Shown: positions 1-64,000 of the stretch, piece after piece | How positions within the stretch are numbered: position 1 is the first letter of the stretch | Layout of the letters: every line of letters starts with the position of its first letter | NCBI GenBank assembly: GCA_009784825.1 | Contig: WQXO01000003.1 | Span: 112,997-176,996 of the forward strand | Direction: 5' to 3' | DNA: 64,000 nt | Source of the DNA: Oscillospiraceae bacterium | GTDB taxonomy: Bacteria > Bacillota > Clostridia > Oscillospirales > Ruminococcaceae | The notes under the pieces: model-generated | The model's database searches: none | Seen by the model: the letters and a program-made list of their open reading frames with translations, nothing else | Told to the model about the DNA's origin: nothing | Made by a program: the position numbers and the translations under genes

Positions 1-1270
1 GTGCGGTTAATTCATTTAACATGGGGTCTGGGCTCAGCTTGAAAGGTTCATTCTTGTCATTTAAACCGGTGAGGTATTTCAACCACCCTGCAAACACCAA
101 CGGAATAAGCGTCAATTCTGAAAGAGCCTTAGCGTCATTCTCGGCATAAGCTTTCAGGGTTTCTCCGAACCGAACGGGGATTTTCTGTGAGGTGTCGCAC
201 AGAATACGTTCCGGCATATCAGGGATACACGGGTTGGGGAAACGCTCGGTGATTACCTCGTTCATGAACTTCAGCGGTTCAATAACACCCGGATTAACCA
301 CCATAGGCATTAACTCGCCATACCCCAGCCGAATAATAAACCGTTTAATGCTGTCGTCTTGCATAGCCTCGTAAATATACTCATACCCGAACAACCTCGC
401 AAACACAGACATAGCCGTGTGCAGCGGGTTTAACGCAGTGCGGACTTTCATGGCTTCTATTCGGTCAACGGTTTCCCTGTCACAGAATATCACACTTTCT
501 CTTTCAAGCGGGGGTCTGCCGTTGGGGAACTTGTCTTCTATTGCGAGATACTGCACTGCCTCGGCATTAACGAACGGTGCAACATATGTATTCTTCGATG
601 TTACGAATATCTCGGTATTAGGGAATCCCTCCTCCGCTAACGATTTTGCCACATCTTCAGAGGGGCGGGGGGTAATTTTATCAATCATGCTCAGTGGAAA
701 ACTGACTTTATACGAATTGTTGAGGTATTTAATAAACTCCTCGTCGGTTGTTTTAGACAGCAGTGCTGCTTTAAGAACATCACCGTTTTTACTGCAATTG
801 TCAAGGCTCAATAAAGCTATGGGCAATTCACCTGCTTTAAAGCGTTCACGGCACAGCATAGCAACCAACTCGATAATGCTGCTTTGATAGCCTTTTTCGG
901 TAATGGTGAAGCTGATGATTTGCAAGCTTTCCTTAGCACAAATTTCTTTAAGTCTTATGTAGCTTTCAGAAGCGGCAAGAGCCTCGGTTATGCTTGCAAT
1001 CATTCGTTTTTGTTTAGTACCGTCCGCATTTAAAGTAACCGACAAATGCGTATTATCATAAGGTGTATAGACCTTTTCGATAATCTCCTCATCGAAAGCC
1101 TCACAAACGATAATGCCTTTGTCGGACAATCCCCGTTCAATCAATCCCTGCTGTAACACAGCGGGAAAAGCACGGAACAAATTCCCCGCACCGAAATGCA
1201 GCCATATGGGTTGGTCATATGTCGCTTTTTTAACTTTTTCAACATCGAATTTCGGATTAATTATCTGCAT
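1..1270 (-). CDS. uxuB: Mannitol dehydrogenase family / fructuronate (tagaturonate) reductase, 3' end truncated by window edge
   Basis: Minus-strand reading from ATG at 1270 gives MQIINPKFDVEKVKKATYDQPIWLHFGAGNLFRAFPAVLQQGL..., with HFGAGNxxRAF typical of the mannitol dehydrogenase family; next to uxuA. Confidence 0.85.
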   Translation of the reverse strand, partial: MQIINPKFDVEKVKKATYDQPIWLHFGAGNLFRAFPAVLQQGLIERGLSDKGIIVCEAFDEEIIEKVYTPYDNTHLSVTLNADGTKQKRMIASITEALAASESYIRLKEICAKESLQIISFTITEKGYQSSIIELVAMLCRERFKAGELPIALLSLDNCSKNGDVLKAALLSKTTDEEFIKYLNNSYKVSFPLSMIDKITPRPSEDVAKSLAEEGFPNTEIFVTSKNTYVAPFVNAEAVQYLAIEDKFPNGRPPLERESVIFCDRETVDRIEAMKVRTALNPLHTAMSVFARLFGYEYIYEAMQDDSIKRFIIRLGYGELMPMVVNPGVIEPLKFMNEVITERFPNPCIPDMPERILCDTSQKIPVRFGETLKAYAENDAKALSELTLIPLVFAGWLKYLTGLNDKNEPFKLSPDPMLNELTA

Positions 1271-1285
1271 TTTTATTACCTTTCG

Positions 1286-1391
1286 TAATAAATAATTAAT
1301 AGTTAATAATGAATAATGAATAATTGTTGTGTCGCTTTGCGACGGATTTGAATATACGCATTATTAATTATTACTTATTCATTATTAATTG
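1286..1391. repeat. Dispersed hairpin repeat: TTAATAATGAATAATG-type arms around core TGTCGCTTTGCGACGGATTTG
   Basis: AT-rich inverted arms flank a short GC core; core shared with copies near 21.3, 27.56 and 60.98 kb. Confidence 0.75.
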
Positions 1392-2461
1392 TTTATCGCT
1401 TCCCATATACCGTTTAAGTATTCCGCACCGATAGCCCTGTCATATAATCCGTAACCCGGTCTGCCGTTTTCGTCCCAAATCATTCTGCCGTGGTCGGGCC
1501 GCATATACCCGTCAAACCCCACGTCATACAACGCCTTCATAATCGCATACATGTCATAACTGCCCATTTTAGATAAATGTGCCGATTCGTGAAACAGCCC
1601 CGGTTTGAGGATTTTCACATTACGGGCATGAACAAAGTGGATTCTGTCAGCTAATCCTACTTCTCCGAAATAACGGATAATACCGGGAACATCATTATTC
1701 TCATCAGAACCCAGCGACCCCGTGCAAAGTGTCAGTCCGTTATAGGGGCTGTCCACAGCCCTTAATATTCTCTCGATATTCTTTTGATTATTGACTATTC
1801 TCGGTAACCCGAAAATATTCCACGGCGGGTCATCGGGGTGAACTGCCATTTTAATATCACATTCCTCGGCAACGGGAATAATTTTTTCCAAGAAATATTT
1901 ATAATTGACGAACAACCTCTCCCCGTCAATATTTTTATATAATTCAAACAATTCGATAAGTCGGTCGAGCTTTTCAGCGTCCCACCCCGGCATATACGCA
2001 CCGTCAGAGTCACGTTTCATATCCTCTGCCATTTTCTGCGGGTCAGTAACTTTATCAATTTCGCTCTGGTCATAATACAGCACAGTCGAGCCGTCGGGTA
2101 ACTCATACGCCAAGTCCGAGCGAGTCCAGTCGAACACCGGCATAAAGTTATAACAAACGCACTTGACCCCGAACTTTTTCAAAAGTCGGAGTGTTGCGGC
2201 ATAATTTTCTATGTATTCGTCACGTTTTCCCGAGCCGAGTTTAATATCCTCGTGGATTTCCACACTTTCGACGACTTCCATTGTCAAGCCGCTGTCTTCA
2301 ACAGTTTTCTTTAAATCGGCAATTCTGTTCTCGTCCCAAACTGCCCCCACGGGTGAACCCGGCAGAGTTACCACAACCCCCTCAACACTGGGAATTTGGC
2401 GAATATGTTTCAGAGGGATACTGTCATTTTCTGTGCCGAACCAACGGAATACTGTTTTCAT
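1385..2461 (-). CDS. uxuA: Mannonate dehydratase
   Basis: 358 aa ORF MKTVFRWFGTENDSIPLKHIRQIPSVEGVV... characteristic of UxuA; paired with uxuB. Confidence 0.95.
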   Translation of the reverse strand: MKTVFRWFGTENDSIPLKHIRQIPSVEGVVVTLPGSPVGAVWDENRIADLKKTVEDSGLTMEVVESVEIHEDIKLGSGKRDEYIENYAATLRLLKKFGVKCVCYNFMPVFDWTRSDLAYELPDGSTVLYYDQSEIDKVTDPQKMAEDMKRDSDGAYMPGWDAEKLDRLIELFELYKNIDGERLFVNYKYFLEKIIPVAEECDIKMAVHPDDPPWNIFGLPRIVNNQKNIERILRAVDSPYNGLTLCTGSLGSDENNDVPGIIRYFGEVGLADRIHFVHARNVKILKPGLFHESAHLSKMGSYDMYAIMKALYDVGFDGYMRPDHGRMIWDENGRPGYGLYDRAIGAEYLNGIWEAINN

Positions 2462-2563
2462 TCTTCTCTCCCTATTACAATAATAGATAAATTATACCAT
2501 AATAAGTCGAACCTGTCAAATATGTATTGACAAATCTGTTTTTTCTGTTATAATGGGTTGTAC

Positions 2564-2637
2564 GGAAGCGTAGCTCAGCTGGTTAGAGTACCCGCTTGAC
2601 ATGCGGGGGGTCACTGGTTCAAGTCCAGCCGTTTCCA
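2564..2637 (+). tRNA. tRNA-Val(GAC)
   Basis: Cloverleaf: GGAAGCG...CGTTTCC acceptor, TTGACAT anticodon loop in CCCGC/GCGGG stem, GGTTCAAGTCC T-arm; promoter TTGACA...TATAAT upstream. Confidence 0.92.
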
Positions 2638-2700
2638 CGAAAAATAAAATACCGCTTAAACAGTGTGTTTAGGCGGTGTTTTGTAAAGGAATGTAAAAAA

Positions 2701-3558
2701 ATGAGTGCATTAAACGCAAAGGAATACCAATCTTTTGAGGAAATCAAAAAAACAGATGAAAAAGGTAACGAATACTGGTCAGCACGAGACTTGCAAGAAA
2801 CTTTGGAATATACACAATGGCGAAATTTTTCAAAGGTCATTGATAAGGCAATGCTTTCGTGTAAAAACAGTGGTAATGTGGTTTCAGACCATTTTGCTGA
2901 CGTTGGCAAAATGGTTGAAATCGGTAGTGGAGCAGTCAAAGACATTTCTGACTACCAACTCACCCGCTATGCCTGTTATTTAGTTGTACAAAACGGCGAC
3001 CCTCGCAAGGATATTATCGCATTGGGTCAGACCTATTTTGCCATTCAAACACGTCGGCAGGAAGTTGCAGACCACTTTAATCAACTTGATGAGAACAGCA
3101 AAAGACTTGTAATTCGTGGTGATGTCAAGCAGTGGAACAAAATGCTTGCTGAATCCGCTCGAAACGCAGGGTTGATTAACGATGAAGAATATGCTGTTTT
3201 CCAAAATGCAGGTTATATGGGGCTATACGGCGGTTTGTCTGTTAAAGAAATACATAAACGCAAAAACCTCGACGAAAAAGACAAAATTCTCGATTTTATG
3301 GGAAGTGAAGAATTGGCAGCGAATCTGTTCCGAATTACGCAGACTGAGAGCAAAATGCGGCGAGAGAATGTTCAAGGTTTGGATGCGGCAAACGCAACGC
3401 ATTACACAGTCGGGAAAGAAGTACGGTCGGCGATTGAGCGGGTTAGCGGGACAATGCCGGAAAATTTACCTACTCCGGTTAAGGGTATTTCTGAGATTGA
3501 AAAAGAACAAATTAAGGTTTTGAAAGAAAAAGGAGAACAATTGATGTTAGATGAGTAG
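2701..3558 (+). CDS. dinD: DNA damage-inducible protein D
   Basis: MSALNAKEYQSFEEIKKTDEKGNEYWSARDLQETLEYTQWRNF... KMVEIGSGAVKDISDYQLTRYACYLVVQNGDPRK typical of DinD. Confidence 0.92.
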   Translation: MSALNAKEYQSFEEIKKTDEKGNEYWSARDLQETLEYTQWRNFSKVIDKAMLSCKNSGNVVSDHFADVGKMVEIGSGAVKDISDYQLTRYACYLVVQNGDPRKDIIALGQTYFAIQTRRQEVADHFNQLDENSKRLVIRGDVKQWNKMLAESARNAGLINDEEYAVFQNAGYMGLYGGLSVKEIHKRKNLDEKDKILDFMGSEELAANLFRITQTESKMRRENVQGLDAANATHYTVGKEVRSAIERVSGTMPENLPTPVKGISEIEKEQIKVLKEKGEQLMLDE

Positions 3559-3591
3559 ATTTTTTAACAAGGAGAGAAACTTTGAATTCCT

Positions 3592-4842
3592 CTAATCTCC
3601 TAACTCTTCCAACGCCTCCAACGCCGTCTCCTTTGCCGAAGTTTCTCCTCCCTCGTCCTCGCCGTGCCTCACGAAGAACAGCCCCGCTATTGCTATGGCG
3701 AAAGCGATACACGAATACACAAACAGCGTCTTATAACTGCCGGTAACGTCACGTATAAACCCGTACAAAATCGGCGAAACAATCTGCGAACTAAACGAAA
3801 AGAAATAATAATACCCGATAAACGTACCGATTTTCTCTTTCCCGGAAAGCCGTACTACCATTGGCAGGGAGTTAATATTTATCATTGCCCAGCATAATCC
3901 TGCCAAAAGCAGGCATATCCGAACTAACCATACGTTAGCCAAGAACATCATAGGCGAGAACAAAACTATAATGCCGATTAACCCGATTAAAATTGCTTTT
4001 TTCCGCCCGATTTTCGCTCCGATGAAACCTGCCGGAACAGCAAAAATCAGAAAAGTCAACGAGAACAACGCAAGGGTAATCGAAGCGTCACCTGCCCCCA
4101 TTTCAAGCGTATTCGTGGCATACAGGGTAAAAAACGTCTCAACGGCGTTATAACCGGTGAACCAGAAGAACACCCCGAAAAGGATTAATAGCAGGCTTTT
4201 TTTCTCATCTTTAGTCAGCTTAACCTTTTCGGCTTTTTTATCCTCGTCTGTTTTAGGAGGTAGGGGCGGTTCTTTAACGAACAACGCCATAACCAAAACA
4301 GCTAACATCATAACAATCGCACTCATTAAGAAGGGCAGGGGGAAGCCGCCTACATTAAACAAAACCCCACCCACTGCAAAAGCAACAAGTCCGCCCACCC
4401 CGCCTAATAGATTAACAATCCCGTTGGCTTGGCTACGAAGCGGTCCCGGTGTAATATCCGGCATAAGGGCAACAGTAGGTGCACGCCACACCGACATAAC
4501 AAAGGTGAAGAGTATTAAAACTGCCATAAGCGACCAAAGGCTGGTCATTCTCGGAATAAATGCAAATGCAATTGCACAAACGGGGATTCCGATTAATATG
4601 TAGGGCATTCTCCTGCCGAAGCGGGTGCGGGTTTTGTCGCTCAATCCTCCGAAAAGCGGTTGAAAAATCACCCCGAACACATTATCAATCGTCATAATAA
4701 GCCCGATAAGGGTGGTACTGGCGATGAACCCCTCTAAAATCTGCGGAACAAATGCGTTATAAATGCTCCACGCAAGCGTCGATGCGAAGAACCCCACGGA
4801 CAGAAACATCGTTTTCTTAATGTCTAACTTCTCTTTTGTCAT
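3592..4842 (-). CDS. MFS transporter (GPH/SLC45-like)
   Basis: 416 aa polytopic protein with FGGLSDKTRTRFGRRMPYILIGIP motif. Confidence 0.85.
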   Translation of the reverse strand: MTKEKLDIKKTMFLSVGFFASTLAWSIYNAFVPQILEGFIASTTLIGLIMTIDNVFGVIFQPLFGGLSDKTRTRFGRRMPYILIGIPVCAIAFAFIPRMTSLWSLMAVLILFTFVMSVWRAPTVALMPDITPGPLRSQANGIVNLLGGVGGLVAFAVGGVLFNVGGFPLPFLMSAIVMMLAVLVMALFVKEPPLPPKTDEDKKAEKVKLTKDEKKSLLLILFGVFFWFTGYNAVETFFTLYATNTLEMGAGDASITLALFSLTFLIFAVPAGFIGAKIGRKKAILIGLIGIIVLFSPMMFLANVWLVRICLLLAGLCWAMININSLPMVVRLSGKEKIGTFIGYYYFFSFSSQIVSPILYGFIRDVTGSYKTLFVYSCIAFAIAIAGLFFVRHGEDEGGETSAKETALEALEELGD

Positions 4843-4887
4843 GTTTTTATGTTTCCTTTATATTTAGTTTTGTCCTGATTTTAAATA

Positions 4888-5583
4888 TTAAAATCCTAAA
4901 ACCTCAGCCGACACCTTCATCATATTCTCGAAAACATCGTCGCCGAGTCTGTTTCTTATGACCGCCTCCGCCTCCCGAAAGCGAGGAGGGCGGTATTTCA
5001 AGCTGTGTGCATCGCTTCCGAGGAACAAGGCATACCCTTGTTCTATTAACTCAAGTGTATACTCACGAGGCTCATCTAACAAAAGGGAATCGCAGTTGAC
5101 CTGTGCAAGGCAGCCGATTTTGAGTATTTCGTAAATCGTTTCTCTATCGCTGTATTTGAAATATCTTTCTACATGCGAAAAAATCACTTTATACGGAACA
5201 GCATTAATATAATACTTCAATTCATCAATAAAGTCCTTGTCTAATCTACGGAAATACGGAAATTCCAATAATATATAATCGGTGTCGCCCAGTCGAAGCC
5301 CCGAAAGGTCAGTGCTTGGTTTAATCCCGCTGAAATATATCTCCGAGCCTTTAATTATTTTAGGGTAATTCTCGGGGCAAACATCCATAAGCATATCGAA
5401 CGATTTATCCCGCTTTTTTTGTAAAGTCGCAGGGGAATCACGGTCTAAATACAGGTGCGGGGTTGCCACGACAATATCGACCCCGTCCTCTTTTAAGGTT
5501 TTGAGCAACACTAAGGCTTCGATGATATTTTGTGCACCATCGTCCACATAAGGCAGAATATGCGAGTGGAAGTCTACTTTCAT
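4888..5583 (-). CDS. CpsB/CapC-type tyrosine-protein phosphatase (PHP fold)
   Basis: MKVDFHSHILPYVDDGAQN... SDAHSLKYRPPRF; start trimmed to MKVDFHSH. Confidence 0.85.
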   Translation of the reverse strand: MKVDFHSHILPYVDDGAQNIIEALVLLKTLKEDGVDIVVATPHLYLDRDSPATLQKKRDKSFDMLMDVCPENYPKIIKGSEIYFSGIKPSTDLSGLRLGDTDYILLEFPYFRRLDKDFIDELKYYINAVPYKVIFSHVERYFKYSDRETIYEILKIGCLAQVNCDSLLLDEPREYTLELIEQGYALFLGSDAHSLKYRPPRFREAEAVIRNRLGDDVFENMMKVSAEVLGF

Positions 5584-5584
5584 G

Positions 5585-6688
5585 TTAATCCTCGTTTTTT
5601 GCTTTTGCAATTCTCGGAACTCTTGCACTGACCGCACATGTCACCTCATATGGAATTGTCCCGAGCGTATCTGCGATATATTCAATCCCGGTTTCCTTGT
5701 GAGCGTCGGAATACACACACACCTCATCACCGACCCTAACCCCCTCAATCCCGGTAATATCAATCACCGACTGGTCCATACAAACCCGCCCGCATATCGG
5801 TGCTAATTCCCCGCCCACTAAGACTTTTCCTTTATTGGAATGTGAGCGTGAATACCCATCAGCATACCCCACCGGGATAACCGCAAGAACCTGCTTTTGC
5901 GGTGTAGTATACGTCCTGCCGTAGCTTACGGGAATTCCCGTCTCAACTTCTCTGATTTGGCTGACAGCGGTTTTAAAGCTCATAACCGGCGACAGTGTTA
6001 TCGGTGATTTTATGGAAGTGTTGGGTCTAAGCCCATACATGGCAATCCCAACCCGAACCATATCGGTTTTAAAATCATCGTGATACAGCACCCCGCCGGA
6101 ATTCTGCGAATGTGTTTTAAGGTTATAATGCTCTGCAAAGCTTAATAATTTTTCCTGCTGTTTCTTTGTGAACTGCACATCACCCTCCTCAAGACTGTCC
6201 GCACTCGCAAAATGGGTGAACAGTGCTTCGGGTTTTAATGCGGGAAGCGACATAATTTCGTGTAATTCATCAAGTGTATCAATCCCCGAACGGGTCATTC
6301 CGCTGTTAATTTTCACATGACAGCGAATAGTTTTATTGCTTCTTACAGCGAACCCGGAAAGCCGCCTCGCATATTCGAGGCTGACTATGGTTTGAATATA
6401 CTTTTCGGATTCATAAAGCATTTCCTCGGGGGTTGCCCCGAATATAAGTATATCGCAGTCGGGAACAATATCACTAATTCTCCCCGCCTCAAGAACGCTT
6501 GAAACAGCGAACTTAGTAATCCCCAGCCGAAGCAACTCTGCACAGATGAGTTTGTCGCCGTGTCCGTAGGCGTTCGCCTTAACCACCGCAATAATTTCTT
6601 TGTCGGGGCATAACGCTCTAATCCCGCTTATATTACGGCTTAAAGCGTCTAAATCTATTTCTGCCCGTGTCATGTGAGAAAAATCCAT
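5585..6688 (-). CDS. alr: Alanine racemase
   Basis: AVVKANAYGHG PLP-lysine motif and VGIAMYGLRP, GRVCMDQ. Confidence 0.96.
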   Translation of the reverse strand: MDFSHMTRAEIDLDALSRNISGIRALCPDKEIIAVVKANAYGHGDKLICAELLRLGITKFAVSSVLEAGRISDIVPDCDILIFGATPEEMLYESEKYIQTIVSLEYARRLSGFAVRSNKTIRCHVKINSGMTRSGIDTLDELHEIMSLPALKPEALFTHFASADSLEEGDVQFTKKQQEKLLSFAEHYNLKTHSQNSGGVLYHDDFKTDMVRVGIAMYGLRPNTSIKSPITLSPVMSFKTAVSQIREVETGIPVSYGRTYTTPQKQVLAVIPVGYADGYSRSHSNKGKVLVGGELAPICGRVCMDQSVIDITGIEGVRVGDEVCVYSDAHKETGIEYIADTLGTIPYEVTCAVSARVPRIAKAKNED

Positions 6689-6766
6689 AAGTCACCTGTT
6701 GTATTTTCTTAGATTTTGTGTTATTATATTAAGGGACAATAATTTTTATGTGGAAAAAGAGGAGAT

Positions 6767-7687
6767 ATGGCTAAAGCAGTATCGAATAAAAATAAAAAAA
6801 ATGTCAGACGCAGGAGCAACTGGTATATCTATTTTATCAGCTTTGTGGCGGCGTTTGCCATTCTCGGAATGTTCATTCTCGGGATATGGGATTATTTTTT
6901 CCCTGACAGAACCCAACCGATGATGAACAATCAGGGCATTGTCAATTATGTACCCGGTGAGGAGCTTGACGTTACTATACTGATGATGATGAGTCGCTCA
7001 CAGGGGGCAACGCCGGAACAGTTCATGCTGCTCAACTATCGTCCGAAATCCGAGCAAATCGTAATCGTGCCTTTACGCCCGCAAACAAAAATAATTGACG
7101 GCGGCACAACAACCGGCGGAACAATGGTTGACGCATATAACAGAGGCGGGGCAGAAGCCGTCATGAACGGCATAAAGAACACTTTCGGGGTAGAATGTAA
7201 GTTTTATGTAAAATTCGACCGTCTTTCTTTTATAAACTTCACATCACTGTTAGGCGACACGGTTTTGAACATTCCGTTTAACATAGATGACGGGGCAGCC
7301 TCATTCAAATCGGGAACACAAGCACTCACTGCTACAGAGCTGTACAGCTATATTACAATAACGGATTTCAGCTCAGTTCCCGGAGCAAACGAGGATTACC
7401 GTTTTGTAGTAATGGGTTCATCGCTGTGTACGCTGATTAACAACCACTGTAAAGGGCTTGCAAGGGCGAGCATACAGGAGCTTTTCAATAAAATTCTCAA
7501 CAACGCCGACACCAACCTGACTTTTAAAGACTACACCATTTATCAACAGGCACTGCTGTACAATTCTGAGAACAGCGTGAACCCTGCGACTTATTTCATA
7601 CCGACGGGGGAACTAAACGAACAGGGTGCTTTTGTGGTATCGGAGAATTCAATCTCAACAATTCTGAACAGATTTGCATTAGACTAA
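6767..7687 (+). CDS. LytR-CpsA-Psr-like membrane-anchored protein
   Basis: N-terminal TM; LRPQTKI... GGTMVDAYNRGGAEAVMNGIKNTFGV resembles LCP domain. Confidence 0.65.
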   Translation: MAKAVSNKNKKNVRRRSNWYIYFISFVAAFAILGMFILGIWDYFFPDRTQPMMNNQGIVNYVPGEELDVTILMMMSRSQGATPEQFMLLNYRPKSEQIVIVPLRPQTKIIDGGTTTGGTMVDAYNRGGAEAVMNGIKNTFGVECKFYVKFDRLSFINFTSLLGDTVLNIPFNIDDGAASFKSGTQALTATELYSYITITDFSSVPGANEDYRFVVMGSSLCTLINNHCKGLARASIQELFNKILNNADTNLTFKDYTIYQQALLYNSENSVNPATYFIPTGELNEQGAFVVSENSISTILNRFALD

Positions 7688-7744
7688 TTATAGCTGTAAA
7701 ATAATAAAATGTCAACATATAGGCTTGCATTTTTATATTGCACA

Positions 7745-7806
7745 TGATATAATACTAATAATTATTCATTCATTATTAATTATTAATTATTCATTATTAA
7801 TTATAA
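7745..7806. repeat. AT-rich ATTATTAATTATTAATTATTCATT repeat array (arm-only copy)
   Basis: Tandem 7-mer-like TTAATTA/TTATTCA units. Confidence 0.6.
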
Positions 7807-7820
7807 AAGGGGGGTACATA

Positions 7821-8408
7821 TTGCGAACCAATAAAACCTCACAAGTTATGCGGCTTGTGACAGCCCCGGGGAACCCTGTATTCCTCCCCCCCTCAAATCC
7901 GGATATGGCTGAAGAAAGCCAAAACAACGAACTGTCGAACATTCAGCAATACAGCAGTGCAGAACAATTCGCAAAAAACTCCGACGCAGATGTGCTGAAG
8001 GACGCTTCAAAAATCAAGAAAAACCGCCGCCGCAGAGCGATTACCAAGAACATGAAGCTCAAGACCGACGGTGTCACCCCTCCCGGACTGAAGCTGCCGG
8101 AGGGTCAGGTTCAGCAAGGGTATACAAAACCCGCAGGCGAAAAGCAGGTGGTAAATGTTGTTTCACTGCTGATAAACGAACAATTAGGTGCCGCCCTTGA
8201 ACGGTTCAACATATGTGCCTGCCCCAAGTGCTGTCACATAATCACACAAAGGGTCATGGCGGAGGTTGAGCCGGTATTCGTCCACGTCAGCACGGTTGAT
8301 GATGCACACGAGGTAAATATAAAACTATCCGAAATCCGCCCCGACGTGACAAGGGTTATCACCAAGACAGTCATGGCAGGCAGAATTAAACCCTATCACA
8401 AGCAATAA
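7821..8408 (+). CDS. ComFB-domain protein (late competence development family)
   Basis: C-terminal VVSLLINEQLGAALERFNICACPKCCHIITQRVMAEVEP with conserved CxCxxC; TTG start after GGGGGG RBS. Confidence 0.75.
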   Translation: MRTNKTSQVMRLVTAPGNPVFLPPSNPDMAEESQNNELSNIQQYSSAEQFAKNSDADVLKDASKIKKNRRRRAITKNMKLKTDGVTPPGLKLPEGQVQQGYTKPAGEKQVVNVVSLLINEQLGAALERFNICACPKCCHIITQRVMAEVEPVFVHVSTVDDAHEVNIKLSEIRPDVTRVITKTVMAGRIKPYHKQ

Positions 8409-8422
8409 AGGAACGGTTCAGC

Positions 8423-11400
8423 ATGAGGCATACTGTTAAGCGAATATACGCATTATTGCTTTCAAGCACCATAATATTTAATACAGTCGGCTGTTCCGTG
8501 CAATCAAACAAGCCTACTTCCTTTGACATAACATCTATAGAAAACTTTCGTGAAATCCCCGAAATAACAGGTGAAGAAATTGCCGAAATTGAGCGGCTCA
8601 TATCTCAAAACAACAGCTTTACATATGCCACAATGCTTGACATGGAGGCGTTCGTTCTTGCGGACGGGACTCATGCAGGATTTGCGGCATTATTTTGTGA
8701 GCTGTTGTCTTCTTTGTTTGAGGTTGAATTTATTCAGGAATTCCACGAATTTGACGAGCTGCAGTCAGGGTTAGACAGTTACATTTATGATTTCACCGGC
8801 GAGCTTTCTCCCGCCCTTGAACGAGGCGAAAACTATTATATGACCACCCCAATTGCAGAGCGTACACTGGTTACACTTACAAAGAAAGGTTTAACCCGAA
8901 TAGAACAACCCTCCGACCTTAACTCAAAACGTGTCGGTTTTATGAACTCAGCGGCTACAGATGATTTAATTAAAAACATGTATCCCGATTTAGAGTATGA
9001 ACCGGTTGACATATACAATACGGATGATGTTGCCCAAATGCTGTATAATGAAGAAATTGACGCTTTTGTCATAGATTCGGTCAACACATATTTGTTTAAA
9101 AGCTATGATTATATATCCTATGCGGATATATTCCAATTAGTATATACTCCGGTATCACTCACAACAGCCAACCCCGAGCTTAAACCGTTTATTGACGTGT
9201 TTAATAAATACCTTGAGGCGGGAGGGGTTGAGGTGCTTCACGCTATGTATAAAAAGGGTGAACGTGAGTATGCACGGCATGAACTGTATCAAACCCTAAC
9301 CCCGCAGGAAAAGGAATACATAACAAGCATAACCACAGAAAATGAAAAAATCTCAATCAGTTTATCACACGACCGTTACCCGATATGCTTCTATGACGAA
9401 CGGCTTGACGAGTTCCAAGGAATAGCACCGGACATTTTAAATGAAATCAGTTTTTTAACCGGCTTACAGTTTGAGGCAGTGACCGATGAAACCACGACAT
9501 GGTCAAGAACATTAGATATGCTCAGAACAGGGGAAATATCACTTTCATCTCAGCTTCAGCGAACCGATGAACGTGAACAGCATTTCATATGGGCAGCCGA
9601 GCCATACTTTTCGTCTTATTTCGCACTTTTATCAAAAATGGAGCTGCCCGATTTAGACATGTACCAAGTCCCCTATTCCACCGTAGGAATAGTAAATGAT
9701 TCCATTGCCGAGGACATGTATCGTTTCCTATTCCCCGAAGATAATGATTACATTCGCTTTAACACACACAATGAAGCATTAATTGCATTAGAAACAGGGA
9801 AAATCGACCTTTTTATGACCTTCGACTATATTCTGCTTTACGAAACCAACTACCGTGAAAACGTGGACTATAAAGCCAATATAACCTTCTATTCCCCGAT
9901 TGAGGAGGTTTGCTTCGGGTTCAACAAAAACGAGGAAATCCTTTGTTCAATTGTGAGCAAGGCACAAGAAAGAGTAGACACCGAAAAAATCGCACGTGAC
10001 TGGGTTGCCCGTTCATACGATTATTCAAGACAGTTAGCAGAATTCAGAAACATCTATATGTCTTTTATTTCCAGCGGATTTTTCATAATGATGATAGTCA
10101 CATTCGTGTTTCTTATCCGTAATATAAGAACCCGTATACGCCTAAAAAGGGAAATGGTTACTATTTCCGCTATATTTGACGCAATCCCCGATTTAATCAT
10201 GTGCAAGGATTTGAACAGGACGTACACCGACTGTAACCGCCCCTTTGAGGAATTTGCGGGATACAGTAAATCCGAGCTAATCGGCAAAACTATTCATATG
10301 GTTGAGGGGTTTTCCGACCGTATCCCCGACGATGTTGACGATATTGAAAAAAGGATAGAGGACGAGAAAGTAACAATTAAAACTAAGGACTGGTTGACCT
10401 ATCCCGACGGAACCCGGAAATTCTGTGAAACCATACGAACCCCGCTGATGAAAAGCGAAAAAGTAATCGGCATATTGGGCGTCGTGAGGGATTTAACCGA
10501 GTTAAATAATGCAATGGTATTAATGCAAAACGCATACGAACGCACAAAGGTCATGCTTGACACGTCGCCGATATGTTGTTTTGTCTGCGATAAGGATTCT
10601 GCTTTTATCGACTGTAACGACGAGGCGGTCAGGCTGTTCGGGGTTAACGGTAAGCAGAATTTCGCAGGTTTCTTAGTTCGCGACCTTTCCCCTCACCGCC
10701 AGCCCGACGGGCGATTGTCCTCCGAAGCGGCATCAGAACATATTAAAACTGCATACGATAAAAAACGTCACACATTTGAGTGGGTTCACCAAACGTCTGA
10801 CGGAATACCCATACCGTCGGTGGTAACGCTTGTCCGTGTAAGTTATGGAGAAACCGAAGAAACCGACGTTATGCTGATATACATACAAGACATGCGTGAG
10901 CATAACGAGATGATGTGGAAAATTGACAATCAAAATCGGCTTCTCGCTGCATTAAACAGAGTATCCACAGTTTTGTTGGAATCGGATATAATCGGCTTTG
11001 AAGAAAACCTGTTAAAGGCGATGGAGGTAATGGCAGAAGCCATAAACATCGACCGTGTCTGCATATGGAAAAACGAAACAAGGGAAGACAGGTTGTATTG
11101 CGTATTAGCCAGCGAATGGACACGGGGAATATACCCGAAGACATCAGACGGGTTTATCACAGAATTCTTTTATGACGAGTTCATGCCCGAATGGGAGACG
11201 GAGCTTATGGAGGGCTTCTGCATAAACAGCTTAGTGAGTGACATGTCCTCCAGTGAGCGGGAAATCCTGTATCAAGACATGAACACCCTTTCGGTATTTG
11301 CGATTCCTGTATTCGCAAACGATGAATTCTGGGGATTTTTCACCTATGATGATTGTCATGAGGAACGGCTGTTCACCGAAAACGAGGAGAAGATTCTCCG

Positions 11401-14032
11401 TGCGGCGGGCAGAATGATATTCAACGCTTTTGTCAGGAACGACATGACCCGAAATATTCTTGAAGCCACCACACAATTAGAGGAGGCAGACAAGGTCAAG
11501 AACAACGCCCTCAGCACCCTGCAGAACATTCTCAACAGTATAGATGCGTATATTTACGTAACTGTCCCGAACACGGGTGAGGTATTGTTCGTCAACAACC
11601 GAATGAAGGACGCATACGGTATAGAGGGTGATGAAGCAATCGGGCAATACTGCTACAGGGTATTCCGAGGCGACCGTTACGAGATGTGCGAGTTCTGCCC
11701 CTGCCGCAAGCTTAATCGAAACCCCGACCAAATCATCGTGTGGGACGAGTATATCAACCATTTAGAAAGCCATATCCGCCACGCCGACTGTTATATCGAC
11801 TGGCCTGACGGCTCAAAGGTTCACCTGCAGCACTCGGTAGACATAACCGAATTAATGACTGCGAGGAAACAAGCAGAGCAGAGCAATATTGCCAAGAGCA
11901 GCTTTTTAGCGAGGATGAGCCACGAGCTTCGCACCCCGATGAACGCAATTATCGGAATGACCGAGTTAGCGTTAAGAGAGCAGGATTCTTCAGCCGCCCG
12001 CGAGCATATTTTAACAGTTAAGCAAGCCGGTGCAAACCTGTTGTCTATTATAAATGACATTCTCGATTTTTCAAAAATCGAAGCGGGAAAAGTGGCAATC
12101 GTCAGTAAAGACTATGCTTTGGCGTCTTTGTTGAATGACGTAATCAGCATTATCCGAATGAGAATAATTGATTCGCCCGTAGGGTTTACGGTTAATGTAG
12201 ACAGTAATATCCCAAGCGAACTGTTCGGTGACGAGGTAAGAATTCGGCAAATCTTAGTTAATCTCTTAGGCAACGCAGTGAAATACACCGAGAAAGGTTT
12301 CGTATCGTTTACCATGTCGGGTCAAGCATCGCAGAACGATGAGGACGTGTTTGTTCTCACAATGGAAATAAGGGACAGCGGCAGGGGAATAAGAAAAGCA
12401 GATTTAGACAGTTTGTTCGGCGATTTCATGCAGTTTGATTTAATTAACAACAGCAACGTCGAGGGAACAGGCTTAGGCTTGGCGATAACCCGCAGTCTTG
12501 TTAATGTAATGAACGGCGATATTCAAGTCGAATCAGAATACGGTAAGGGGAGCATATTCACAGTAACGCTTCCGCAGAAAGTGAAAAACCGTAAAGCGTT
12601 TGCAACTGTTGACAACCCCGGTGAAAAGAAAGTCTTGGTTTATGAACTCAGGGGGATTTATTCAGACTCGTTGGTGAATGCCGTTGAAAATCTCGGAGTG
12701 GAGTGTACGGCAGTTTCCGCAGATGCCGAGTTATACGAAAGCCTGTCCAAAACCGAATATGCATTTGTGTTCACCTCACACGAACTGTTTGAAAAAAACC
12801 GCACCACATTCACCCAGCTTAACGAGGACGTTAAGGTTATCATATTAACAGAGTTCGGCGAGGTCATCACCGAAAAAGGGTTGAACACGCTTTCCATGCC
12901 GGTATATTCCGTCTCAATTGCGAATGTTCTCAACGGTGTGGCGAACAGCTACCGCTTCAACGAGAGCAGTGAAGCGATTGTGAGATTTTCTGCCCCCGAT
13001 GCAAAAATTCTAATAGTAGATGACATAAACACCAACCTAAAGGTTGCGAAAGGTTTAATGCTCCCCTATAAAATGAAAGTGGAATTATGTTCAAGCGGGC
13101 CTGAGGCGATTGAAGCGATTGAATCAAAAGACTATGACATTATTTTCATGGACCACAGAATGCCGGGTATGGACGGGATTGAAACCACCATGCTTATCAG
13201 GTCACTTCTGTCGGATGAAGACCCGTATTACGGGACAGTGCCGATTATCGCACTCACAGCGAACGCAGTTTCCGGAATGAGGGAGATGTTCTTAGAACAC
13301 GGGTTCAGCGATTACCTTTCAAAACCGATTGACACGGTTCAATTAAACTCGGTTCTCGAAACGTGGCTGCCCAAGGAAAAACAACAAAGCCCATCTGTTG
13401 AAAAAAAGGCGGCAGAAACCGTTAAAAAAGACCGCAATATCGAAATCAAGGGTATAGACACGGAAAAAGGGATAATCCATTCGGGCGGAACACTCGAGTA
13501 TTACATAGAAACGCTTGCCACATTTTATGATGACGGAACACAGCGAATAACCGCATTAAACGATTATTTAGAAGCTAAAGACTTCTCGTTATACGCTACA
13601 TACGTTCACGCTCTAAAGAGTGCGACTGCGAGCATAGGGGCAGTTCAAATTTCAAGTTCCGCACGCGATTTAGAGGAGGCAGCCAAACTTGAGAACATCG
13701 AATTTCTTAACAGCAACCACAAGGCATTTATAAACGAGTTAAAATCACTGTTAGAGAGGGTCAACGAGGCAGTTTCACAGCACAGTCAACCGATTAAAGA
13801 GGGTAATGGCGATATAAACCTTGAGGAATATAAGTCTGAGTTAATAAAACTAAAAACCGCCCTTATAGAAATGGACGCAGGCGAAATTTATCAAAGCGTC
13901 GATAATCTGATGAAAATTGCACATTCTGCGAATGTTGCGGCGATTATCAAAAGCATATCGGGAAAAATCATGATGGCAGAATACGACGAAGCTGAAGTTT
14001 TAGTCGAAACCCTCATTAGGGAAATGCCGTAG
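8423..14032 (+). CDS. 1869-aa hybrid sensor histidine kinase: lipobox, two SBP_bac_3-like domains, TM, PAS/GAF/PAS, HisKA-HATPase, degenerate REC, REC, HPt
   Basis: Signal with FNTVGC lipobox; SSFLARMSHELRTPMNAIIGMTELAL H-box; GTGLGLAI; IIFMDHRMPGMDGIETT REC; YVHALKSATASIGA HPt. Confidence 0.9.
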   Translation: MRHTVKRIYALLLSSTIIFNTVGCSVQSNKPTSFDITSIENFREIPEITGEEIAEIERLISQNNSFTYATMLDMEAFVLADGTHAGFAALFCELLSSLFEVEFIQEFHEFDELQSGLDSYIYDFTGELSPALERGENYYMTTPIAERTLVTLTKKGLTRIEQPSDLNSKRVGFMNSAATDDLIKNMYPDLEYEPVDIYNTDDVAQMLYNEEIDAFVIDSVNTYLFKSYDYISYADIFQLVYTPVSLTTANPELKPFIDVFNKYLEAGGVEVLHAMYKKGEREYARHELYQTLTPQEKEYITSITTENEKISISLSHDRYPICFYDERLDEFQGIAPDILNEISFLTGLQFEAVTDETTTWSRTLDMLRTGEISLSSQLQRTDEREQHFIWAAEPYFSSYFALLSKMELPDLDMYQVPYSTVGIVNDSIAEDMYRFLFPEDNDYIRFNTHNEALIALETGKIDLFMTFDYILLYETNYRENVDYKANITFYSPIEEVCFGFNKNEEILCSIVSKAQERVDTEKIARDWVARSYDYSRQLAEFRNIYMSFISSGFFIMMIVTFVFLIRNIRTRIRLKREMVTISAIFDAIPDLIMCKDLNRTYTDCNRPFEEFAGYSKSELIGKTIHMVEGFSDRIPDDVDDIEKRIEDEKVTIKTKDWLTYPDGTRKFCETIRTPLMKSEKVIGILGVVRDLTELNNAMVLMQNAYERTKVMLDTSPICCFVCDKDSAFIDCNDEAVRLFGVNGKQNFAGFLVRDLSPHRQPDGRLSSEAASEHIKTAYDKKRHTFEWVHQTSDGIPIPSVVTLVRVSYGETEETDVMLIYIQDMREHNEMMWKIDNQNRLLAALNRVSTVLLESDIIGFEENLLKAMEVMAEAINIDRVCIWKNETREDRLYCVLASEWTRGIYPKTSDGFITEFFYDEFMPEWETELMEGFCINSLVSDMSSSEREILYQDMNTLSVFAIPVFANDEFWGFFTYDDCHEERLFTENEEKILRAAGRMIFNAFVRNDMTRNILEATTQLEEADKVKNNALSTLQNILNSIDAYIYVTVPNTGEVLFVNNRMKDAYGIEGDEAIGQYCYRVFRGDRYEMCEFCPCRKLNRNPDQIIVWDEYINHLESHIRHADCYIDWPDGSKVHLQHSVDITELMTARKQAEQSNIAKSSFLARMSHELRTPMNAIIGMTELALREQDSSAAREHILTVKQAGANLLSIINDILDFSKIEAGKVAIVSKDYALASLLNDVISIIRMRIIDSPVGFTVNVDSNIPSELFGDEVRIRQILVNLLGNAVKYTEKGFVSFTMSGQASQNDEDVFVLTMEIRDSGRGIRKADLDSLFGDFMQFDLINNSNVEGTGLGLAITRSLVNVMNGDIQVESEYGKGSIFTVTLPQKVKNRKAFATVDNPGEKKVLVYELRGIYSDSLVNAVENLGVECTAVSADAELYESLSKTEYAFVFTSHELFEKNRTTFTQLNEDVKVIILTEFGEVITEKGLNTLSMPVYSVSIANVLNGVANSYRFNESSEAIVRFSAPDAKILIVDDINTNLKVAKGLMLPYKMKVELCSSGPEAIEAIESKDYDIIFMDHRMPGMDGIETTMLIRSLLSDEDPYYGTVPIIALTANAVSGMREMFLEHGFSDYLSKPIDTVQLNSVLETWLPKEKQQSPSVEKKAAETVKKDRNIEIKGIDTEKGIIHSGGTLEYYIETLATFYDDGTQRITALNDYLEAKDFSLYATYVHALKSATASIGAVQISSSARDLEEAAKLENIEFLNSNHKAFINELKSLLERVNEAVSQHSQPIKEGNGDINLEEYKSELIKLKTALIEMDAGEIYQSVDNLMKIAHSANVAAIIKSISGKIMMAEYDEAEVLVETLIREMP

Positions 14033-14058
14033 GGGCGGACGACTCTGTCCGCCCGTTA
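14029..14058. repeat. GTAGGGGCGGAC...GTCCGCCCG hairpin repeat
   Basis: CCGTAGGGGCGGACGACTCTGTCCGCCCGTT; related copies near 42.9, 45.0 and 62.3 kb. Confidence 0.75.
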
Positions 14059-14104
14059 ACCAAATAAAAAGGGCAGCTCACACGAACTGCCATTTATGTA
14101 TTTT

Positions 14105-14584
14105 CTACAATATTTTTTCACCCATAGTCGTCGACTTCACTTTAACACTGCCGTCATTCGGGTCAAAGAAAACCGTTCGCCCATAGTTCAGCCCGGTATC
14201 ATGTGCCATAATGGGGATTTTCAACGTCTGGAGTGCAGCTTTCACGGCGGCGACGTTTCTGTCACCGATGTTAAAACGGTCAGAGGTAATGTTAAACATC
14301 AAAGCCCCGCCTGCGATTTTTGCGGTAATGCTGTTCTGGGTTGAACCCATAGAGAGCATTTTCTTATACATATCGGGAATAGCGGTATCCGCAAACTTCA
14401 TTCGGTTAATGACCTGCCCTGCTCCGCTGGTTGTGCTGTCAGGGAGCATAATATGTGAGAGTCCTCCAATTTTCCGCACCTTATCATAAAGGCAAATCCC
14501 GACGCACGACCCAAGGGCATACGTTACTAAAATATCGGGCGGTTTACTTATTTTCCAATCGGAAATACCAACACTAACATTCAT
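14105..14584 (-). CDS. cheD: Chemoreceptor glutamine deamidase CheD
   Basis: VTYALGSCVGICLYD... GGLSHIMLPDS. Confidence 0.93.
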   Translation of the reverse strand: MNVSVGISDWKISKPPDILVTYALGSCVGICLYDKVRKIGGLSHIMLPDSTTSGAGQVINRMKFADTAIPDMYKKMLSMGSTQNSITAKIAGGALMFNITSDRFNIGDRNVAAVKAALQTLKIPIMAHDTGLNYGRTVFFDPNDGSVKVKSTTMGEKIL

Positions 14585-15205
14585 TTAACTAACACCCAAC
14601 TTTCCAAAGAGGTTTGTGAGAGAATCGACGGTGGGAATTAAAAGCATATGCGATTTCATTTTAACTCCGTCAATCTCAATAATTTTATCAATACAAAGCA
14701 GCTTATCGCCGACCTCGCCGAACTCGATAACCGGAACGCTCATGATTGCACCGAACATATCAACGGTGAACATGGGCGTTTCGACACCGATGTTCAAGCC
14801 TGCTAATGTAGAAATGGCGTTGATATACGCATGGCTCATGATATTGCCGATTTCGGTAAGGGCAGAAATATCACCCTCGTTTAACTGTAGCAAATCGACG
14901 TTGCTTGACCCGAAAAACACGTTTAAGATATTCTCGGCGAACTCGGTTTCGATTAACAGCAAAATCATGCCGGAAATATCATCTTTCAGCCGAACAAGAA
15001 CAGATGCAACGATTTCCTCGGGAGAGCCGCTTTTTTCAATTGCCTCTTGGAACCCCATGGTTTTAACCTCGGGCATACTAATGATAATATCCTTGCCGGT
15101 CATGGAGGATAAGGCGGTGGATGCGTTTCCCGAACCGATGTTTCCGATTTCTTTCAACACGTCTAAGTGCATTTCGTTTAAGTCTTCGTATTTTGCAAGT
15201 GCCAT
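14585..15205 (-). CDS. cheC: CheY-P phosphatase CheC
   Basis: DVLKEIGNIGSGNASTALSSMTGK and LTEIGNIMSHAYINAIS. Confidence 0.93.
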   Translation of the reverse strand: MALAKYEDLNEMHLDVLKEIGNIGSGNASTALSSMTGKDIIISMPEVKTMGFQEAIEKSGSPEEIVASVLVRLKDDISGMILLLIETEFAENILNVFFGSSNVDLLQLNEGDISALTEIGNIMSHAYINAISTLAGLNIGVETPMFTVDMFGAIMSVPVIEFGEVGDKLLCIDKIIEIDGVKMKSHMLLIPTVDSLTNLFGKLGVS

Positions 15206-15223
15206 AATTAATTCTCCTTTATA

Positions 15224-15973
15224 CTATCTTAAATTATTAACAATTCTCATAAGCTCGTCGGAGGTCTGCACAACCTTCGCATTTAACTGATAAGAACGCT
15301 GGGTTTCAATAATCCTAACCATATCGCCTGCCAAATCGGTTGCAGACATTTCGAGAGCCCCCTGAACCTTATCGGCGTCGGGGTTAGGCACAGGTGCCCC
15401 GGAACGCTCGGTGATGACGAAGTGGTTATTGCTCGCTTGGTCAAGCCCCCAGTTGTTCGCAACGCTGAACACACCAATCATGGGGATTAATGCGGCATAA
15501 TCTATTTCATTAGTCTGGATTCCCGCATCATTTATCTCGAAAGGCACAGGAATTCTGTTCCCCTCATAATCCAGCACAAACTCACCGAACCCGTTCACCA
15601 ATTCCCACTGCGGCTCTAATTCCGTACCCATATTCGTAATCGTAAACGACCCGTCACGTGTCAGGAACGTATTGCCGTAACGGTCAAGCACCATAAAAAA
15701 GTCAGAGTTAGGTAAAGCGAAATCAAGGGGTTGGTCAGAGAATATAAAGCTACCCTCGCTCCACATTAAATCGGTTTTCATGACATACTGTCCGTGACCG
15801 GTTTCCCACTCGGTTCTCGGCGGGTGCTGGAGGGTGTAGATACATTCCGCAAAGCTGGGGCGAAGCGGCTTATACCCGACGGTGTTTAAGTTTGCGATGT
15901 TGTTAGCGTAGATATTAAGCCCTGCTTGCTGGGCAATCATACCGGTTCTCGCCGTATAAAACGATATATTCAT
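15224..15973 (-). CDS. flgG: Flagellar basal-body rod protein, FlgG/FlgF family
   Basis: NIYANNIANLNTVGYKPLRP N-term; ALEMSATDLAGDMVRIIETQRSYQLNAKVVQTSDELM C-term. Confidence 0.85.
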   Translation of the reverse strand: MNISFYTARTGMIAQQAGLNIYANNIANLNTVGYKPLRPSFAECIYTLQHPPRTEWETGHGQYVMKTDLMWSEGSFIFSDQPLDFALPNSDFFMVLDRYGNTFLTRDGSFTITNMGTELEPQWELVNGFGEFVLDYEGNRIPVPFEINDAGIQTNEIDYAALIPMIGVFSVANNWGLDQASNNHFVITERSGAPVPNPDADKVQGALEMSATDLAGDMVRIIETQRSYQLNAKVVQTSDELMRIVNNLR

Positions 15974-16022
15974 ATGATGCTCTCCTTAAATAATTTCATT
16001 ATTAATTATTAATTGTTAATTA

Positions 16023-16772
16023 TTACTTGTTATATCTTGCCATGTCGGCGTTGCGTGAGTTAATGGAATCGAGGATTTTTAAAATCGCACTGTTGGCTTC
16101 AAACATCCTTTGAATTTCAATCAGCTTGGTCATTTCCTTATTCCCGTCCACGTTCGACTTCTCGAAAGCCCCTTGAATTACGTGGAACACCTCACCCTCG
16201 GGGAAATCCTCGTCCCCGTCATAGCGGAATAAGTTGTCGCTTATTTTGCGAACATCGGCATTCGGCGGGATATAGGTCATCAATAATGTATCAATAACCA
16301 CTTCCTCGGTGGTCATAATAACTCCCTCGGCGTTGACAACAAAATCGTCATGCCCCACATAAATATCGCCGTTGACTCCTTGAACCCGTCCCGCTTTCCC
16401 GAGGCAGAGGTATCCCTCATTATCAAGCTCAAACTGCCCGTTACGTGTATTGAACGTATTACCGTAGCGGTCGGTTATGTTGAAATAGGCGTTCCCCCAC
16501 ACAGCCAAATCGAAGCGGCTGTCAGAAAAATCGAAATTACTCTGTTCTAAGTGTGTCCGAGCGAACTCAACATAGGTCTGCTGGAACGTACCCTCGTGGG
16601 TGGCTCTTCGTTTTTGCACCCAGATTAACTCCTCCATAAACGTATTAAGCAGAACCTCGTCCTTACGATAGCCGGAGGTGTTCATGTTAGAGATGTTGTT
16701 GGACACTGCGTCCAATTCCCGTTGTTTAACCAACATTGCCTGCGTGGCGTTATAATATCCCCTCATGTACAT
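16023..16772 (-). CDS. flgF: Flagellar basal-body rod protein, FlgF/FlgG family
   Basis: LDAVSNNISNMNTSGYRKDEV; C-term VDGNKEMTKLIEIQRMFEANSAILKILDSIN. Confidence 0.85.
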   Translation of the reverse strand: MYMRGYYNATQAMLVKQRELDAVSNNISNMNTSGYRKDEVLLNTFMEELIWVQKRRATHEGTFQQTYVEFARTHLEQSNFDFSDSRFDLAVWGNAYFNITDRYGNTFNTRNGQFELDNEGYLCLGKAGRVQGVNGDIYVGHDDFVVNAEGVIMTTEEVVIDTLLMTYIPPNADVRKISDNLFRYDGDEDFPEGEVFHVIQGAFEKSNVDGNKEMTKLIEIQRMFEANSAILKILDSINSRNADMARYNK

Positions 16773-16795
16773 AGTGTTTACCTCATAAATAATGT

Positions 16796-17551
16796 TTATA
16801 AATTTTTAATATAATTCTCTAATTTTCTGCGTAACAACAGCATTGACTTTGAATGTATCTGGCATATCCGTGATTCGGTGACACTGAGAACCTTTGCAAT
16901 CTCGGCGAACTTCAGCTTTTCGTAATAATACAGTGTGACCACCTGCCGCTCCTTCGGGTTTAACCCGGCAATCGCATCTGCAATAACCTGCTTCTGCTCC
17001 TTTTCATAAACCCTGCGGTCAGCGAACTCCGCCCCGTTGAACCCGTCATAATTGCTGAAATTATCCTCGTATAACAGCTCCTCAAAGGACAATGTATTCG
17101 CTCCCGCCGTATCAGCTAACTTCTTGGCTAACTGTTCCTTGGTTATCCCCATATACTCGGCTAATTCCTGATTCCTCGGGTGTCTGCCTAACTCGTTATA
17201 TAATGCCCCGTAAGCCTCATCGAGTTCCTTCCCGAACTTGCGTACCTGTCTTGGAACCCAGTCCTGCTTACGCACATAATCGATAATTGCCCCTTTTATT
17301 TTAAGTGTCGCATAAGTCTCGAATTTCACACCACGGTTTAAGTCAAAGGTTTCAGTCGCTGCGATAAGTGCGATAACTCCCTCGTTAACGAGGTCATCAG
17401 TATCGCCGTATTTGGCATAGACATTACGAAGTGAAAGCGTAACATATTTAACCGTGTCCATATAACAAAGAACGATTTCGTTACGGATACCGACATCGCC
17501 GGTTTCCTTGTATTTCTTGAACAGCTCAAGCTTATCGGTCAACGAAATCAC
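16796..17551 (-). CDS. fliA: RNA polymerase sigma factor for flagellar operon (FliA/SigD)
   Basis: DDLVNEGVIALIAATETFD... RQVRKFGKELDEAYGALYNELGRHP... FAEIAKVLSVTESRICQIHSKSM. Confidence 0.95.
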   Translation of the reverse strand: MISLTDKLELFKKYKETGDVGIRNEIVLCYMDTVKYVTLSLRNVYAKYGDTDDLVNEGVIALIAATETFDLNRGVKFETYATLKIKGAIIDYVRKQDWVPRQVRKFGKELDEAYGALYNELGRHPRNQELAEYMGITKEQLAKKLADTAGANTLSFEELLYEDNFSNYDGFNGAEFADRRVYEKEQKQVIADAIAGLNPKERQVVTLYYYEKLKFAEIAKVLSVTESRICQIHSKSMLLLRRKLENYIKNL

Positions 17552-17574
17552 CTCCGTTCTAACCGTTTATGCAA

Positions 17575-18285
17575 TCATACAACTTTTTCTATTCGTTCAA
17601 TCAATCTTGTTTCAGCAGCAGAAAAATAAGAATAATCTAACTCAAATCCTATAAAACTACGACCGAGATTTTTTGCGGCAACCCCTGTAGAACCAACACC
17701 CATAAATGGGTCAAGAACAACATCGCCGGTGTTTGAAGCAATTTTTATAATATGTTCTAAAACTTTTACCGGTTTTTGTGTTGGATGCTTAGGGTCTTTT
17801 AATCGTTCGTTACCACCACATATTGAAGTTTGTATAAAATTGTGCATTTTATCTTGGGTAGTGAAGTTCCATGTATGACCTTTATTCCAAAAGCAAATAA
17901 TTAATTCTACGGAGTTTAAAAACGAAGTTTTCATGAAATTGGGAACGGGATTTGTCTTATGCCACGCCATAAATTGGAATGTGTCAAATTCACTGTCAAA
18001 TGCTTTATGCCAATCACCCACCATGTTATAGCTTGTAAATACAAATGCATTTCCCGTTGGCTTTAAAACACGTTTAAATTCTTCCACGAAATCATGCGGG
18101 TTAAGAGGAGTTTCGTCCCATTTTGCTATATCATTATTTATATCGGAACGCCAACTGAATTTTATATTGCCTGTAGAATACTGTGCAATATTGTATGGCG
18201 GGTCTGTTAGAATTAAATCAACTGAATTATTTGGTAACGATTTTAACAATTGTTTACAATCGCCCATTCTTAAATCTAAATTCAT
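17575..18285 (-). CDS. Site-specific DNA methyltransferase (DPPY type, beta-like motif order)
   Basis: LILTDPPYNIAQYSTGNIKFSWRSDI near N-term, VVLDPFMGVGSTGVAAKNLGRSFIGFELD near C-term. Confidence 0.93.
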   Translation of the reverse strand: MNLDLRMGDCKQLLKSLPNNSVDLILTDPPYNIAQYSTGNIKFSWRSDINNDIAKWDETPLNPHDFVEEFKRVLKPTGNAFVFTSYNMVGDWHKAFDSEFDTFQFMAWHKTNPVPNFMKTSFLNSVELIICFWNKGHTWNFTTQDKMHNFIQTSICGGNERLKDPKHPTQKPVKVLEHIIKIASNTGDVVLDPFMGVGSTGVAAKNLGRSFIGFELDYSYFSAAETRLIERIEKVV

Positions 18286-19076
18286 TTAGAATACGCCTCC
18301 TTAATCTCTTCTAAGGCTTGCGAAATGATATGTATGTTGTTGCTGTATGCGTTTACGACAACATCAAATCCGGATTCGTCTTTGCACACAAAACTCCAAA
18401 AATCTTTTCCTATGAGTAATTCTTCAGGAGCAAAAAACGCTTTGATGAAGTTTTGTTTCCATTCATTTCCTTCGCCGTCTTTGTTGTAAGCGGTTGCAAA
18501 GTACAATTTAACATCGTGTTCCGTGATGTTTTTCAAGATGAAATACTGTTGAAGCAAGGCTCTCTTTTGTGCTTCAGATTTTGTTTTGTCTAAATTACCA
18601 CCAGATTTTAATTCAATTATATAGTACGTATTTGTATCTTCGTCAAAAAGAATATAATCAGAAACATGATTTATTTCTTTCGATTCAAAAAGAGTGGTGT
18701 TATAATCTCTGTAATGAGCAATATCAGGAGTTCCGCCATTTTTATAGCTGTTAAGTATATCGTTTATATAATCCTGTTGTCGTATACTGATTTTTCCTTC
18801 GGTTTTCTTAGATACTTTGTACTTCATGCCTGCAACTTCAAACCCAATACCCTCAAGCAGAGTTCCCAAAGCCGAATCGTAAGAGCGTACGAGAGCCGAA
18901 TAGAATTTTAATTCGCTTGGCAAAGCTTTAATAAAGACATTCTTATCCTTTGAATTAATTACCCCACTAAGTTTCTTTACATCTTTAATATGTCTTTTCT
19001 TGAACCTATCGGCAAACTTTACCATTTGCTCGCAAACAATGGATTCTATTAATATTTTCTCATCTTGTGTCAACAT
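18282..19076 (-). CDS. Putative type II restriction endonuclease (PD-(D/E)xK-like)
   Basis: SDYILFDEDTNTYYIIELKSGG motif; ATGA stop/start overlap with the methyltransferase. Confidence 0.8.
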   Translation of the reverse strand: MLTQDEKILIESIVCEQMVKFADRFKKRHIKDVKKLSGVINSKDKNVFIKALPSELKFYSALVRSYDSALGTLLEGIGFEVAGMKYKVSKKTEGKISIRQQDYINDILNSYKNGGTPDIAHYRDYNTTLFESKEINHVSDYILFDEDTNTYYIIELKSGGNLDKTKSEAQKRALLQQYFILKNITEHDVKLYFATAYNKDGEGNEWKQNFIKAFFAPEELLIGKDFWSFVCKDESGFDVVVNAYSNNIHIISQALEEIKEAYSK

Positions 19077-19093
19077 AACTCTTTTCTCCCCTA

Positions 19094-21190
19094 CTACTGC
19101 TGCAGCGTTATATTCCCTATACTCTGTATCTGTGCCGTATTATCTATCTCATTATAAGAAAGCACCGTCACATTAGGAATAAACTGGTCAACTAACTTTT
19201 TGAAATACACACGCACAATGGGGGAGGTCAGCACAATTATATCCGGAATAACATCACGCACTTTATCGAAAGCGTCGGTGGCATTCGCCATAATCTGCTG
19301 AACCATATCCGGGTCAAGGGAGAGATAGCTCCCTCTCTCAGACTTTTTCACATTAGCGATAATGGTATCCTCAATCCTCGGGTCAAGGGTAATCACCCTC
19401 AGCGAATTTGCGTCCGAGAAACGGCGGGTAATGGTACGCCGCAACGCCTGCCTCACGTATTCCACAGCAATATCAATGTCTTTAAGCGAGCCGGTATTCT
19501 CCGCTAATGCCTCTAAAATCGTCTCCATATCCCGAATAGGCACACTTTCTTTTAACAACATGCAAAGAACTTTTTGCAAATACCCCACCGAAACAATACC
19601 CGGGATTAAATCCTCAACAACCGCAGGATTGTTCTGCTTCATATTGTCAACCATTGTCTTAACGTCCTGCCGTGACAGGATTTCGTGGCAATATGAGCGG
19701 ATAATCTCCGACAAGTGCGTAATCATAACCGACACAGGGTCAATCAAGGTATAACCTGCCACGTCCGCCATAACCTTTTTGTCTTCGCTAATCCAGCGTG
19801 CAGGAATTCCGAACGCCGGTTCAATGGTGTCAATCCCGTCTACGGGAGTAGTAACGTCCCCGTTGTCGATTGCGAGATAGTGGTCAGTGAGGATTTCTCC
19901 CCTTGCCACCTCTTCACCTTTTATTTTAATAAGATACTGGTTTGGGTTAATTTCGGGATTGTTCCGCATCCGCACGGAGGGGAACACCATTCCCATTTCG
20001 GTAGCGAACTGCTTCCTGAACAATACCACACGTTCTATTGTATTTCCGCCGCTCTTCTCGTCGACTAAGTGCAAAAGGCTGTACCCGAATTCCATTTCAA
20101 TCTGCTCGACAGATAATAGCTTAAACACGTTATCAATATTTCTGTAATAGTCCTCGTCGCCGCCTGCTCCACCCGGTAAAGACGCCATCTCTGCCATTTC
20201 CGTCTGCTGGGCTATGAGTAGCTCTTCCTCCACCCGTACCTTTATCAATCTTCTGATTTGGAAACCGAACAGAATAAGCGAAACACCGATAATAAACAGG
20301 ATAGGCTTCGGGAACCCCGGAATAAACATAAGCACCAAAAGTGTACCGCCCGTGATGAACATAATGGTAGGGTTCTGGGTGAACTGCTTTTTAATATCAG
20401 CGTTGAACGAGTCATCGCTTGCCGCTCTTGTAACCATCATACCCGTTGCAACCGAGATTAACAATGCGGGGATTTGCGAACTCAGACCATCACCGACTGT
20501 CAAAAGGAAATACTTGTCTAACACCTGCTCGAAAGACATCTCAAGCATTACCATGCCTAAGATTCCGCCGGCAATCAGGTTGACTAATGCGGTAATAATC
20601 GACATAATGGCGTCGCCCTTTACGAACTTGGCAGCACCGTCCATCGACCCGAAGAAATCGGCTTCCCGCTGGATTTTTATACGGCGGATTTTCGCCTCCT
20701 CGTCGGTAATCGCACCGGTGTTTAAGTCAGCGTCAATCGCCATCTGCTTACCCGGCATAGCGTCTAAGGTAAACCGTGCGGCAACCTCGGAAACACGCTC
20801 CGCACCTTTAGTAATAACCAAAAAGTTAGTGATAACGATAATTATAAATATGATGAACCCGACTACAGCGTTACCACCCATTACGAAGTTACCATAGGTT
20901 TCGATAACTCTCCCGGCGAAAGCGTCCTGCAATATTCCCCGAGTTGTGGAAATGCTCAAGGCCAATCGAAAAACCGTAGTAATCAAGAGAATAGACGGGA
21001 AAATCGAAAATTCCAATGACTCTTTAATATACATGGTCATCAGCAGAATAACAATAGCCACCGACACATTTATGAGCAGCAGAAAATCGATTAACGCACC
21101 GCCCCATATTCTGTTAAGAGGGATAACGATACCAAGCACGATTACGATTACGAACACAGCAAATATGTTGTCAATCATTTTTTTAATCAT
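19094..21190 (-). CDS. flhA: Flagellar biosynthesis protein FlhA
   Basis: 698 aa, FHIPEP family (AGRVIETYGNFVMGGNAVVGFIIF... LDAMPGKQMAIDADLNTGAI). Confidence 0.97.
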   Translation of the reverse strand: MIKKMIDNIFAVFVIVIVLGIVIPLNRIWGGALIDFLLLINVSVAIVILLMTMYIKESLEFSIFPSILLITTVFRLALSISTTRGILQDAFAGRVIETYGNFVMGGNAVVGFIIFIIIVITNFLVITKGAERVSEVAARFTLDAMPGKQMAIDADLNTGAITDEEAKIRRIKIQREADFFGSMDGAAKFVKGDAIMSIITALVNLIAGGILGMVMLEMSFEQVLDKYFLLTVGDGLSSQIPALLISVATGMMVTRAASDDSFNADIKKQFTQNPTIMFITGGTLLVLMFIPGFPKPILFIIGVSLILFGFQIRRLIKVRVEEELLIAQQTEMAEMASLPGGAGGDEDYYRNIDNVFKLLSVEQIEMEFGYSLLHLVDEKSGGNTIERVVLFRKQFATEMGMVFPSVRMRNNPEINPNQYLIKIKGEEVARGEILTDHYLAIDNGDVTTPVDGIDTIEPAFGIPARWISEDKKVMADVAGYTLIDPVSVMITHLSEIIRSYCHEILSRQDVKTMVDNMKQNNPAVVEDLIPGIVSVGYLQKVLCMLLKESVPIRDMETILEALAENTGSLKDIDIAVEYVRQALRRTITRRFSDANSLRVITLDPRIEDTIIANVKKSERGSYLSLDPDMVQQIMANATDAFDKVRDVIPDIIVLTSPIVRVYFKKLVDQFIPNVTVLSYNEIDNTAQIQSIGNITLQQ

Positions 21191-21215
21191 GCCTAATTTC
21201 TCCCTCCTTATTGTA

Positions 21216-21375
21216 ATTAATAATTAACAATTAATATTTAATAATTATGGTATTTGCGTCCGCAAAGTTTTTTATTTTAAATCCGTTATTCATTATTACT
21301 TATTAATTGTTTATAATCCGTCGCCGCAGGCGACACAACCATTATTCATTATTCATTATTACTTATTAATTGTTT
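21216..21375. repeat. Dispersed hairpin repeat, compound copy (core ATAATCCGTCGCCGCAGGCGACACAACC)
   Basis: ATTAATTATTAATTG-type arms with two GC cores (TTTGCGTCCGCAAAG and ATCCGTCGCCGCAGGCGACACAA). Confidence 0.75.
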
Positions 21376-22433
21376 ATCGTCATTCCTTTCGCCGTATACA
21401 TATCCGATAATATGATAGCGATTGCGTTATACAGTGACGGCGGAATTTCCATTCCCACCTCAACGGTATCGTATAATTCTCTTGCCAATGGGCGGTTCTC
21501 GGTTACATACACCTCATGCTCCTCGGCAATGTCGATAATTCTCAAAGCCAATGCGTCCTTACCTTTTGCGACAACCGTAGGTGCGGAGGAGATTTTCTCA
21601 GTATCATATGCCAATGCAACAGCAAAGTGTGTCGGGTTACGCACAACCACGTCAGAGGTGGGGACTTGCTCCATCATTCTTTGCTGAGCGACCTCACGCT
21701 GTTTTTGCTTAATCTTACTTTTGATAAGCGGGTCACCCTCGAGGTTTTTATACTCGTCCTTAACCTCTTGCTTAGACATCTTGAGCTTTCTCTCATAGTT
21801 CCACCACTGGAATATATAATCACCCACCGCCACAAAAGCGAACACAATAACAATGGACATAACCATGCCGAATCCGTTTTCGGCGATGAACACCAACCCT
21901 TGAATAACCTCCATATCGTTTAACCGTTGAATATCCGGTATAAGGTTCATCATCCTTGTATACACGACTACCCCGATTAAAACTAACTCTAACATTCCTT
22001 TTAAGACATTAACCCACGACTGGATAGAAACCAATTTTTTTGCCCCGTTGATGGGGTTCATTTTAGAGAACTTCGGCTTCAGCGGCTGAAAAGTAATCAA
22101 TCCTTTTGTTTGAACAATCACAGTCAGCATAGGAACTGCTCCTGCGATTACCACTAAAGGCAGAATTACCATAGCAATACTTGAAACAATATGTACTGCT
22201 GTCTCAGTTAAAAACTCGCTGTTTACGGTAATATCGTCACCCATTCTTTCAAGCCATTTTGAGATTGATTCCATCCATGTCCTAAGCATATAAGGTGCCA
22301 ACAAAGAAAGAGCGAAGAACAAGAAGAACAAGGTAGACAAAACTGTGATTTCCTTACTTTGAATGACGTTGCCTTCTTTCATGCGTGAATCCTTACGCTT
22401 TTTCGACGTCGCTTTTTCGGTTTTTTCTCCCAA
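21366..22433 (-). CDS. flhB: Flagellar export switch protein FlhB
   Basis: VVVRNPTHFAVAL autocleavage NPTH motif. Confidence 0.97.
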   Translation of the reverse strand: MGEKTEKATSKKRKDSRMKEGNVIQSKEITVLSTLFFLFFALSLLAPYMLRTWMESISKWLERMGDDITVNSEFLTETAVHIVSSIAMVILPLVVIAGAVPMLTVIVQTKGLITFQPLKPKFSKMNPINGAKKLVSIQSWVNVLKGMLELVLIGVVVYTRMMNLIPDIQRLNDMEVIQGLVFIAENGFGMVMSIVIVFAFVAVGDYIFQWWNYERKLKMSKQEVKDEYKNLEGDPLIKSKIKQKQREVAQQRMMEQVPTSDVVVRNPTHFAVALAYDTEKISSAPTVVAKGKDALALRIIDIAEEHEVYVTENRPLARELYDTVEVGMEIPPSLYNAIAIILSDMYTAKGMTINN

Positions 22434-22450
22434 GAGTAATCACTCCCCCA

Positions 22451-23239
22451 TTAACCAATCAATCTGAGTGCCCCGAACAAATTCTCCCACATTATCGAGA
22501 GCAGTGAGTCCAAATAATCCGACATAGGCCCCGCAATCGCCATAAGTATAAACAACCCCATCAAAATTTTCAACTGGATATTCATTGCGAAAATATGGAT
22601 AGTGGGAACAGCCTTCATAATAACGCCCACGCACAATTCTAAAATCAACAACGCCGCAAGAACAGGCATAGCCATTTTTACTGCAAGGGTCATAATCTCG
22701 CTGAAATACATTACGATATTGTATGAAAGCCCCAGCCACGCAATAGTAAACTCAAAATCAATGGGAACCATATCATACGAAAGTGCGAACAATCTTATAT
22801 AACTCAAATGTCCGCCGGTGATGAAGAAATACAATGCGAACATATAAAAGTTCATATTTGCCATAACCGGCATATTAATTCCGGTTAAGGGGTCCATTTG
22901 TTTAGCCATCATGAACCCGATTTTATGGTCAATCATCTCACCCGCAAAAATAATAACTGTCACGATGAGGTTTACCATAAACCCGAACACCAAACCGAGG
23001 GCGGCTTCTTTAACAATCACGAACGCAAAACCGAAAACATCGTCAGGTATATACCCAATCACCCCACCCATGCTCATCAGCATAGTAATGGTCAGCACAA
23101 ACGCCATAGAAACACGGATTCTCACCGGAATATTCGCACGCCCCAATATGGGGTTAAAGGTGAAGATTCCCGAAACACGGGCAAAAACTATTAAGCAGGC
23201 AATAAAATTATATACTACTAAATCCCATATTTCCTGCAT
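22451..23239 (-). CDS. fliR: Flagellar biosynthesis protein FliR
   Basis: ARVSGIFTFNPILGRANIPVRIRV... GEMIDHKIGFMMAKQMDP. Confidence 0.93.
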   Translation of the reverse strand: MQEIWDLVVYNFIACLIVFARVSGIFTFNPILGRANIPVRIRVSMAFVLTITMLMSMGGVIGYIPDDVFGFAFVIVKEAALGLVFGFMVNLIVTVIIFAGEMIDHKIGFMMAKQMDPLTGINMPVMANMNFYMFALYFFITGGHLSYIRLFALSYDMVPIDFEFTIAWLGLSYNIVMYFSEIMTLAVKMAMPVLAALLILELCVGVIMKAVPTIHIFAMNIQLKILMGLFILMAIAGPMSDYLDSLLSIMWENLFGALRLIG

Positions 23240-23242
23240 TGG

Positions 23243-23512
23243 TTAAAACCCGATTGTCGCCATTCTCTCGAACATGGCACTCATAAAGTCAATAACATTA
23301 TTAATCATCCAAGGACCTAATGCGAGCATAGCAAGAGCGACAGCGACAGCTTTAGGGGCGAACGTCAGTGTCTGCTCGTGGACTTGTGTAGCCGCTTGAA
23401 AAATCGCAATAATCAACCCCACCAGCATAGCCGTCAACAGCAAAGGCAGGCACAGCTTAAACGCCAGCACAATCGCCTCGACGAATACTTCCATTACCAT
23501 TTCCTGAGTCAT
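23243..23512 (-). CDS. fliQ: Flagellar biosynthesis protein FliQ
   Basis: 89 aa; LVGLIIAIFQAATQVHEQTLTFAPK. Confidence 0.96.
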   Translation of the reverse strand: MTQEMVMEVFVEAIVLAFKLCLPLLLTAMLVGLIIAIFQAATQVHEQTLTFAPKAVAVALAMLALGPWMINNVIDFMSAMFERMATIGF

Positions 23513-23527
23513 AACACTTCTCCCTAA

Positions 23528-24442
23528 CTAATTAAACGAGCGAACAATTCCGCCTATAAGCATCTGCCAGCCGTCAACCAATACAAAAAGCATAATTTTG
23601 AAAGGCAGTGAAATCATTGCCGGCGGGAGCATCATCATACCCATCGACATCAGCGTAGAAGCCACAACAATATCAATTACCAAGAAAGGTATAAACAGCA
23701 TAAACCCCATTTGAAACGCACGGCTCAGCTCACTTATCATAAATGCGGGGATAACCACATACAGGCTTAACTGTTCCTTCTGGTCATATGTCAAATCAGA
23801 AAAATCGTTTAACGGCACACCCTCTTCATCGGTAATCATAACATCGGACAATTCGATGAAGAAAACCATATTTTTGTCAGCGGTGTTTCTAATCATAAAC
23901 GTCTTGAGTGGACCCCCCGCAGTTTCGACTGCCTCCCAAGCGGTCAACTCTCCCTCGGTATAAGGGACATATGCGACCCGATTAATTTCGAGAAACACGG
24001 GTGCCATTATGTAAATCGTCAGGAACAGTGCCAGTCCGACCAAAACTTGGTTAGGCGGTGTAGACTGTGTGTTCATGGCGTTTCTCATAAACCCGAAAAC
24101 GATAATAATCCTCGCAAACGAGGTCATCATCAAAAGAATAGAGGGAGCAACTGATAATATTGTAATCAGCAGAGCAATCTCAAGAGGCTGAGAACCGTCC
24201 ACCCCGATTAAGTCATAAAGTGCAGAGTTGGTGTCAGTTGGTGTAATAGGATTAGTTGCCTCACCCACATCACCCGCAATAACCTCGGTTTCATTTTCAC
24301 CCGGAGCCGCCGCCGCAGAAATCACAAAAGCGGCAGTAACCAAAAAACAAGTAACGGCGAATGAAGCGAAAAACCGTATAAATAGTTTTTTATTTTTTTT
24401 ATACAAGGCTTTGAGTGTAACGGTTTTACGAGTCTTCTTCAT
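23528..24442 (-). CDS. fliP: Flagellar biosynthesis protein FliP
   Basis: SFARIIIVFGFMRNAMNTQSTPPNQVLVGLALFLTIYIMAPV. Confidence 0.97.
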   Translation of the reverse strand: MKKTRKTVTLKALYKKNKKLFIRFFASFAVTCFLVTAAFVISAAAAPGENETEVIAGDVGEATNPITPTDTNSALYDLIGVDGSQPLEIALLITILSVAPSILLMMTSFARIIIVFGFMRNAMNTQSTPPNQVLVGLALFLTIYIMAPVFLEINRVAYVPYTEGELTAWEAVETAGGPLKTFMIRNTADKNMVFFIELSDVMITDEEGVPLNDFSDLTYDQKEQLSLYVVIPAFMISELSRAFQMGFMLFIPFLVIDIVVASTLMSMGMMMLPPAMISLPFKIMLFVLVDGWQMLIGGIVRSFN

Positions 24443-24818
24443 TTTTTTCAGTGTCCTCTGGTATTTCTAATTCAACAGATTTTTTCTTACCGATAATATT
24501 GCCGAGTATATCGGAAAAAGTCGGCGTATTTCCGGAAACGCCCGGGGCTAAAGCGGCGACATATTCTTCCTCGGTCATGTCCAAATCAGAAATCTTTTCC
24601 ACTCTTTGCGAGGAGACGCCGACAACCATTAATTTACCGCCGACACTCACCACTAAAATCATGGAATCTCTGCCGAGGTTTGCCCTGTCTAAAATTCTTA
24701 ACCGACTGCCCCCGATAACGGAAACACGCTTGTTAAGCATTCTCAGCCCGACAAACAAGAGCATAATCAGCCCTAAAACGCCCGCTAACGACACGGCAAC
24801 TCTGATAATTTCCCACAT
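24426..24818 (-). CDS. fliO: FliO-like flagellar membrane protein
   Basis: N-term TM, LDRANLGRDSMILVVSVGGKLMVVGVSSQRVEKISDL; position before fliP. Confidence 0.75.
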   Translation of the reverse strand: MWEIIRVAVSLAGVLGLIMLLFVGLRMLNKRVSVIGGSRLRILDRANLGRDSMILVVSVGGKLMVVGVSSQRVEKISDLDMTEEEYVAALAPGVSGNTPTFSDILGNIIGKKKSVELEIPEDTEKNEEDS

Positions 24819-24910
24819 AATTCAAATACCAAAACAAGAGGATAAACCGCAGGTTTTTTCAGCGTGTCCCTCCTCTTATTCTCTTTTATTTACATAATAG
24901 TATACCCAAA

Positions 24911-25273
24911 CTACCCTAAAATTTTCGTGACAGTTTGAAGTATTCTGTCGGGCTTGAACGGTTTCACGATAAAGTCGAGAGCTCCGAGTTTAATCGCTTC
25001 AACAACCATTGCTTCCTGCCCCATAGCAGAACACATAATAACCTTTGCGGCGGGGTTCTTCGCTTTAATTTCAGCAAGAGCCTCAATCCCTGTTTTGTTG
25101 GGCATGGTAATGTCCATAACCACCAAATCGGGGTTTTCCGCTTCATACATCTGGCAAGCGATTTCGCCGTCAGCGGCTTCAAGAATATTTGTGAAGCCGT
25201 TCTTGGTTAATGTGTCCCTTATGAGCATCCTCATAAACGCTGCGTCGTCCACCAACAAGATTTTTTTGTCCAT
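24911..25273 (-). CDS. cheY: Chemotaxis response regulator CheY
   Basis: 120 aa REC domain, ILLVDDAAFMRMLIRDTL, DLVVMDITMPNKTG, FIVKPFKPD. Confidence 0.93.
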   Translation of the reverse strand: MDKKILLVDDAAFMRMLIRDTLTKNGFTNILEAADGEIACQMYEAENPDLVVMDITMPNKTGIEALAEIKAKNPAAKVIMCSAMGQEAMVVEAIKLGALDFIVKPFKPDRILQTVTKILG

Positions 25274-25281
25274 AGTGTGTT

Positions 25282-26457
25282 TTACTCCTTACCTAAAGAA
25301 TCCATAAATTTAGATTTTATTATTTCTGTTATTCTCACAGCGAAGTTATCGTCAATAACCACAACGTCGCCGCGTGCAATTAAGTTACCGTTGACCACAA
25401 CGTCCACAGGAGCTCCTGCCTGTCTTTCGAGTTCAATAATCGTGCCTTGAGTAAACTCTAATATTTCTTTAACTCTGCGTCTTGCCGTACCGATTTCCAC
25501 CGATATTTGCAGAGGAACTCCCAATAATAACTGCAGGTTATCCTTTTGCTCACCCGACAAATTCACATCGAAGTTTTCAAACTGGTGAAGCTGTGCGGTC
25601 TGGATATTAATTCCCGGTTGCGGATAACCGTATGGAGAGGGGGGATAACCGTATGGCATTTGAGGGGGCATACCCATCGGCGGATAACCGTATGGTTGTT
25701 GCTGAGCCATCATATTCGGGTCAAACCCCATAGGCATCTGCGGCATCATAGGCTGTTGAGGCATCATGCCCACCGGCTGTTGCATTTGCGGGGGAGGTGC
25801 TGCCTGCTGAGCGGGTGCGGGAGGCGGTGCGGGAGCGGGTTCAGGCTCAGGCTCAGGCTCGTTCATATTAAGCAGCTTATCCGCTAATTCCGAAGCTAAT
25901 TCCAAGGTCATGACCGAAACAAACTCGGATTGAATAACATCTTCTATTGTCAAGTTAAAGTTAATAGCGACAACGGTATCGTCCATTTTATAATCTTGAA
26001 TTTCCGAAAGGTCGATTTGTGCCATTATATGCGGAGTAGGGGTTGAAATGTCAATACTCATATCAAGAAACTTTGACAAAGCGGTTGAACACGAACCCAT
26101 CATCTGGTTCATAACCTCGGAAACCGCACTGATATTCAGCTCATCGAACTCGAAATCCGGTTGAATTTCGAGAGGCTGACCCATCAACTGATTCAAAATC
26201 ATTTGAACGTCGTCCTGTTTAAGTAACATCAGATTAGAACCGGTGATACCTTTAACATAGACGATTTTGACACAAATAGCGGGTTCAAGCTCTTCCCTGC
26301 GTAAATCCGACGCTTTTTGAACACTCACCGTAGGGGTGGTAATCCACACCTTAGCGTTCAAAAGCTCGGAGGCAGCAGTCGCCGCACTACCCATGCCTAT
26401 GTTCATTATCTCGCCAATCGCATCTTTTTGAATATCCGAAATCTCAATTACAGCCAT
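25282..26457 (-). CDS. fliY: Flagellar motor switch phosphatase FliY (CheC-like plus FliN domain)
   Basis: GEIMNIGMGSAATAASELL CheC-like half, LLGVPLQISVEIGTARRRVKEILEFTQGTIIELERQAGAPVDVVVNG FliN domain. Confidence 0.92.
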   Translation of the reverse strand: MAVIEISDIQKDAIGEIMNIGMGSAATAASELLNAKVWITTPTVSVQKASDLRREELEPAICVKIVYVKGITGSNLMLLKQDDVQMILNQLMGQPLEIQPDFEFDELNISAVSEVMNQMMGSCSTALSKFLDMSIDISTPTPHIMAQIDLSEIQDYKMDDTVVAINFNLTIEDVIQSEFVSVMTLELASELADKLLNMNEPEPEPEPAPAPPPAPAQQAAPPPQMQQPVGMMPQQPMMPQMPMGFDPNMMAQQQPYGYPPMGMPPQMPYGYPPSPYGYPQPGINIQTAQLHQFENFDVNLSGEQKDNLQLLLGVPLQISVEIGTARRRVKEILEFTQGTIIELERQAGAPVDVVVNGNLIARGDVVVIDDNFAVRITEIIKSKFMDSLGKE

Positions 26458-26511
26458 CTGATATGTCCATTCCCTTTCATTATGCAATTCTCGTGTCCGC
26501 AGGCTCTGCGG

Positions 26512-27501
26512 TTAAAATTCGGTTCTTAATACATTCTCGATTTTAACTGCCTTCTTGCTGTTGAAAACGCCCAATTTCCCGTCGAACCATGTATTACCGC
26601 CGATATTGAGTGTTATATTATCACCGATACTTTTTCCCAGCGGAATAATATCACCCTGTTGCAAATTCATCACATCAAACATGTCCAAGTTAGTCTCACC
26701 CAAAATAGCCGTAACGCTTAACTGCGACTGCGAGAGGGTGGTCATAATATTTTCCTTCCGCTCATGTTCTTTAACTGCGTCGCCTTTTTTACCGCTTCTC
26801 ACATTAATGGTGGTATACTTCGCCATAACTGCGTCAAGCTCCAAAGCGGGGATACAAACTGAAATAATGGACTTCATCTCATTAACCATGACCTCAAGCA
26901 TTGCGATAATCATGGTATCGTCATAACCGACGTTGGAAATAACACGGGAGTTGGTTTCGATTTTGTTCAATTTTGGTGTAAGCTCGACATAACTTTCCCA
27001 CGGTTCTTGGAACATTCTCGCCATGGACTTAACCACGCCGTCCATAATGCTTACTTCAATTTCGGTAAAATCCCGGTCACTATCTTGATACTCGCCCTTG
27101 CCGCCGAGCAGGCGGTCAATCATAACATAAGTCAGCGAGTTAGAAATCTGCACAATTGTGGTAATGTCTTCCACATCCTCGTCATCGAGAATGAGGTCAA
27201 TAATCCCCATCATAACATAATCCGGTAAGGCGTTGTTGAACTCGAAATACTTCTGCTCCTCGATGGTGGTCAGCGTGACCTTACAATAAAGCCGGAGCAA
27301 TCCCGTAAGATAGGAGGACATAAGCCTTGCATAATTGTCAAATATACTGTCAAGGATTTTAATACGTTCCTTGGTGATTTTCTTGGGGGCACGGAAGTCA
27401 TACTCTTTTATCTCGGGCTCTTTCTCAGAAACCTCAATGGTTTCCAAGCCGCCCCGAAGCATTTCGTCTATCTGTGCCTGTGTTAGAGCATCGCCGGCCA
27501 A
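26512..27501 (-). CDS. fliM: Flagellar motor switch protein FliM
   Basis: LTQAQIDEMLRG... YDFRAPKKITKERIKILDSIFDNYARLMSSYLTG. Confidence 0.96.
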   Translation of the reverse strand: MAGDALTQAQIDEMLRGGLETIEVSEKEPEIKEYDFRAPKKITKERIKILDSIFDNYARLMSSYLTGLLRLYCKVTLTTIEEQKYFEFNNALPDYVMMGIIDLILDDEDVEDITTIVQISNSLTYVMIDRLLGGKGEYQDSDRDFTEIEVSIMDGVVKSMARMFQEPWESYVELTPKLNKIETNSRVISNVGYDDTMIIAMLEVMVNEMKSIISVCIPALELDAVMAKYTTINVRSGKKGDAVKEHERKENIMTTLSQSQLSVTAILGETNLDMFDVMNLQQGDIIPLGKSIGDNITLNIGGNTWFDGKLGVFNSKKAVKIENVLRTEF

Positions 27502-27521
27502 TTCCTCACCACCTTTGACAA

Positions 27522-27625
27522 TTAATAATTAACAATTAATAATGAATAATGATTAGTATTATAATCCGTCTGCGAAGCAGACACAATAATTATTAATTAT
27601 AAATTATTCATCATTAATTAACATA
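27522..27625. repeat. Dispersed hairpin repeat (core ATAATCCGTCTGCGAAGCAGACACAAT)
   Basis: Same arm/core layout as the copies at ~1.3 and ~21.3 kb. Confidence 0.75.
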
Positions 27626-28653
27626 TCGGGCGTTATTGTGGTTACTCCTCCCGGTGCAATACCGAACTCATTTCCGCCCGGACTCGATTCCAAAATATCG
27701 TCCACGTTATATTTATCTCTGATATTCGATTCAATCTGGGCAATCCTGTCATAGATTCCCGGAGGAGCTTCTCTTCCGTCGTCCATGCTTCCCGGAAGCG
27801 GACCCAGGTCATAGTCATACTTTAATATATCAGTAATAATCTCGGTATCATTAAGGTCAAAGTCGTTTCTGATAATAACAAGCTCAACACGCCTGTTTTT
27901 TGCACGACCTTCCTCGGTATCGTTAGGGTAATAAGGGTCATACTGTGCCTTACCGATTGGCTCATACTTTTCAGAATCCACCATTCTGCCGATATGGGGA
28001 GGAAGCCCCCAATCCAAATAACTCGTTACAGAAACCGCACGCATACTCGACAAAGTCCAATCGTTTACCATTGACACAGAACCCGGAGCGTCCGCAGTAT
28101 GCCCCACAACCTCGACTAATTTTATATAATCGCCGATTGCCTTAATACCCGGTGCGATTACGTTTAACGCTCGTATGCCTCCCGGAAGCAGCTCATAACT
28201 GTCGGGAGCGAACATAATTTCCGAGTCGAAGCGTATGTACAATCTTCCCGCCGCCATCTGCGTGGAAACAGAAGCCTCCATACCGCTGTCAGCAATAGCG
28301 TCAGACACCCAGTTGAACAGGTCATCGAAGGTCATCGGCAAATGCCCCGGAATGCCCGGAGCCCCCTCGGGGTCAGACGGTAAATCGGGTGCTGCGAAAT
28401 CGTTTACATCGTTGTCGCTGTCCGCAACAGGGTCATCGACCTTAACAACATTGACATACGTGCCGGAAATCTGCGTCATCGACTGTAAAATCCACTGCAT
28501 TTTCGCTTCATCAGGGGTAGAAGCGGCATACATCAAAACGAAGAAGCACAGTAACAGTGAGATTAAGTCCGCATAAGTGGTCAACCAACCCTCGGTATTT
28601 TCGCCGGCGGCAGCCTGTTTTTTTCTTGCCATGCAAACCACTCCTCTCTGCAC
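27604..28653 (-). CDS. motB: Flagellar motor protein MotB (OmpA/MotB peptidoglycan-binding domain)
   Basis: GWLTTYADLISLLLCFFVLMYAAS; VVGHTAD... DTEEGRAKNRRVELVI. Confidence 0.95.
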   Translation of the reverse strand: MQRGVVCMARKKQAAAGENTEGWLTTYADLISLLLCFFVLMYAASTPDEAKMQWILQSMTQISGTYVNVVKVDDPVADSDNDVNDFAAPDLPSDPEGAPGIPGHLPMTFDDLFNWVSDAIADSGMEASVSTQMAAGRLYIRFDSEIMFAPDSYELLPGGIRALNVIAPGIKAIGDYIKLVEVVGHTADAPGSVSMVNDWTLSSMRAVSVTSYLDWGLPPHIGRMVDSEKYEPIGKAQYDPYYPNDTEEGRAKNRRVELVIIRNDFDLNDTEIITDILKYDYDLGPLPGSMDDGREAPPGIYDRIAQIESNIRDKYNVDDILESSPGGNEFGIAPGGVTTITPDMLINDE

Positions 28654-28737
28654 ATTTTATCATTATAACATGTTTTTTTATAAAATGCAATAAATTTATT
28701 TAATATTCATAAATTTACCGTAAATTTAATTGTAATG

Positions 28738-29523
28738 CTACTTAGCGGCTTTTTCGTTATTCTTAACGTCAGATTTAGCTAACATAAATTCTAATTTTTC
28801 TTTAATCAAGCGGGGGTTCGAGCCTGCCGCAATGGACATAACGCCCTCTACCACTAACTGCATACACAGAATTTCCTTATCGTGGGCATTTTTCAAAGCA
28901 CTTCTGAGCGGGCCGAACAGGATATTCGCAAAAAGCGAACCATAAAGGGTGGTAATCATCGCAATTGCCATAAGCGGACCTAACTGAGAGGTATCCTCAC
29001 CTAATGAATTAAGCATGATAACGAGGGAGATAACCGTACCCATCATACCGAATGCGGGAGCGAGGGACATCATCTTTTCACAGAACGTCCACGCAATGGA
29101 GTGTCGCTCGGTTGTAAAATCAATAGCATCCTCGAGCATAGAGCGGACTTTATCGGGGTCATTAGCGTCAACAATCAGCATAATCGCTTGTTTAAGGAAC
29201 GGGTCTTCACACTTGCTTGCACCGTCCTCCAAAGCTAACAAACCCTTACTGCGGGCGGTGGTAGCGAAATCCTCTACTTGTTTTATGTAATCAACAGGGT
29301 TATTCTTAGGCGGAAGAAACGCAATTTTCAGATACTTAGGGAAGTCCTTAAGTACCTTAACGGGATATGAAGCGACAACCGTTGCAATAGTACCAACCAT
29401 AACGATAAGGAAACTACCAAAGCTGAAGAACATCGGAATTGCAACCGCACCACCAACATCGATTATAGCATACAGCAAAGCGGCGAAAGCCAATACAACA
29501 CCAATAATTAACGTAATATTCAT
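28738..29523 (-). CDS. motA: Flagellar motor protein MotA
   Basis: APAFGMMGTVISLVIML... LGPLMAIAMITTLYGSLFANILFGPLRSAL. Confidence 0.95.
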   Translation of the reverse strand: MNITLIIGVVLAFAALLYAIIDVGGAVAIPMFFSFGSFLIVMVGTIATVVASYPVKVLKDFPKYLKIAFLPPKNNPVDYIKQVEDFATTARSKGLLALEDGASKCEDPFLKQAIMLIVDANDPDKVRSMLEDAIDFTTERHSIAWTFCEKMMSLAPAFGMMGTVISLVIMLNSLGEDTSQLGPLMAIAMITTLYGSLFANILFGPLRSALKNAHDKEILCMQLVVEGVMSIAAGSNPRLIKEKLEFMLAKSDVKNNEKAAK

Positions 29524-29562
29524 ATATTTTATTCCTCTCGGATTTTTATTATCGAATTAGTT

Positions 29563-29757
29563 TTATTCACGTGCTTTTCTCTTAGAAAGCCGGCTGAATT
29601 CCAACACCTTGTCCATAATCTCCTCAACCGATTCGGTCACGATATAGGTATGACCGTTCATCATGGTAATAACGGTATCCGGTGTTTCCTGTGCGGTTTC
29701 GATTTGGTTCTCGTTAATCAGAATTTCCTTACCGCCCAATTTTGTCAATCGTATCAT
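29563..29757 (-). CDS. flbD: FlbD family protein
   Basis: 64 aa MIRLTKLGGKEILINENQIETAQETPDTVITMMNGHTYIVTESVEEI. Confidence 0.93.
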   Translation of the reverse strand: MIRLTKLGGKEILINENQIETAQETPDTVITMMNGHTYIVTESVEEIMDKVLEFSRLSKRKARE

Positions 29758-29846
29758 AATTTCTGCCCCTTTTTAATTTATCTGCGGGGGCGGCTTAGGA
29801 GTTTGCTTTGGGCAAACTCCATTAAGCCCCCTACAGACGTTGTAAA

Positions 29847-31706
29847 TTATCTCTTAAGGTTAATCAATTCCTCGAGCATAGTATCAGACACCGTGATAAT
29901 CCTCGAGTTAGCTTGGAATCCCCTTTGTGTAATAATCATATCGGAGAATTCCTGTGACAAGTCCACGTTAGACATTTCTAATGCACCTGCAATAACAAAG
30001 GTATTTGTCTCATCAGAGGGGATTTTCACTCTCGGTTCACCGGAGTTGCGTGACTGGGTGAAATAAGAGGTTCCCACTTGGTTCAGACCGTTCGGGTTGA
30101 CGAAGTCCACAATGTCAATCCGTCCGAGAAGTAACATCTCGTGCTGTGGGTGCATAGCGTAAATAACGCCGTCACGTCCGATTTCGATGATACAGTCATC
30201 GGGAGTCTGCGGTGTGAAGAAGAACCCGCCCTCCATACGAACAGTTGTAAGGCTTTCAAAAGCCGAGCTGAAGAAGCTGTTAGCACCGTTCGCCATAGCA
30301 ACTAAAAGGGTTCTGCCGTTCATATAATTTTCAAAGTCACGGAAGCCTGCGGGCGGCGTAGCGGGAGCGGTGTTCACCATAGCGGTCATCAGCATATCTG
30401 CTCCGGCGTTAGTACCGGTAACTCTGATTGAGCGGTCGGGGATAGTAGCGTCGGTAACTTCACCTGCGGCGTTACGGGTAACACCTGTCACAAGGTCAAT
30501 CTGCTCTTGAATTTGAGCAAGTGTTACGTTCCCGTCAGCCGGTAATGAAATGGTCAGAACATTCTCGGTCCATCTCGCAGTAACAGCACCGTTGGAGTTC
30601 TTGTTATCCACGTTAATTTCATATCTGTTACCTGCCGCACCTGCTTTATCCATTAAGAAATTGAGTTCAACAGAGTCAGAAACTCTCAAGGTGTTTTTCG
30701 CCTGCTGTGCCGCTGTAGGATTGGGAACAAGCGGAGTAGCCGAGGGAATCGAGTTAAAGGTAATCGAAATACCCGCATTGGGGTCTTCGGGGTTATAGAT
30801 AACGGGGTCAACATTAACGCCGCCGAGACGAATAGCGTCCTTGAGGTCGTCGGAGAACATCTGCGAAATCCTGTCAGTCAGCATTCTTTCCCAAGAAGCC
30901 GCCTGTGCGGGAGTAACAGTTGCGGGAGCTGCCGCAATACCTAATGCGGGAGGGTATACCGCCCCTGCGGGAGGAACCTGCCCTGCAATGGGGCGAGGAC
31001 CGATACCGCCGGCTACAGGAGGGCCGGGAATATAGTTAACTGCTAAAATTCCCTCATAGTCCTTGTTTAAGTCCATGAACACGTTAAGGGTAGAGCCGCT
31101 CATATTAGCGAAAGGCACGTCGGAGGGGATAATGCTGATGTTGATGTTTCCGCCCGGTCCGAAGCCGCCTGCTTCAAATATAATCTCATGTCCGAGGTAT
31201 TCTTTAATTGAATAAGAAGCCGAATCCTCAATCGGAGGAATAAACAGATTAATCCGCTGAGAGCTTGCGGGAATACCGGTGGGGTCTCCCGAAACACCGA
31301 GGACGATGTTACCGTTGGGGTCAACTAAGTTGCCGAAGCTGTCCACGTCAAAACGTCCGAGTCTTGTATAATAGATGTTACCCATCGAGTCCATAACCTG
31401 GAAGAAACCTGCACCCTCAAGTGCACAGTCGAACACGCTGTCGGAATAGGTCAACCCCGACTGGGTCATAACCTTGCTGATTGTGCCTAACTGAACGCCG
31501 TAACCGACTTGTTTGGGGTTAACACCGCCGGCAGTGAAGTTACCGCCCGAGGCACTTTGTTTTGTCTGATAGTATACGTCCTTAAAGGTTACAGTTCCCG
31601 CTTTATAGGCGGTGGTGTTTACGTTAGCGATGTTGTTACCGATAACGTCCATGCGTTGGTTATGGGTTTTAAGCCCGGTCACACCGGAATACAAAGATTT
31701 AATCAT
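29847..31706 (-). CDS. flgE: Flagellar hook protein FlgE
   Basis: MIKSLYSGVTGLKTHNQRMDVIGNNIANVNTTAYKAGTVTF; C-term ALEMSNVDLSQEFSDMIITQRGFQANSR. Confidence 0.95.
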   Translation of the reverse strand: MIKSLYSGVTGLKTHNQRMDVIGNNIANVNTTAYKAGTVTFKDVYYQTKQSASGGNFTAGGVNPKQVGYGVQLGTISKVMTQSGLTYSDSVFDCALEGAGFFQVMDSMGNIYYTRLGRFDVDSFGNLVDPNGNIVLGVSGDPTGIPASSQRINLFIPPIEDSASYSIKEYLGHEIIFEAGGFGPGGNINISIIPSDVPFANMSGSTLNVFMDLNKDYEGILAVNYIPGPPVAGGIGPRPIAGQVPPAGAVYPPALGIAAAPATVTPAQAASWERMLTDRISQMFSDDLKDAIRLGGVNVDPVIYNPEDPNAGISITFNSIPSATPLVPNPTAAQQAKNTLRVSDSVELNFLMDKAGAAGNRYEINVDNKNSNGAVTARWTENVLTISLPADGNVTLAQIQEQIDLVTGVTRNAAGEVTDATIPDRSIRVTGTNAGADMLMTAMVNTAPATPPAGFRDFENYMNGRTLLVAMANGANSFFSSAFESLTTVRMEGGFFFTPQTPDDCIIEIGRDGVIYAMHPQHEMLLLGRIDIVDFVNPNGLNQVGTSYFTQSRNSGEPRVKIPSDETNTFVIAGALEMSNVDLSQEFSDMIITQRGFQANSRIITVSDTMLEELINLKR

Positions 31707-31847
31707 AATAATTCCTTTCATTGGTGCTGAAAGGATTTGCTCATCAATCGGTCAGAGCAAATTATGTTTCTTTCAAACAATTGTCAATTGTCAACTGTCA
31801 ATTGTTCGTCAGACCAACATTTTTTTCTTTCAGCAAATATTTAATTT

Positions 31848-32261
31848 TCAAATAATTATTGTCGAGTCGATATTCGTGAACACCGTACCCGTTAAGTCGT
31901 CGCCCGACAAAGCTGTAATGACCTTACTGTTTTTGACACTTACTAAGAATGCGGTAGAATCAACCAGAACAAGTGCGTCCGTGCTACCCTTCTGTGCCGC
32001 CATTTCAACACCCTTGTTGAGCCTGTCTAACTTATTATTTTCGGAAATATCGATGCTTCTGCTCTCGATACGCCTCATTGCGTGACCCGAAAATTCCACT
32101 CCGCCTTTCTTGGTCAGCTCCCGATTAAGAACGTCGGTGAAACTCTCGCCGTTTTCGTTGGTTTTCGGAAGACCGGCGGGCTGGCTTGGTGAACCCGTAA
32201 CAGAGCCTGTTGAAACATTGACCTGCCTGTTATTAAGCTTCAGGTAATCGCTGAGCAGCAT
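31848..32261 (-). CDS. Flagellar operon protein (TIGR02530-like)
   Basis: 137 aa between flgE and flgD; FSGHAMRRIESRSIDISENNKLDRLNKGVEMAAQKGSTDALVLVD. Confidence 0.85.
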   Translation of the reverse strand: MLLSDYLKLNNRQVNVSTGSVTGSPSQPAGLPKTNENGESFTDVLNRELTKKGGVEFSGHAMRRIESRSIDISENNKLDRLNKGVEMAAQKGSTDALVLVDSTAFLVSVKNSKVITALSGDDLTGTVFTNIDSTIII

Positions 32262-32328
32262 ACTATCCCCTCCTTTCTAATTAATAATGAATAATTAATA
32301 GTTAATAATGGATTGTTACTCGGTTGTT

Positions 32329-32994
32329 CTATGGAGTTTCCTTCGGAACCTCCTTCGTTTCCTCCTTAGCCTCTTCCTTAGGAGCGTCCTCGACCTTAGC
32401 CACGCTGAACAGCGGATAAGCAATGTCCTTAATAATAATGGAAATACTGCCGTCCTTAATTTCCACTCGCTGAACAACACCTTCCTCCACTACGCCGACG
32501 CCGACGTTGTTGACTAACCCGACTGTGACATACTTCCCGATAAGACTTGTTGCAAATGCACCGTCACTTCCGTTGGCTTTACCGAACCCGCCGTCCAACA
32601 CCTCCATGACGTTTTTAAGCGGATAAGACTTACCGTCCACAGTAACAGAGAACTGCCCGCCCGAGAAATCCACCTTAGTGACATAACCGGTCTTAACGTC
32701 CATTCCCGTACCGGTGCTGGAAGCCACGATAACGGCTTTCCCGACCATTGATTGTGCATAGTTAGCGTTGTTGAAATATAAAGCCTCTTGTTGAACCTGC
32801 AACGCAGTGAACGAAGCCATCTGCGAAATAAACTCGGTATTCGACATAGGGTCAAGGGGGTCTTGGTTTGACATTTCCGCAACCAACAACTTATAGAAAG
32901 TCTCGATGGTTGCCATATCTTTCCCTTTATCCTCGAACAAATGTGCATACTTCTTGTGGTTTTCTTGAATACTGTTTACACTGTTAATAGCCAT
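32329..32994 (-). CDS. flgD: Flagellar hook capping protein FlgD
   Basis: TFYKLLVAEMSNQDPLDPMSNTEFISQMASFTALQ. Confidence 0.94.
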   Translation of the reverse strand: MAINSVNSIQENHKKYAHLFEDKGKDMATIETFYKLLVAEMSNQDPLDPMSNTEFISQMASFTALQVQQEALYFNNANYAQSMVGKAVIVASSTGTGMDVKTGYVTKVDFSGGQFSVTVDGKSYPLKNVMEVLDGGFGKANGSDGAFATSLIGKYVTVGLVNNVGVGVVEEGVVQRVEIKDGSISIIIKDIAYPLFSVAKVEDAPKEEAKEETKEVPKETP

Positions 32995-33013
32995 TTATAA
33001 AAGTCCCCCTTTC

Positions 33014-34393
33014 CTATACTAACGCTTGAATTACTTCAGCGAAGCTTACCTCGACGTCTTCCTCTTCCTCCGAATTGTCGTCGTCGTCCTTAGAACCCTG
33101 CTGTTGATTTTGCCGTTCATCCTCGGTTAAATCGCTGTAGCTTTTTTGAACCGCCGAAGTCAGAACCTCATACTTTTCAACAACAACCCCGCTTAATTCA
33201 ATTGCGGCGATTACATGCTGTGCCCTCATTGCGAGCAGCTCACGTGTCTGCGGATTATCGGCTAAGATTTGAACAGCAACCCCCGTTGCATTAGCCGCTA
33301 ACTTGATTGTGATTTTCCCGAGCATCTGCGGATTAAGTGTAATCTCAAAAGCAGTAGAGCTTTCTTTCCCGCCGAACGCCGTCAGCTTTTCGAGAACCGC
33401 CTGACTTACCTGAACCGTCACCCGCTGTTCAATCGGCAGTGGCTTAGCCGATAACTGCTCCGGCTTTGCTAACTCTGCCTGCTCGGTTAAGAGAACGTCC
33501 TCTTTCTTGACCTCGGTATTCGCTTCAGATTTTTCGGACTTACCGCCCAATAACTCTTTCAACTCACCGCTTTCCTTAATTTCCGGCTTACCGAGAGAGT
33601 TTAACATGGCTTTAAGCTCGTCAGAGTCTTGCGGATTTCCGGAGTTCTGTGTCGTCGCAGGAGCATCTTCCTTAACAACCTTCACATCACTCGGATTAAG
33701 AGCCGCCATTTCCTTTTCGCCAAGCCCGAAAGTGTTTACTGCCGTTTCGGATTTGCCTGCGGTTTCAGCAGAATTCTCGGTCAAAACAACCGTTTCATTT
33801 CCGCCGGACACAGCAAAGCCCTTCGCAGCCGCTCCCTGTGCGGACAGTTCCGTTGTGGCTTCCGCATGTGGAATATCGAGCGTGTCAAGCGAAGTTTCAA
33901 AGCTTTCCGGATACTGCAATGTCACGTCAACCCAATCTAACGTATTAAGTGGATTAAGTAATGCGTCCAACACTAAAACCTGTTCTTCATTTGAAGAAAC
34001 TGCGGTATCCGCCTTTTGTTTAAGTTTAATAACATCGCCGTCATTTGATGTTATCACCTGCATACCGCCCTTGGTTGCCGCAATTGCGACTTCCTCGGTC
34101 CCGGTAACGCTGTCGCCCTGAATTAATTCCGCCTCGCTCAAAACCTCTTGACCAATGCCCTGTGCGTGGATTGGGACATCTGCGATTTTGGGATGAATGA
34201 TTATGATTTCGCTTTTTTCATCGCCGACTACTTGTGAAACGACCGTCTCGTCGTTAATGCAGTGTTTCCCGATTTCACCCTGTAAGCAGGACGCAAACGA
34301 CTTTTCAGACTCGTCATAGCTTTTGTTCCCTGCATAAACGCCCGACATAGGCTCACATACAATCGGCACAGAAACTGTACCTATTCCATTCAT
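33014..34393 (-). CDS. fliK: Flagellar hook-length control protein FliK
   Basis: C-term FEITLNPQMLGKITIKLAANATGVAVQILADNPQTRELL; start set at MNGIGTV after AAGGAGGTGATGAGGGT. Confidence 0.88.
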   Translation of the reverse strand: MNGIGTVSVPIVCEPMSGVYAGNKSYDESEKSFASCLQGEIGKHCINDETVVSQVVGDEKSEIIIIHPKIADVPIHAQGIGQEVLSEAELIQGDSVTGTEEVAIAATKGGMQVITSNDGDVIKLKQKADTAVSSNEEQVLVLDALLNPLNTLDWVDVTLQYPESFETSLDTLDIPHAEATTELSAQGAAAKGFAVSGGNETVVLTENSAETAGKSETAVNTFGLGEKEMAALNPSDVKVVKEDAPATTQNSGNPQDSDELKAMLNSLGKPEIKESGELKELLGGKSEKSEANTEVKKEDVLLTEQAELAKPEQLSAKPLPIEQRVTVQVSQAVLEKLTAFGGKESSTAFEITLNPQMLGKITIKLAANATGVAVQILADNPQTRELLAMRAQHVIAAIELSGVVVEKYEVLTSAVQKSYSDLTEDERQNQQQGSKDDDDNSEEEEDVEVSFAEVIQALV

Positions 34394-34500
34394 ACCCTCA
34401 TCACCTCCTTCAAAATAAATTTTCACATTTTTATTATATATAATAAATAATAAAAAGTCAATCATAAAAACGCAAAATTCGTCAAATATCACTAAAAATT

Positions 34501-34953
34501 CTATGCATTTGCTTCTTTTCTTTGTTCGCAATTACCCACAAATTCCTCGATGAACAGTTCTTGTTCTTTCATTTCCTTATGCCGATATTCCTCAAGCTGG
34601 CGTTCCTCCAATTTTTCGAGGGTATTGACCTCCTTGGTGGCTTCTATAACAACATTAAGCTGTCGCTCTATTTCCCGTTCTTTTAAGGTGATTAACCGCC
34701 TCATTTCGTGGGCTTCCTGCTGCTTAACGGTGATAAACCGCTTTCGTGAGGCTAAGTCAGAGGGCGTAATCCCCTTAATCATGATATACTCAAGCTCATC
34801 ACTTTTCAAATCGATTAGTTTAATTAAAGCGTTCAGTTCGTCGTTTAATTCGTTTAATTCCTTGCGTAAAATCCCGAGAGAGTTCTTCTCTGCCTCAAGA
34901 ATTTGTTCCTTATATTTTTTCAGCTTATCTAACGAAAACTTAAACTTTTTCAT
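34501..34953 (-). CDS. fliJ: Flagellar export chaperone FliJ
   Basis: 150 aa coiled-coil between fliI and fliK. Confidence 0.88.
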   Translation of the reverse strand: MKKFKFSLDKLKKYKEQILEAEKNSLGILRKELNELNDELNALIKLIDLKSDELEYIMIKGITPSDLASRKRFITVKQQEAHEMRRLITLKEREIERQLNVVIEATKEVNTLEKLEERQLEEYRHKEMKEQELFIEEFVGNCEQRKEANA

Positions 34954-34965
34954 AAATCATCAACC

Positions 34966-36276
34966 CTACATATGCCCGACTACTTTTTTAAGCATATCGA
35001 CGGTATCCTCCAAATCGAACGCCTCGTTTACCTTCTGTTTCAGAAATCCGTTAATCTCGTCAATTTTATCAATCGCTTCATCGAGCCGTCTGTTCGTGCC
35101 TTTTTTATACGCACCAATGGTAATCAAGTCATAGTTAGAGTCGTACAACGCCAATAAATCCCTTAACCTGTTCGCCGCCTCGTTATGGTCTTCCGGGCAA
35201 ATAATCGCCATAAGACGGGATATGCTCCCCAGAATATCAATTGCCGGATAATGGTTTCTCGCCGCTATTTTCCGTGAAAGAATGATATGCCCGTCAATGA
35301 TACCTCTCACGGTATCGGAAATCGGTTCATTAGTGTCGTCGCCTTCGACTAAAACCGCATAAATCCCGGTAATACTGCCCTTCTCGAAACAGCCCGCACG
35401 CTCCAGCAATTTCGGTAACGCCGAATAAATCGACGGAGTATACCCCCTCGCAATAGGCGGCTCACCTATAGACAAGCCAACCTCTCTTTGAGCCATTGCA
35501 AAACGGGTTAGGTTATCCATCATCAAAAGAACGTCTTTACCCTGCCGCATGAAATACTCTGCAATCGCCGTAGCCGTCAGCGGACACTTATTCCTCATCA
35601 TAGCGGGCTGGTCTCCCGTAGCAACTACCACCACAGAACGAGCCATACCCTCCTCGCCCAAGTCATTCTCGATGAATTCCCTAACCTCACGTCCACGCTC
35701 TCCCACGAGTGCAATGACGTTTAAGTCAGCTTTCACTTTTCGTGCAATCATACCCATAAGGGTGGATTTACCCACACCCGAGCCGGCGAATATACCGATA
35801 CGCTGACCTTTCCCGAGGGTGAGAATTCCGTCGATTGCTTTAACGCCCATTTCGAGCGGCTCCGCAATTTTCGGACGGGTCAACGGGTTAACAGGAATTC
35901 CCGAAATGGGCATAGTCCCCGTATAATCGACTTCCTCTTTCCCGTCAAGCGGACGACCGATGGCGTCGATAATCCTCCCGATTAAAGCGGGCGAGGTTTT
36001 CACCATCAGCTTATCGCCGGTATTATCGACGATACTTCCCGGGCCAATCCCCTCAATATCAGTATAAGGCATGAGCAATACTTTATCGGAGTTGAACCCG
36101 ACAACCTCTGCATAAACATGCCCTTTCATATCTTTATTGAATATTCTGCAAACGTCCCCGATATTACAAGACGGGCCGCTGGCTTCTATGGTCATACCGA
36201 TAATCTTCTCGATTTTCCCCATATTGCGATACGAGTCGAATATCTCTAATTCTTTCTTAAACCCTTTTAAATCCAT
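34966..36276 (-). CDS. fliI: Flagellum-specific ATPase FliI
   Basis: GIFAGSGVGKSTLMGMIARK Walker A, ALVGERGREVREFIE. Confidence 0.97.
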   Translation of the reverse strand: MDLKGFKKELEIFDSYRNMGKIEKIIGMTIEASGPSCNIGDVCRIFNKDMKGHVYAEVVGFNSDKVLLMPYTDIEGIGPGSIVDNTGDKLMVKTSPALIGRIIDAIGRPLDGKEEVDYTGTMPISGIPVNPLTRPKIAEPLEMGVKAIDGILTLGKGQRIGIFAGSGVGKSTLMGMIARKVKADLNVIALVGERGREVREFIENDLGEEGMARSVVVVATGDQPAMMRNKCPLTATAIAEYFMRQGKDVLLMMDNLTRFAMAQREVGLSIGEPPIARGYTPSIYSALPKLLERAGCFEKGSITGIYAVLVEGDDTNEPISDTVRGIIDGHIILSRKIAARNHYPAIDILGSISRLMAIICPEDHNEAANRLRDLLALYDSNYDLITIGAYKKGTNRRLDEAIDKIDEINGFLKQKVNEAFDLEDTVDMLKKVVGHM

Positions 36277-37241
36277 TACTGCAACCCGCCCGTTTCCGAA
36301 ATATCCGAAAAATCGTCACCATCATCTTCATCGTCAGGTTTATTCTTGAACTTCCCTTTACCCAAATTCTCAATCATCTTAAGCTGCGTCAAAATTCCCG
36401 CATCAGCAATCTCACTGCCGTTGTCAAGAATCATTGTCCCCTTGGGTGCATCCTTGAGAATTTCAAATTCCACATGTTGATTTATCCCGAATATGCGGTT
36501 TAAATCGTCCAAATCCACATTAACCGATTCCTCAATATCCAACTTAGAAAGCGACACTTTAATATACGACGACCCGCGGAACGCCTTAGCTGCTTCCTTG
36601 AGCATTTTTGAAATAACCGCCTTGTCCTTCTGTTTAAGGCTGCCCACAGTAATTTTATTAGAAATGGTGAAAATTAAATCAAAAAGCTGATTTTCATAAT
36701 CACGGAATATCTGTTCTTTCTCCTCGGGAAACCGCCCCAACGCCGAATTTAACTCAATCAGCGTTTCCTTACACTTGCGTAATCCCTCGTTATACCCCTC
36801 CTCAAAGCCCGGCTCTCTGCCTGCCGCAAACCCGTCGGAATACCCTTTTTCCTCCACCGCTTTTTTAATGCCGACACATTCCTTTTCCGCACTTTCTTTT
36901 AATATCTGTGCAGTAATTCCTGCGTCCTCGAGGATTTCCGCCGCCTTAATTCTCGCCTCGTTTAATAATCTCTCACTCTCGTCGATATACTGTTGCTTGA
37001 GCTGTTCAAACTCGGCTAATTTTTCTTCCCTGATTCGTTGCTGTTCTAACTCTTCCTCCGAGATAACAGGAGCTTCCTCGATTTCCTCAACAATCTCCTC
37101 GACTGCCTCAGCCGGCTTGTTTAACTTTCTTTCACCGTTATCGATAGAGCGTGTTTCGGCATATAACGGGGTTCTCATTACCTCGGTTTTAACCGACCCC
37201 GTAACACTTATAAATTCACTTTTCTTAATAACCGAACCCAT
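36276..37241 (-). CDS. fliH: Flagellar assembly protein FliH
   Basis: Coiled-coil plus GYSDGFAAGREPGFEEGYNEG; between fliG and fliI. Confidence 0.9.
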   Translation of the reverse strand: MGSVIKKSEFISVTGSVKTEVMRTPLYAETRSIDNGERKLNKPAEAVEEIVEEIEEAPVISEEELEQQRIREEKLAEFEQLKQQYIDESERLLNEARIKAAEILEDAGITAQILKESAEKECVGIKKAVEEKGYSDGFAAGREPGFEEGYNEGLRKCKETLIELNSALGRFPEEKEQIFRDYENQLFDLIFTISNKITVGSLKQKDKAVISKMLKEAAKAFRGSSYIKVSLSKLDIEESVNVDLDDLNRIFGINQHVEFEILKDAPKGTMILDNGSEIADAGILTQLKMIENLGKGKFKNKPDDEDDGDDFSDISETGGLQ

Positions 37242-37254
37242 TAAATCACCCCAA

Positions 37255-38274
37255 TTACGCGATTATTTCGTCACCGCCGCCCTTAGAAATAACCAGAACA
37301 CCCTCGTCCTCGAGCCGCCGAATAATCGCAACAATACGCTGTTGTGACTCTTCCACGTCTTTCATTCTCACATTAGACAGGTATTCCACGTCGGTCTGCG
37401 TAGACTCACGCATACGGGTTGACATATTCGCATAAATAATTTCCGCAACCTCCGAGCTTGACCCCTTGATAGCCACAGCCAAGTCTTTCGGGTCAACCTC
37501 CTTGAGGAACGCCTGAATAGACACAGAATCCAGAATAGAAATATCCTCAAACACGAACATCTTCTGCCGAATTTCGTCTGCCAATCTCGGGTCACGCTGA
37601 ATAAGCTCGTCGAATATAAACTTCTCGGTTGCTCTGTCTACGTTGTTGAGGACGTCAGCGACATAGTTGACACCACCGACCTCCATGCTGTCCATGGTAA
37701 CAAGGTTGGCGAACTTCCGCTCAAGGGTTTCCTCAATCGACTTAACCACATCAGGCGAAGCAGCGTCCATTCTCGCAATACGCTCAACCACGTCAATACG
37801 AATATCCTTAGGAAGCTCCGACAAAATGGCGGAGGCTTGGTCACTTCTCGAATAAGACAGGATTAACGCAATAGTCTGCGGGTGTTCATTTTGAACAATC
37901 GCCAAAAGGTTTTTATAGTCAGCTTTTCTCACAAAACCGAATGCCTTGGTCTTGAGCTGTTTGGTAATCTTATCGAACAGCATATTCGCCTGTTGAGGGC
38001 CGAACGCTTTTTCAAGAACATCACGGGCATACTCAACACCGCCCTCAGAAATAACCTTCTGGGTCAAACAAAGCTCATAGAAATCGTTAAGAACGTCCTC
38101 AACCACTTCAGACGGCCAATAGTCCATCTTAGCGACTTCTAAGGTCAACCGTTCTATTTCATCGTCGGAGAAATGCTTAAAGACCTTCGATGCATTCTCT
38201 GCACCGATGGACGATAAGACCAAAGCAGCACGCTGCAAAGGAGCCATTTCAACGGTAGCTTTTTCATCAGCCAT
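37255..38274 (-). CDS. fliG: Flagellar motor switch protein FliG
   Basis: EHPQTIALILSYSRSDQASAILSELP... RIARMDAASPDVVKSIEE. Confidence 0.97.
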   Translation of the reverse strand: MADEKATVEMAPLQRAALVLSSIGAENASKVFKHFSDDEIERLTLEVAKMDYWPSEVVEDVLNDFYELCLTQKVISEGGVEYARDVLEKAFGPQQANMLFDKITKQLKTKAFGFVRKADYKNLLAIVQNEHPQTIALILSYSRSDQASAILSELPKDIRIDVVERIARMDAASPDVVKSIEETLERKFANLVTMDSMEVGGVNYVADVLNNVDRATEKFIFDELIQRDPRLADEIRQKMFVFEDISILDSVSIQAFLKEVDPKDLAVAIKGSSSEVAEIIYANMSTRMRESTQTDVEYLSNVRMKDVEESQQRIVAIIRRLEDEGVLVISKGGGDEIIA

Positions 38275-38310
38275 AATTCCAGCCTCTTTCTAAACTAATA
38301 CAGATAATCA

Positions 38311-39945
38311 TCAATTTTCCTCGCCTCTGAGCCATGTTCTGATTAACTGTGCAATAATCTCGGGATTCGACTTAGAGAACTCTTTAATCTCACGCCGAAG
38401 AACAACGTCCTTGGTCTCGGTTTCATTATCAAGCAGACTGGGCAGGTCAAACCCTTCAGCGGCTTCGGGAGCGGGAACATAAATATCATCACGAATATAC
38501 TGTCCCATTTCCGTAACGGGAGGTGCCCCCCTGTATCTGACCTGACGTTTTTTCCGTGAGCCGGAGGTTGCCATAGCCAATGCGAACAGGATTATGAGGA
38601 GTGCGCCCAAGCAAATAATAATATAGATTAACAAATTACGAGTAGAGGTATTGTTGCCCACACCCTCGCCGGTAGGTCTGTCCTGCGGCGAAATCGGGAA
38701 AGGCTGTGCATGGAACGAAACATTTTCAATATCCGCACTGATAGCGTCGGCGATAATCTTCCGCCATATTTCAATATCATTAGGAGCCATAACTGTAGAA
38801 TCCACAACAACAGAAGCCGAAATCCCCGAAACACGGAACCCCTTCTCGGTGAACTCTCTGCGTAGCTCATTTATTTCATAGTTAATTTCTCTTAAATACT
38901 CTTGATAAAACTCACTTCCCGCCTCAATATCGGGAATAGTGGGATAATCGGGAGAAATATTTGAGTTGACGAACGTCCCGACAGGGCCGCCCTCTGCGAG
39001 GATGCCGCCTGCGGCATACTGCTCACGAATATTTCTGATAATACCGCCGTCTAATCCCTCAATCGGCGTATAAATGACTTCCTGTGTATGCATATCGCTG
39101 AAGTCTAAGGTGACGTTAGCGGTAGCGGTATATCTCCCGAAAACGCCGGTTAAAATGGCATTAATCTGCCCGTTAAGCGTCTCGGTCATCAATCTCTTAT
39201 AATCTCTTTCCAAAGCATAGCGTTGCTGGTCAAGGGAGAGGCTTTCCCCACCCCACCCGCTCATATCATCGGGGAACAGCTCAATCCCGAAGGTGTCGGT
39301 CACGGTAATGTTATGTGCTTCAAGCCCCGGAACGGCGGTACGTGCCATATTCCGCACACCCTCTATTTGCGAAGAATCCAAGGTTCTGCCGGTTCTGAGG
39401 TTGAGCTTAATCGTAGCACTGGCTTCCTCACGATTTTCAATAAAAGAATACCCTGACGTATTGGGAATATTCAAAATAACAATGGCATAATCGACATCGG
39501 GCAGAGTATTATATGTAGCGGTGAGCCATGATTGCAACTGCATTTTTTCCGCCTGCCGCCTGTCATAGTTGGTGGAGAACATAGTAATAGTTCCCCAAAC
39601 ATCGTTGTTGAACCCCGGACGGGGGTACCCCTGCGAGCTTAATCGCATACGCAGGTCATTCTCGGTGTTGGAGGGAACCATAATTTTATAGTCGGCGGTG
39701 GTTCTCACGTCGGTATGCCCCATGCTGATGAGTACGTTGATAACCTCGTTCATTTCGTCAGCAGTACCCGCTTTATACAACAAGGTATACCCGGTATTAT
39801 TCAGCATAATTGTGAGAATAATCGCAGAAGCAACAATAACGCCGGCGATGGCGAGAATAATAATTCTCGTCCTCGGAGCGATACCAACCCATCTGTCTCT
39901 TGTAGTTCCGTATACTTTAGTAAAGGTTTGTTTGGCTTTATCCAT
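38311..39945 (-). CDS. fliF: Flagellar MS-ring protein FliF
   Basis: GYTLLYKAGTADEMNEVINVLISMG... secretin/YscJ-like domains, C-term TM. Confidence 0.96.
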   Translation of the reverse strand: MDKAKQTFTKVYGTTRDRWVGIAPRTRIIILAIAGVIVASAIILTIMLNNTGYTLLYKAGTADEMNEVINVLISMGHTDVRTTADYKIMVPSNTENDLRMRLSSQGYPRPGFNNDVWGTITMFSTNYDRRQAEKMQLQSWLTATYNTLPDVDYAIVILNIPNTSGYSFIENREEASATIKLNLRTGRTLDSSQIEGVRNMARTAVPGLEAHNITVTDTFGIELFPDDMSGWGGESLSLDQQRYALERDYKRLMTETLNGQINAILTGVFGRYTATANVTLDFSDMHTQEVIYTPIEGLDGGIIRNIREQYAAGGILAEGGPVGTFVNSNISPDYPTIPDIEAGSEFYQEYLREINYEINELRREFTEKGFRVSGISASVVVDSTVMAPNDIEIWRKIIADAISADIENVSFHAQPFPISPQDRPTGEGVGNNTSTRNLLIYIIICLGALLIILFALAMATSGSRKKRQVRYRGAPPVTEMGQYIRDDIYVPAPEAAEGFDLPSLLDNETETKDVVLRREIKEFSKSNPEIIAQLIRTWLRGEEN

Positions 39946-39968
39946 TTTTGAACACCTTCATTTATATA

Positions 39969-40286
39969 TTAAATACTCATTCTGATAACTTCGTTATATG
40001 CATCAACAACCGAGTTCTTCACATTTATGAACAGCTCGGTGGCTAATTCCGCTTTTTTAAGATTCAATTGAATCTCCTCAATATTATCAACATCACCGAG
40101 CATAATTTTAATCATGTCTTCACTTTTCTGCTCATTGGTAACAATCGCCTCATTAAAAATGTTCGAGAAAACATCAAGAAACGTCGGCTGTTTAACATCA
40201 ACCTCGCCCTCGTCGGTCACGATTTTGAACTCCCTCTGCGGCATTTCCAACGGATTTACATAAGGCGTCATCGGCGTAATATACAT
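39969..40286 (-). CDS. fliE: Flagellar hook-basal body complex protein FliE
   Basis: LNLKKAELATELFINVKNSVVDAYNEVIRMSI. Confidence 0.94.
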   Translation of the reverse strand: MYITPMTPYVNPLEMPQREFKIVTDEGEVDVKQPTFLDVFSNIFNEAIVTNEQKSEDMIKIMLGDVDNIEEIQLNLKKAELATELFINVKNSVVDAYNEVIRMSI

Positions 40287-40317
40287 GTATGTACTCCTCC
40301 TAATTAATTAACTGTCA

Positions 40318-40800
40318 TCATCGGCTTCCGAGGCTTAACGCTCTTTGTGCCATAGAAACCAATGTATCATATACAGCCGCACTGGCGTTGAATGAGTGGC
40401 TGGCAGCAAGTGCGTCCATCTGTTCCTCGGCGACATCGACATTCGGTAAGTAGTAGTACCCCTCCTCATCGGCATGGGGGTGTGTCGGGTCATATACGGG
40501 CTTAAGCGGGCGGTTAGTATCTTTAACAACAGCAGTCACAAGAACCCCGTTATACTTTACTTCACGCCGCTCTGCCAAGGTCATGTTGAGGATTTCCCCG
40601 AACGACCTTCTCCTGCTGTGAACATCAATATTCTTATATGATTTCGCTTCATTAAAAAGCGTAACCTGCCTTACATAAGCACCACCTGACTCGGTCATGG
40701 TGGAGGTTGCATTGTTAATGTTCTGCGTAATAACGTCCAATCTCAGCCGTTGAGCCGACATTCCCGAAACGGGAGCATTAAGATGTTCCAACCAAGCCAT
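40318..40800 (-). CDS. flgC: Flagellar basal-body rod protein FlgC
   Basis: LDVITQNINNATSTMTESGGAYVRQ... C-term flg_bbr. Confidence 0.94.
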   Translation of the reverse strand: MAWLEHLNAPVSGMSAQRLRLDVITQNINNATSTMTESGGAYVRQVTLFNEAKSYKNIDVHSRRRSFGEILNMTLAERREVKYNGVLVTAVVKDTNRPLKPVYDPTHPHADEEGYYYLPNVDVAEEQMDALAASHSFNASAAVYDTLVSMAQRALSLGSR

Positions 40801-40813
40801 TTACGTTCCCTCC

Positions 40814-41191
40814 CTAACTCTTCCTCATCGCACTTTGCATCATTCTGAACTCAGACTCTATCTGGTTAATAATTGCCTCCTGCCGCAGTGCATTGCTTTT
40901 GAGCATAGCCGCCTGCACCTCATAATCGACATTGTTACCGTCCGGCTGACCCTTGGTAATCTCGTCGATATGCAGCTCATGCTTCAGATGAAGCTCTTTT
41001 TTATATTTATGATTGGTCTGCATTTTATCTTTAAGTACACCGGAAAAGGTCAAATACTTAGATTTATACCCCGGCGTGTCAATATTAGTAATATTGTGTG
41101 AGATAACTTTCTTATTCTCGGCGGTATAAATCAACCCCTGTTCCATCATTCTGAACTGGGTGGTATCAAACAAACGTGCCATATATCGCAC
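40814..41191 (-). CDS. flgB: Flagellar basal-body rod protein FlgB
   Basis: ENKKVISHNITNIDTPGYKSKYLTFSGVL. Confidence 0.94.
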   Translation of the reverse strand: MRYMARLFDTTQFRMMEQGLIYTAENKKVISHNITNIDTPGYKSKYLTFSGVLKDKMQTNHKYKKELHLKHELHIDEITKGQPDGNNVDYEVQAAMLKSNALRQEAIINQIESEFRMMQSAMRKS

Positions 41192-41221
41192 TCCTCTCGC
41201 ATTTTACATACTATTCTTTGT

Positions 41222-41250
41222 ATTATACTACAAATAAAAATAAAATTCAA
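41222..41250 (-). promoter_or_regulatory. SigA-like promoter for the fla/che operon (TTGAAT-N17-TATAAT)
   Basis: Minus-strand -35/-10 with 17-bp spacer directly upstream of flgB. Confidence 0.7.
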
Positions 41251-41267
41251 CACTTTTTTTACATTTT

Positions 41268-41990
41268 TCAAAAATTTCGTAATTTGTTAATATTTTCCCG
41301 AATTCTCTTTTCCCTGACATCGGGCATTTCCCTGAACACATAAGGCTTATCCGGCGGAAGCTCGGCAAGGCGTTTCTTAGCGTCATCGATTGACTTAACA
41401 AGCCGGCTCACATTCCCGAAGCGGGATGGTATGACAACCCTGTCACATTTCACCCCTCCGCCTAACTCATAATACGGCTCGGTGAACTTCAAAACCCCGT
41501 CAACGAATATATATCCCAATCTTTGAGAATTCCCGTTATACCCCCGAAAAGCGTCGCTCTTCCCAACGAATTGGATTTTTTTTCTACCCCTCACAGAAAC
41601 CTCTCCGACCTCTTCGAGCATATCCAACGGAATTATGAACAAATCCCGGAACACGACTCGCTCCCCGAAATGCACATACTGCCCCGCATAGGAGCTTACA
41701 ATAACATCTCTCAACCCGATTTCTATGTAGGTATACCGGGAGTGGACGGCGGTTAACCGTGCGGCGGCACCGAGCAGAACCCACGCAACCAAAGCGAAGA
41801 CGAAAATCAAGGCACAAACGGTAATGGCGGCGGGGACGAGCATCTCCCTGTGAATGAGGTTGCGAAAGCTCAAAAGCAGGCAAATCATGAGTATAACCGA
41901 GGAAATGCCGACAGGAAGCATAACGGTTTCAAAGAACCCCCGCACTCTTCTTTCATACATATTCGTGTCACAATGAAAATAGCATTTCAT
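41268..41990 (-). CDS. Hypothetical two-TM membrane protein
   Basis: Two adjacent TM helices then soluble domain; start MKCYFHCD after GGGGTGAG RBS. Confidence 0.65.
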   Translation of the reverse strand: MKCYFHCDTNMYERRVRGFFETVMLPVGISSVILMICLLLSFRNLIHREMLVPAAITVCALIFVFALVAWVLLGAAARLTAVHSRYTYIEIGLRDVIVSSYAGQYVHFGERVVFRDLFIIPLDMLEEVGEVSVRGRKKIQFVGKSDAFRGYNGNSQRLGYIFVDGVLKFTEPYYELGGGVKCDRVVIPSRFGNVSRLVKSIDDAKKRLAELPPDKPYVFREMPDVREKRIRENINKLRNF

Positions 41991-42176
41991 ACACTCACCC
42001 CTGTCGAATAGATTATACATCTTTTTTGACGATTTGTACAGCCCCAAATCAAGGAAAAACAGGAAACTTTTATTTTTATGAAAAATTATTTACATAATGC
42101 TTGATTTATTTTTCCGTATGATGTATAATGTTTTTAATCGTATTCAAATTTATCTCATTAACGGAGGAACAAGTGC

Positions 42177-42869
42177 GTGCAGGGTCAAGATAAAATCAAA
42201 AAAATCGAGATTTACGAGCAGAACAAACTTTTCCTCGAATGCACCAAGAACTATTCTTTTCCGGTTAAATACATAGACGATAAACCGGTTGACAATATTC
42301 TGATGATAAAAGGGAAAAAAATGCCCATGCTCTCGAAGGGTACCCCCGTGAACGTAATAATCAACACAAAAGGCGGGGACAGGATTAGGTATGCCTGCAA
42401 AATCGACATGTCGAGTCCCGACCAGCTGAACGTGACACTTAACTCGGCTAACAGGCAGGAGCTTGAGGACAAGCGGCGGTACTATAAAATCAAAACCGAG
42501 ATTAACTGCCGTGTGGCAGATGTAACAAAAAACGGCGAGGTTCGTGCCTACAACCCTAATTTATACGGGAAAATCCAAGACATAAACATAGGCGGCGTGT
42601 TCATTGTGGTGCTTGACGGGGAGGAATACGTAAAAGGCGACATTCTCTCATTCACAACAATTCTCGGTGATGCCCGCCTTGAAGCGTCTGCGAAGGTATT
42701 GCGGGTTCAACGCACGCCCGAGGGTGAGATAAACGGTTACGGCTGTGCGTTCATAAGTGTTTCCTCCGCACAAGAGGAAATGATTTCCAGCTACGTCAAC
42801 TACCTGCAAATGGAGGAGCGTAAGTTAGAACGTGAGAAAGAACTCCTCGAAAAAGAAATGCACGGATAA
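42177..42869 (+). CDS. PilZ-domain (YcgR/YpfB-like) c-di-GMP binding protein
   Basis: NRQELEDKRRYYKIKTEINCRV... IQDINIGGVFIVV with degenerate RxxxR and D/NxSxxG-like pattern; GTG start. Confidence 0.8.
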   Translation: MQGQDKIKKIEIYEQNKLFLECTKNYSFPVKYIDDKPVDNILMIKGKKMPMLSKGTPVNVIINTKGGDRIRYACKIDMSSPDQLNVTLNSANRQELEDKRRYYKIKTEINCRVADVTKNGEVRAYNPNLYGKIQDINIGGVFIVVLDGEEYVKGDILSFTTILGDARLEASAKVLRVQRTPEGEINGYGCAFISVSSAQEEMISSYVNYLQMEERKLEREKELLEKEMHG

Positions 42870-42875
42870 CACCTG

Positions 42876-42950
42876 TAGGGGCGATGGAGTTCGGAACGAA
42901 CTCTTAACCCTGTCCGCCTGTAATTCGCAACCCTGTTCGCCCGTTATACA
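42876..42950. repeat. Degenerate GTAGGGGCG...GTCCGCC/TTCGCCC repeat
   Basis: CCTGTAGGGGCGATGGAG...CCTGTCCGCCTGTAATTCGCAACCCTGTTCGCCCGTT. Confidence 0.6.
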
Positions 42951-43005
42951 CCATCTACAACAACAATTTACAATTCATAATTTTTAATACTAAGGGGTAA
43001 AATCA

Positions 43006-44949
43006 ATGAAATCTAAGAAAAACTTGAAATTTCTTTTAAGGGGTGCAATGGTAATATTCATTGTAATCCCGGTTCTGCTAATATCGATAGTTGGGTTTGC
43101 ATCGATAACATCATATTCCAACACCTTCGGGGCAGAAACGGCGGGCAGTATTTCAGTTTCACAAACCTCGGGGATTGTTGCGGTTGTCGACGAATATAAA
43201 TCGTTCCTGACAGCGGCGGCAGAGTTTGAATCGGTGAAGCAGGCAGTGGCAACCGGGAAAGACGATACGGGGGAAATCCTGTCGTCGTATATTAATAACG
43301 GCTTCCACGTTCTTGATGTAATCGTAACCGATGCAGGCGGCTCAATCCTCACCGGCGAGAGGAAGACACAATTTTTCTATGACATAGAGGGGATGAAAAC
43401 CATCGCCGAAACCAAGACCCCCATATCCAACATTTCAATGAACAACAGTGTATACGGCAGTAACGTGTTTTACTGTGTGCGACCTGTTGATGAGGGTGCG
43501 GGATACGTTATTTTAGTGGCAGACGTAAAAGGCATAGCCGATTACTTGTTGAGGACGGGTTCGTTAGTGGTGTTTGACGATGCGGGAACTGCCGTAAACG
43601 TAGGCGGCAGGGAGGTTGTTTCATTCAGCGACATCTCCAATACTATAATCAGAGAAAACGTGACAAAATACAAGGGCAGAGCGATTAGGGACTATGAAAG
43701 CTTTGAAGAACGCAGCAACTTCGTAAACGTCGGCACAATCACCGGAACCAAATGGAACTGGATAAGTGCAGAGCCGAAATCCACTGCTTTCTCATCAGGT
43801 GTATCTATTTTCGGATTAGCTATGGTTCCGCTGTTGATTGCCACCCTGATTAATGTATTAATAATGGTTCTTTCGACAAGGCGTATAACCAACCCGCTTG
43901 TTGAAATGATAGATAAAATGGGTATAATAAAAGGCGGTAAAATTGACGAGCGTTTTGAAGTCCGAGGAAGCAACGAATTTGCGAGAATGGCAGAGGCGTT
44001 CAACGTAATGCTTGACGAGGTATCGTTCAGCGAGGGCTTGCACAGAACAATATCCGACATATCCGACAACATGCTGTTCGAGTGGGACTTCATAAAAGAA
44101 AAGATGTATCTGTCCGACAACTTCAAAGCTACCTTTGAAATCAGCTCCTCGGGTGCAAAGCTGTCCAACGGAAAATTCCTTGATTCAAAGATGGACGAGG
44201 AAAACTCCGAAAAATACAAGCGTGACATTAACCGTCTTCTCAAGAATATGGACACAATCGGCAGTGAATATGAGGTTATGACAAAGAGCGGCAAGCCCAT
44301 GTGGATTTCCCTGCGTGCCCACTGTGTTATCAACAGAATGGGCGAATTAGTCCGTGTACTCGGAGTTTTGACAAATATCGACAACGAGAAACAACTGAGT
44401 CAACAGCTTGAAGAAAAAGCAAGCTACGACTTCCTTTCCGGACTATACAACCGCAACACCTTTGAAAAAGAGCTTGATGCAGAATTAGGCAGCTCAGCGA
44501 GTAAGAGACTGGCAATCCTGTTTGTAGACATCGACGACTTTAAGTTTATCAATGACCGCTTTAACCACACAATCGGTGACGAAGCCATCAAGTTCGTTGC
44601 AGACAAGCTGAATAAAATCGTAGAAAAGGGCGGCTTTGCGGGGCGTTTCGGAGGTGACGAATTCGTTCTGTGCCTAACCCAGAAGAGCCATATTGAAGAT
44701 GTGGAGCAGCTTTCCGTTGATATAATCGACGATTTATATGAGGGGTATTTCTGCGAAATGGCGAATACCCAGATGAACATTCGTGTCAGTATAGGAATCT
44801 CACTCTGTCCCGAACACAGCTCCAACGGTAAAACCCTTGTGGCACAGGCAGACGAAGCTATGTACTTTGTTAAAAAGAACGGTAAGTCCAACTACCACTT
44901 CTTTGACCCGGAAGACTCGAATATAATTGACATGATGCACCACACATGA
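43006..44949 (+). CDS. Membrane diguanylate cyclase (extracellular sensor, HAMP, PAS, GGDEF)
   Basis: TM-flanked N-term sensor; TRRITNPLVEMIDKM HAMP; FAGRFGGDEFVLCL GGDEF. Confidence 0.92.
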   Translation: MKSKKNLKFLLRGAMVIFIVIPVLLISIVGFASITSYSNTFGAETAGSISVSQTSGIVAVVDEYKSFLTAAAEFESVKQAVATGKDDTGEILSSYINNGFHVLDVIVTDAGGSILTGERKTQFFYDIEGMKTIAETKTPISNISMNNSVYGSNVFYCVRPVDEGAGYVILVADVKGIADYLLRTGSLVVFDDAGTAVNVGGREVVSFSDISNTIIRENVTKYKGRAIRDYESFEERSNFVNVGTITGTKWNWISAEPKSTAFSSGVSIFGLAMVPLLIATLINVLIMVLSTRRITNPLVEMIDKMGIIKGGKIDERFEVRGSNEFARMAEAFNVMLDEVSFSEGLHRTISDISDNMLFEWDFIKEKMYLSDNFKATFEISSSGAKLSNGKFLDSKMDEENSEKYKRDINRLLKNMDTIGSEYEVMTKSGKPMWISLRAHCVINRMGELVRVLGVLTNIDNEKQLSQQLEEKASYDFLSGLYNRNTFEKELDAELGSSASKRLAILFVDIDDFKFINDRFNHTIGDEAIKFVADKLNKIVEKGGFAGRFGGDEFVLCLTQKSHIEDVEQLSVDIIDDLYEGYFCEMANTQMNIRVSIGISLCPEHSSNGKTLVAQADEAMYFVKKNGKSNYHFFDPEDSNIIDMMHHT

Positions 44950-45015
44950 TAATTAATAATTAACAATGAATAATGAATAATGCGTAGGGGACGCACACTG
45001 GGCGTCCCGCATTAA
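44949..45015. repeat. Composite repeat: AT-rich arms with GCGTAGGGGACGC...GCGTCCCGC core
   Basis: AATTAATAATTAACAATGAATAATGAATAATGCGTAGGGGACGCACACTGGGCGTCCCGCATTAATT. Confidence 0.7.
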
Positions 45016-45023
45016 TTAAAAGG

Positions 45024-45869
45024 ATGGCTGGAATGGCGAGAGTAATTGCTTTTACAAATCAAAAAGGCGGTGTCGGGAAGACGACTACCTGTGCATCTCT
45101 GTGCGGGTGTCTATCCGCAATGGGCAAATCGGTTCTTGCAATCGACCTTGACCCGCAGGGCAACCTCACATTCAGCCTCGGAGCGGACGCACCTTCGAGC
45201 GGCTATACCATGTATAACGCATTAAAGCACGAGGTTTCGTTATATGATATAATCCAGCATACCGACGTTTGTGACATTGCTCCGGCTGCCATAACTCTTT
45301 CCGCCTGCGAATTGGAATTACCCTCGGTAGGGCGTGAGCATATATTAAAAGAACAGATTGAAACCGTGTTGTCCGAGTATGACTATGTTTTGATTGACAC
45401 ACCGCCAGCACTGTCGATTCTCACGATAAATGCATACGTTGCGTCAGACTGGCTGATTATCCCGATGATTCCCGAAATCCTGTCCCTGCAAGGGTTCGCC
45501 CAATTGAAAGAAACAATTTTCGCAATCAAGAAATACTATAACAGAACTCTCGAGGTTCGGGGAATCCTGTTAAATCAATACAATCCCCGTCTTATACTTA
45601 CTAAAGAAGTGGAAGAGCTTGCCAACATGATTGCAGAACAGCTTGACACTGACGTATTCGAGCAGAAAATCACCCCCAGCGTAGTAATTGCGGAAGCACC
45701 CGCCCACGGGAAAACAATCGTGGAATATGCCCCACGCTCAAAATCAGCAAGGGAATATTCCGACTTAGCGTATGAGGTGTTGGGCTTAGAAAAGCCCAAG
45801 CGTGTCGAGAAGAAATTGGGCAGAGGCAGACCGAGGAAATACCCAAGGGACGAAGTGCAGTATTATTGA
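45024..45869 (+). CDS. ParA/Soj-family ATPase with C-terminal AT-hook-like tail
   Basis: FTNQKGGVGKTTTCASL Walker A; C-term KKLGRGRPRKYPRDE; no ParB in window. Confidence 0.9.
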   Translation: MAGMARVIAFTNQKGGVGKTTTCASLCGCLSAMGKSVLAIDLDPQGNLTFSLGADAPSSGYTMYNALKHEVSLYDIIQHTDVCDIAPAAITLSACELELPSVGREHILKEQIETVLSEYDYVLIDTPPALSILTINAYVASDWLIIPMIPEILSLQGFAQLKETIFAIKKYYNRTLEVRGILLNQYNPRLILTKEVEELANMIAEQLDTDVFEQKITPSVVIAEAPAHGKTIVEYAPRSKSAREYSDLAYEVLGLEKPKRVEKKLGRGRPRKYPRDEVQYY

Positions 45870-45881
45870 TAGGGTGAGAAT

Positions 45882-46142
45882 TTGAAAAGTATCAATTTTG
45901 ATAAAAACGCACAAAAACAGCTTAATAGAATTGATTTAACTACACGGTGCCGCATTATCAGCGGAATTGCAGGATTGACAGAGGAACCACCGCAGGGTGA
46001 CATTAAACAATTGAAAGGTTCACTTAACGGATTAAGTCGTTTGAGAGTCGGCAGTTGGCGTATAATATATGAAGCAACGGATGAAACTATTAACATACTT
46101 GTAATTTCTTCTCGTGGCGGAGTATATAAGAAAGGGGTGTAA
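45882..46142 (+). CDS. RelE/ParE-family toxin
   Basis: 86 aa, GDIKQLKGSLNGLSRLRVGSWRIIYEATDETINILVISSRGGVYK; TTG start. Confidence 0.9.
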   Translation: MKSINFDKNAQKQLNRIDLTTRCRIISGIAGLTEEPPQGDIKQLKGSLNGLSRLRVGSWRIIYEATDETINILVISSRGGVYKKGV

Positions 46143-46146
46143 TTAA

Positions 46147-46380
46147 ATGGCAGTTCAAGCTAATATTATTGATGTTGTCGAAAAGCTGTCTGATGACCGA
46201 AAAGGTATAATTTACAAACTTGCCCTTGACATGCTTTCCGCCCAACAATCAGAAGATTTTGATTCTTTCTCGTCAGAAGATATAAAGAAAATCCAAGAAG
46301 CACGAAAACGGGTAGGGGCAGGGGATTGCATTTCTTTTTCGTCTGCGGGTGAAATGGTGACACATTTTGGAGTGCAGTGA
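46147..46380 (+). CDS. Antitoxin partner of the RelE-type toxin
   Basis: 77 aa acidic small ORF 4 bp downstream of the toxin. Confidence 0.75.
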   Translation: MAVQANIIDVVEKLSDDRKGIIYKLALDMLSAQQSEDFDSFSSEDIKKIQEARKRVGAGDCISFSSAGEMVTHFGVQ

Positions 46381-46511
46381 TGTTTTATACCGTAGGTACT
46401 TTAACTATAAAACGCACCCGCCTGCGTACACGTTATTATAATATTATATAAAGAAGAAGCGGACGAACCGCTTCTTTTTTTAACATATTTGCACTTTTTT
46501 GCACTTTTAAT

Positions 46512-48506
46512 TTAAACCACCTCAAAATCCACCAATCCCATAGGAACATTAACCCCCGAACACTTGACCCTCACTTTATCGCCGAGCATATACCGAACGC
46601 CGGTGACACTGTTCGCTAAAGCGACGTTGTTGTCTAATTTGAATTCGCTCTCATAAGATACCGGTACTCGTCCCTCGACGGTGTTGTCTAACATAACGAA
46701 GAACCCACGTTCTGTTACACCCGATATAACCCCGTCGAATTCTTCACCAACATGTGAGGACATGTATTCCGCCGCATAGAAGCCGTTGCAATCACGCTCT
46801 GCGTTGACGGCACGAAGCTCCGCATTGCTGGACTTCAACGAGCTTTCCCCCGCATACCCGGTGAACTTTTTACTTACACTTCCGGTAGTGATATAGGCGG
46901 ACAAAATCCGGTGAATTGCCAAGTCGGGGTAACGCCTAATCGGGGAGGTAAAATGTGCATATTCTTTCATGACCAATCCGAAATGCCCGAGCGGTTCGGG
47001 GTGATATTTCGCCTTCATCATTGACCTTAGAACCGCCATGTTAATTATCTCGAATTTATCGGCGTTTTTCGCCGCAGTAAGAATTTTCGATAACGATTCC
47101 GCTGTCGGTTTAATAGTCGCTGTCTCTATTCCCAAAGCCGTCAAGGTCTCGGATAATCGGGTGAGCTTTTCGGCGGCGGGAGGTTCGTGGACACGGTAAA
47201 CAAACGGCAGCTTTTTCTCCATAGCAAGGCGTGCGGCGGCGTTATTCGCCATGAGCATGAACTCTTCTATAATCCCCTCGGAGACCCCGCCGACCCGCTT
47301 TTGAATGTCCAAGCACTCCCCGTCTTCCCCGCAGATAATCTTGCTTTCTGCCGCATAAAGGGCGGGTGCTCCCCTCCCCTCGCGGGCACGTTTAAGAACC
47401 CCTGCCAATTCAACCATAACGGGAATTTGTTCAATTACCTCGGCGTATTTTTCGGAATGAATTCCATCGTCGTTTATAATGGCGTTAATCTCGCTGTAGA
47501 CACCCTGCAACCTCGAACGGATTACAGATTTTTTAAACTCGAAAGACTTTAATTCGCCGCTTTTGGCAACCTCCATAATACAGGAGAATGCCAGTCTGTC
47601 CTCTTTAGGATTAAGCGAGCATATGCCGTTGGACAGCTCTTTCGGAAGCATAGGCACTACCAAATCCGCAATGTATACGCTGGTTCCCCTTTTGAACGCT
47701 TCCTCATCTAATGCCGATTTCTCGGTAACATAATGGGACACGTCGGCTATGTGGACACCAAGAGTGTAACCGCCCTCGGTTCTTTCGATATGAACCGCAT
47801 CGTCAATGTCCTTTGTGTCTGCCCCGTCAATTGTAAATATAGGTAGATTCCGCAAGTCGGTTCTGTCATTGGGAATATCAATGTCACACCCGATAATTTC
47901 CGCCTCTTCTAAAACAGCCTCGGGGAATTCGACGGGAATATTCTTCTCCTCAAGATAGGCATGTACGCAGACCCGTGCATTTATGGAAACCCCGTAAACA
48001 TGTGTAATATCGACTACATGTGTATGGTGTCTTTCTCCCCGTGAACGCAGAACAAACCGCACTTTGTCGCCCGCTTTAAGTTTGAACCCGCCATAGCTGT
48101 TTATTTCTAAGGGGGAGCGTGTTCCGAAGCCGTCGGGGATTAATCCTAAGCGGGTGGGTGGTCGTGAATTCTCACTCTCCACTTCAACTATTGTCCCGGT
48201 GAGTGCGTTCTCACTTTTGCTGACTATTCGGGTAATTTTAGCCTCATCAAGCGGTGCAGTGTCTACCTTCCTGTTAGAGGGAGGGGCTTGTTCAAACAGA
48301 ACAATATCGCCGGGGATTGAACCTAACAGGTCACGCCCCGACACGAAGAATTCCTTATCGGAGTTAACGTCCCTCACGAACCCGTGAGTTCGCATAACCC
48401 GCAGAATTTCCCCTTTAAAAGTAACGGCGGCTTTAGCGTTTTTACCGCGTTTGCCGCCTTTTTTATTATTGTTGTTTTTGCGATGTTTACTTTTCGGCAT
48501 AGTCAT
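46512..48506 (-). CDS. rnr: Ribonuclease R
   Basis: FTIDGADTKDIDDAVHIER, HIADVSHYV; RNB plus S1 domains. Confidence 0.96.
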   Translation of the reverse strand: MTMPKSKHRKNNNNKKGGKRGKNAKAAVTFKGEILRVMRTHGFVRDVNSDKEFFVSGRDLLGSIPGDIVLFEQAPPSNRKVDTAPLDEAKITRIVSKSENALTGTIVEVESENSRPPTRLGLIPDGFGTRSPLEINSYGGFKLKAGDKVRFVLRSRGERHHTHVVDITHVYGVSINARVCVHAYLEEKNIPVEFPEAVLEEAEIIGCDIDIPNDRTDLRNLPIFTIDGADTKDIDDAVHIERTEGGYTLGVHIADVSHYVTEKSALDEEAFKRGTSVYIADLVVPMLPKELSNGICSLNPKEDRLAFSCIMEVAKSGELKSFEFKKSVIRSRLQGVYSEINAIINDDGIHSEKYAEVIEQIPVMVELAGVLKRAREGRGAPALYAAESKIICGEDGECLDIQKRVGGVSEGIIEEFMLMANNAAARLAMEKKLPFVYRVHEPPAAEKLTRLSETLTALGIETATIKPTAESLSKILTAAKNADKFEIINMAVLRSMMKAKYHPEPLGHFGLVMKEYAHFTSPIRRYPDLAIHRILSAYITTGSVSKKFTGYAGESSLKSSNAELRAVNAERDCNGFYAAEYMSSHVGEEFDGVISGVTERGFFVMLDNTVEGRVPVSYESEFKLDNNVALANSVTGVRYMLGDKVRVKCSGVNVPMGLVDFEVV

Positions 48507-48523
48507 AACCTCATTGTACTGAA

Positions 48524-48796
48524 TTATCCTGAGAATACTCCCGAGAAATGGACAGCGACAATATTAACAGCGAGAGCCACCACAAAGAACACCACTGCCG
48601 CCGCTGTAGTCATGCGTTTGAGCTTGGTTTCCTTTGTACGCCCCATGTTTTTTTGATAATAGTTGTCGGAGCTTTGCCCCGTAATCGTCTGCGACATACC
48701 TTTTTTCGAGTTTTGGAAAAACACGATAACGATGATGAAAATGCAGGACAGGATTAATAAAATCGCACTGATTATTTCTACGATGTTCATGGTCAT
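48524..48796 (-). CDS. secG: Preprotein translocase subunit SecG
   Basis: Two TM helices, FFQNSKKGMSQTITGQSSDNYYQKNMGRTKETKLKRMT; upstream of rnr. Confidence 0.92.
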   Translation of the reverse strand: MTMNIVEIISAILLILSCIFIIVIVFFQNSKKGMSQTITGQSSDNYYQKNMGRTKETKLKRMTTAAAVVFFVVALAVNIVAVHFSGVFSG

Positions 48797-48956
48797 TTTA
48801 AAGATTTCTCCTATTAAATTAAAGTGATACAAAGAGCAGTATAACATATAATGTCAGCATTGTCAACTATTCTCAGAAAAAGTTTTTTTAAGGCATTGAC
48901 ATTTATATTGCGTTATGATATACTTATGACATCAATTAATGAATGGGGGTGGCGTT

Positions 48957-49226
48957 ATGACCCAAACAACAATAAGACTTGACCCTTCTTTAAAAAAAGA
49001 ATTTGCAAAGACCTGTGATGATATGGGCTTATCTATTTCATCGGCAATAACCATTTTCGCAAAAGCGGTTGTGCGTGAACAGCGTATTCCGTTTGAGGTT
49101 GCCGTTGCTTCAAGGTTAAACGCTGTGACTGTTGCTGCAATTAAGGACAGTGAAACAGGTGTCGGCGTGAAAAGCTTCAAAACCCCTGAGGAATTGTTCG
49201 CAGAATTAAATTCGGAGGACGATTAA
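48957..49226 (+). CDS. dinJ: RelB/DinJ-family antitoxin
   Basis: MTQTTIRLDPSLKKEFAKTCDDMGLSISSAITIFAKAVVREQRIPFEV; TTGACA-N17-TATACT promoter upstream. Confidence 0.92.
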   Translation: MTQTTIRLDPSLKKEFAKTCDDMGLSISSAITIFAKAVVREQRIPFEVAVASRLNAVTVAAIKDSETGVGVKSFKTPEELFAELNSEDD

Positions 49227-49298
49227 ATGCTTTCCGAAATTAGACGGCAGAAATTGAAGCTGGTGCGGACAGGTACACACAGCGAATTATTTGAATGA
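49227..49298 (+). pseudogene. Internally deleted YafQ-like toxin remnant (23 codons)
   Basis: MLSEIRRQKLKLVRTGTHSELFE*: an N-terminal stub joined to the YafQ-like C-terminal LVRTGTHSxLF signature, directly after dinJ. Confidence 0.7.
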
Positions 49299-49359
49299 AA
49301 AATAACAAGTCTCAAAAATTTTGATAATTTTGATAATTGTGAAACTTTAAATAAACCTA

Positions 49360-49388
49360 TTGACAAACGAGAAAAAAAGTGGTATAAT
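49360..49388 (+). promoter_or_regulatory. Promoter of candidate sRNA, module 1 (TTGACA-N17-TATAAT)
   Basis: Consensus -35/-10 with 17-bp spacing. Confidence 0.75.
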
Positions 49389-49393
49389 ACAAA

Positions 49394-49485
49394 TAGAAAA
49401 AGGGTACACCGATAGGCGGTCACCCTCATTGCACTTTATAAATAGCCGCGTGCTTTTGGGAAGAGGCGGCTATTTCCTTTTTTTA
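49394..49485 (+). ncRNA. Candidate antisense-type sRNA, module 1
   Basis: Consensus promoter ends ~6 bp upstream; 5' hairpin AGGGTACACCG...CGGTCACCCT; terminator AATAGCCGC...GCGGCTATTTCCTTTTTTT at 49441-49484 overlaps the 3' end of the microprotein on the other strand. Confidence 0.6.
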
Positions 49486-49556
49486 TTGCTGTTCTGCATT
49501 ATGTTAATCACGTTACAGATAACGAGAGATAAAGTAAGAAACTCTAACCACGTCAT
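49470..49556 (-). CDS. 28-aa membrane microprotein (candidate type I toxin) MTWLEFLTLSLVICNVINIMQNSNKKRK
   Basis: Strong RBS AAGGGGGTGAG; homologous to the microprotein at 55034-55114; single hydrophobic helix plus KKRK tail. Confidence 0.7.
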   Translation of the reverse strand: MTWLEFLTLSLVICNVINIMQNSNKKRK

Positions 49557-49633
49557 ATAGCTCACCCCCTTTCGAGGGAGGGTTGACCGCACTACCGCTT
49601 GAGTATACCCTTAGACATATCCATGTCCTCTGT

Positions 49634-49665
49634 CATTATATCACGCAATATTTAATATTGTCAAC
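49634..49665 (-). promoter_or_regulatory. Promoter of microprotein mRNA, module 1 (TTGACA-N18-TATAAT), followed by 5' hairpin GACATggatATGTC
   Basis: Minus strand TTGACAATATTAAATATTGCGTGATATAATGACAGAGGACATGGATATGTCTAAGGG. Confidence 0.7.
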
Positions 49666-49802
49666 CGGCTCAAAAAAAATTTTGAAAATGTGAAACTTTC
49701 CGAAAACATCACATGACTACCTTATCGTAAGCGGCACAAAATCACCTCGGGAAATGTCGAAATCAGCGAATACGTCAAGAAGCGTGTACAACCGTTGGAA
49801 AT

Positions 49803-49859
49803 TTATGGTAAAATTGCCTATTGAAAAATGAAGCTGAATTTGGTATAATGTCACGAGGG
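49803..49859 (+). promoter_or_regulatory. Promoter of surface protein A: TGCCTATTG-N20-TATAAT
   Basis: Same spacing as three other promoters in the island. Confidence 0.7.
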
Positions 49860-49915
49860 AATGGTATTATGTGCTGTTACCACAAATTAAAAAATTATTT
49901 TTTGGAGGAAAAACA

Positions 49916-51115
49916 ATGAAACTTAGAAAAGTTTTAGCTACAATTGTAGCAGGCGCTATGGCTGCATCTTTCATTACAGCAGCAAGCGCTAACAAACAAC
50001 TCATAGGCGCAGGCGACGATAAATTCGTAAACGTTACTCTTACCGTTGCAGGTTCTTTACCCGATGCTCTTTACTCAGGTTTAACACCGAACTTTGACCA
50101 GTACAAAATTGACTTCGATGCTGACGCTCTTAAATTCGAAGGCAACAACGTAACTGTTGCCGGAAGAGCTCAAGCTGTTACCGGTTCTGAAGTTAGCATT
50201 TTGGCAAAAACTATCAACTGGAAAACAGGCGATACAGCTCTTAAAGGTGCAGACACATTCACAAAAGCTCAAATCGACGAAAAAGCAGTAGTTAAAGAAA
50301 ACAGTGCAACCATTACTTTCTACAATGGTGCTACTGAACTCGGTACGATTAAAATTACTCCTACACTCGCAACTTCTGACACAGGTAAAGTTGCAGGCGC
50401 TACCAAAATCGACAAAACTTCAGTCCAAGATGTTGCTTTCGGTTTAGCTGATGCACCGGCATCTGCAAAAGCGGCATACGATAACGGCGGTGCAACTTTA
50501 ACAATTAAATTTGAATCCGCTCCTTCTGCTTCCGGTATTGCACACATCAAATACCAAATCTTTGGCGGTGCTGTTGCTAAAGACACAACAAAAGCTACAA
50601 CTTTAATCGTAGATGGTAAAGCTGAAGTTACAATCCCTGTTGCTGCTTCTTTCTTTGCTGCAGTTGACCCGTTCAACGGTTCATTAAGCCAAGTAAACTC
50701 CAGCATCTATATTGATAACACAACAGACAAAGACATCACTTCTGTAGTTCTTTCTTGGGGCGAAGCAGTAACAGTTCCCGGTGGCGATGAAGAAGAATGT
50801 GAAGAATGTGGCGAAGAAGACTGTGACGGCGATTGTGAAGAAGACCTCGACGGCGGCGACACTTCTAACCCCGGTGGCGACACTAACACAGGCGACGGCA
50901 ATAACGGTGGCGACACAAACACAGGTGCTGAAAAACCCGAAAAGTATACACTTCTTGAAAATGGCGTATACTACCTCAAAGGCGACCATGGTCAATGGTT
51001 CGCATGGGTTAACGGTGAGTGGGTTGAATCTAACCCTCCGACCGGCGTAGCAGTTGCTATCATCCCGACCTTAGTTGCAGCAGCAGCAGCAGTTGTAGCA
51101 AGGAAAAGGAAATAA
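49916..51115 (+). CDS. Secreted surface protein A with Cys/Asp/Glu-rich segment and NPPTG sorting-like C-terminus
   Basis: Signal peptide MKLRKVLATIVAGAMAASFITAASA; GGDEEECEECGEEDCDGDCEED; SNPPTG-hydrophobic-RKRK. Confidence 0.85.
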   Translation: MKLRKVLATIVAGAMAASFITAASANKQLIGAGDDKFVNVTLTVAGSLPDALYSGLTPNFDQYKIDFDADALKFEGNNVTVAGRAQAVTGSEVSILAKTINWKTGDTALKGADTFTKAQIDEKAVVKENSATITFYNGATELGTIKITPTLATSDTGKVAGATKIDKTSVQDVAFGLADAPASAKAAYDNGGATLTIKFESAPSASGIAHIKYQIFGGAVAKDTTKATTLIVDGKAEVTIPVAASFFAAVDPFNGSLSQVNSSIYIDNTTDKDITSVVLSWGEAVTVPGGDEEECEECGEEDCDGDCEEDLDGGDTSNPGGDTNTGDGNNGGDTNTGAEKPEKYTLLENGVYYLKGDHGQWFAWVNGEWVESNPPTGVAVAIIPTLVAAAAAVVARKRK

Positions 51116-51185
51116 TAAGTCTTAACAAAGACTTACATGACTGAATAATTACCTTATTCAATTAAGGCGATTACCAACGGTACCA

Positions 51186-51213
51186 ACCCCCCGATGTTAT
51201 GTCGGGGGGTTGT
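51186..51213 (+). terminator. Rho-independent terminator-like hairpin AACCCCCCGATGTTATGTCGGGGGGTT
   Basis: Near-perfect GC-rich stem after surface protein A. Confidence 0.8.
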
Positions 51214-51282
51214 TGTATGCGGGGGTTGACAAATCTAAACAAAACATGTATAATTAACCTACATGAATAGGAGGTGAATTTA

Positions 51283-51459
51283 ATGCCGTCGACAACCGAA
51301 ATAAGAGTATGGCAAAAAACATCATTGTTTAAACTGCTTAAACTCGAAAAAGAATTAGGAAAATCCGATGCACTCGGTAATCTGATATTAGCGGAAAAAG
51401 CGGGCATGGAAGCCGAGGATGTTGCATACGTAGAGAAAATGATAACACAACTTAAATAA
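51283..51459 (+). CDS. Small hypothetical protein
   Basis: MPSTTEIRVWQKTSLFKLLKLEKELGKSDALGNLILAEKAGMEAEDVAYVEKMITQLK; TTGACA-N17-TATAAT and AGGAGGTGA RBS. Confidence 0.7.
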   Translation: MPSTTEIRVWQKTSLFKLLKLEKELGKSDALGNLILAEKAGMEAEDVAYVEKMITQLK

Positions 51460-51526
51460 TTATGGTTTTGTCAGGGGGCGGTTATTAACCGTTCCCTATC
51501 GTATTTATGTTATATTTATATAAAAG

Positions 51527-51581
51527 GCATGGAAAATTTGTCTATTATGTCAATTGAAAAATCTGCTTGTTTATTATATAA
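51527..51581 (+). promoter_or_regulatory. Promoter of surface protein B: TGTCAATTG-N20-TATAAT
   Basis: TTTGTCTATTATGTCAATTGAAAAATCTGCTTGTTTATTATATAAT. Confidence 0.75.
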
Positions 51582-51656
51582 TATAAGGGCGAATAGTGTG
51601 GAGATAATCCACTTCTATCAGAAAAATTACAAACGAAATATTTTGGAGGATTTCAC

Positions 51657-52358
51657 ATGAAATTAAGGAAAATTATGGCAGTTGTTATCGCAGTTGCAAT
51701 GTGCTTCGGCGTAATGACAGTAGCAGCAAGTGCGGCAGACGTATCCACTATTGATGGTGGCGGCGACCAAAAATGGGTTGACTTCGGTACCGGTTTTGTA
51801 GACGGTAAAGAATACACTTTAGCGTTCACAGTTGTATCGGCAGGCGAAGGTAATATCCGTGTTCGTACTTGTGAAGAAACTGCATGGGACGCTTGGACTG
51901 ACCTCGGTGCGGCTAACTCTCATGAAGTAGCGGCAGGCGGAACAGCAACACATCTTCCCGCACTTTTCACCGGCTTTACAGCAGGTCAAACTGTTGAAAA
52001 CACCGTAAAGTTCACATGGGGCAAAGACACAGGTGCAGGTAAAGTTGAATGGGAATACACTGAAGTTCTTGCTATCGTTGGTGCGGCAGGTTGGAAAGAT
52101 TTTGAAGTTACTCAAGTTAAACTTGATGGCGTTGTTATCTACTCAGCAGGCGGTGCGGCTACTACAACCACCGACACAACTACCACAACATCTGACGCAA
52201 CCACAACCACAACCACAACTACAACTACAACCACCACAACAGCAGCGGCTGACGGCGACAAGATTAACGAAGACACAGGCGTTACCGGCGTTGTTGCTCT
52301 GTTCGGCGTAGCAGTTGTTGCTTCCGGAGCAGTTGCGTTAAGCAGAAAAAGAAAATAA
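51657..52358 (+). CDS. Secreted surface protein B, poly-Thr linker and NEDTG-hydrophobic-RKRK C-terminus
   Basis: Signal peptide; TTTTDTTTTTSDATTTT... linker; DKINEDTGVTGVVALFGVAVVASGAVALSRKRK. Confidence 0.85.
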   Translation: MKLRKIMAVVIAVAMCFGVMTVAASAADVSTIDGGGDQKWVDFGTGFVDGKEYTLAFTVVSAGEGNIRVRTCEETAWDAWTDLGAANSHEVAAGGTATHLPALFTGFTAGQTVENTVKFTWGKDTGAGKVEWEYTEVLAIVGAAGWKDFEVTQVKLDGVVIYSAGGAATTTTDTTTTTSDATTTTTTTTTTTTTTAAADGDKINEDTGVTGVVALFGVAVVASGAVALSRKRK

Positions 52359-52431
52359 TACTTAGAAACATAGAAAACGCCTTGTTGTATTGACAGGGCG
52401 TTTTTGTTTGTGGTATAATGGTAAGGGATAA

Positions 52432-52470
52432 GAGGGGTGCGTTGAAACTTAAATCGTTGATTAATAAAAA
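52432..52470 (+). pseudogene. Residual 3' end of a second copy of the coiled-coil gene at 53675
   Basis: GGTGCGTTGAAACTTAAATCGT matches the 3' end of the 53675-53959 ORF (GGTGCTTTGAAACTTAAATCGTAGG); upstream TTTTTGTTTGTGGTATAATGGTAA is shared. Confidence 0.6.
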
Positions 52471-52485
52471 AAGGGGGGTAAGATT

Positions 52486-52653
52486 ATGGCATTTGAAACA
52501 AAAGCACTTTTATCAACAATTGCGGATAACATCGCAAAATCTGAAACGCTTAAAGAAGCATATTCTGTAGTAATGAAAGCAGCGAATGTAGAGGGTGTGT
52601 CTCTTCCGAGTTATGAAGAAGCTGTGGAAGAAGTCAAAGCAATGAGGAAATAA
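52486..52653 (+). CDS. Small hypothetical protein (55 aa)
   Basis: MAFETKALLSTIADNIAKSETLKEAYSVVMKAANVEGVSLPSYEEAVEEVKAMRK, GGGGGG RBS. Confidence 0.65.
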   Translation: MAFETKALLSTIADNIAKSETLKEAYSVVMKAANVEGVSLPSYEEAVEEVKAMRK

Positions 52654-52775
52654 ATCAAAGGGGCTGTTCACACTTATGAACCGCCCCCCTTTTTTGCAAA
52701 ACCTTGTCAAAATCCCTCGGTTAAGCCAATAACTGGCACTTTTGCATTATATTGTCGCTTTTGTCCGCTAAATTT

Positions 52776-52819
52776 TGTCTATTCTGTCAATTGAATTTTC
52801 CGCATTAATGCTGTATAAT
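52776..52819 (+). promoter_or_regulatory. Promoter of surface protein C: TGTCAATTG-N20-TATAAT
   Basis: TTTGTCTATTCTGTCAATTGAATTTTCCGCATTAATGCTGTATAAT. Confidence 0.75.
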
Positions 52820-52870
52820 ATAACCACCAACGGTATGAACACATACTAAATATTTTGGAGGATTTATCAA

Positions 52871-53551
52871 ATGAAAAAAGTAATGGCGATTATTATAGCA
52901 TGTGCTATGTGTGCATGTTTAGTAGTTACAGTAAGTGCAAACCCGAAAGACGCTGACCCCACAAACGCTCCTATCGGTGCAAGCGGACATACACACGCAT
53001 TATTCGCAGACGGCGGCGGAGATACTTATTCTTCTCCTTACACCAACAAATGGTCTGAAGTTGCTTCCTTTACTGTAAAGTTCAACATCACCAACTGGGA
53101 TGAAATGGTAGAAGCACAAGATGGCGACCCCGTTGACGTACAGGTTGTTCTCAACTCTGCTGCACACGGCTGGGGCAACATCGGTGATGATTTAAACCAG
53201 TGGGGCAATATTGCTCTTGCAAATGCAACTGATTCTATGACTCACGTTTTAGACGGTGCACTTGATGATGACCAGTATTTCCAGGTTTGCGTAGGTGCAT
53301 GGAATGGTTTAGAGGGTACTTTCTCTATTACATTATTTAATGCAGCAGGTGCAGAAATCGCATTAGTTAAAGCAGGTGCTGTTACCACAACAAGCGATAC
53401 TATTACTACAACCACAACCACAACTACAACCACAGCAGCTGCTGACGGTGACAAAATCAACGAAGACACCGGTATCGTAGGCGTTGCTGCATTAGCAGGC
53501 GTTGCAGTTGTTGCTGCAGGTGCTGTTATGGTAAGCAGAAGAAGAAAATAA
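52871..53551 (+). CDS. Secreted surface protein C, poly-Thr linker and NEDTG C-terminus
   Basis: MKKVMAIIIACAMCACLVVTVSA; TTTTTTTTTT linker; NEDTGIVGVAALAGVAVVAAGAVMVSRRRK. Confidence 0.85.
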   Translation: MKKVMAIIIACAMCACLVVTVSANPKDADPTNAPIGASGHTHALFADGGGDTYSSPYTNKWSEVASFTVKFNITNWDEMVEAQDGDPVDVQVVLNSAAHGWGNIGDDLNQWGNIALANATDSMTHVLDGALDDDQYFQVCVGAWNGLEGTFSITLFNAAGAEIALVKAGAVTTTSDTITTTTTTTTTTAAADGDKINEDTGIVGVAALAGVAVVAAGAVMVSRRRK

Positions 53552-53674
53552 TTCTTAAAGCAAACATAGAAACCGCCTTGCATAGAGTAGGGCGGTTTTG
53601 TTGTTGACAGGTATTTTTGTTTGTGGTATAATGGTAAAAGACGGGAAAAGTAATTACATAAAAGGAGCATGATT

Positions 53675-53959
53675 ATGGAAAATCAAGTGTTAAACAAGAT
53701 ATTAGAAAAGTTAGACGGATTGCAAGAAATTGTTGCTAAGCAGGGCAAGAAAATTGATGAATTGTCCGGTATGGTTGAGGATATTCATTATAGCGTTGCT
53801 AAAATCGAAGACGAACACGGTCGAAAGATAGGTTCTATATATGATATGCTTTCTTTAAACCAAGATAATTTAATCAACCACGATACCCGTATTTCCACAG
53901 CTGAACATAAAATTGAAGCAATTCAAATAGATGTTGGTGCTTTGAAACTTAAATCGTAG
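53675..53959 (+). CDS. Small coiled-coil protein
   Basis: MENQVLNKILEKLDGLQEIVAKQGKKIDELSGMVEDIHYSV... heptad pattern; AAGGAGC RBS. Confidence 0.75.
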   Translation: MENQVLNKILEKLDGLQEIVAKQGKKIDELSGMVEDIHYSVAKIEDEHGRKIGSIYDMLSLNQDNLINHDTRISTAEHKIEAIQIDVGALKLKS

Positions 53960-54070
53960 GTTAATATATTCTGTTAAACCTTGTCAAAATCCCTCGGTGG
54001 GCAGGGGAAGAACTTGGGCATCCCCCTTGAAACATGGTGTTTTTGCATTATATCGTGACTTCTGACCGGT

Positions 54071-54120
54071 AAAATTTGGTAATAATGCCTATTGTTTTTT
54101 TGGCGTTTTTATTATATAAT
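54071..54120 (+). promoter_or_regulatory. Promoter of surface protein D: TGCCTATTG-N20-TATAAT
   Basis: GGTAATAATGCCTATTGTTTTTTTGGCGTTTTTATTATATAAT. Confidence 0.7.
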
Positions 54121-54182
54121 ATACGTACCAACGGTATGGACACATACTAAAAACAAACATAACATTTTGGAGGATTTATCAA

Positions 54183-54842
54183 ATGAAAAAAGTAATGGCA
54201 ATTATTATAGCATGTGCATTATGTGCAGGCTTGGTTATCACAGCAAGTGCGGCAACTTTCGATTTACCGACCACTCCGCCGAAAGAAAATAACGGCAACC
54301 AATGGATTTACGGAAGTATCGGAATGGACGGCGAAGACGTTCCCGGACTTACATGGGAAATCTTACAATCCGCTAAAAAACTGATTATCGTTCTTAACAA
54401 TGCTATTCCTGAAGCTGACCTTGAAGAAACAGGTTTCGGTTTAGTATGGCAAGCTCCCGTTGATGGTTGGGGTTGGAACCAAGTAATATTTGATGCTGAA
54501 GATGTATACAATGCAGCAACAAAGACAATCACTTTTGATTTAACACTGATGAAGAACTATGACGACTGGCTCGAAGAAGATGAAAGAGGCAAATTAGTTC
54601 CGAGCATTTATGTTGGTGAAGATGATGGTGGTTGGGCGTCTGTAGGTATTTCTAAGATTTACCTTGATGGCGTTGTAGCTGCTACAACTACAACAACAAC
54701 CACTACTACAACTACTACAACCACAGCTGCTGCTGACGGTGACAAAATCAACGAAGACACCGGTATCGTAGGCGTTGTTGCATTAGCAGGCGTTGCAGTT
54801 GTTGCTGCAGGTGCTGTTATGGTAAGCAGAAGAAGAAAATAA
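54183..54842 (+). CDS. Secreted surface protein D, paralog of E, poly-Thr linker and NEDTG C-terminus
   Basis: Signal peptide; ATFDLPTTPPKENNGNQWIYGS... shared with protein E; poly-Thr tract. Confidence 0.87.
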   Translation: MKKVMAIIIACALCAGLVITASAATFDLPTTPPKENNGNQWIYGSIGMDGEDVPGLTWEILQSAKKLIIVLNNAIPEADLEETGFGLVWQAPVDGWGWNQVIFDAEDVYNAATKTITFDLTLMKNYDDWLEEDERGKLVPSIYVGEDDGGWASVGISKIYLDGVVAATTTTTTTTTTTTTTAAADGDKINEDTGIVGVVALAGVAVVAAGAVMVSRRRK

Positions 54843-54908
54843 GAATTTCTTAAAGCAAACATAGAAAACGCCTGTCGTATTGACGGGCGTTTTTGTTTGC
54901 GAAAGGTA

Positions 54909-54937
54909 TTGACAAATTAAAAAACATGAGTTATAAT
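54909..54937 (+). promoter_or_regulatory. Promoter of candidate sRNA, module 2 (TTGACA-N17-TATAAT)
   Basis: Perfect consensus with 17-bp spacer, same as module 1. Confidence 0.75.
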
Positions 54938-54942
54938 AACAA

Positions 54943-55045
54943 TAGGAAAAGGCAGACCAAGTGACGGTCGCTCCCTCAAAGTTGAATGGTTATCAACAAA
55001 ATTGCCAACAACCGCCTTGTTAGAGCAGGGCGGTTATTTCCGTTT
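54943..55045 (+). ncRNA. Candidate antisense-type sRNA, module 2
   Basis: Terminator-like AACCGCC...GGCGGTT at 55010-55035 overlaps the microprotein 3' end on the opposite strand. Confidence 0.55.
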
Positions 55046-55114
55046 ATAGTCATGTATTAATCGCAGTGCGTTACATACAACCAATGCGAGCGTCAGAAAT
55101 TCCAACCACTCCAT
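55034..55114 (-). CDS. 26-aa membrane microprotein (candidate type I toxin) MEWLEFLTLALVVCNALRLIHDYKRK
   Basis: RBS AAGGAGGTGATGTT-ATG; shares MxWLEFLTLxLVxCN...KRK with module 1. Confidence 0.72.
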   Translation of the reverse strand: MEWLEFLTLALVVCNALRLIHDYKRK

Positions 55115-55185
55115 AACATCACCTCCTTTCGCAAGGAGGAAAAACGACCGCCACCGTGTAGGTCTGCCTTAGACATGTCCATGTC

Positions 55186-55230
55186 CTAAGTAATTATATC
55201 ATATTATGGCAAATTTTGTCAAACATAATA
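55186..55230 (-). promoter_or_regulatory. Promoter of microprotein mRNA, module 2 (TTGACA-N18-TATAAT), followed by 5' hairpin GACATggacATGTC
   Basis: Minus strand TTGACAAAATTTGCCATAATATGATATAATTACTTAGGACATGGACATGTCTAAGGC. Confidence 0.7.
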
Positions 55231-55343
55231 CTTGCAATTTTTTCTAATTGTAAATTCATACATATTCCATATACTATAACGGTAAGCGGTTGAGAAATTC
55301 TCATTCGCAAACCAAATCAGAAAATATTGTGAGGATTTATAAA

Positions 55344-55982
55344 ATGAAAAAACTGTTATCAATTATTATTGCGTGTGCGTTATGCATGAGCTTAGTAGTT
55401 ACAGCAAGTGCGGCGACGTTCGATTTGCCGACAACCCCTCCGAAAGAAAACAACAAGAACCAGTGGATTTATGGTAGTGAGGGTATGGAGGGAGAGAATG
55501 TTCCCGGTCTTACTTGGGCAATATTAAAATCTGCCAAGAAAATGATTGTTGTTCTTAAAGAAGCAATCCCCGACGAAGAATTAGAGGAAACAGGTATTGG
55601 TATGGTGTGGCAAGCTCCCGTTGACGGTTGGGGCTGGAACCAGCAGTTATTTGAAGTTGAAGATGTATATAATGCAGCAACAAAAACCATTACTTTTGAC
55701 TTAACCAAAATGAAAAACTATGATGATTGGCTTGAAGAAGAAGAGAGAGGTAAGTTAGTTCCCAGCATTTATATCGGCGAAGATGACGGCGGCTGGGCAG
55801 AGGTAGGTATTGAGAAAATATACCTCGACGGTGTCACTCTTCCTACTACAACAACGACCACCCCTCCTCCTGAGGGCGACAAGGTTAACGAGCCTACCGG
55901 CGTTACGGGTGTTGCAGTATTAACAGGTGTAGCGGTCATCGCTGTGGGTGCAATTGCATTAAGCAGAAAAAGAAAGCAGTAA
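55344..55982 (+). CDS. Secreted surface protein E, paralog of D, NEPTG C-terminus
   Basis: MKKLLSIIIACALCMSLVVTASAATFDLPTTPPKENNKNQW...; short Thr tract; DKVNEPTGVTG-hydrophobic-RKRK. Confidence 0.87.
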   Translation: MKKLLSIIIACALCMSLVVTASAATFDLPTTPPKENNKNQWIYGSEGMEGENVPGLTWAILKSAKKMIVVLKEAIPDEELEETGIGMVWQAPVDGWGWNQQLFEVEDVYNAATKTITFDLTKMKNYDDWLEEEERGKLVPSIYIGEDDGGWAEVGIEKIYLDGVTLPTTTTTTPPPEGDKVNEPTGVTGVAVLTGVAVIAVGAIALSRKRKQ

Positions 55983-56084
55983 AATCATAAACCATATAAA
56001 AAATACCGATTTTTGAATAAATTGGTATTTTTTTTTAATACTATTATTACTCACAATAAATATACACAAATTTCGGAGGTAAAT

Positions 56085-56693
56085 ATGAGCAGAAGCTTAA
56101 AAAGAACAGTGGCGTTTTTCATAATGCTGTCAATGGCGTTTTCCTTTGTCGTAACAGCGGCAGAGGCGGTTGAGTTCAGTGAAACAAACCGTGATGTTGA
56201 AATAATCGTGGGCGGACATGTAGGTTATCAATTCGTGGGGAGCGAGTCGAACCCTGCGTTTGTGGTAGACATTACGAAAATTGCATCAGTCAAGTATTTC
56301 ATCAAAGTCCCCGAAGACCTTGAGCATTGGGGCGTAACCGAGGTTCACCTGATTTATAATTCTGAAACCACCGGTTGGGTTGCCGATACGCATGACCTGA
56401 ATGACGGGTTAATTATCGAGATAGAAATATGTGACCCTCTACCCGCGGGGGACTATTTTGAAGCGATATTCGGGACGTGGGATGACAATGTCACCGGGAC
56501 AGTCAGCTTCGAGGTGTATGACTCGAGCGGGGAAGTCCTCGGGACATGGTCACAGGTTGAGGGTGCGGAAGACCTTACACCGGTTGAACAATCGCCTCCC
56601 ACAGGCAGTCAGGACTTAGCGGCACTCGGACTGGCGACTGCGTTGTCCTTAGGGATAATTATCGCCGCACGCAGGAAGAAAAAGTCGGAATAG
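56085..56693 (+). CDS. Secreted surface protein F, SPPTG-type C-terminus
   Basis: Signal peptide; EQSPPTGSQDLAALGLATALSLGIIIAARRKKKSE; GGAGG RBS. Confidence 0.8.
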   Translation: MSRSLKRTVAFFIMLSMAFSFVVTAAEAVEFSETNRDVEIIVGGHVGYQFVGSESNPAFVVDITKIASVKYFIKVPEDLEHWGVTEVHLIYNSETTGWVADTHDLNDGLIIEIEICDPLPAGDYFEAIFGTWDDNVTGTVSFEVYDSSGEVLGTWSQVEGAEDLTPVEQSPPTGSQDLAALGLATALSLGIIIAARRKKKSE

Positions 56694-56697
56694 CGGT

Positions 56698-58089
56698 TCA
56701 TTTTTTAGGTGGATTGTTTTTGGCGGTGGCGACTAATTCATCGTCATAGTATAGCTCGAATGTAAAGTCGCCGCCTTTCAAAGCCTTGCCTTTTGTTTTC
56801 TTTTTCGCATTAAGCTCAACACATACCCCACCCTCGGTTTTGCATAACGGCGGGTCGGGGTAGTTTTCGTCGGTTAAGCCGTCGGGGATTAGTTTCCATA
56901 TATTTGCTCCCTCGGTGTCGCTTACGAAAACCTCGCCTGCCCAGTTAAGGGTTATCCCTCTCGGTGCTTTTACTAAAACCTCATAACCGTTTCCGTAAAT
57001 TGTTTTGATTTCACTCAAGTCGGCGAGGACTTTTCTGATACGGTTTTGTGACTGGTCGGCAACGTAAATATTCGAGTTTTCGTCAACAGCGACGTCGCTT
57101 AAGTATTTAAATAAGGCAATTTGATTAAGCGGTTTGCCGTGTTCTTGAACCGTTCCGTCGTTTACGTTGGTGTATTGATTAGGCGGGATTTGCCCGTTCC
57201 CTGCGACGGTTGTGATTATCCCTGTGACGAGGTCAATTCTACGGACACGGTGGTTGTTCATGTCGGCGATGTAGAGGTTTTTGTCATCCTCGTCGAGTGC
57301 AATTCCCACCGGCTTATTCATAAGGGCAGAGCTTGCCGGACCGCCGTCACCGCCGTACCCCGCTGCGGCACTTGTGCTTCCCGCAAGGTGATAGATTTTC
57401 CACCCGTCGGCTTTGGTATATTCTAATTTGCGGATTACATTATTATTGGTGTCGGCAACGTAAATTATGTCGGCGTTTTTATTTATAGCCACCCCTTGTG
57501 GAGTGTTGAAGCGTGCTTCCATTGGGTTATGGTCGGGCGGGTCATAATATCCTCCCGCTGAGCCCGAAATGTATTTCCCTGCAATTTTCGTCAACCATGG
57601 GTCGGCAGGGTAGGGTGTTCCTTTTGCATAAAGCAATGCCCCCTTATAATAAACATCGTTTTCGTATATTCCGGCGGGGTGGTTCATTTCGAGAAGCATA
57701 ACAAGATGGCTGTCGGTGTTTAAGAATACAACACGGTCGCAATGCTCCGACACGTCAACCGCCATAGGCTCATACATTTCTATACCCTGTGCGATAACGC
57801 CGTTAGGGGGGTCTGCAGAGCCTGCCTCCACCCCTGTGCCGACGATTGTGCGGATTACCCATTGCCCCGTGTCGTCCATTGTCACCATGCGGACGCAGCC
57901 GTTGTATTCGTCGGCGAAATAGAGATTCCCGAGGTAGTCGGCGGACAACCCCCTCGGGTGGTTAATCTGTGCAATGTTAATCGGCACGTCCGGTATCGGG
58001 TTTTTGCCGATGTTCCCGTTGAAGCCGCCCTGTCCCGTGCCTGCGTATTTTACCGGGGTGTATGTAAATGTGTCGAGATAGTCGTGCAT
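56698..58089 (-). CDS. NHL-repeat beta-propeller protein
   Basis: Repeated NHLGx-like blades (PRGLSADYLGNLYFADEYNGCVRMV, PVGIALDEDDKNLYIADMNNHRVRRID); start trimmed to MHDYLDTF. Confidence 0.85.
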   Translation of the reverse strand: MHDYLDTFTYTPVKYAGTGQGGFNGNIGKNPIPDVPINIAQINHPRGLSADYLGNLYFADEYNGCVRMVTMDDTGQWVIRTIVGTGVEAGSADPPNGVIAQGIEMYEPMAVDVSEHCDRVVFLNTDSHLVMLLEMNHPAGIYENDVYYKGALLYAKGTPYPADPWLTKIAGKYISGSAGGYYDPPDHNPMEARFNTPQGVAINKNADIIYVADTNNNVIRKLEYTKADGWKIYHLAGSTSAAAGYGGDGGPASSALMNKPVGIALDEDDKNLYIADMNNHRVRRIDLVTGIITTVAGNGQIPPNQYTNVNDGTVQEHGKPLNQIALFKYLSDVAVDENSNIYVADQSQNRIRKVLADLSEIKTIYGNGYEVLVKAPRGITLNWAGEVFVSDTEGANIWKLIPDGLTDENYPDPPLCKTEGGVCVELNAKKKTKGKALKGGDFTFELYYDDELVATAKNNPPKK

Positions 58090-58157
58090 AAGTAGTTCCT
58101 CCATGTTTTCTTGCAGTATATGTTTAAGAGGTTGTTTCGGTTTCTGTAAATTCCCCC

Positions 58158-58202
58158 TTGACAAGAGTAGATTATCTATGTATAATATATGTAGATAATC
58201 TA
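58158..58202 (+). promoter_or_regulatory. PadR operator/promoter: TTGACA-N17-TATAAT with perfect dyad TAGATTATCTA-N13-TAGATAATCTA
   Basis: 11-bp perfect inverted repeat flanking the -10 region. Confidence 0.85.
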
Positions 58203-58225
58203 TTTATATTTTGGAGGGTGTACTT

Positions 58226-58573
58226 ATGACATACGAAAAGAACGTGGTTTCGGGGAATACGACAATGCTTATATTAAAGCTTCTTGAGGGGCAGGATATG
58301 TATGGTTATCAAATCATCGACGAAATTCTGAAAAAATCGGGGAACACCTTTAACCTTAAAACAGGGACATTATACCCGATTATGCACGGGCTTGAAAAAG
58401 ACGGAATGGTGACTTCCTATGACGAAACTGCCGAAAGTGGGCGAGCGAGGAAGTATTACCGCCTTACGAATAAGGGTAAAGCTCTGCTTTTGAAGAAAGA
58501 ATCGGAGTGGAAATTGTATGTAAATGCCGTTAACCGCCTAATGAGCGGAGGTGAAGTTAATGCGTTCGGATAA
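58226..58573 (+). CDS. PadR-family transcriptional regulator
   Basis: LILKLLEGQDMYGYQIIDEILKKSGNTFNLKTGTLYPIMHGLEKDGMV. Confidence 0.95.
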   Translation: MTYEKNVVSGNTTMLILKLLEGQDMYGYQIIDEILKKSGNTFNLKTGTLYPIMHGLEKDGMVTSYDETAESGRARKYYRLTNKGKALLLKKESEWKLYVNAVNRLMSGGEVNAFG

Positions 58574-61500
58574 TCATAAAATCGACGAATACATAAGCAT
58601 GGTTATTAAGCAAATCCGCTGTAGGGAGGCACATGTGAGCATTTCCGAGGAGCTGAGGGAGCATATTATGGACACACGGGATTGGTATCTTGAAAACGGC
58701 TACGACGAGGCGGAAGCTATTGAGAAAGCACTCGCCAAAACCGGCGAGCCAATTCCATTAGGCGAACAGTATGACAAGGTTCACTTACCTGAGCCTAAGT
58801 GGGGTATGCGGCCGTCACTGTCGGTTTCTACATTATTCCGCACACCGCTCAAAACCGTGATGATGTTTCTGTTAATCGCCATCGCCTCATTCGCATTGTT
58901 TTCACGAATTGCCGACTATTCCGTGACAGTGCGGGAAATGAAGAAAGTCGAAAACAGTTACAATGGTGTGATTTCATTCAATAACGGGGTTCCTGTGACA
59001 TATGACAAATATTTTATTTACAGTAATTTACCTAAAACCGCAAGCTTTCGTAACCGCTCAAATATGCCATGGCTTGATGAATATTTAGATGGATATTATT
59101 ACTTTGTTCCGTGGAAAAAACCGATAACTTTATCTCCTGAGCTGATAAGCGAGTTATCGGCGTTGCCGGGTGTAACCGCCGATACACGGTATATGACAGG
59201 TGGGGTGATTTATGACATTGAACGATTAAATTCAAAGATTTCTGAGGGGTATGACTGGGGATATGATTATACCGACAGGTTTATCATAGAGGGGACGTTT
59301 GAGGGTTATTTAGAGTCGTCGGTAGAGCCCATCTTTTTTTCGTTGGAGTTCTCGAATATTAAACAGTTAGCGGGGAAAGAATTTTTTGATGAGGGAGAAT
59401 CAATACCGCTCCTTATCCAATGGTTTATGGCAGATTGGGGGGTAATGCACTTCGGCCAAGCACAAATTTGGAGCGTTACAGAGTTTGAGGACGGAACAAT
59501 ACTACGACAATCAATGCTTGCCCCTGAGTCTAACAGTCGCTATTTTTTCAAAAGCACTCCGTATAGGGACGCAGAATTTGCGGACAGCCTTGTACCCGGA
59601 ACACGTTATATTTTTATTGGGCGATATGTCCCAAACACTTTTAATTTTGAGAATTATGAATACGAGGTTAAAAAAAATCTCATTCGTCTTGCTGAGGATA
59701 AACCGAAAGATTGGGGTGTGTACGCTGATGGTGATTATGTGGTTTGGCCTATCGATAAGGTTTTAGAATATAATGCAGGGCGTATTGCCGAAAGGGATTG
59801 GGATTTATTGAGCATGACCTCGTATATGGCGGGGAAGCCGTTAATGCTTCTCGGTGACCCTGATTCATATGATTTTTGCCAGTCGATTATGGAATTAACC
59901 GATTATGAAAATATTGCAAAAATGAATGAGCTGGTCGAGATTACTAAACAGGATTCGCACACTTTTGACATAGTGTATACGTCGAATATGGCGGCAATTC
60001 CGAGGTTTAATGAGCGGAAAATGGTTATTACAAGCGGCAGAATGGTAGTACCGAGTGATAATGATGTCTGCGTAATGAGCCAATATATTGCTGACGAATA
60101 TGGGTATCAATTAGGCGATATTGTTACAATCGGGTTAGGTGATAGGTTATTCGAGCAATACGCCCAGATGGGGGCGATTGCGTATATTCCCGAACGTATG
60201 TGGAATGTCGTTTCAACAGTTGAGCTTGAAATAGTGGGGTTCTACAAGGACATCGATTCCGAAGCGGCGAGAAATTCTGACTTGTTCATGGGGTATTCCC
60301 CGAATACGATTTTTGTTCCGCTGTCGTTGTTACCGATTGAAGTACCCCATGACCATGAGATTAAACCGGGGGAGTTCAGCCTGTTAGTCGAGAACCCTGT
60401 TAATATTGAAGAAGTGCTGGGGGCGGTAAGTGTATCAGCCGAGAATTTGGATATTAAACTGCGTGTTAGTGACGGTGGTTATGCAGGTGTTAAGGACAGC
60501 ATAAACGAGAGCATGAAAGCCTCCATTATAACAACGAGCCTGTATGTCTTAGCGGCGTTGGTTGCGATTGTTTTGTCGGTGTATCTGTATATCGGGAGGA
60601 ACAAGAAGGTTTATGCGATTATGCGGGCGTTGGGGACACCTGTAAGTAAGTCACGCAGTTCGCTGACTTTACCGCTTATGGTGATTGTTGCCGTTGCAAT
60701 TCCGCTCGGCGGAACAATCGGGTTGATGTATACATTCAGTGAAATGGCGGCGACATTACAAGGCTTCGAGATTGAGGGAGGCAGTTATATTGCTGATACG
60801 AGCGTGCCGATTATGGCGGTTGTCGGTGCTCTGATTGCGGAAATTGCGTTTATTGCATTGTTTACGGGGTTATTTTTGCACAGACTTTCAAAAACCCCGC
60901 CGTTATCACTGCTTCAAGAGAATACTGCCCGGATGGCAGTTGACAATGGACAATTGACAGTGGACAGTTTCAAATCCAAAAATCCGTCGCAAGGCAAAAC
61001 CACAACTGTAAACTATCAACTATCAACTGTTAATTATAAAGGGTATTCTAAGTTAAATCAAGTAACACATTACATCTTCAAACACATGTGCAGAACGGGG
61101 TGGAGGAGTGTGATTGCGGTTTCTCTTGCGTTTGTTCTGTCGGGGGCAGTCGGTGTGATTATATTAACCAAGACCAATTATGAGGAGATGTTCAGACAGA
61201 TTGACGTGAAAAGCAGTATAAATAATATTTCCTACAGCAATGTATTAGCATTGTCAGAGTCGGATTTAATTAATGAAATGTATCTTTACGGCAGGTATAC
61301 GGTTGCCGCAAACGATATAGATATTTCTGTTAATTTAACAATGACCAACGACATAAACCGTTATTTAACGGGTGAGTATTCCATTGAATATGCCGATGGT
61401 TATTCGGATAGTGTTTTCGCTGATGATATTCAAGGGGATAACGCCGTTTGTGTAATAGGTAGCAGCATTGCCGAGGCGTATGACGTAAATATCGGTGATG

Positions 61501-62318
61501 AAATTATGTTAATAGATTACATGGCGTATCGGGGTTGTATTGAATCACTTTATAACGAGGATTTTCGGAGTTTAATTGCGTCGATTTATGAGGGTCAGTT
61601 TGACACCGAGGAAGAATTGCAGTTGTTAATCGAGCGAATTCTTGATGAGGATAAGGAAAACTTTACTGTTGCTTATAAAGTCGTCGGTGTTGTGTATTCA
61701 AATAATTCTGATAGTTCTGATATTATAATCACCCCTCCCGGGAAAGCGGCGGAAAAACTGCATACCGTCGACGGTGCAGAGCGGTCTTTATCTAAACTGC
61801 CTGTTTCGTATACCGAAACGATATTAAGTGACAATGAAAGCGTCGATGAAATTAACGAGTACTTAGCAGAATTAGTCAGCATCAGCACAAACGAATTAGG
61901 AAACGCCGCCTCGTATTTCACCGATGTTCAGGAGCTTGATAATATTCGGCGGGTTCGGGATTTGCTTGGTACATTATTCCCGATTGCAGTAGCCGCGGCA
62001 GTGTTAATCGGGGCAGTTGCACCTGTGTTAATTATTATTCAATCGGCGAAGGAAGCGGCAATTCTGCGGGTTCTCGGTACTACGAAAAAGCGGGTTCGCT
62101 GTATGCTTGCTGCCGAGCAGGTTATTCTGTGTGTGTTCGGGCTGATTGTCGCAGGGGTGGGGTTGGTATTATATAATTCGGGATTGTTTATACAAAGCAC
62201 AGGTGTACTCGTATTATATGTTGGGTTGTATCTGTTCGGGAGTGTTTGTGCCTCGTTCGGGGCGGCGATTTCGGTGACTAAAAATAAGGTGTTGGAATTA
62301 TTACAAATTAAAGAATAA
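58560..62318 (+). CDS. ABC transporter permease (FtsX/MacB-like) with N-terminal HAAS/DUF1700-like domain
   Basis: EELREHIMDTRDWYLENGYDEAEAIEKALAKTGEP N-term; two FtsX-like blocks; overlaps padR stop. Confidence 0.85.
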   Translation: MRSDNHKIDEYISMVIKQIRCREAHVSISEELREHIMDTRDWYLENGYDEAEAIEKALAKTGEPIPLGEQYDKVHLPEPKWGMRPSLSVSTLFRTPLKTVMMFLLIAIASFALFSRIADYSVTVREMKKVENSYNGVISFNNGVPVTYDKYFIYSNLPKTASFRNRSNMPWLDEYLDGYYYFVPWKKPITLSPELISELSALPGVTADTRYMTGGVIYDIERLNSKISEGYDWGYDYTDRFIIEGTFEGYLESSVEPIFFSLEFSNIKQLAGKEFFDEGESIPLLIQWFMADWGVMHFGQAQIWSVTEFEDGTILRQSMLAPESNSRYFFKSTPYRDAEFADSLVPGTRYIFIGRYVPNTFNFENYEYEVKKNLIRLAEDKPKDWGVYADGDYVVWPIDKVLEYNAGRIAERDWDLLSMTSYMAGKPLMLLGDPDSYDFCQSIMELTDYENIAKMNELVEITKQDSHTFDIVYTSNMAAIPRFNERKMVITSGRMVVPSDNDVCVMSQYIADEYGYQLGDIVTIGLGDRLFEQYAQMGAIAYIPERMWNVVSTVELEIVGFYKDIDSEAARNSDLFMGYSPNTIFVPLSLLPIEVPHDHEIKPGEFSLLVENPVNIEEVLGAVSVSAENLDIKLRVSDGGYAGVKDSINESMKASIITTSLYVLAALVAIVLSVYLYIGRNKKVYAIMRALGTPVSKSRSSLTLPLMVIVAVAIPLGGTIGLMYTFSEMAATLQGFEIEGGSYIADTSVPIMAVVGALIAEIAFIALFTGLFLHRLSKTPPLSLLQENTARMAVDNGQLTVDSFKSKNPSQGKTTTVNYQLSTVNYKGYSKLNQVTHYIFKHMCRTGWRSVIAVSLAFVLSGAVGVIILTKTNYEEMFRQIDVKSSINNISYSNVLALSESDLINEMYLYGRYTVAANDIDISVNLTMTNDINRYLTGEYSIEYADGYSDSVFADDIQGDNAVCVIGSSIAEAYDVNIGDEIMLIDYMAYRGCIESLYNEDFRSLIASIYEGQFDTEEELQLLIERILDEDKENFTVAYKVVGVVYSNNSDSSDIIITPPGKAAEKLHTVDGAERSLSKLPVSYTETILSDNESVDEINEYLAELVSISTNELGNAASYFTDVQELDNIRRVRDLLGTLFPIAVAAAVLIGAVAPVLIIIQSAKEAAILRVLGTTKKRVRCMLAAEQVILCVFGLIVAGVGLVLYNSGLFIQSTGVLVLYVGLYLFGSVCASFGAAISVTKNKVLELLQIKE
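60937..61040 (+). repeat. Dispersed repeat inserted in-frame inside the permease CDS
   Basis: Arms CAGTTGACAATGGACAATTGACAGTGGACAGTTT / AACTGTAAACTATCAACTATCAACTGTTAATTA around AAATCCGTCGCAAGGCAAAACCACAAC. Confidence 0.75.
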
Positions 62319-62349
62319 TGTAGGGGCGGATTCCATATCCGTCCGTGAA
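62319..62349. repeat. GTAGGGGCGGA...TCCGTCCG hairpin repeat between permease and ATPase genes
   Basis: TGTAGGGGCGGATTCCATATCCGTCCGTG. Confidence 0.7.
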
Positions 62350-62359
62350 AGGAATAATT

Positions 62360-63010
62360 ATGTTATCACTTACAAACATATCGTATACCTATAAAGGTAC
62401 AAAAAATCCCGCTGTCTCAAACATAAACTGCGAGTTTGAGCAGGGGAAATTATACGCGATAGTAGGCCCGTCGGGTTCGGGGAAGTCCACGCTGTTGTCT
62501 ATGTTAGCGGGGCTTGACCTGCCGAGCGAGGGGGAGATTACATTCGATGACAGGAGCTTGGCTAAAATTGACCTTGACCGTTATCGCCGTGAAAACGTGG
62601 CAATGGTATTTCAAGCGTTTCACCTGTTACCGCTGTTGACGGTTACCGAAAATGTCTGCTATCCGTTGGAGTTATGCGGGGTTAAGCCGGACGAAGCGAA
62701 GCCGAGAGCCGATGAGCTTCTTGAACGGGTCGGGATTACCAAAGAGCAGATGAAACGGTTTCCCTCGAAGTTATCGGGTGGTGAACAGCAACGGGTGGCA
62801 ATCGCACGCAGTCTTGCGGCGGGGGCGAAGACACTCCTCGCTGATGAGCCGACGGGGAACTTGGACGTTACTAATACGCAGAACATTATGGAGATATTAA
62901 GCGGGCTTGCACATAATGACGGGTATTGTGTGATTGTTGTTACGCATGATTTAGAAGTGGCTCAAACGGCTGATGTTGTGTTTAAGATGAAGGACGGGGT
63001 GTTGGTGTAG
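62360..63010 (+). CDS. ABC transporter ATP-binding protein (MacB/LolD-like)
   Basis: VGPSGSGKSTLLSMLAG Walker A, LSGGEQQRVAIARSL, LLADEPTGNLD. Confidence 0.97.
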   Translation: MLSLTNISYTYKGTKNPAVSNINCEFEQGKLYAIVGPSGSGKSTLLSMLAGLDLPSEGEITFDDRSLAKIDLDRYRRENVAMVFQAFHLLPLLTVTENVCYPLELCGVKPDEAKPRADELLERVGITKEQMKRFPSKLSGGEQQRVAIARSLAAGAKTLLADEPTGNLDVTNTQNIMEILSGLAHNDGYCVIVVTHDLEVAQTADVVFKMKDGVLV

Positions 63011-63070
63011 TGAGGGTTGTATAGGGTGGAATAGAGAGGGAAAAGGGCTTCAGAAGAAGTCCTTTTTAAT

Positions 63071-63760
63071 TTACCATAAATCATATTCATCGCAAATAGC
63101 GTTTATCCTGTTTCTTATATCAAGATAGTCTTCCCTTGATTTCATAAGTACCCAGTCAGATTTTAACATATCTATTTCATGTGCTTCAACATATGGGGTT
63201 ATCTTGATTATCTCTCTCTCGAAATAACTTTTTTGAGATGAAGGTATCAAAGTAAATATAAATGTATAGACAATAAAAAAAATAGAAAAACATAAATGTG
63301 TTATATCAGAAATTCTTTTTCGTTTTAATGATTTAACACTTTCAAAAGACACAGTATTATCAGTTGCAACTTGCTTTGCTTCTTTTAATACTTGAATTCT
63401 TTTCTCTATGATTTCTCTTTTTTCTTCTGGCGTGGCGTCGTGAGGCAATTCTGTTTTTTCATAATCGTTCATTTTTTGTGAAACTTTTATTTTTTTTGAA
63501 TTATTTTTTATACTTATAGAGTCTATTATTAATACCATCCCCGCAAAAATGGTAAGCATTATAGCGAAAGAAATAATTGACAATTCATTATCAACCACAC
63601 TCCCGGCACGATAATAATAGTGATTAATTATGGAATCAATTATACTTCCCGAATAATTTGAAACTATTCCCCAAACTAATTGAAGAATTGCAAATATAGC
63701 AGCACCCATTACACTATAAATAATGGCTTTTTTACCATTTTTATCAAAAAACTCTCTCAT
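63071..63760 (-). CDS. Hypothetical membrane protein
   Basis: 229 aa with about three predicted TM segments. Confidence 0.6.
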   Translation of the reverse strand: MREFFDKNGKKAIIYSVMGAAIFAILQLVWGIVSNYSGSIIDSIINHYYYRAGSVVDNELSIISFAIMLTIFAGMVLIIDSISIKNNSKKIKVSQKMNDYEKTELPHDATPEEKREIIEKRIQVLKEAKQVATDNTVSFESVKSLKRKRISDITHLCFSIFFIVYTFIFTLIPSSQKSYFEREIIKITPYVEAHEIDMLKSDWVLMKSREDYLDIRNRINAICDEYDLW

Positions 63761-63903
63761 TTTAAGTAGCTCCTTTGTATTGTACTTTTAATGCGACTGT
63801 TGGTAATAAACATTATTTTACTATCAGTCATTTTCACCTAAATCAATGAACTCCCTCAAAAATAACGGTCTTGCACAAACGCAACCGACCTTGCATATAA
63901 AAC

Positions 63904-63934
63904 CCCGCCTCGACTTCGGCAGTTGAGGCGGGTT
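63904..63934. terminator. Rho-independent terminator-like hairpin CCCCGCCTCGACTTCGGCAGTTGAGGCGGG
   Basis: GC-rich near-perfect stem. Confidence 0.65.
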
Positions 63935-64000
63935 CAATGAATTTCGTTACTTTAAGCACAGCAATGCATTGCTGCTTGTGTAGTTTGGGTATAAACAACG

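Follow-up and report, generated by a model that had tools for sequence, protein, structure and literature searches.

A candidate type I toxin-antitoxin module of the BsrG/TxpA kind and its relatives in Oscillospiraceae genomes

The locus at positions 49360-49664 raises the question of whether a 28-codon reading frame that faces a short RNA on the opposite strand is a type I toxin-antitoxin (TA) module and, if it is, to which of the known kinds it is related. The analysis covered the whole 64-kb stretch of DNA in which the locus lies, called here the window. An earlier reading of the letters alone (the sequence-only reading) had proposed a type I TA-like layout and had likened it to Fst/RNAII, TxpA/RatA and BsrG/SR4. 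Our comparisons make it very probable that the locus is a chromosomal type I TA of the BsrG/TxpA (holin-like toxin) kind, belonging to a divergent MxWLEFLTLxLVxCN branch and acting by the steps proposed below. Judged by sequence comparison, the module is a new, unrecognised branch of this known kind, with many copies in related gut bacteria.

The locus contains two facing promoters of the sigma-A type, each of which matches the consensus at 12 of 12 positions. On the minus strand, the promoter for the peptide mRNA consists of TTGACA (49664-49659) and TATAAT (49640-49635) with a spacer of 18 nt, and it is followed by a leader of about 72 nt, by GGGGGTGA directly upstream of the open reading frame (ORF), and by the ORF itself (49556-49470, 28 codons plus stop) for the putative membrane toxin MTWLEFLTLSLVICNVINIMQNSNKKRK. 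All the parts that the sequence-only reading had placed on this strand, that is the promoter, leader, ribosome-binding site (RBS) and 28-aa ORF, were found between 49664 and 49470. The plus strand carries TTGACA (49360-49365) and TATAAT (49383-49388) with a spacer of 17 nt, upstream of a predicted antisense RNA of about 93 nt (49395..49487) with a terminator hairpin and T-run at 49440..49484, so the promoter and short hairpin-terminated RNA described earlier for 49360-49484 are likewise present. Read on the complementary strand, this terminator contains the final Lys/Arg codons of the ORF together with its stop codon, which bears out the claimed overlap of the antisense terminator with the 3' end of the microprotein. 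The ends of both transcripts are predictions from sequence; for the peptide mRNA (minus strand, 49397..49628, about 230 nt) they were inferred from the -10 box and a T-run. The 3' arm of this mRNA (49402..49425) is itself a hairpin and a likely terminator, followed by the T-run at 49401-49397. Since the minus-strand transcript has its own hairpin and T-run (49425-49397), the predicted RNAs overlap by about 90 nt, nearly the entire antisense RNA.

The whole window contains 11 perfect TTGACA/TATAAT promoters of the sigma-A type, whereas 20 Markov-1 resamplings contained none on either strand, and just two pairs of them face each other at a distance of 400 nt or less (49360/49664 and 54909/55222), which argues that the layout of the module is not a chance pattern. 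The second pair belongs to a second complete module (54909..55222) placed between surface-protein genes. Its plus-strand promoter is at 54909 and the -35 box of its minus-strand promoter at 55222; its antisense RNA occupies 54947-55051 on the plus strand, and its ORF (55114-55034, minus strand), recovered by peptide-profile and DNA searches, encodes MEWLEFLTLALVVCNALRLIHDYKRK.

The peptide MTWLEFLTLSLVICNVINIMQNSNKKRK has a hydrophobic window at residues 6-20 and a KKRK tail, and alignment of 15 homologues gives the subfamily signature MxWLEFLTLxLVxCN. Over codons 2-20 the pN/pS ratio is 0.31 for all 15 copies and 0.18 and 0.17 within the MTW and MEW subgroups, respectively, compared with 0.65 and 2.9 in the out-of-frame controls (frames +1 and +2). 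All third codon positions vary among the aligned copies, while second positions vary at 8 of 20. The low pN/pS and this codon-position pattern indicate that the ORF is coding and that the peptide is under purifying selection. The peptide matched no family in Pfam or NCBIfam, and neither it nor its genome matched Pfam PF16935 (Hol_Tox) at E<=10. Peptide searches of viral contigs and plasmids found no relatives of the WLEFLTL subfamily; the sole match among phages had an E-value of 9 and was disregarded. Our literature search, which covered few subscription journals, found no published description of the subfamily.

DNA and peptide-profile searches located four copies in the window's own genome (two on contig C3 and the others on C11 and C13) and 11 in six genomes of the same genus. 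Low-scoring DNA matches, mostly to query positions 1-60, were excluded as A+T-rich noise, and the copies come from metagenome-assembled genome (MAG) sequences. The 15 full cassettes in these seven genomes each have the peptide, the Shine-Dalgarno (SD) hairpin described below, the antisense promoter and both hairpins, so the ORF and RBS are conserved in related genomes; the promoter for the peptide mRNA is kept at the same place in most of them. A search of named genomes gave matches in Oscillospiraceae MAGs whose isolate labels resemble those given to termite-gut samples, and another genus of the family contains four copies with peptides of the form MSIxEVLTLGxLIC. The copy in genome G026 (L067) has a frameshift within an A-run and a relative of the C11 copy (L153) has decayed, which would be expected if the modules turn over. 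Of the 15 same-genus genomes that have the locus beside secG, only the window's genome contains the module there and the other 14 lack it, which suggests that these modules come and go.

The folding of the peptide mRNA is also conserved. Its first 25 nt or so are complementary to its last 25 or so, and the 5' arm (GGGTATAC...GCGGTC, minus strand, 49585..49610) is predicted to pair with the 3' arm in a duplex of -32.2 kcal/mol. Pairing was assessed arm by arm, replacing a whole-mRNA alignment in which the 5' UTR was misaligned. Own arms pair better than mismatched arms both in the 15 copies (-30.1 versus -23.8 kcal/mol) and in 71 modules with other peptides (-38.0 versus -27.1 kcal/mol), with 0 of 20000 permutations reaching the observed difference in either set. 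The folding z of the two window mRNAs, relative to shuffles, is -5.1 (49397..49628) and -6.3 (second module). The strong RBS of the sequence-only reading is present but not freely accessible, as it sits in a hairpin, CCCUC-GAAA-GGGGG (minus strand, 49565..49578). This hairpin is predicted at the same place in 15 of 15 copies with 4-7 bp, and its two sides change in a compensatory manner (CCCUC/GGGGG, CCUCC/GGAGG, CUCGGAAACGAG, CUCAGAAAUGGG). The retention of every part in 15 cassettes, the coding selection and the covariation of the mRNA structure support the type I TA-like reading.

Complementary arms, scattered modules and a secG-side site that is empty in 14 relatives could also be explained by a small mobile element whose terminal inverted repeats are the arms and whose ORF is incidental. 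We compared an RNA helix with a DNA inverted repeat by aligning the arms with a scheme blind to G.U pairs. On the mRNA strand the arm pairs contain 127 G.U and 17 A.C, and G.U is in excess in 49 copies and A.C in 3; because the copies are related and raw cells are not independent, we also counted distinct five-base contexts, which number 55 for G.U and 13 for A.C. This asymmetry is not predicted for a DNA repeat, and on its strength the transposon-like inverted-repeat reading was rejected. The conserved promoters lie outside the arms, the ORF is under purifying selection and the same helix occurs in BsrG, all of which make a mobile element highly improbable.

An alignment of 20 antisense copies shows a 5' hairpin, GGC..ACCGAUAG.CGGUCGCC, and a terminator hairpin in which paired bases covary; from this alignment we built a covariance model, R1, which was lightly calibrated so that its E-values are rough. 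R1 matches the two window RNAs (49399-49487 with 83 bits; 51 bits for the second module) and 9-10 places in the window's own genome. Type I modules easily escape detection, since their peptides are tiny and their RNAs unannotated; according to a review (PMC6563280), a search by homology yielded almost none in Clostridia apart from two species. R1 detects modules by the RNA and not by the peptide; within the family it matched 93 of 299 genomes and 57 of 126 genera, with as many as 14 matches in one genome and with peptides missed by every family model, and it matched 25 of 300 genomes sampled across the phylum. The model carries no information on the opposite strand. Antisense to 77 of 99 matches, two of the 99 being training copies, we found an SD-preceded ORF of 18-60 aa ending 17-19 nt inside the 3' end of the RNA, a geometry seen at 8 of 1735 control positions in those loci.

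The peptides opposite R1 are highly diverse (MTWNEFLTLILVICNIIQ.., MVTYTELFQF.., MYITLSDLTQIGIFLTAFTVMIF.., MESIIIFLILVALNEVIKNIKK, MMNTYETLSLMIMFGMFVIAILSFNRKK), and nearly all end in K/R-K/R-K. The codons for this ending are the complement of the T-run of the antisense terminator, which means that a single piece of DNA specifies both the basic tail and the terminator; the terminator, and not toxicity, may be what imposes the lysine tail. Among these loci, a second peptide type, xEILDxLLIILYVVCENAQLLxSxxDSxKRK, faces this type of RNA at four loci of the window's own genome (L154, L155, L156 and L152), where two of the intact copies start with TTG. One locus (L158, G553:C92:6400-11000) packs at least eight antisense-RNA modules with at least three peptide types into about 3.3 kb. 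At two loci of genome G371 (L090 and L091) the 5' part of the module is swapped for a common repeat (GATCAAAGCGAAGCG...GATCGGC), and the end of the ORF and the antisense RNA are intact.

RNAs of the R1 type were also found on phage-like contigs. The IMG/VR contig 3300006098_000040 (L175), which carries tail genes, has two antisense copies (1-83 and 2818-2913) flanking an integrase gene, the second of them opposing MNNFVTWSELLQFASVFIGFTTLMYAIFHNKRK. The presence of the RNA on such contigs would be consistent, by analogy, with modules that help to maintain elements or take part in conflicts with phages, as has been shown for C. difficile prophages (PMC7699646).

These observations bear on the proposal that the peptide is a small membrane regulator under antisense control and not a toxin, tuning another membrane protein while the RNA sets its dose. 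Seven peptides opposite the same RNA type match NCBIfam ComI, an annotated competence inhibitor, although weakly (best E 2e-7, under the cut-off), and regulator and toxin are inseparable from sequence alone. A high and variable copy number (reaching 14 per genome), tandem arrays, very diverse peptides behind one RNA type, presence on phage and a secG-side locus empty in 14 relatives fit a selfish or defensive module better, and we regard the regulator as improbable.

The toxin reading also draws on known families, for which the cut-offs are 55 bits for Rfam BsrG (RF01412), 23.3 bits for Pfam Hol_Tox (PF16935), and 70 and 55 bits for NCBIfam PepG1 and ComI, respectively. At the gathering threshold Rfam reported a tRNA only in the whole window, and the window RNAs score 12.4 and 10.5 bits with BsrG, under the cut-off. 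Among loci detected by R1, BsrG gives 55.7 bits at L137, above the cut-off, then 53.9 (L128), 49.4 (L129), 44.5 (L132) and, at one more, 26.3 bits. Within the WLEFLTL subfamily its best score, which is still under the gathering threshold, comes from an end-to-end match to cassette L061 (23.9 bits, E 6e-4 within its 321 nt). Hol_Tox was matched by 14 of 50 peptides opposite R1 matches, and two of the 10 peptides scanned in detail scored over the cut-off (46.8 and 25.0 bits). A tblastn search with a Hol_Tox peptide led to genes annotated as 'putative holin-like toxin' on Terribacillus and Paenibacillus plasmids, where the toxin loci score 110.6 and 91.9 bits, respectively, with Rfam BsrG; R1 run unfiltered on the Paenibacillus plasmid gives a weak antisense match (19.2 bits, E 0.012) with the same 18-nt geometry. 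Alignment of the peptide profile with Hol_Tox members by hhalign has a modest probability of 66% (E 5.5e-5 for a single comparison, 23 columns) and is in register at the E/L/L positions. The window peptide has no match to PepG1 or ComI in NCBIfam, and in the detailed scan no related peptide scored higher than about 20 bits.

Rfam BsrG, Pfam Hol_Tox and R1 coincide on the same relatives' loci, which places the window module on a divergent BsrG/TxpA-type branch and not with Fst. This link from R1 and BsrG to annotated holin-like toxins further supports the type I TA-like reading. The suggested likeness to BsrG/SR4 and its relative TxpA/RatA held, but that to Fst/RNAII did not. An Fst/par-type module would share the convergent 3'-overlapping transcripts and the small hydrophobic peptide with a charged tail. 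In Fst/par, however, direct repeats (DRa/DRb) bridge both RNAs and the terminator is shared, whereas here the repeats are inverted within the mRNA and the terminators are separate. Neither the window peptide nor the peptides opposite R1 match an Fst family in Pfam or NCBIfam, and the links lead to BsrG/Hol_Tox instead. Membership in Fst was rejected on the missing direct repeats and family signature, and we give it almost no credence.

BsrG/SR4 (RF01412), from the B. subtilis SP-beta prophage, likewise has convergent 3'-overlapping RNAs and a hydrophobic peptide with a basic C-terminus. Its antisense RNA, SR4, is about 180 nt long, whereas that of the window is about 93 nt and faces a 28-aa peptide with the WLEFLTL signature. 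The toxin mRNAs of both have an outer 5'-3' helix and an SD hairpin of 4-5 GC pairs, so the architecture of the window module is that of the BsrG consensus, and intermediate loci are matched by both BsrG and R1. We had considered the 5'-3' helix to be new for Gram-positive systems and dropped the idea since the Rfam BsrG consensus contains such a helix. TxpA/RatA and Hol_Tox ('putative holin-like toxin') have peptides that begin, like the window peptide, with M-x-x-x-E-x-L-x-L and continue with one hydrophobic stretch; Hol_Tox peptides over the cut-off are also opposed by R1-type RNAs, but WLEFLTL peptides have no direct profile match. R1 in this way unites BsrG, Hol_Tox and unannotated clostridial microproteins under one architecture. 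The RatA overlap reportedly stops short of the coding region (PMC4147584), whereas the window antisense RNA covers about 18 nt of the ORF. The C. difficile modules CD2517.1-RCd8, CD2907.1-RCd9, CD0956.2-RCd10 and others likewise overlap convergently, occur in many copies, encode membrane peptides with a lysine-rich C-terminus and have prophage links (PMC6563280, PMC7699646), but their toxins are mostly longer (34-53 aa). In AapA/IsoA (Helicobacter) and Hok/Sok the mRNA is also closed by a long-distance 5'-3' interaction (PMC6733600), but the peptides are unrelated and the 3' arm itself masks the SD, which in the window mRNA lies in its own hairpin beside the 5' arm.

Under the BsrG/TxpA-type reading, we infer that the strong minus-strand promoter would give an mRNA of about 230 nt with its ends paired to each other, which would be poorly translated with its SD locked in a G+C hairpin of 4-5 bp. 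The RBS of txpA, bsrE and bsrG is concealed by 4-5 GC pairs (PMC6562991). The facing promoter would produce an antisense RNA complementary to the mRNA over its 3'-terminal 90 nt, among them about the last 18 nt of the ORF, and this pairing would most likely trigger decay by RNase III and keep the peptide off. RatA works by forming a duplex that RNase III degrades, and SR4 also makes the SD hairpin tighter (PMC6562991, PMC4147584). If the antisense RNA were lost or outnumbered, the peptide would be made, enter the cytoplasmic membrane and harm the cell. With these modules it can be clearly tested whether closure of the mRNA between its 5' and 3' ends blocks translation in Gram-positive systems.

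A broader proposal, which we consider rather doubtful, is that many unrelated membrane microproteins (20-37 aa) can be swapped in opposite one common antisense scaffold, which would have diversified to 9-14 non-identical modules in single genomes of Oscillospiraceae relatives, each RNA being specific to its own mRNA. The repertoire would then act as a distributed anti-phage or genome-stabilising system and not as isolated addiction modules, and with the basic tail written by the terminator, RNA and peptide ends would evolve as one.

The module at 49360-49664 is flanked on one side by a RelB/DinJ-type antitoxin gene (48939-49226), which is followed only by a short remnant ORF with no full toxin gene, as in an orphan or decayed type II module, and on the other by a surface-protein gene starting at 49871 or 49917. 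Adjacent small ORFs lie at 45882-46380, and the one at 45882-46142 looks, by eye, like a RelE-type toxin. The genes at 51657-52358, 52871-53551 and 54183-54842 form a tandem family and encode secreted proteins that contain poly-threonine runs; the C-terminal tails of these proteins are near-identical (DGDKINEDTGxVGVxALxGVAVVAxGAVxxSRxRK), and perfect sigma-A promoters lie near these genes at 52390 and 53604.

Follow-up and report, generated by a model that had tools for sequence, protein, structure and literature searches.

A locus from an Oscillospiraceae genome with the sequence anatomy of a bsrG/SR4-like type I toxin-antitoxin module on a widely used RNA scaffold

The toxin mRNA of the bsrG/SR4 type I system contains a main helix (P1) and a stem at the Shine-Dalgarno (SD) sequence, is overlapped at its 3' end by the antisense RNA, and is bound by the latter from a YUNR loop (PMC6562991). 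Long-distance pairing between the 5' and 3' ends of the full-length toxin mRNA was also described for hok/Sok and aapA/IsoA, in which it masks the SD sequence until the 3' end is trimmed (PMC6733600). Antisense overlap at the 3' end of the toxin mRNA is likewise known for txpA/RatA and sprG/SprF, and the SD sequence of txpA is very strong (PMC3531473; PMC8309996). In Clostridioides difficile, type I modules (CD2517.1-RCd8 and others), both chromosomal and in prophages, encode small basic-tailed membrane toxins of 34-59 aa, for which a review reports no sequence homology with the toxins of B. subtilis (PMC6563280).

The locus described here (module 2) and a related one (module 1) lie in a 64 kb stretch of DNA, referred to below as the window (64,000 nucleotides, positions 112,997 to 176,996 of contig WQXO01000003.1 of Oscillospiraceae bacterium, assembly GCA_009784825.1; Table 1). 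We consider it very probable that module 2 represents a chromosomal type I toxin-antitoxin locus constructed on the plan of bsrG/SR4 of B. subtilis, its transcription and toxicity being inferred. On its sequence, the best reading is a module in the style of bsrG and txpA, with a putative new toxin branch placed on an apparently undescribed, widely used RNA scaffold. The first-pass annotation of this DNA had recognized a paralogous pair of microprotein and sRNA, which was right but incomplete, as the anatomy is that of a type I toxin-antitoxin system and module 2 is one of 11 scaffold copies; where two copies had been implied, the genome has four of the peptide and 11 of the RNA scaffold.

Table 1. 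Predicted parts of module 2, and the position of module 1, in window coordinates.
Feature	Position	Strand	Remarks
mRNA promoter, module 2	55222-55193	-	TTGACA-N18-TATAAT, 12/12 consensus match
sRNA (antitoxin) promoter, module 2	54909-54937	+	TTGACA-N17-TATAAT, 12/12 consensus match
Predicted mRNA 5' end, module 2	~55186	-	
5'-terminal stem-loop of mRNA, GGACAUGGACAUGUCUA	55170..55186	-	Minimum-energy fold; candidate 5' stabiliser
Leader element, AAGGCAGACC..CGGTGGCGGTCG	55145..55170	-	Partner of mRNA 3' end in long-distance helix
Hairpin sequestering the SD sequence, CCUCCUUGCGAAAGGAGG	55122..55139	-	-10.7 kcal/mol
ORF, MEWLEFLTLALVVCNALRLIHDYKRK and stop codon	55114-55034	-	26 codons; predicted one-helix membrane peptide toxin
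Shared hairpin directly past stop codon (sRNA terminator)	55007..55038		Arms 55007-55019 and 55026-55038
mRNA 3' element, GAGGGAGCGACCGUCACUUGGUCUGCCUU	54949..54978	-	Leader partner and terminator-like hairpin, then U-tract
Predicted antisense RNA (antitoxin)	54944..55048	+	~105 nt, nested in mRNA 3' part; promoter and terminator
Module 1 ORF, MTWLEFLTLSLVICNVINIMQNSNKKRK and stop codon	49556-49470	-	
Module 1, complete	49360..49664		sRNA promoter 49360-49388 (+) to mRNA promoter 49664-49635 (-)

The kinship of the two peptides proposed in the first pass is borne out by the motif TGGYTNGARTTYYTNAC, which occurs twice in the window against an expectation of 0 (100 shuffles), and the convergent promoters it described, with spacers of 17 nt for the sRNA and 18 nt for the mRNA, are as stated. 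There are 11 promoters with a 12/12 match in the window, and four of these are the promoters of modules 1 and 2. The strong ribosome-binding site attributed to module 2 is present as a strong SD sequence, AAAGGAGGTGA. The encoded peptide (26 aa) is of the type I toxin kind, that is, small (<60 aa) and hydrophobic (hydropathy 1.75 across residues 3-20), with one predicted transmembrane helix and a charged C terminus (DYKRK). All the parts of module 2 recur in module 1, including the pairing of leader and 3' end, while the 5'-terminal stem-loop was found in the minimum-energy folds of only modules 1, 2, and 4 and locus L017. Module 2 is flanked by two paralogous secreted-protein genes (54183-54842 and 55290-55982), which belong to a series at 51657-56693 with Thr-rich linkers and a DTG..TM..RRRK tail. 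A RelB-type antitoxin gene (PF04221, E 1.8e-16; window 48939-49226) lies ~130 bp from module 1, and 3 kb beyond that gene there is a RelE-like/antitoxin-like ORF pair (window 45882-46380); putative type I and type II loci appear to stand side by side near module 1.

Besides the four copies in this genome, ~18 further copies of the peptide (here the WxEFLT peptide) were found with a degenerate DNA pattern in 85,488 species genomes, nearly all of them in Oscillospiraceae MAGs, many of which have isolate names resembling termite-gut bins (the host being inferred from the names). One more copy is present at 1500-1950 of a viral contig (L011) that encodes a phage integrase, a Zot-type protein, and a rolling-circle Rep, and which, judging from these genes, is a filamentous-phage-like element; the module lies between the integrase gene and the later Zot and Rep genes. 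Pattern matches in Nocardia, Pedobacter, Thorarchaeota, Acidobacteria, and two viral contigs (L022, L024, L026-L029, L034, L037, and L038, each inspected) had no module around them and were discarded as chance. A search of eight further genomes of the genus with a model (R1) built from leader, SD sequence, and ORF start gave no WxEFLT copy, so that a conserved housekeeping role is unsupported.

The WxEFLT ORF is under purifying selection in ~20 relatives, mostly Oscillospiraceae, as judged from alignments of its copies. Codons 9-20, which lie outside the search pattern used to collect the copies, had a BLOSUM score of 2.96 against 0.42±0.61 in column-shuffled controls (0/1000), and this strongly supports the view of the first-pass annotation that function, not chance, explains the conservation. 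Among the reading frames, frame 0 scored 3.10, compared with -1.23 and 0.32 for the others, and third codon positions were the most variable (entropy 1.42 vs 1.00 and 0.46). The codon-level check suggested in the first pass gave a ratio of mean dN to mean dS of 0.35, which rests on the 108 of 210 pairs with measurable dS (dS was saturated or undefined in 101), and the stops or frameshifts at a neutral rate that were to speak against function are absent from the complete WxEFLT copies. Near-consensus promoters in convergent orientation stand on either side of every complete copy (21/21).

The main feature of the locus, which is absent from the first-pass annotation, is the pairing of the mRNA 5' leader with the 3' end. 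This helix is present in the minimum-energy fold of 21/21 complete WxEFLT mRNAs and in nearly all of these folds encloses an SD hairpin of changed sequence; the fold energies of six mRNAs tested gave z-scores of -5.4 to -9.0 relative to shuffled controls. The helix sequences of the four genome copies differ, yet stay paired (GGCAGACC/GGTCTGCC, GGGTATAC/GTGTACCC, GGCATACC/GGTATGCC, and GGCGAACC/GGTTCGCC). The mean leader:3'-end duplex energy was -35.2 kcal/mol for cognate versus -25.5 kcal/mol for non-cognate combinations (0/20000 permutations), and 186/231 non-anchor cells in the helix columns of 33 copies were paired versus 140.9±5.9 after shuffling; covariation was counted on anchored pairs, MAFFT having misaligned the distal leader element. 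Isolated mismatches in the helix were G.U in 16 cases versus A.C in 2, many sharing one ancestral position and hence not being independent; this bias points to pairing in the mRNA strand, which requires the mRNA to extend across the entire sRNA gene. The mRNA 3' element forms a hairpin by itself, followed by 4-7 U in 8 bases. In the computed folds, the SD hairpin was closed with or without the 3' element and the SD accessibility was about equal; because it is unchanged on 3' trimming, we do not claim the long helix as a translation switch.

Two variations on this fold may be mentioned. At L006/L020 (genome G021), an extra hairpin, GTTGAATGTTATACATTCAAC, is inserted between the anti-SD and SD sequences, the pairing being kept. 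The leader of module 2 at 55145-55152 (GGCGGTYA) is also complementary to the post-stop sequence TAACCGCC of the central hairpin (55007-55038), and an alternative leader:post-stop pairing is possible on this complementarity; bsrG offers a comparable option, ACTCAAGGGAG with CTTCCCTTGAGT.

As in type I systems, the sequence complementary to the toxin gene has its own promoter (12/12) and terminator hairpin, which delimit an antisense RNA of ~105 nt. The 3' overlap at a hairpin noted in the first pass holds for the shared hairpin, whereas the extent is larger than described, the predicted sRNA lying wholly within the mRNA 3' region. Its length is ~90-106 nt across the four genome copies, each nested in the mRNA. 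The U-tract of the sRNA terminator is the complement of the C-terminal lysine codons of the toxin (mean 6.2 U in 10), and the terminator loop contains UUGG in 23/35 copies and some YUNR motif in 32/35, YUNR alone being common by chance. The sRNA promoter matches the consensus in at least 11/12 positions in 33/35 scaffold copies. Computed duplex energies were -178 kcal/mol for sRNA1 with its own mRNA versus -72 kcal/mol with mRNA2, and -211 kcal/mol for sRNA2 with its own mRNA versus -64 kcal/mol with mRNA1, while the closest cross-pairing, between modules 2 and 4, reached -104 to -109 kcal/mol. These computations predict that sRNA pairing is mostly cognate, with little cross-talk except between modules 2 and 4.

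When bsrG of phage SPBc2 (SPbeta, NC_001884), a B. subtilis prophage locus of the TxpA/BsrG family, was folded in our analysis, the result was a 5'-3' main helix with a CCCC..GGGG SD hairpin inside it. Module 2 resembles bsrG/SR4 in its convergent genes, in the antisense RNA over the 3' end of the toxin mRNA, in the main helix of leader and 3' end with a local SD stem within it, and in the small hydrophobic toxin with a basic C terminus. It differs in that the bsrG toxin has 38 aa as compared with 26 aa and no direct sequence match to it, bsrG has a terminator hairpin of its own past the main helix while the 3' pairing element of module 2 is itself terminator-like, and the sRNA of module 2 is wholly nested in the mRNA. 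The plan is shared, but membership of the bsrG/SR4 family by RNA sequence was rejected, since a covariance model built only from the 3'/antisense part of the scaffold (R2) gave no match to bsrG (L127) at E<=10. Unlike in hok and aapA, it is a local hairpin that masks the SD sequence of module 2, with the 3' element as without it in the computed folds, and hok-like activation by 3' trimming is unsupported by the computed SD accessibility. We know of no sequence kinship between the toxins of hok/Sok or aapA/IsoA and that of module 2. The 3' antisense overlap is shared with txpA/RatA and sprG/SprF as a likeness of plan, and the strong SD sequence with txpA as well; RatA is longer than the module 2 sRNA, and no Rfam RatA match was obtained here. 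Set side by side by description, the C. difficile modules are like module 2 in belonging to Clostridia and in their small basic-tailed membrane toxins, which differ in length (34-59 aa).

The RNA scaffold extends beyond the WxEFLT peptide. Model R1 already gave weak extra matches in this genome at loci with the RNA scaffold and other peptides (e.g., MEISDILLILLYVVCENAHLLMSILDSLKRK). With R2, for which R1 had supplied the training copies and whose E-values are rough, 11 scaffold copies were found in this genome at E<3e-7; module 2, itself in the training set, matched with 48.1 bits (E 1.9e-10). Matches were present in 136/297 genomes of the order (83/148 genera; up to 14 copies per genome) and in 40/300 genomes across the phylum. 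A short ORF led by an SD sequence lies directly upstream in ~35 of the 40 best R2 loci inspected, and about one third of the more distant matches in the phylum are without a clear ORF. The peptides carried are unrelated hydrophobic ones of 20-36 aa, including recognized Hol_Tox toxins (PF16935, putative holin-like toxins). The first pass had described both protein and architecture as conserved; in the family at large, conservation of the RNA architecture exceeds that of the peptide. In another genome of the same genus, five scaffold copies stand in tandem at intervals of ~335 bp (L128; G133:C1:290600-292900), four of which encode nearly identical MYITLSDLTQIGIF.. peptides. In a sibling with another peptide (L046; G000:C11:29008-29214), the toxin ORF has a premature stop (after MEISETILIILYVM), while promoters, leader helix, and antisense RNA are all intact, and it is possibly an antitoxin-only remnant.

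None of the RNA and protein family databases that were searched lists the scaffold. No covariance model of Rfam matched the module RNAs, rli33 being rejected with a score of 13.6 bits (cut-off 46), and a description of the scaffold was not found in the literature on type I toxins in Oscillospirales or Ruminococcus, of which the open-access part was covered incompletely, so that this is weak evidence of novelty. The WxEFLT peptides had no family match in Pfam, NCBIfam, PHROGs, or PADLOC, and a match to RsaX20 (E 0.1) was worse than the cut-off and was rejected. Among the siblings, MVTYxxLFQ-type peptides (A6) matched Hol_Tox PF16935 in 10/16 cases (best 2.3e-12), and some sibling peptides matched PepG1 and ComI models. 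While no WxEFLT member had a direct profile match to PF16935, hhalign aligned the WxEFLT profile with the Hol_Tox-like siblings over the full length at 92.7% probability (E 4e-7) in one profile comparison; the control with reversed sequences gave 1.7%, and comparisons with other families gave 16-44%. Judging from this weak profile link, homology of the WxEFLT family with the Hol_Tox-like siblings is probable, not proven.

We propose the following mechanism. The strong minus-strand promoter would give a ~240 nt mRNA for the 26-aa single-helix membrane peptide toxin, and this mRNA would fold on itself, with leader and 3' end in the long helix and the SD sequence in the local hairpin, and be weakly translated by default. 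From the strong convergent promoter, an antisense RNA of ~105 nt would be made whose complement in the mRNA reaches from the 3' end to the last toxin codons. First contact would probably be of the kissing-loop kind, the loop of the sRNA terminator (with UUGG or a different U-turn-like sequence) meeting its complementary loop on the mRNA; it may then spread to a full duplex, displacing the leader, and the duplex would be degraded, probably by RNase III. On loss of the module, or when antisense synthesis stops, the short-lived antitoxin would disappear and the mRNA would be translated. The module may have a role in the stability of mobile elements or in competition.

Many one-helix small proteins are regulators, and the WxEFLT peptide, being outside every named toxin family, might be a non-toxic membrane microprotein tuned by antisense RNA, the type I architecture then not being for killing. 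We regard this as improbable, because sibling scaffold copies encode recognized Hol_Tox-type toxins, because the control RNA is retained where the peptides have been exchanged, and because multiple copies, a patchy spread, and a copy on one filamentous-phage-like contig suit toxin-antitoxin modules better. That the sRNA is the functional product, acting in trans on other mRNAs with an incidental peptide, would fit its promoters, which are stronger than those of the mRNA, and the conservation of the sRNA/3' region, which is wider than that of any other part (R2 matches in 136/297 genomes). It is a decidedly unlikely reading given the coding constraint on the ORF and the retention of start codon, SD sequence, and lysine-rich end in intact copies; in addition, the leader has coevolved with the 3' end of its own copy, which points to control in cis.

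We give hardly any credence to a small non-autonomous repeat, that is, selfish DNA with inverted ends and a chance short ORF. The copies within one genome are strongly diverged and are not products of recent transposition, the G.U-biased helix mismatches need RNA pairing, and the SD hairpin and promoters are kept, even though such an element would account for the multiple copies, the inverted leader/3' sequences, and the tandem array of five copies in G133. A bsrG/SR4-like type I module is the reading that we prefer.

Because annotation fails for proteins as short as theirs, type I toxin-antitoxin loci are difficult to detect. The RNA scaffold can be searched for directly and reveals hundreds of loci in a dominant gut order. 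With so many parallel natural copies, comparison can be used to test how specific the antisense RNAs are, how toxins are exchanged, and what part the 5'-3' pairing plays. We tentatively suggest, with somewhat less than even confidence, that the conserved control RNA is a cassette for exchanging unrelated tiny membrane peptides, the helix and antisense RNA of each copy diverging and remaining specific to itself. If so, a genome would hold a set of largely independent killer cassettes, which would be useful in plasmid, phage, or prophage competition.
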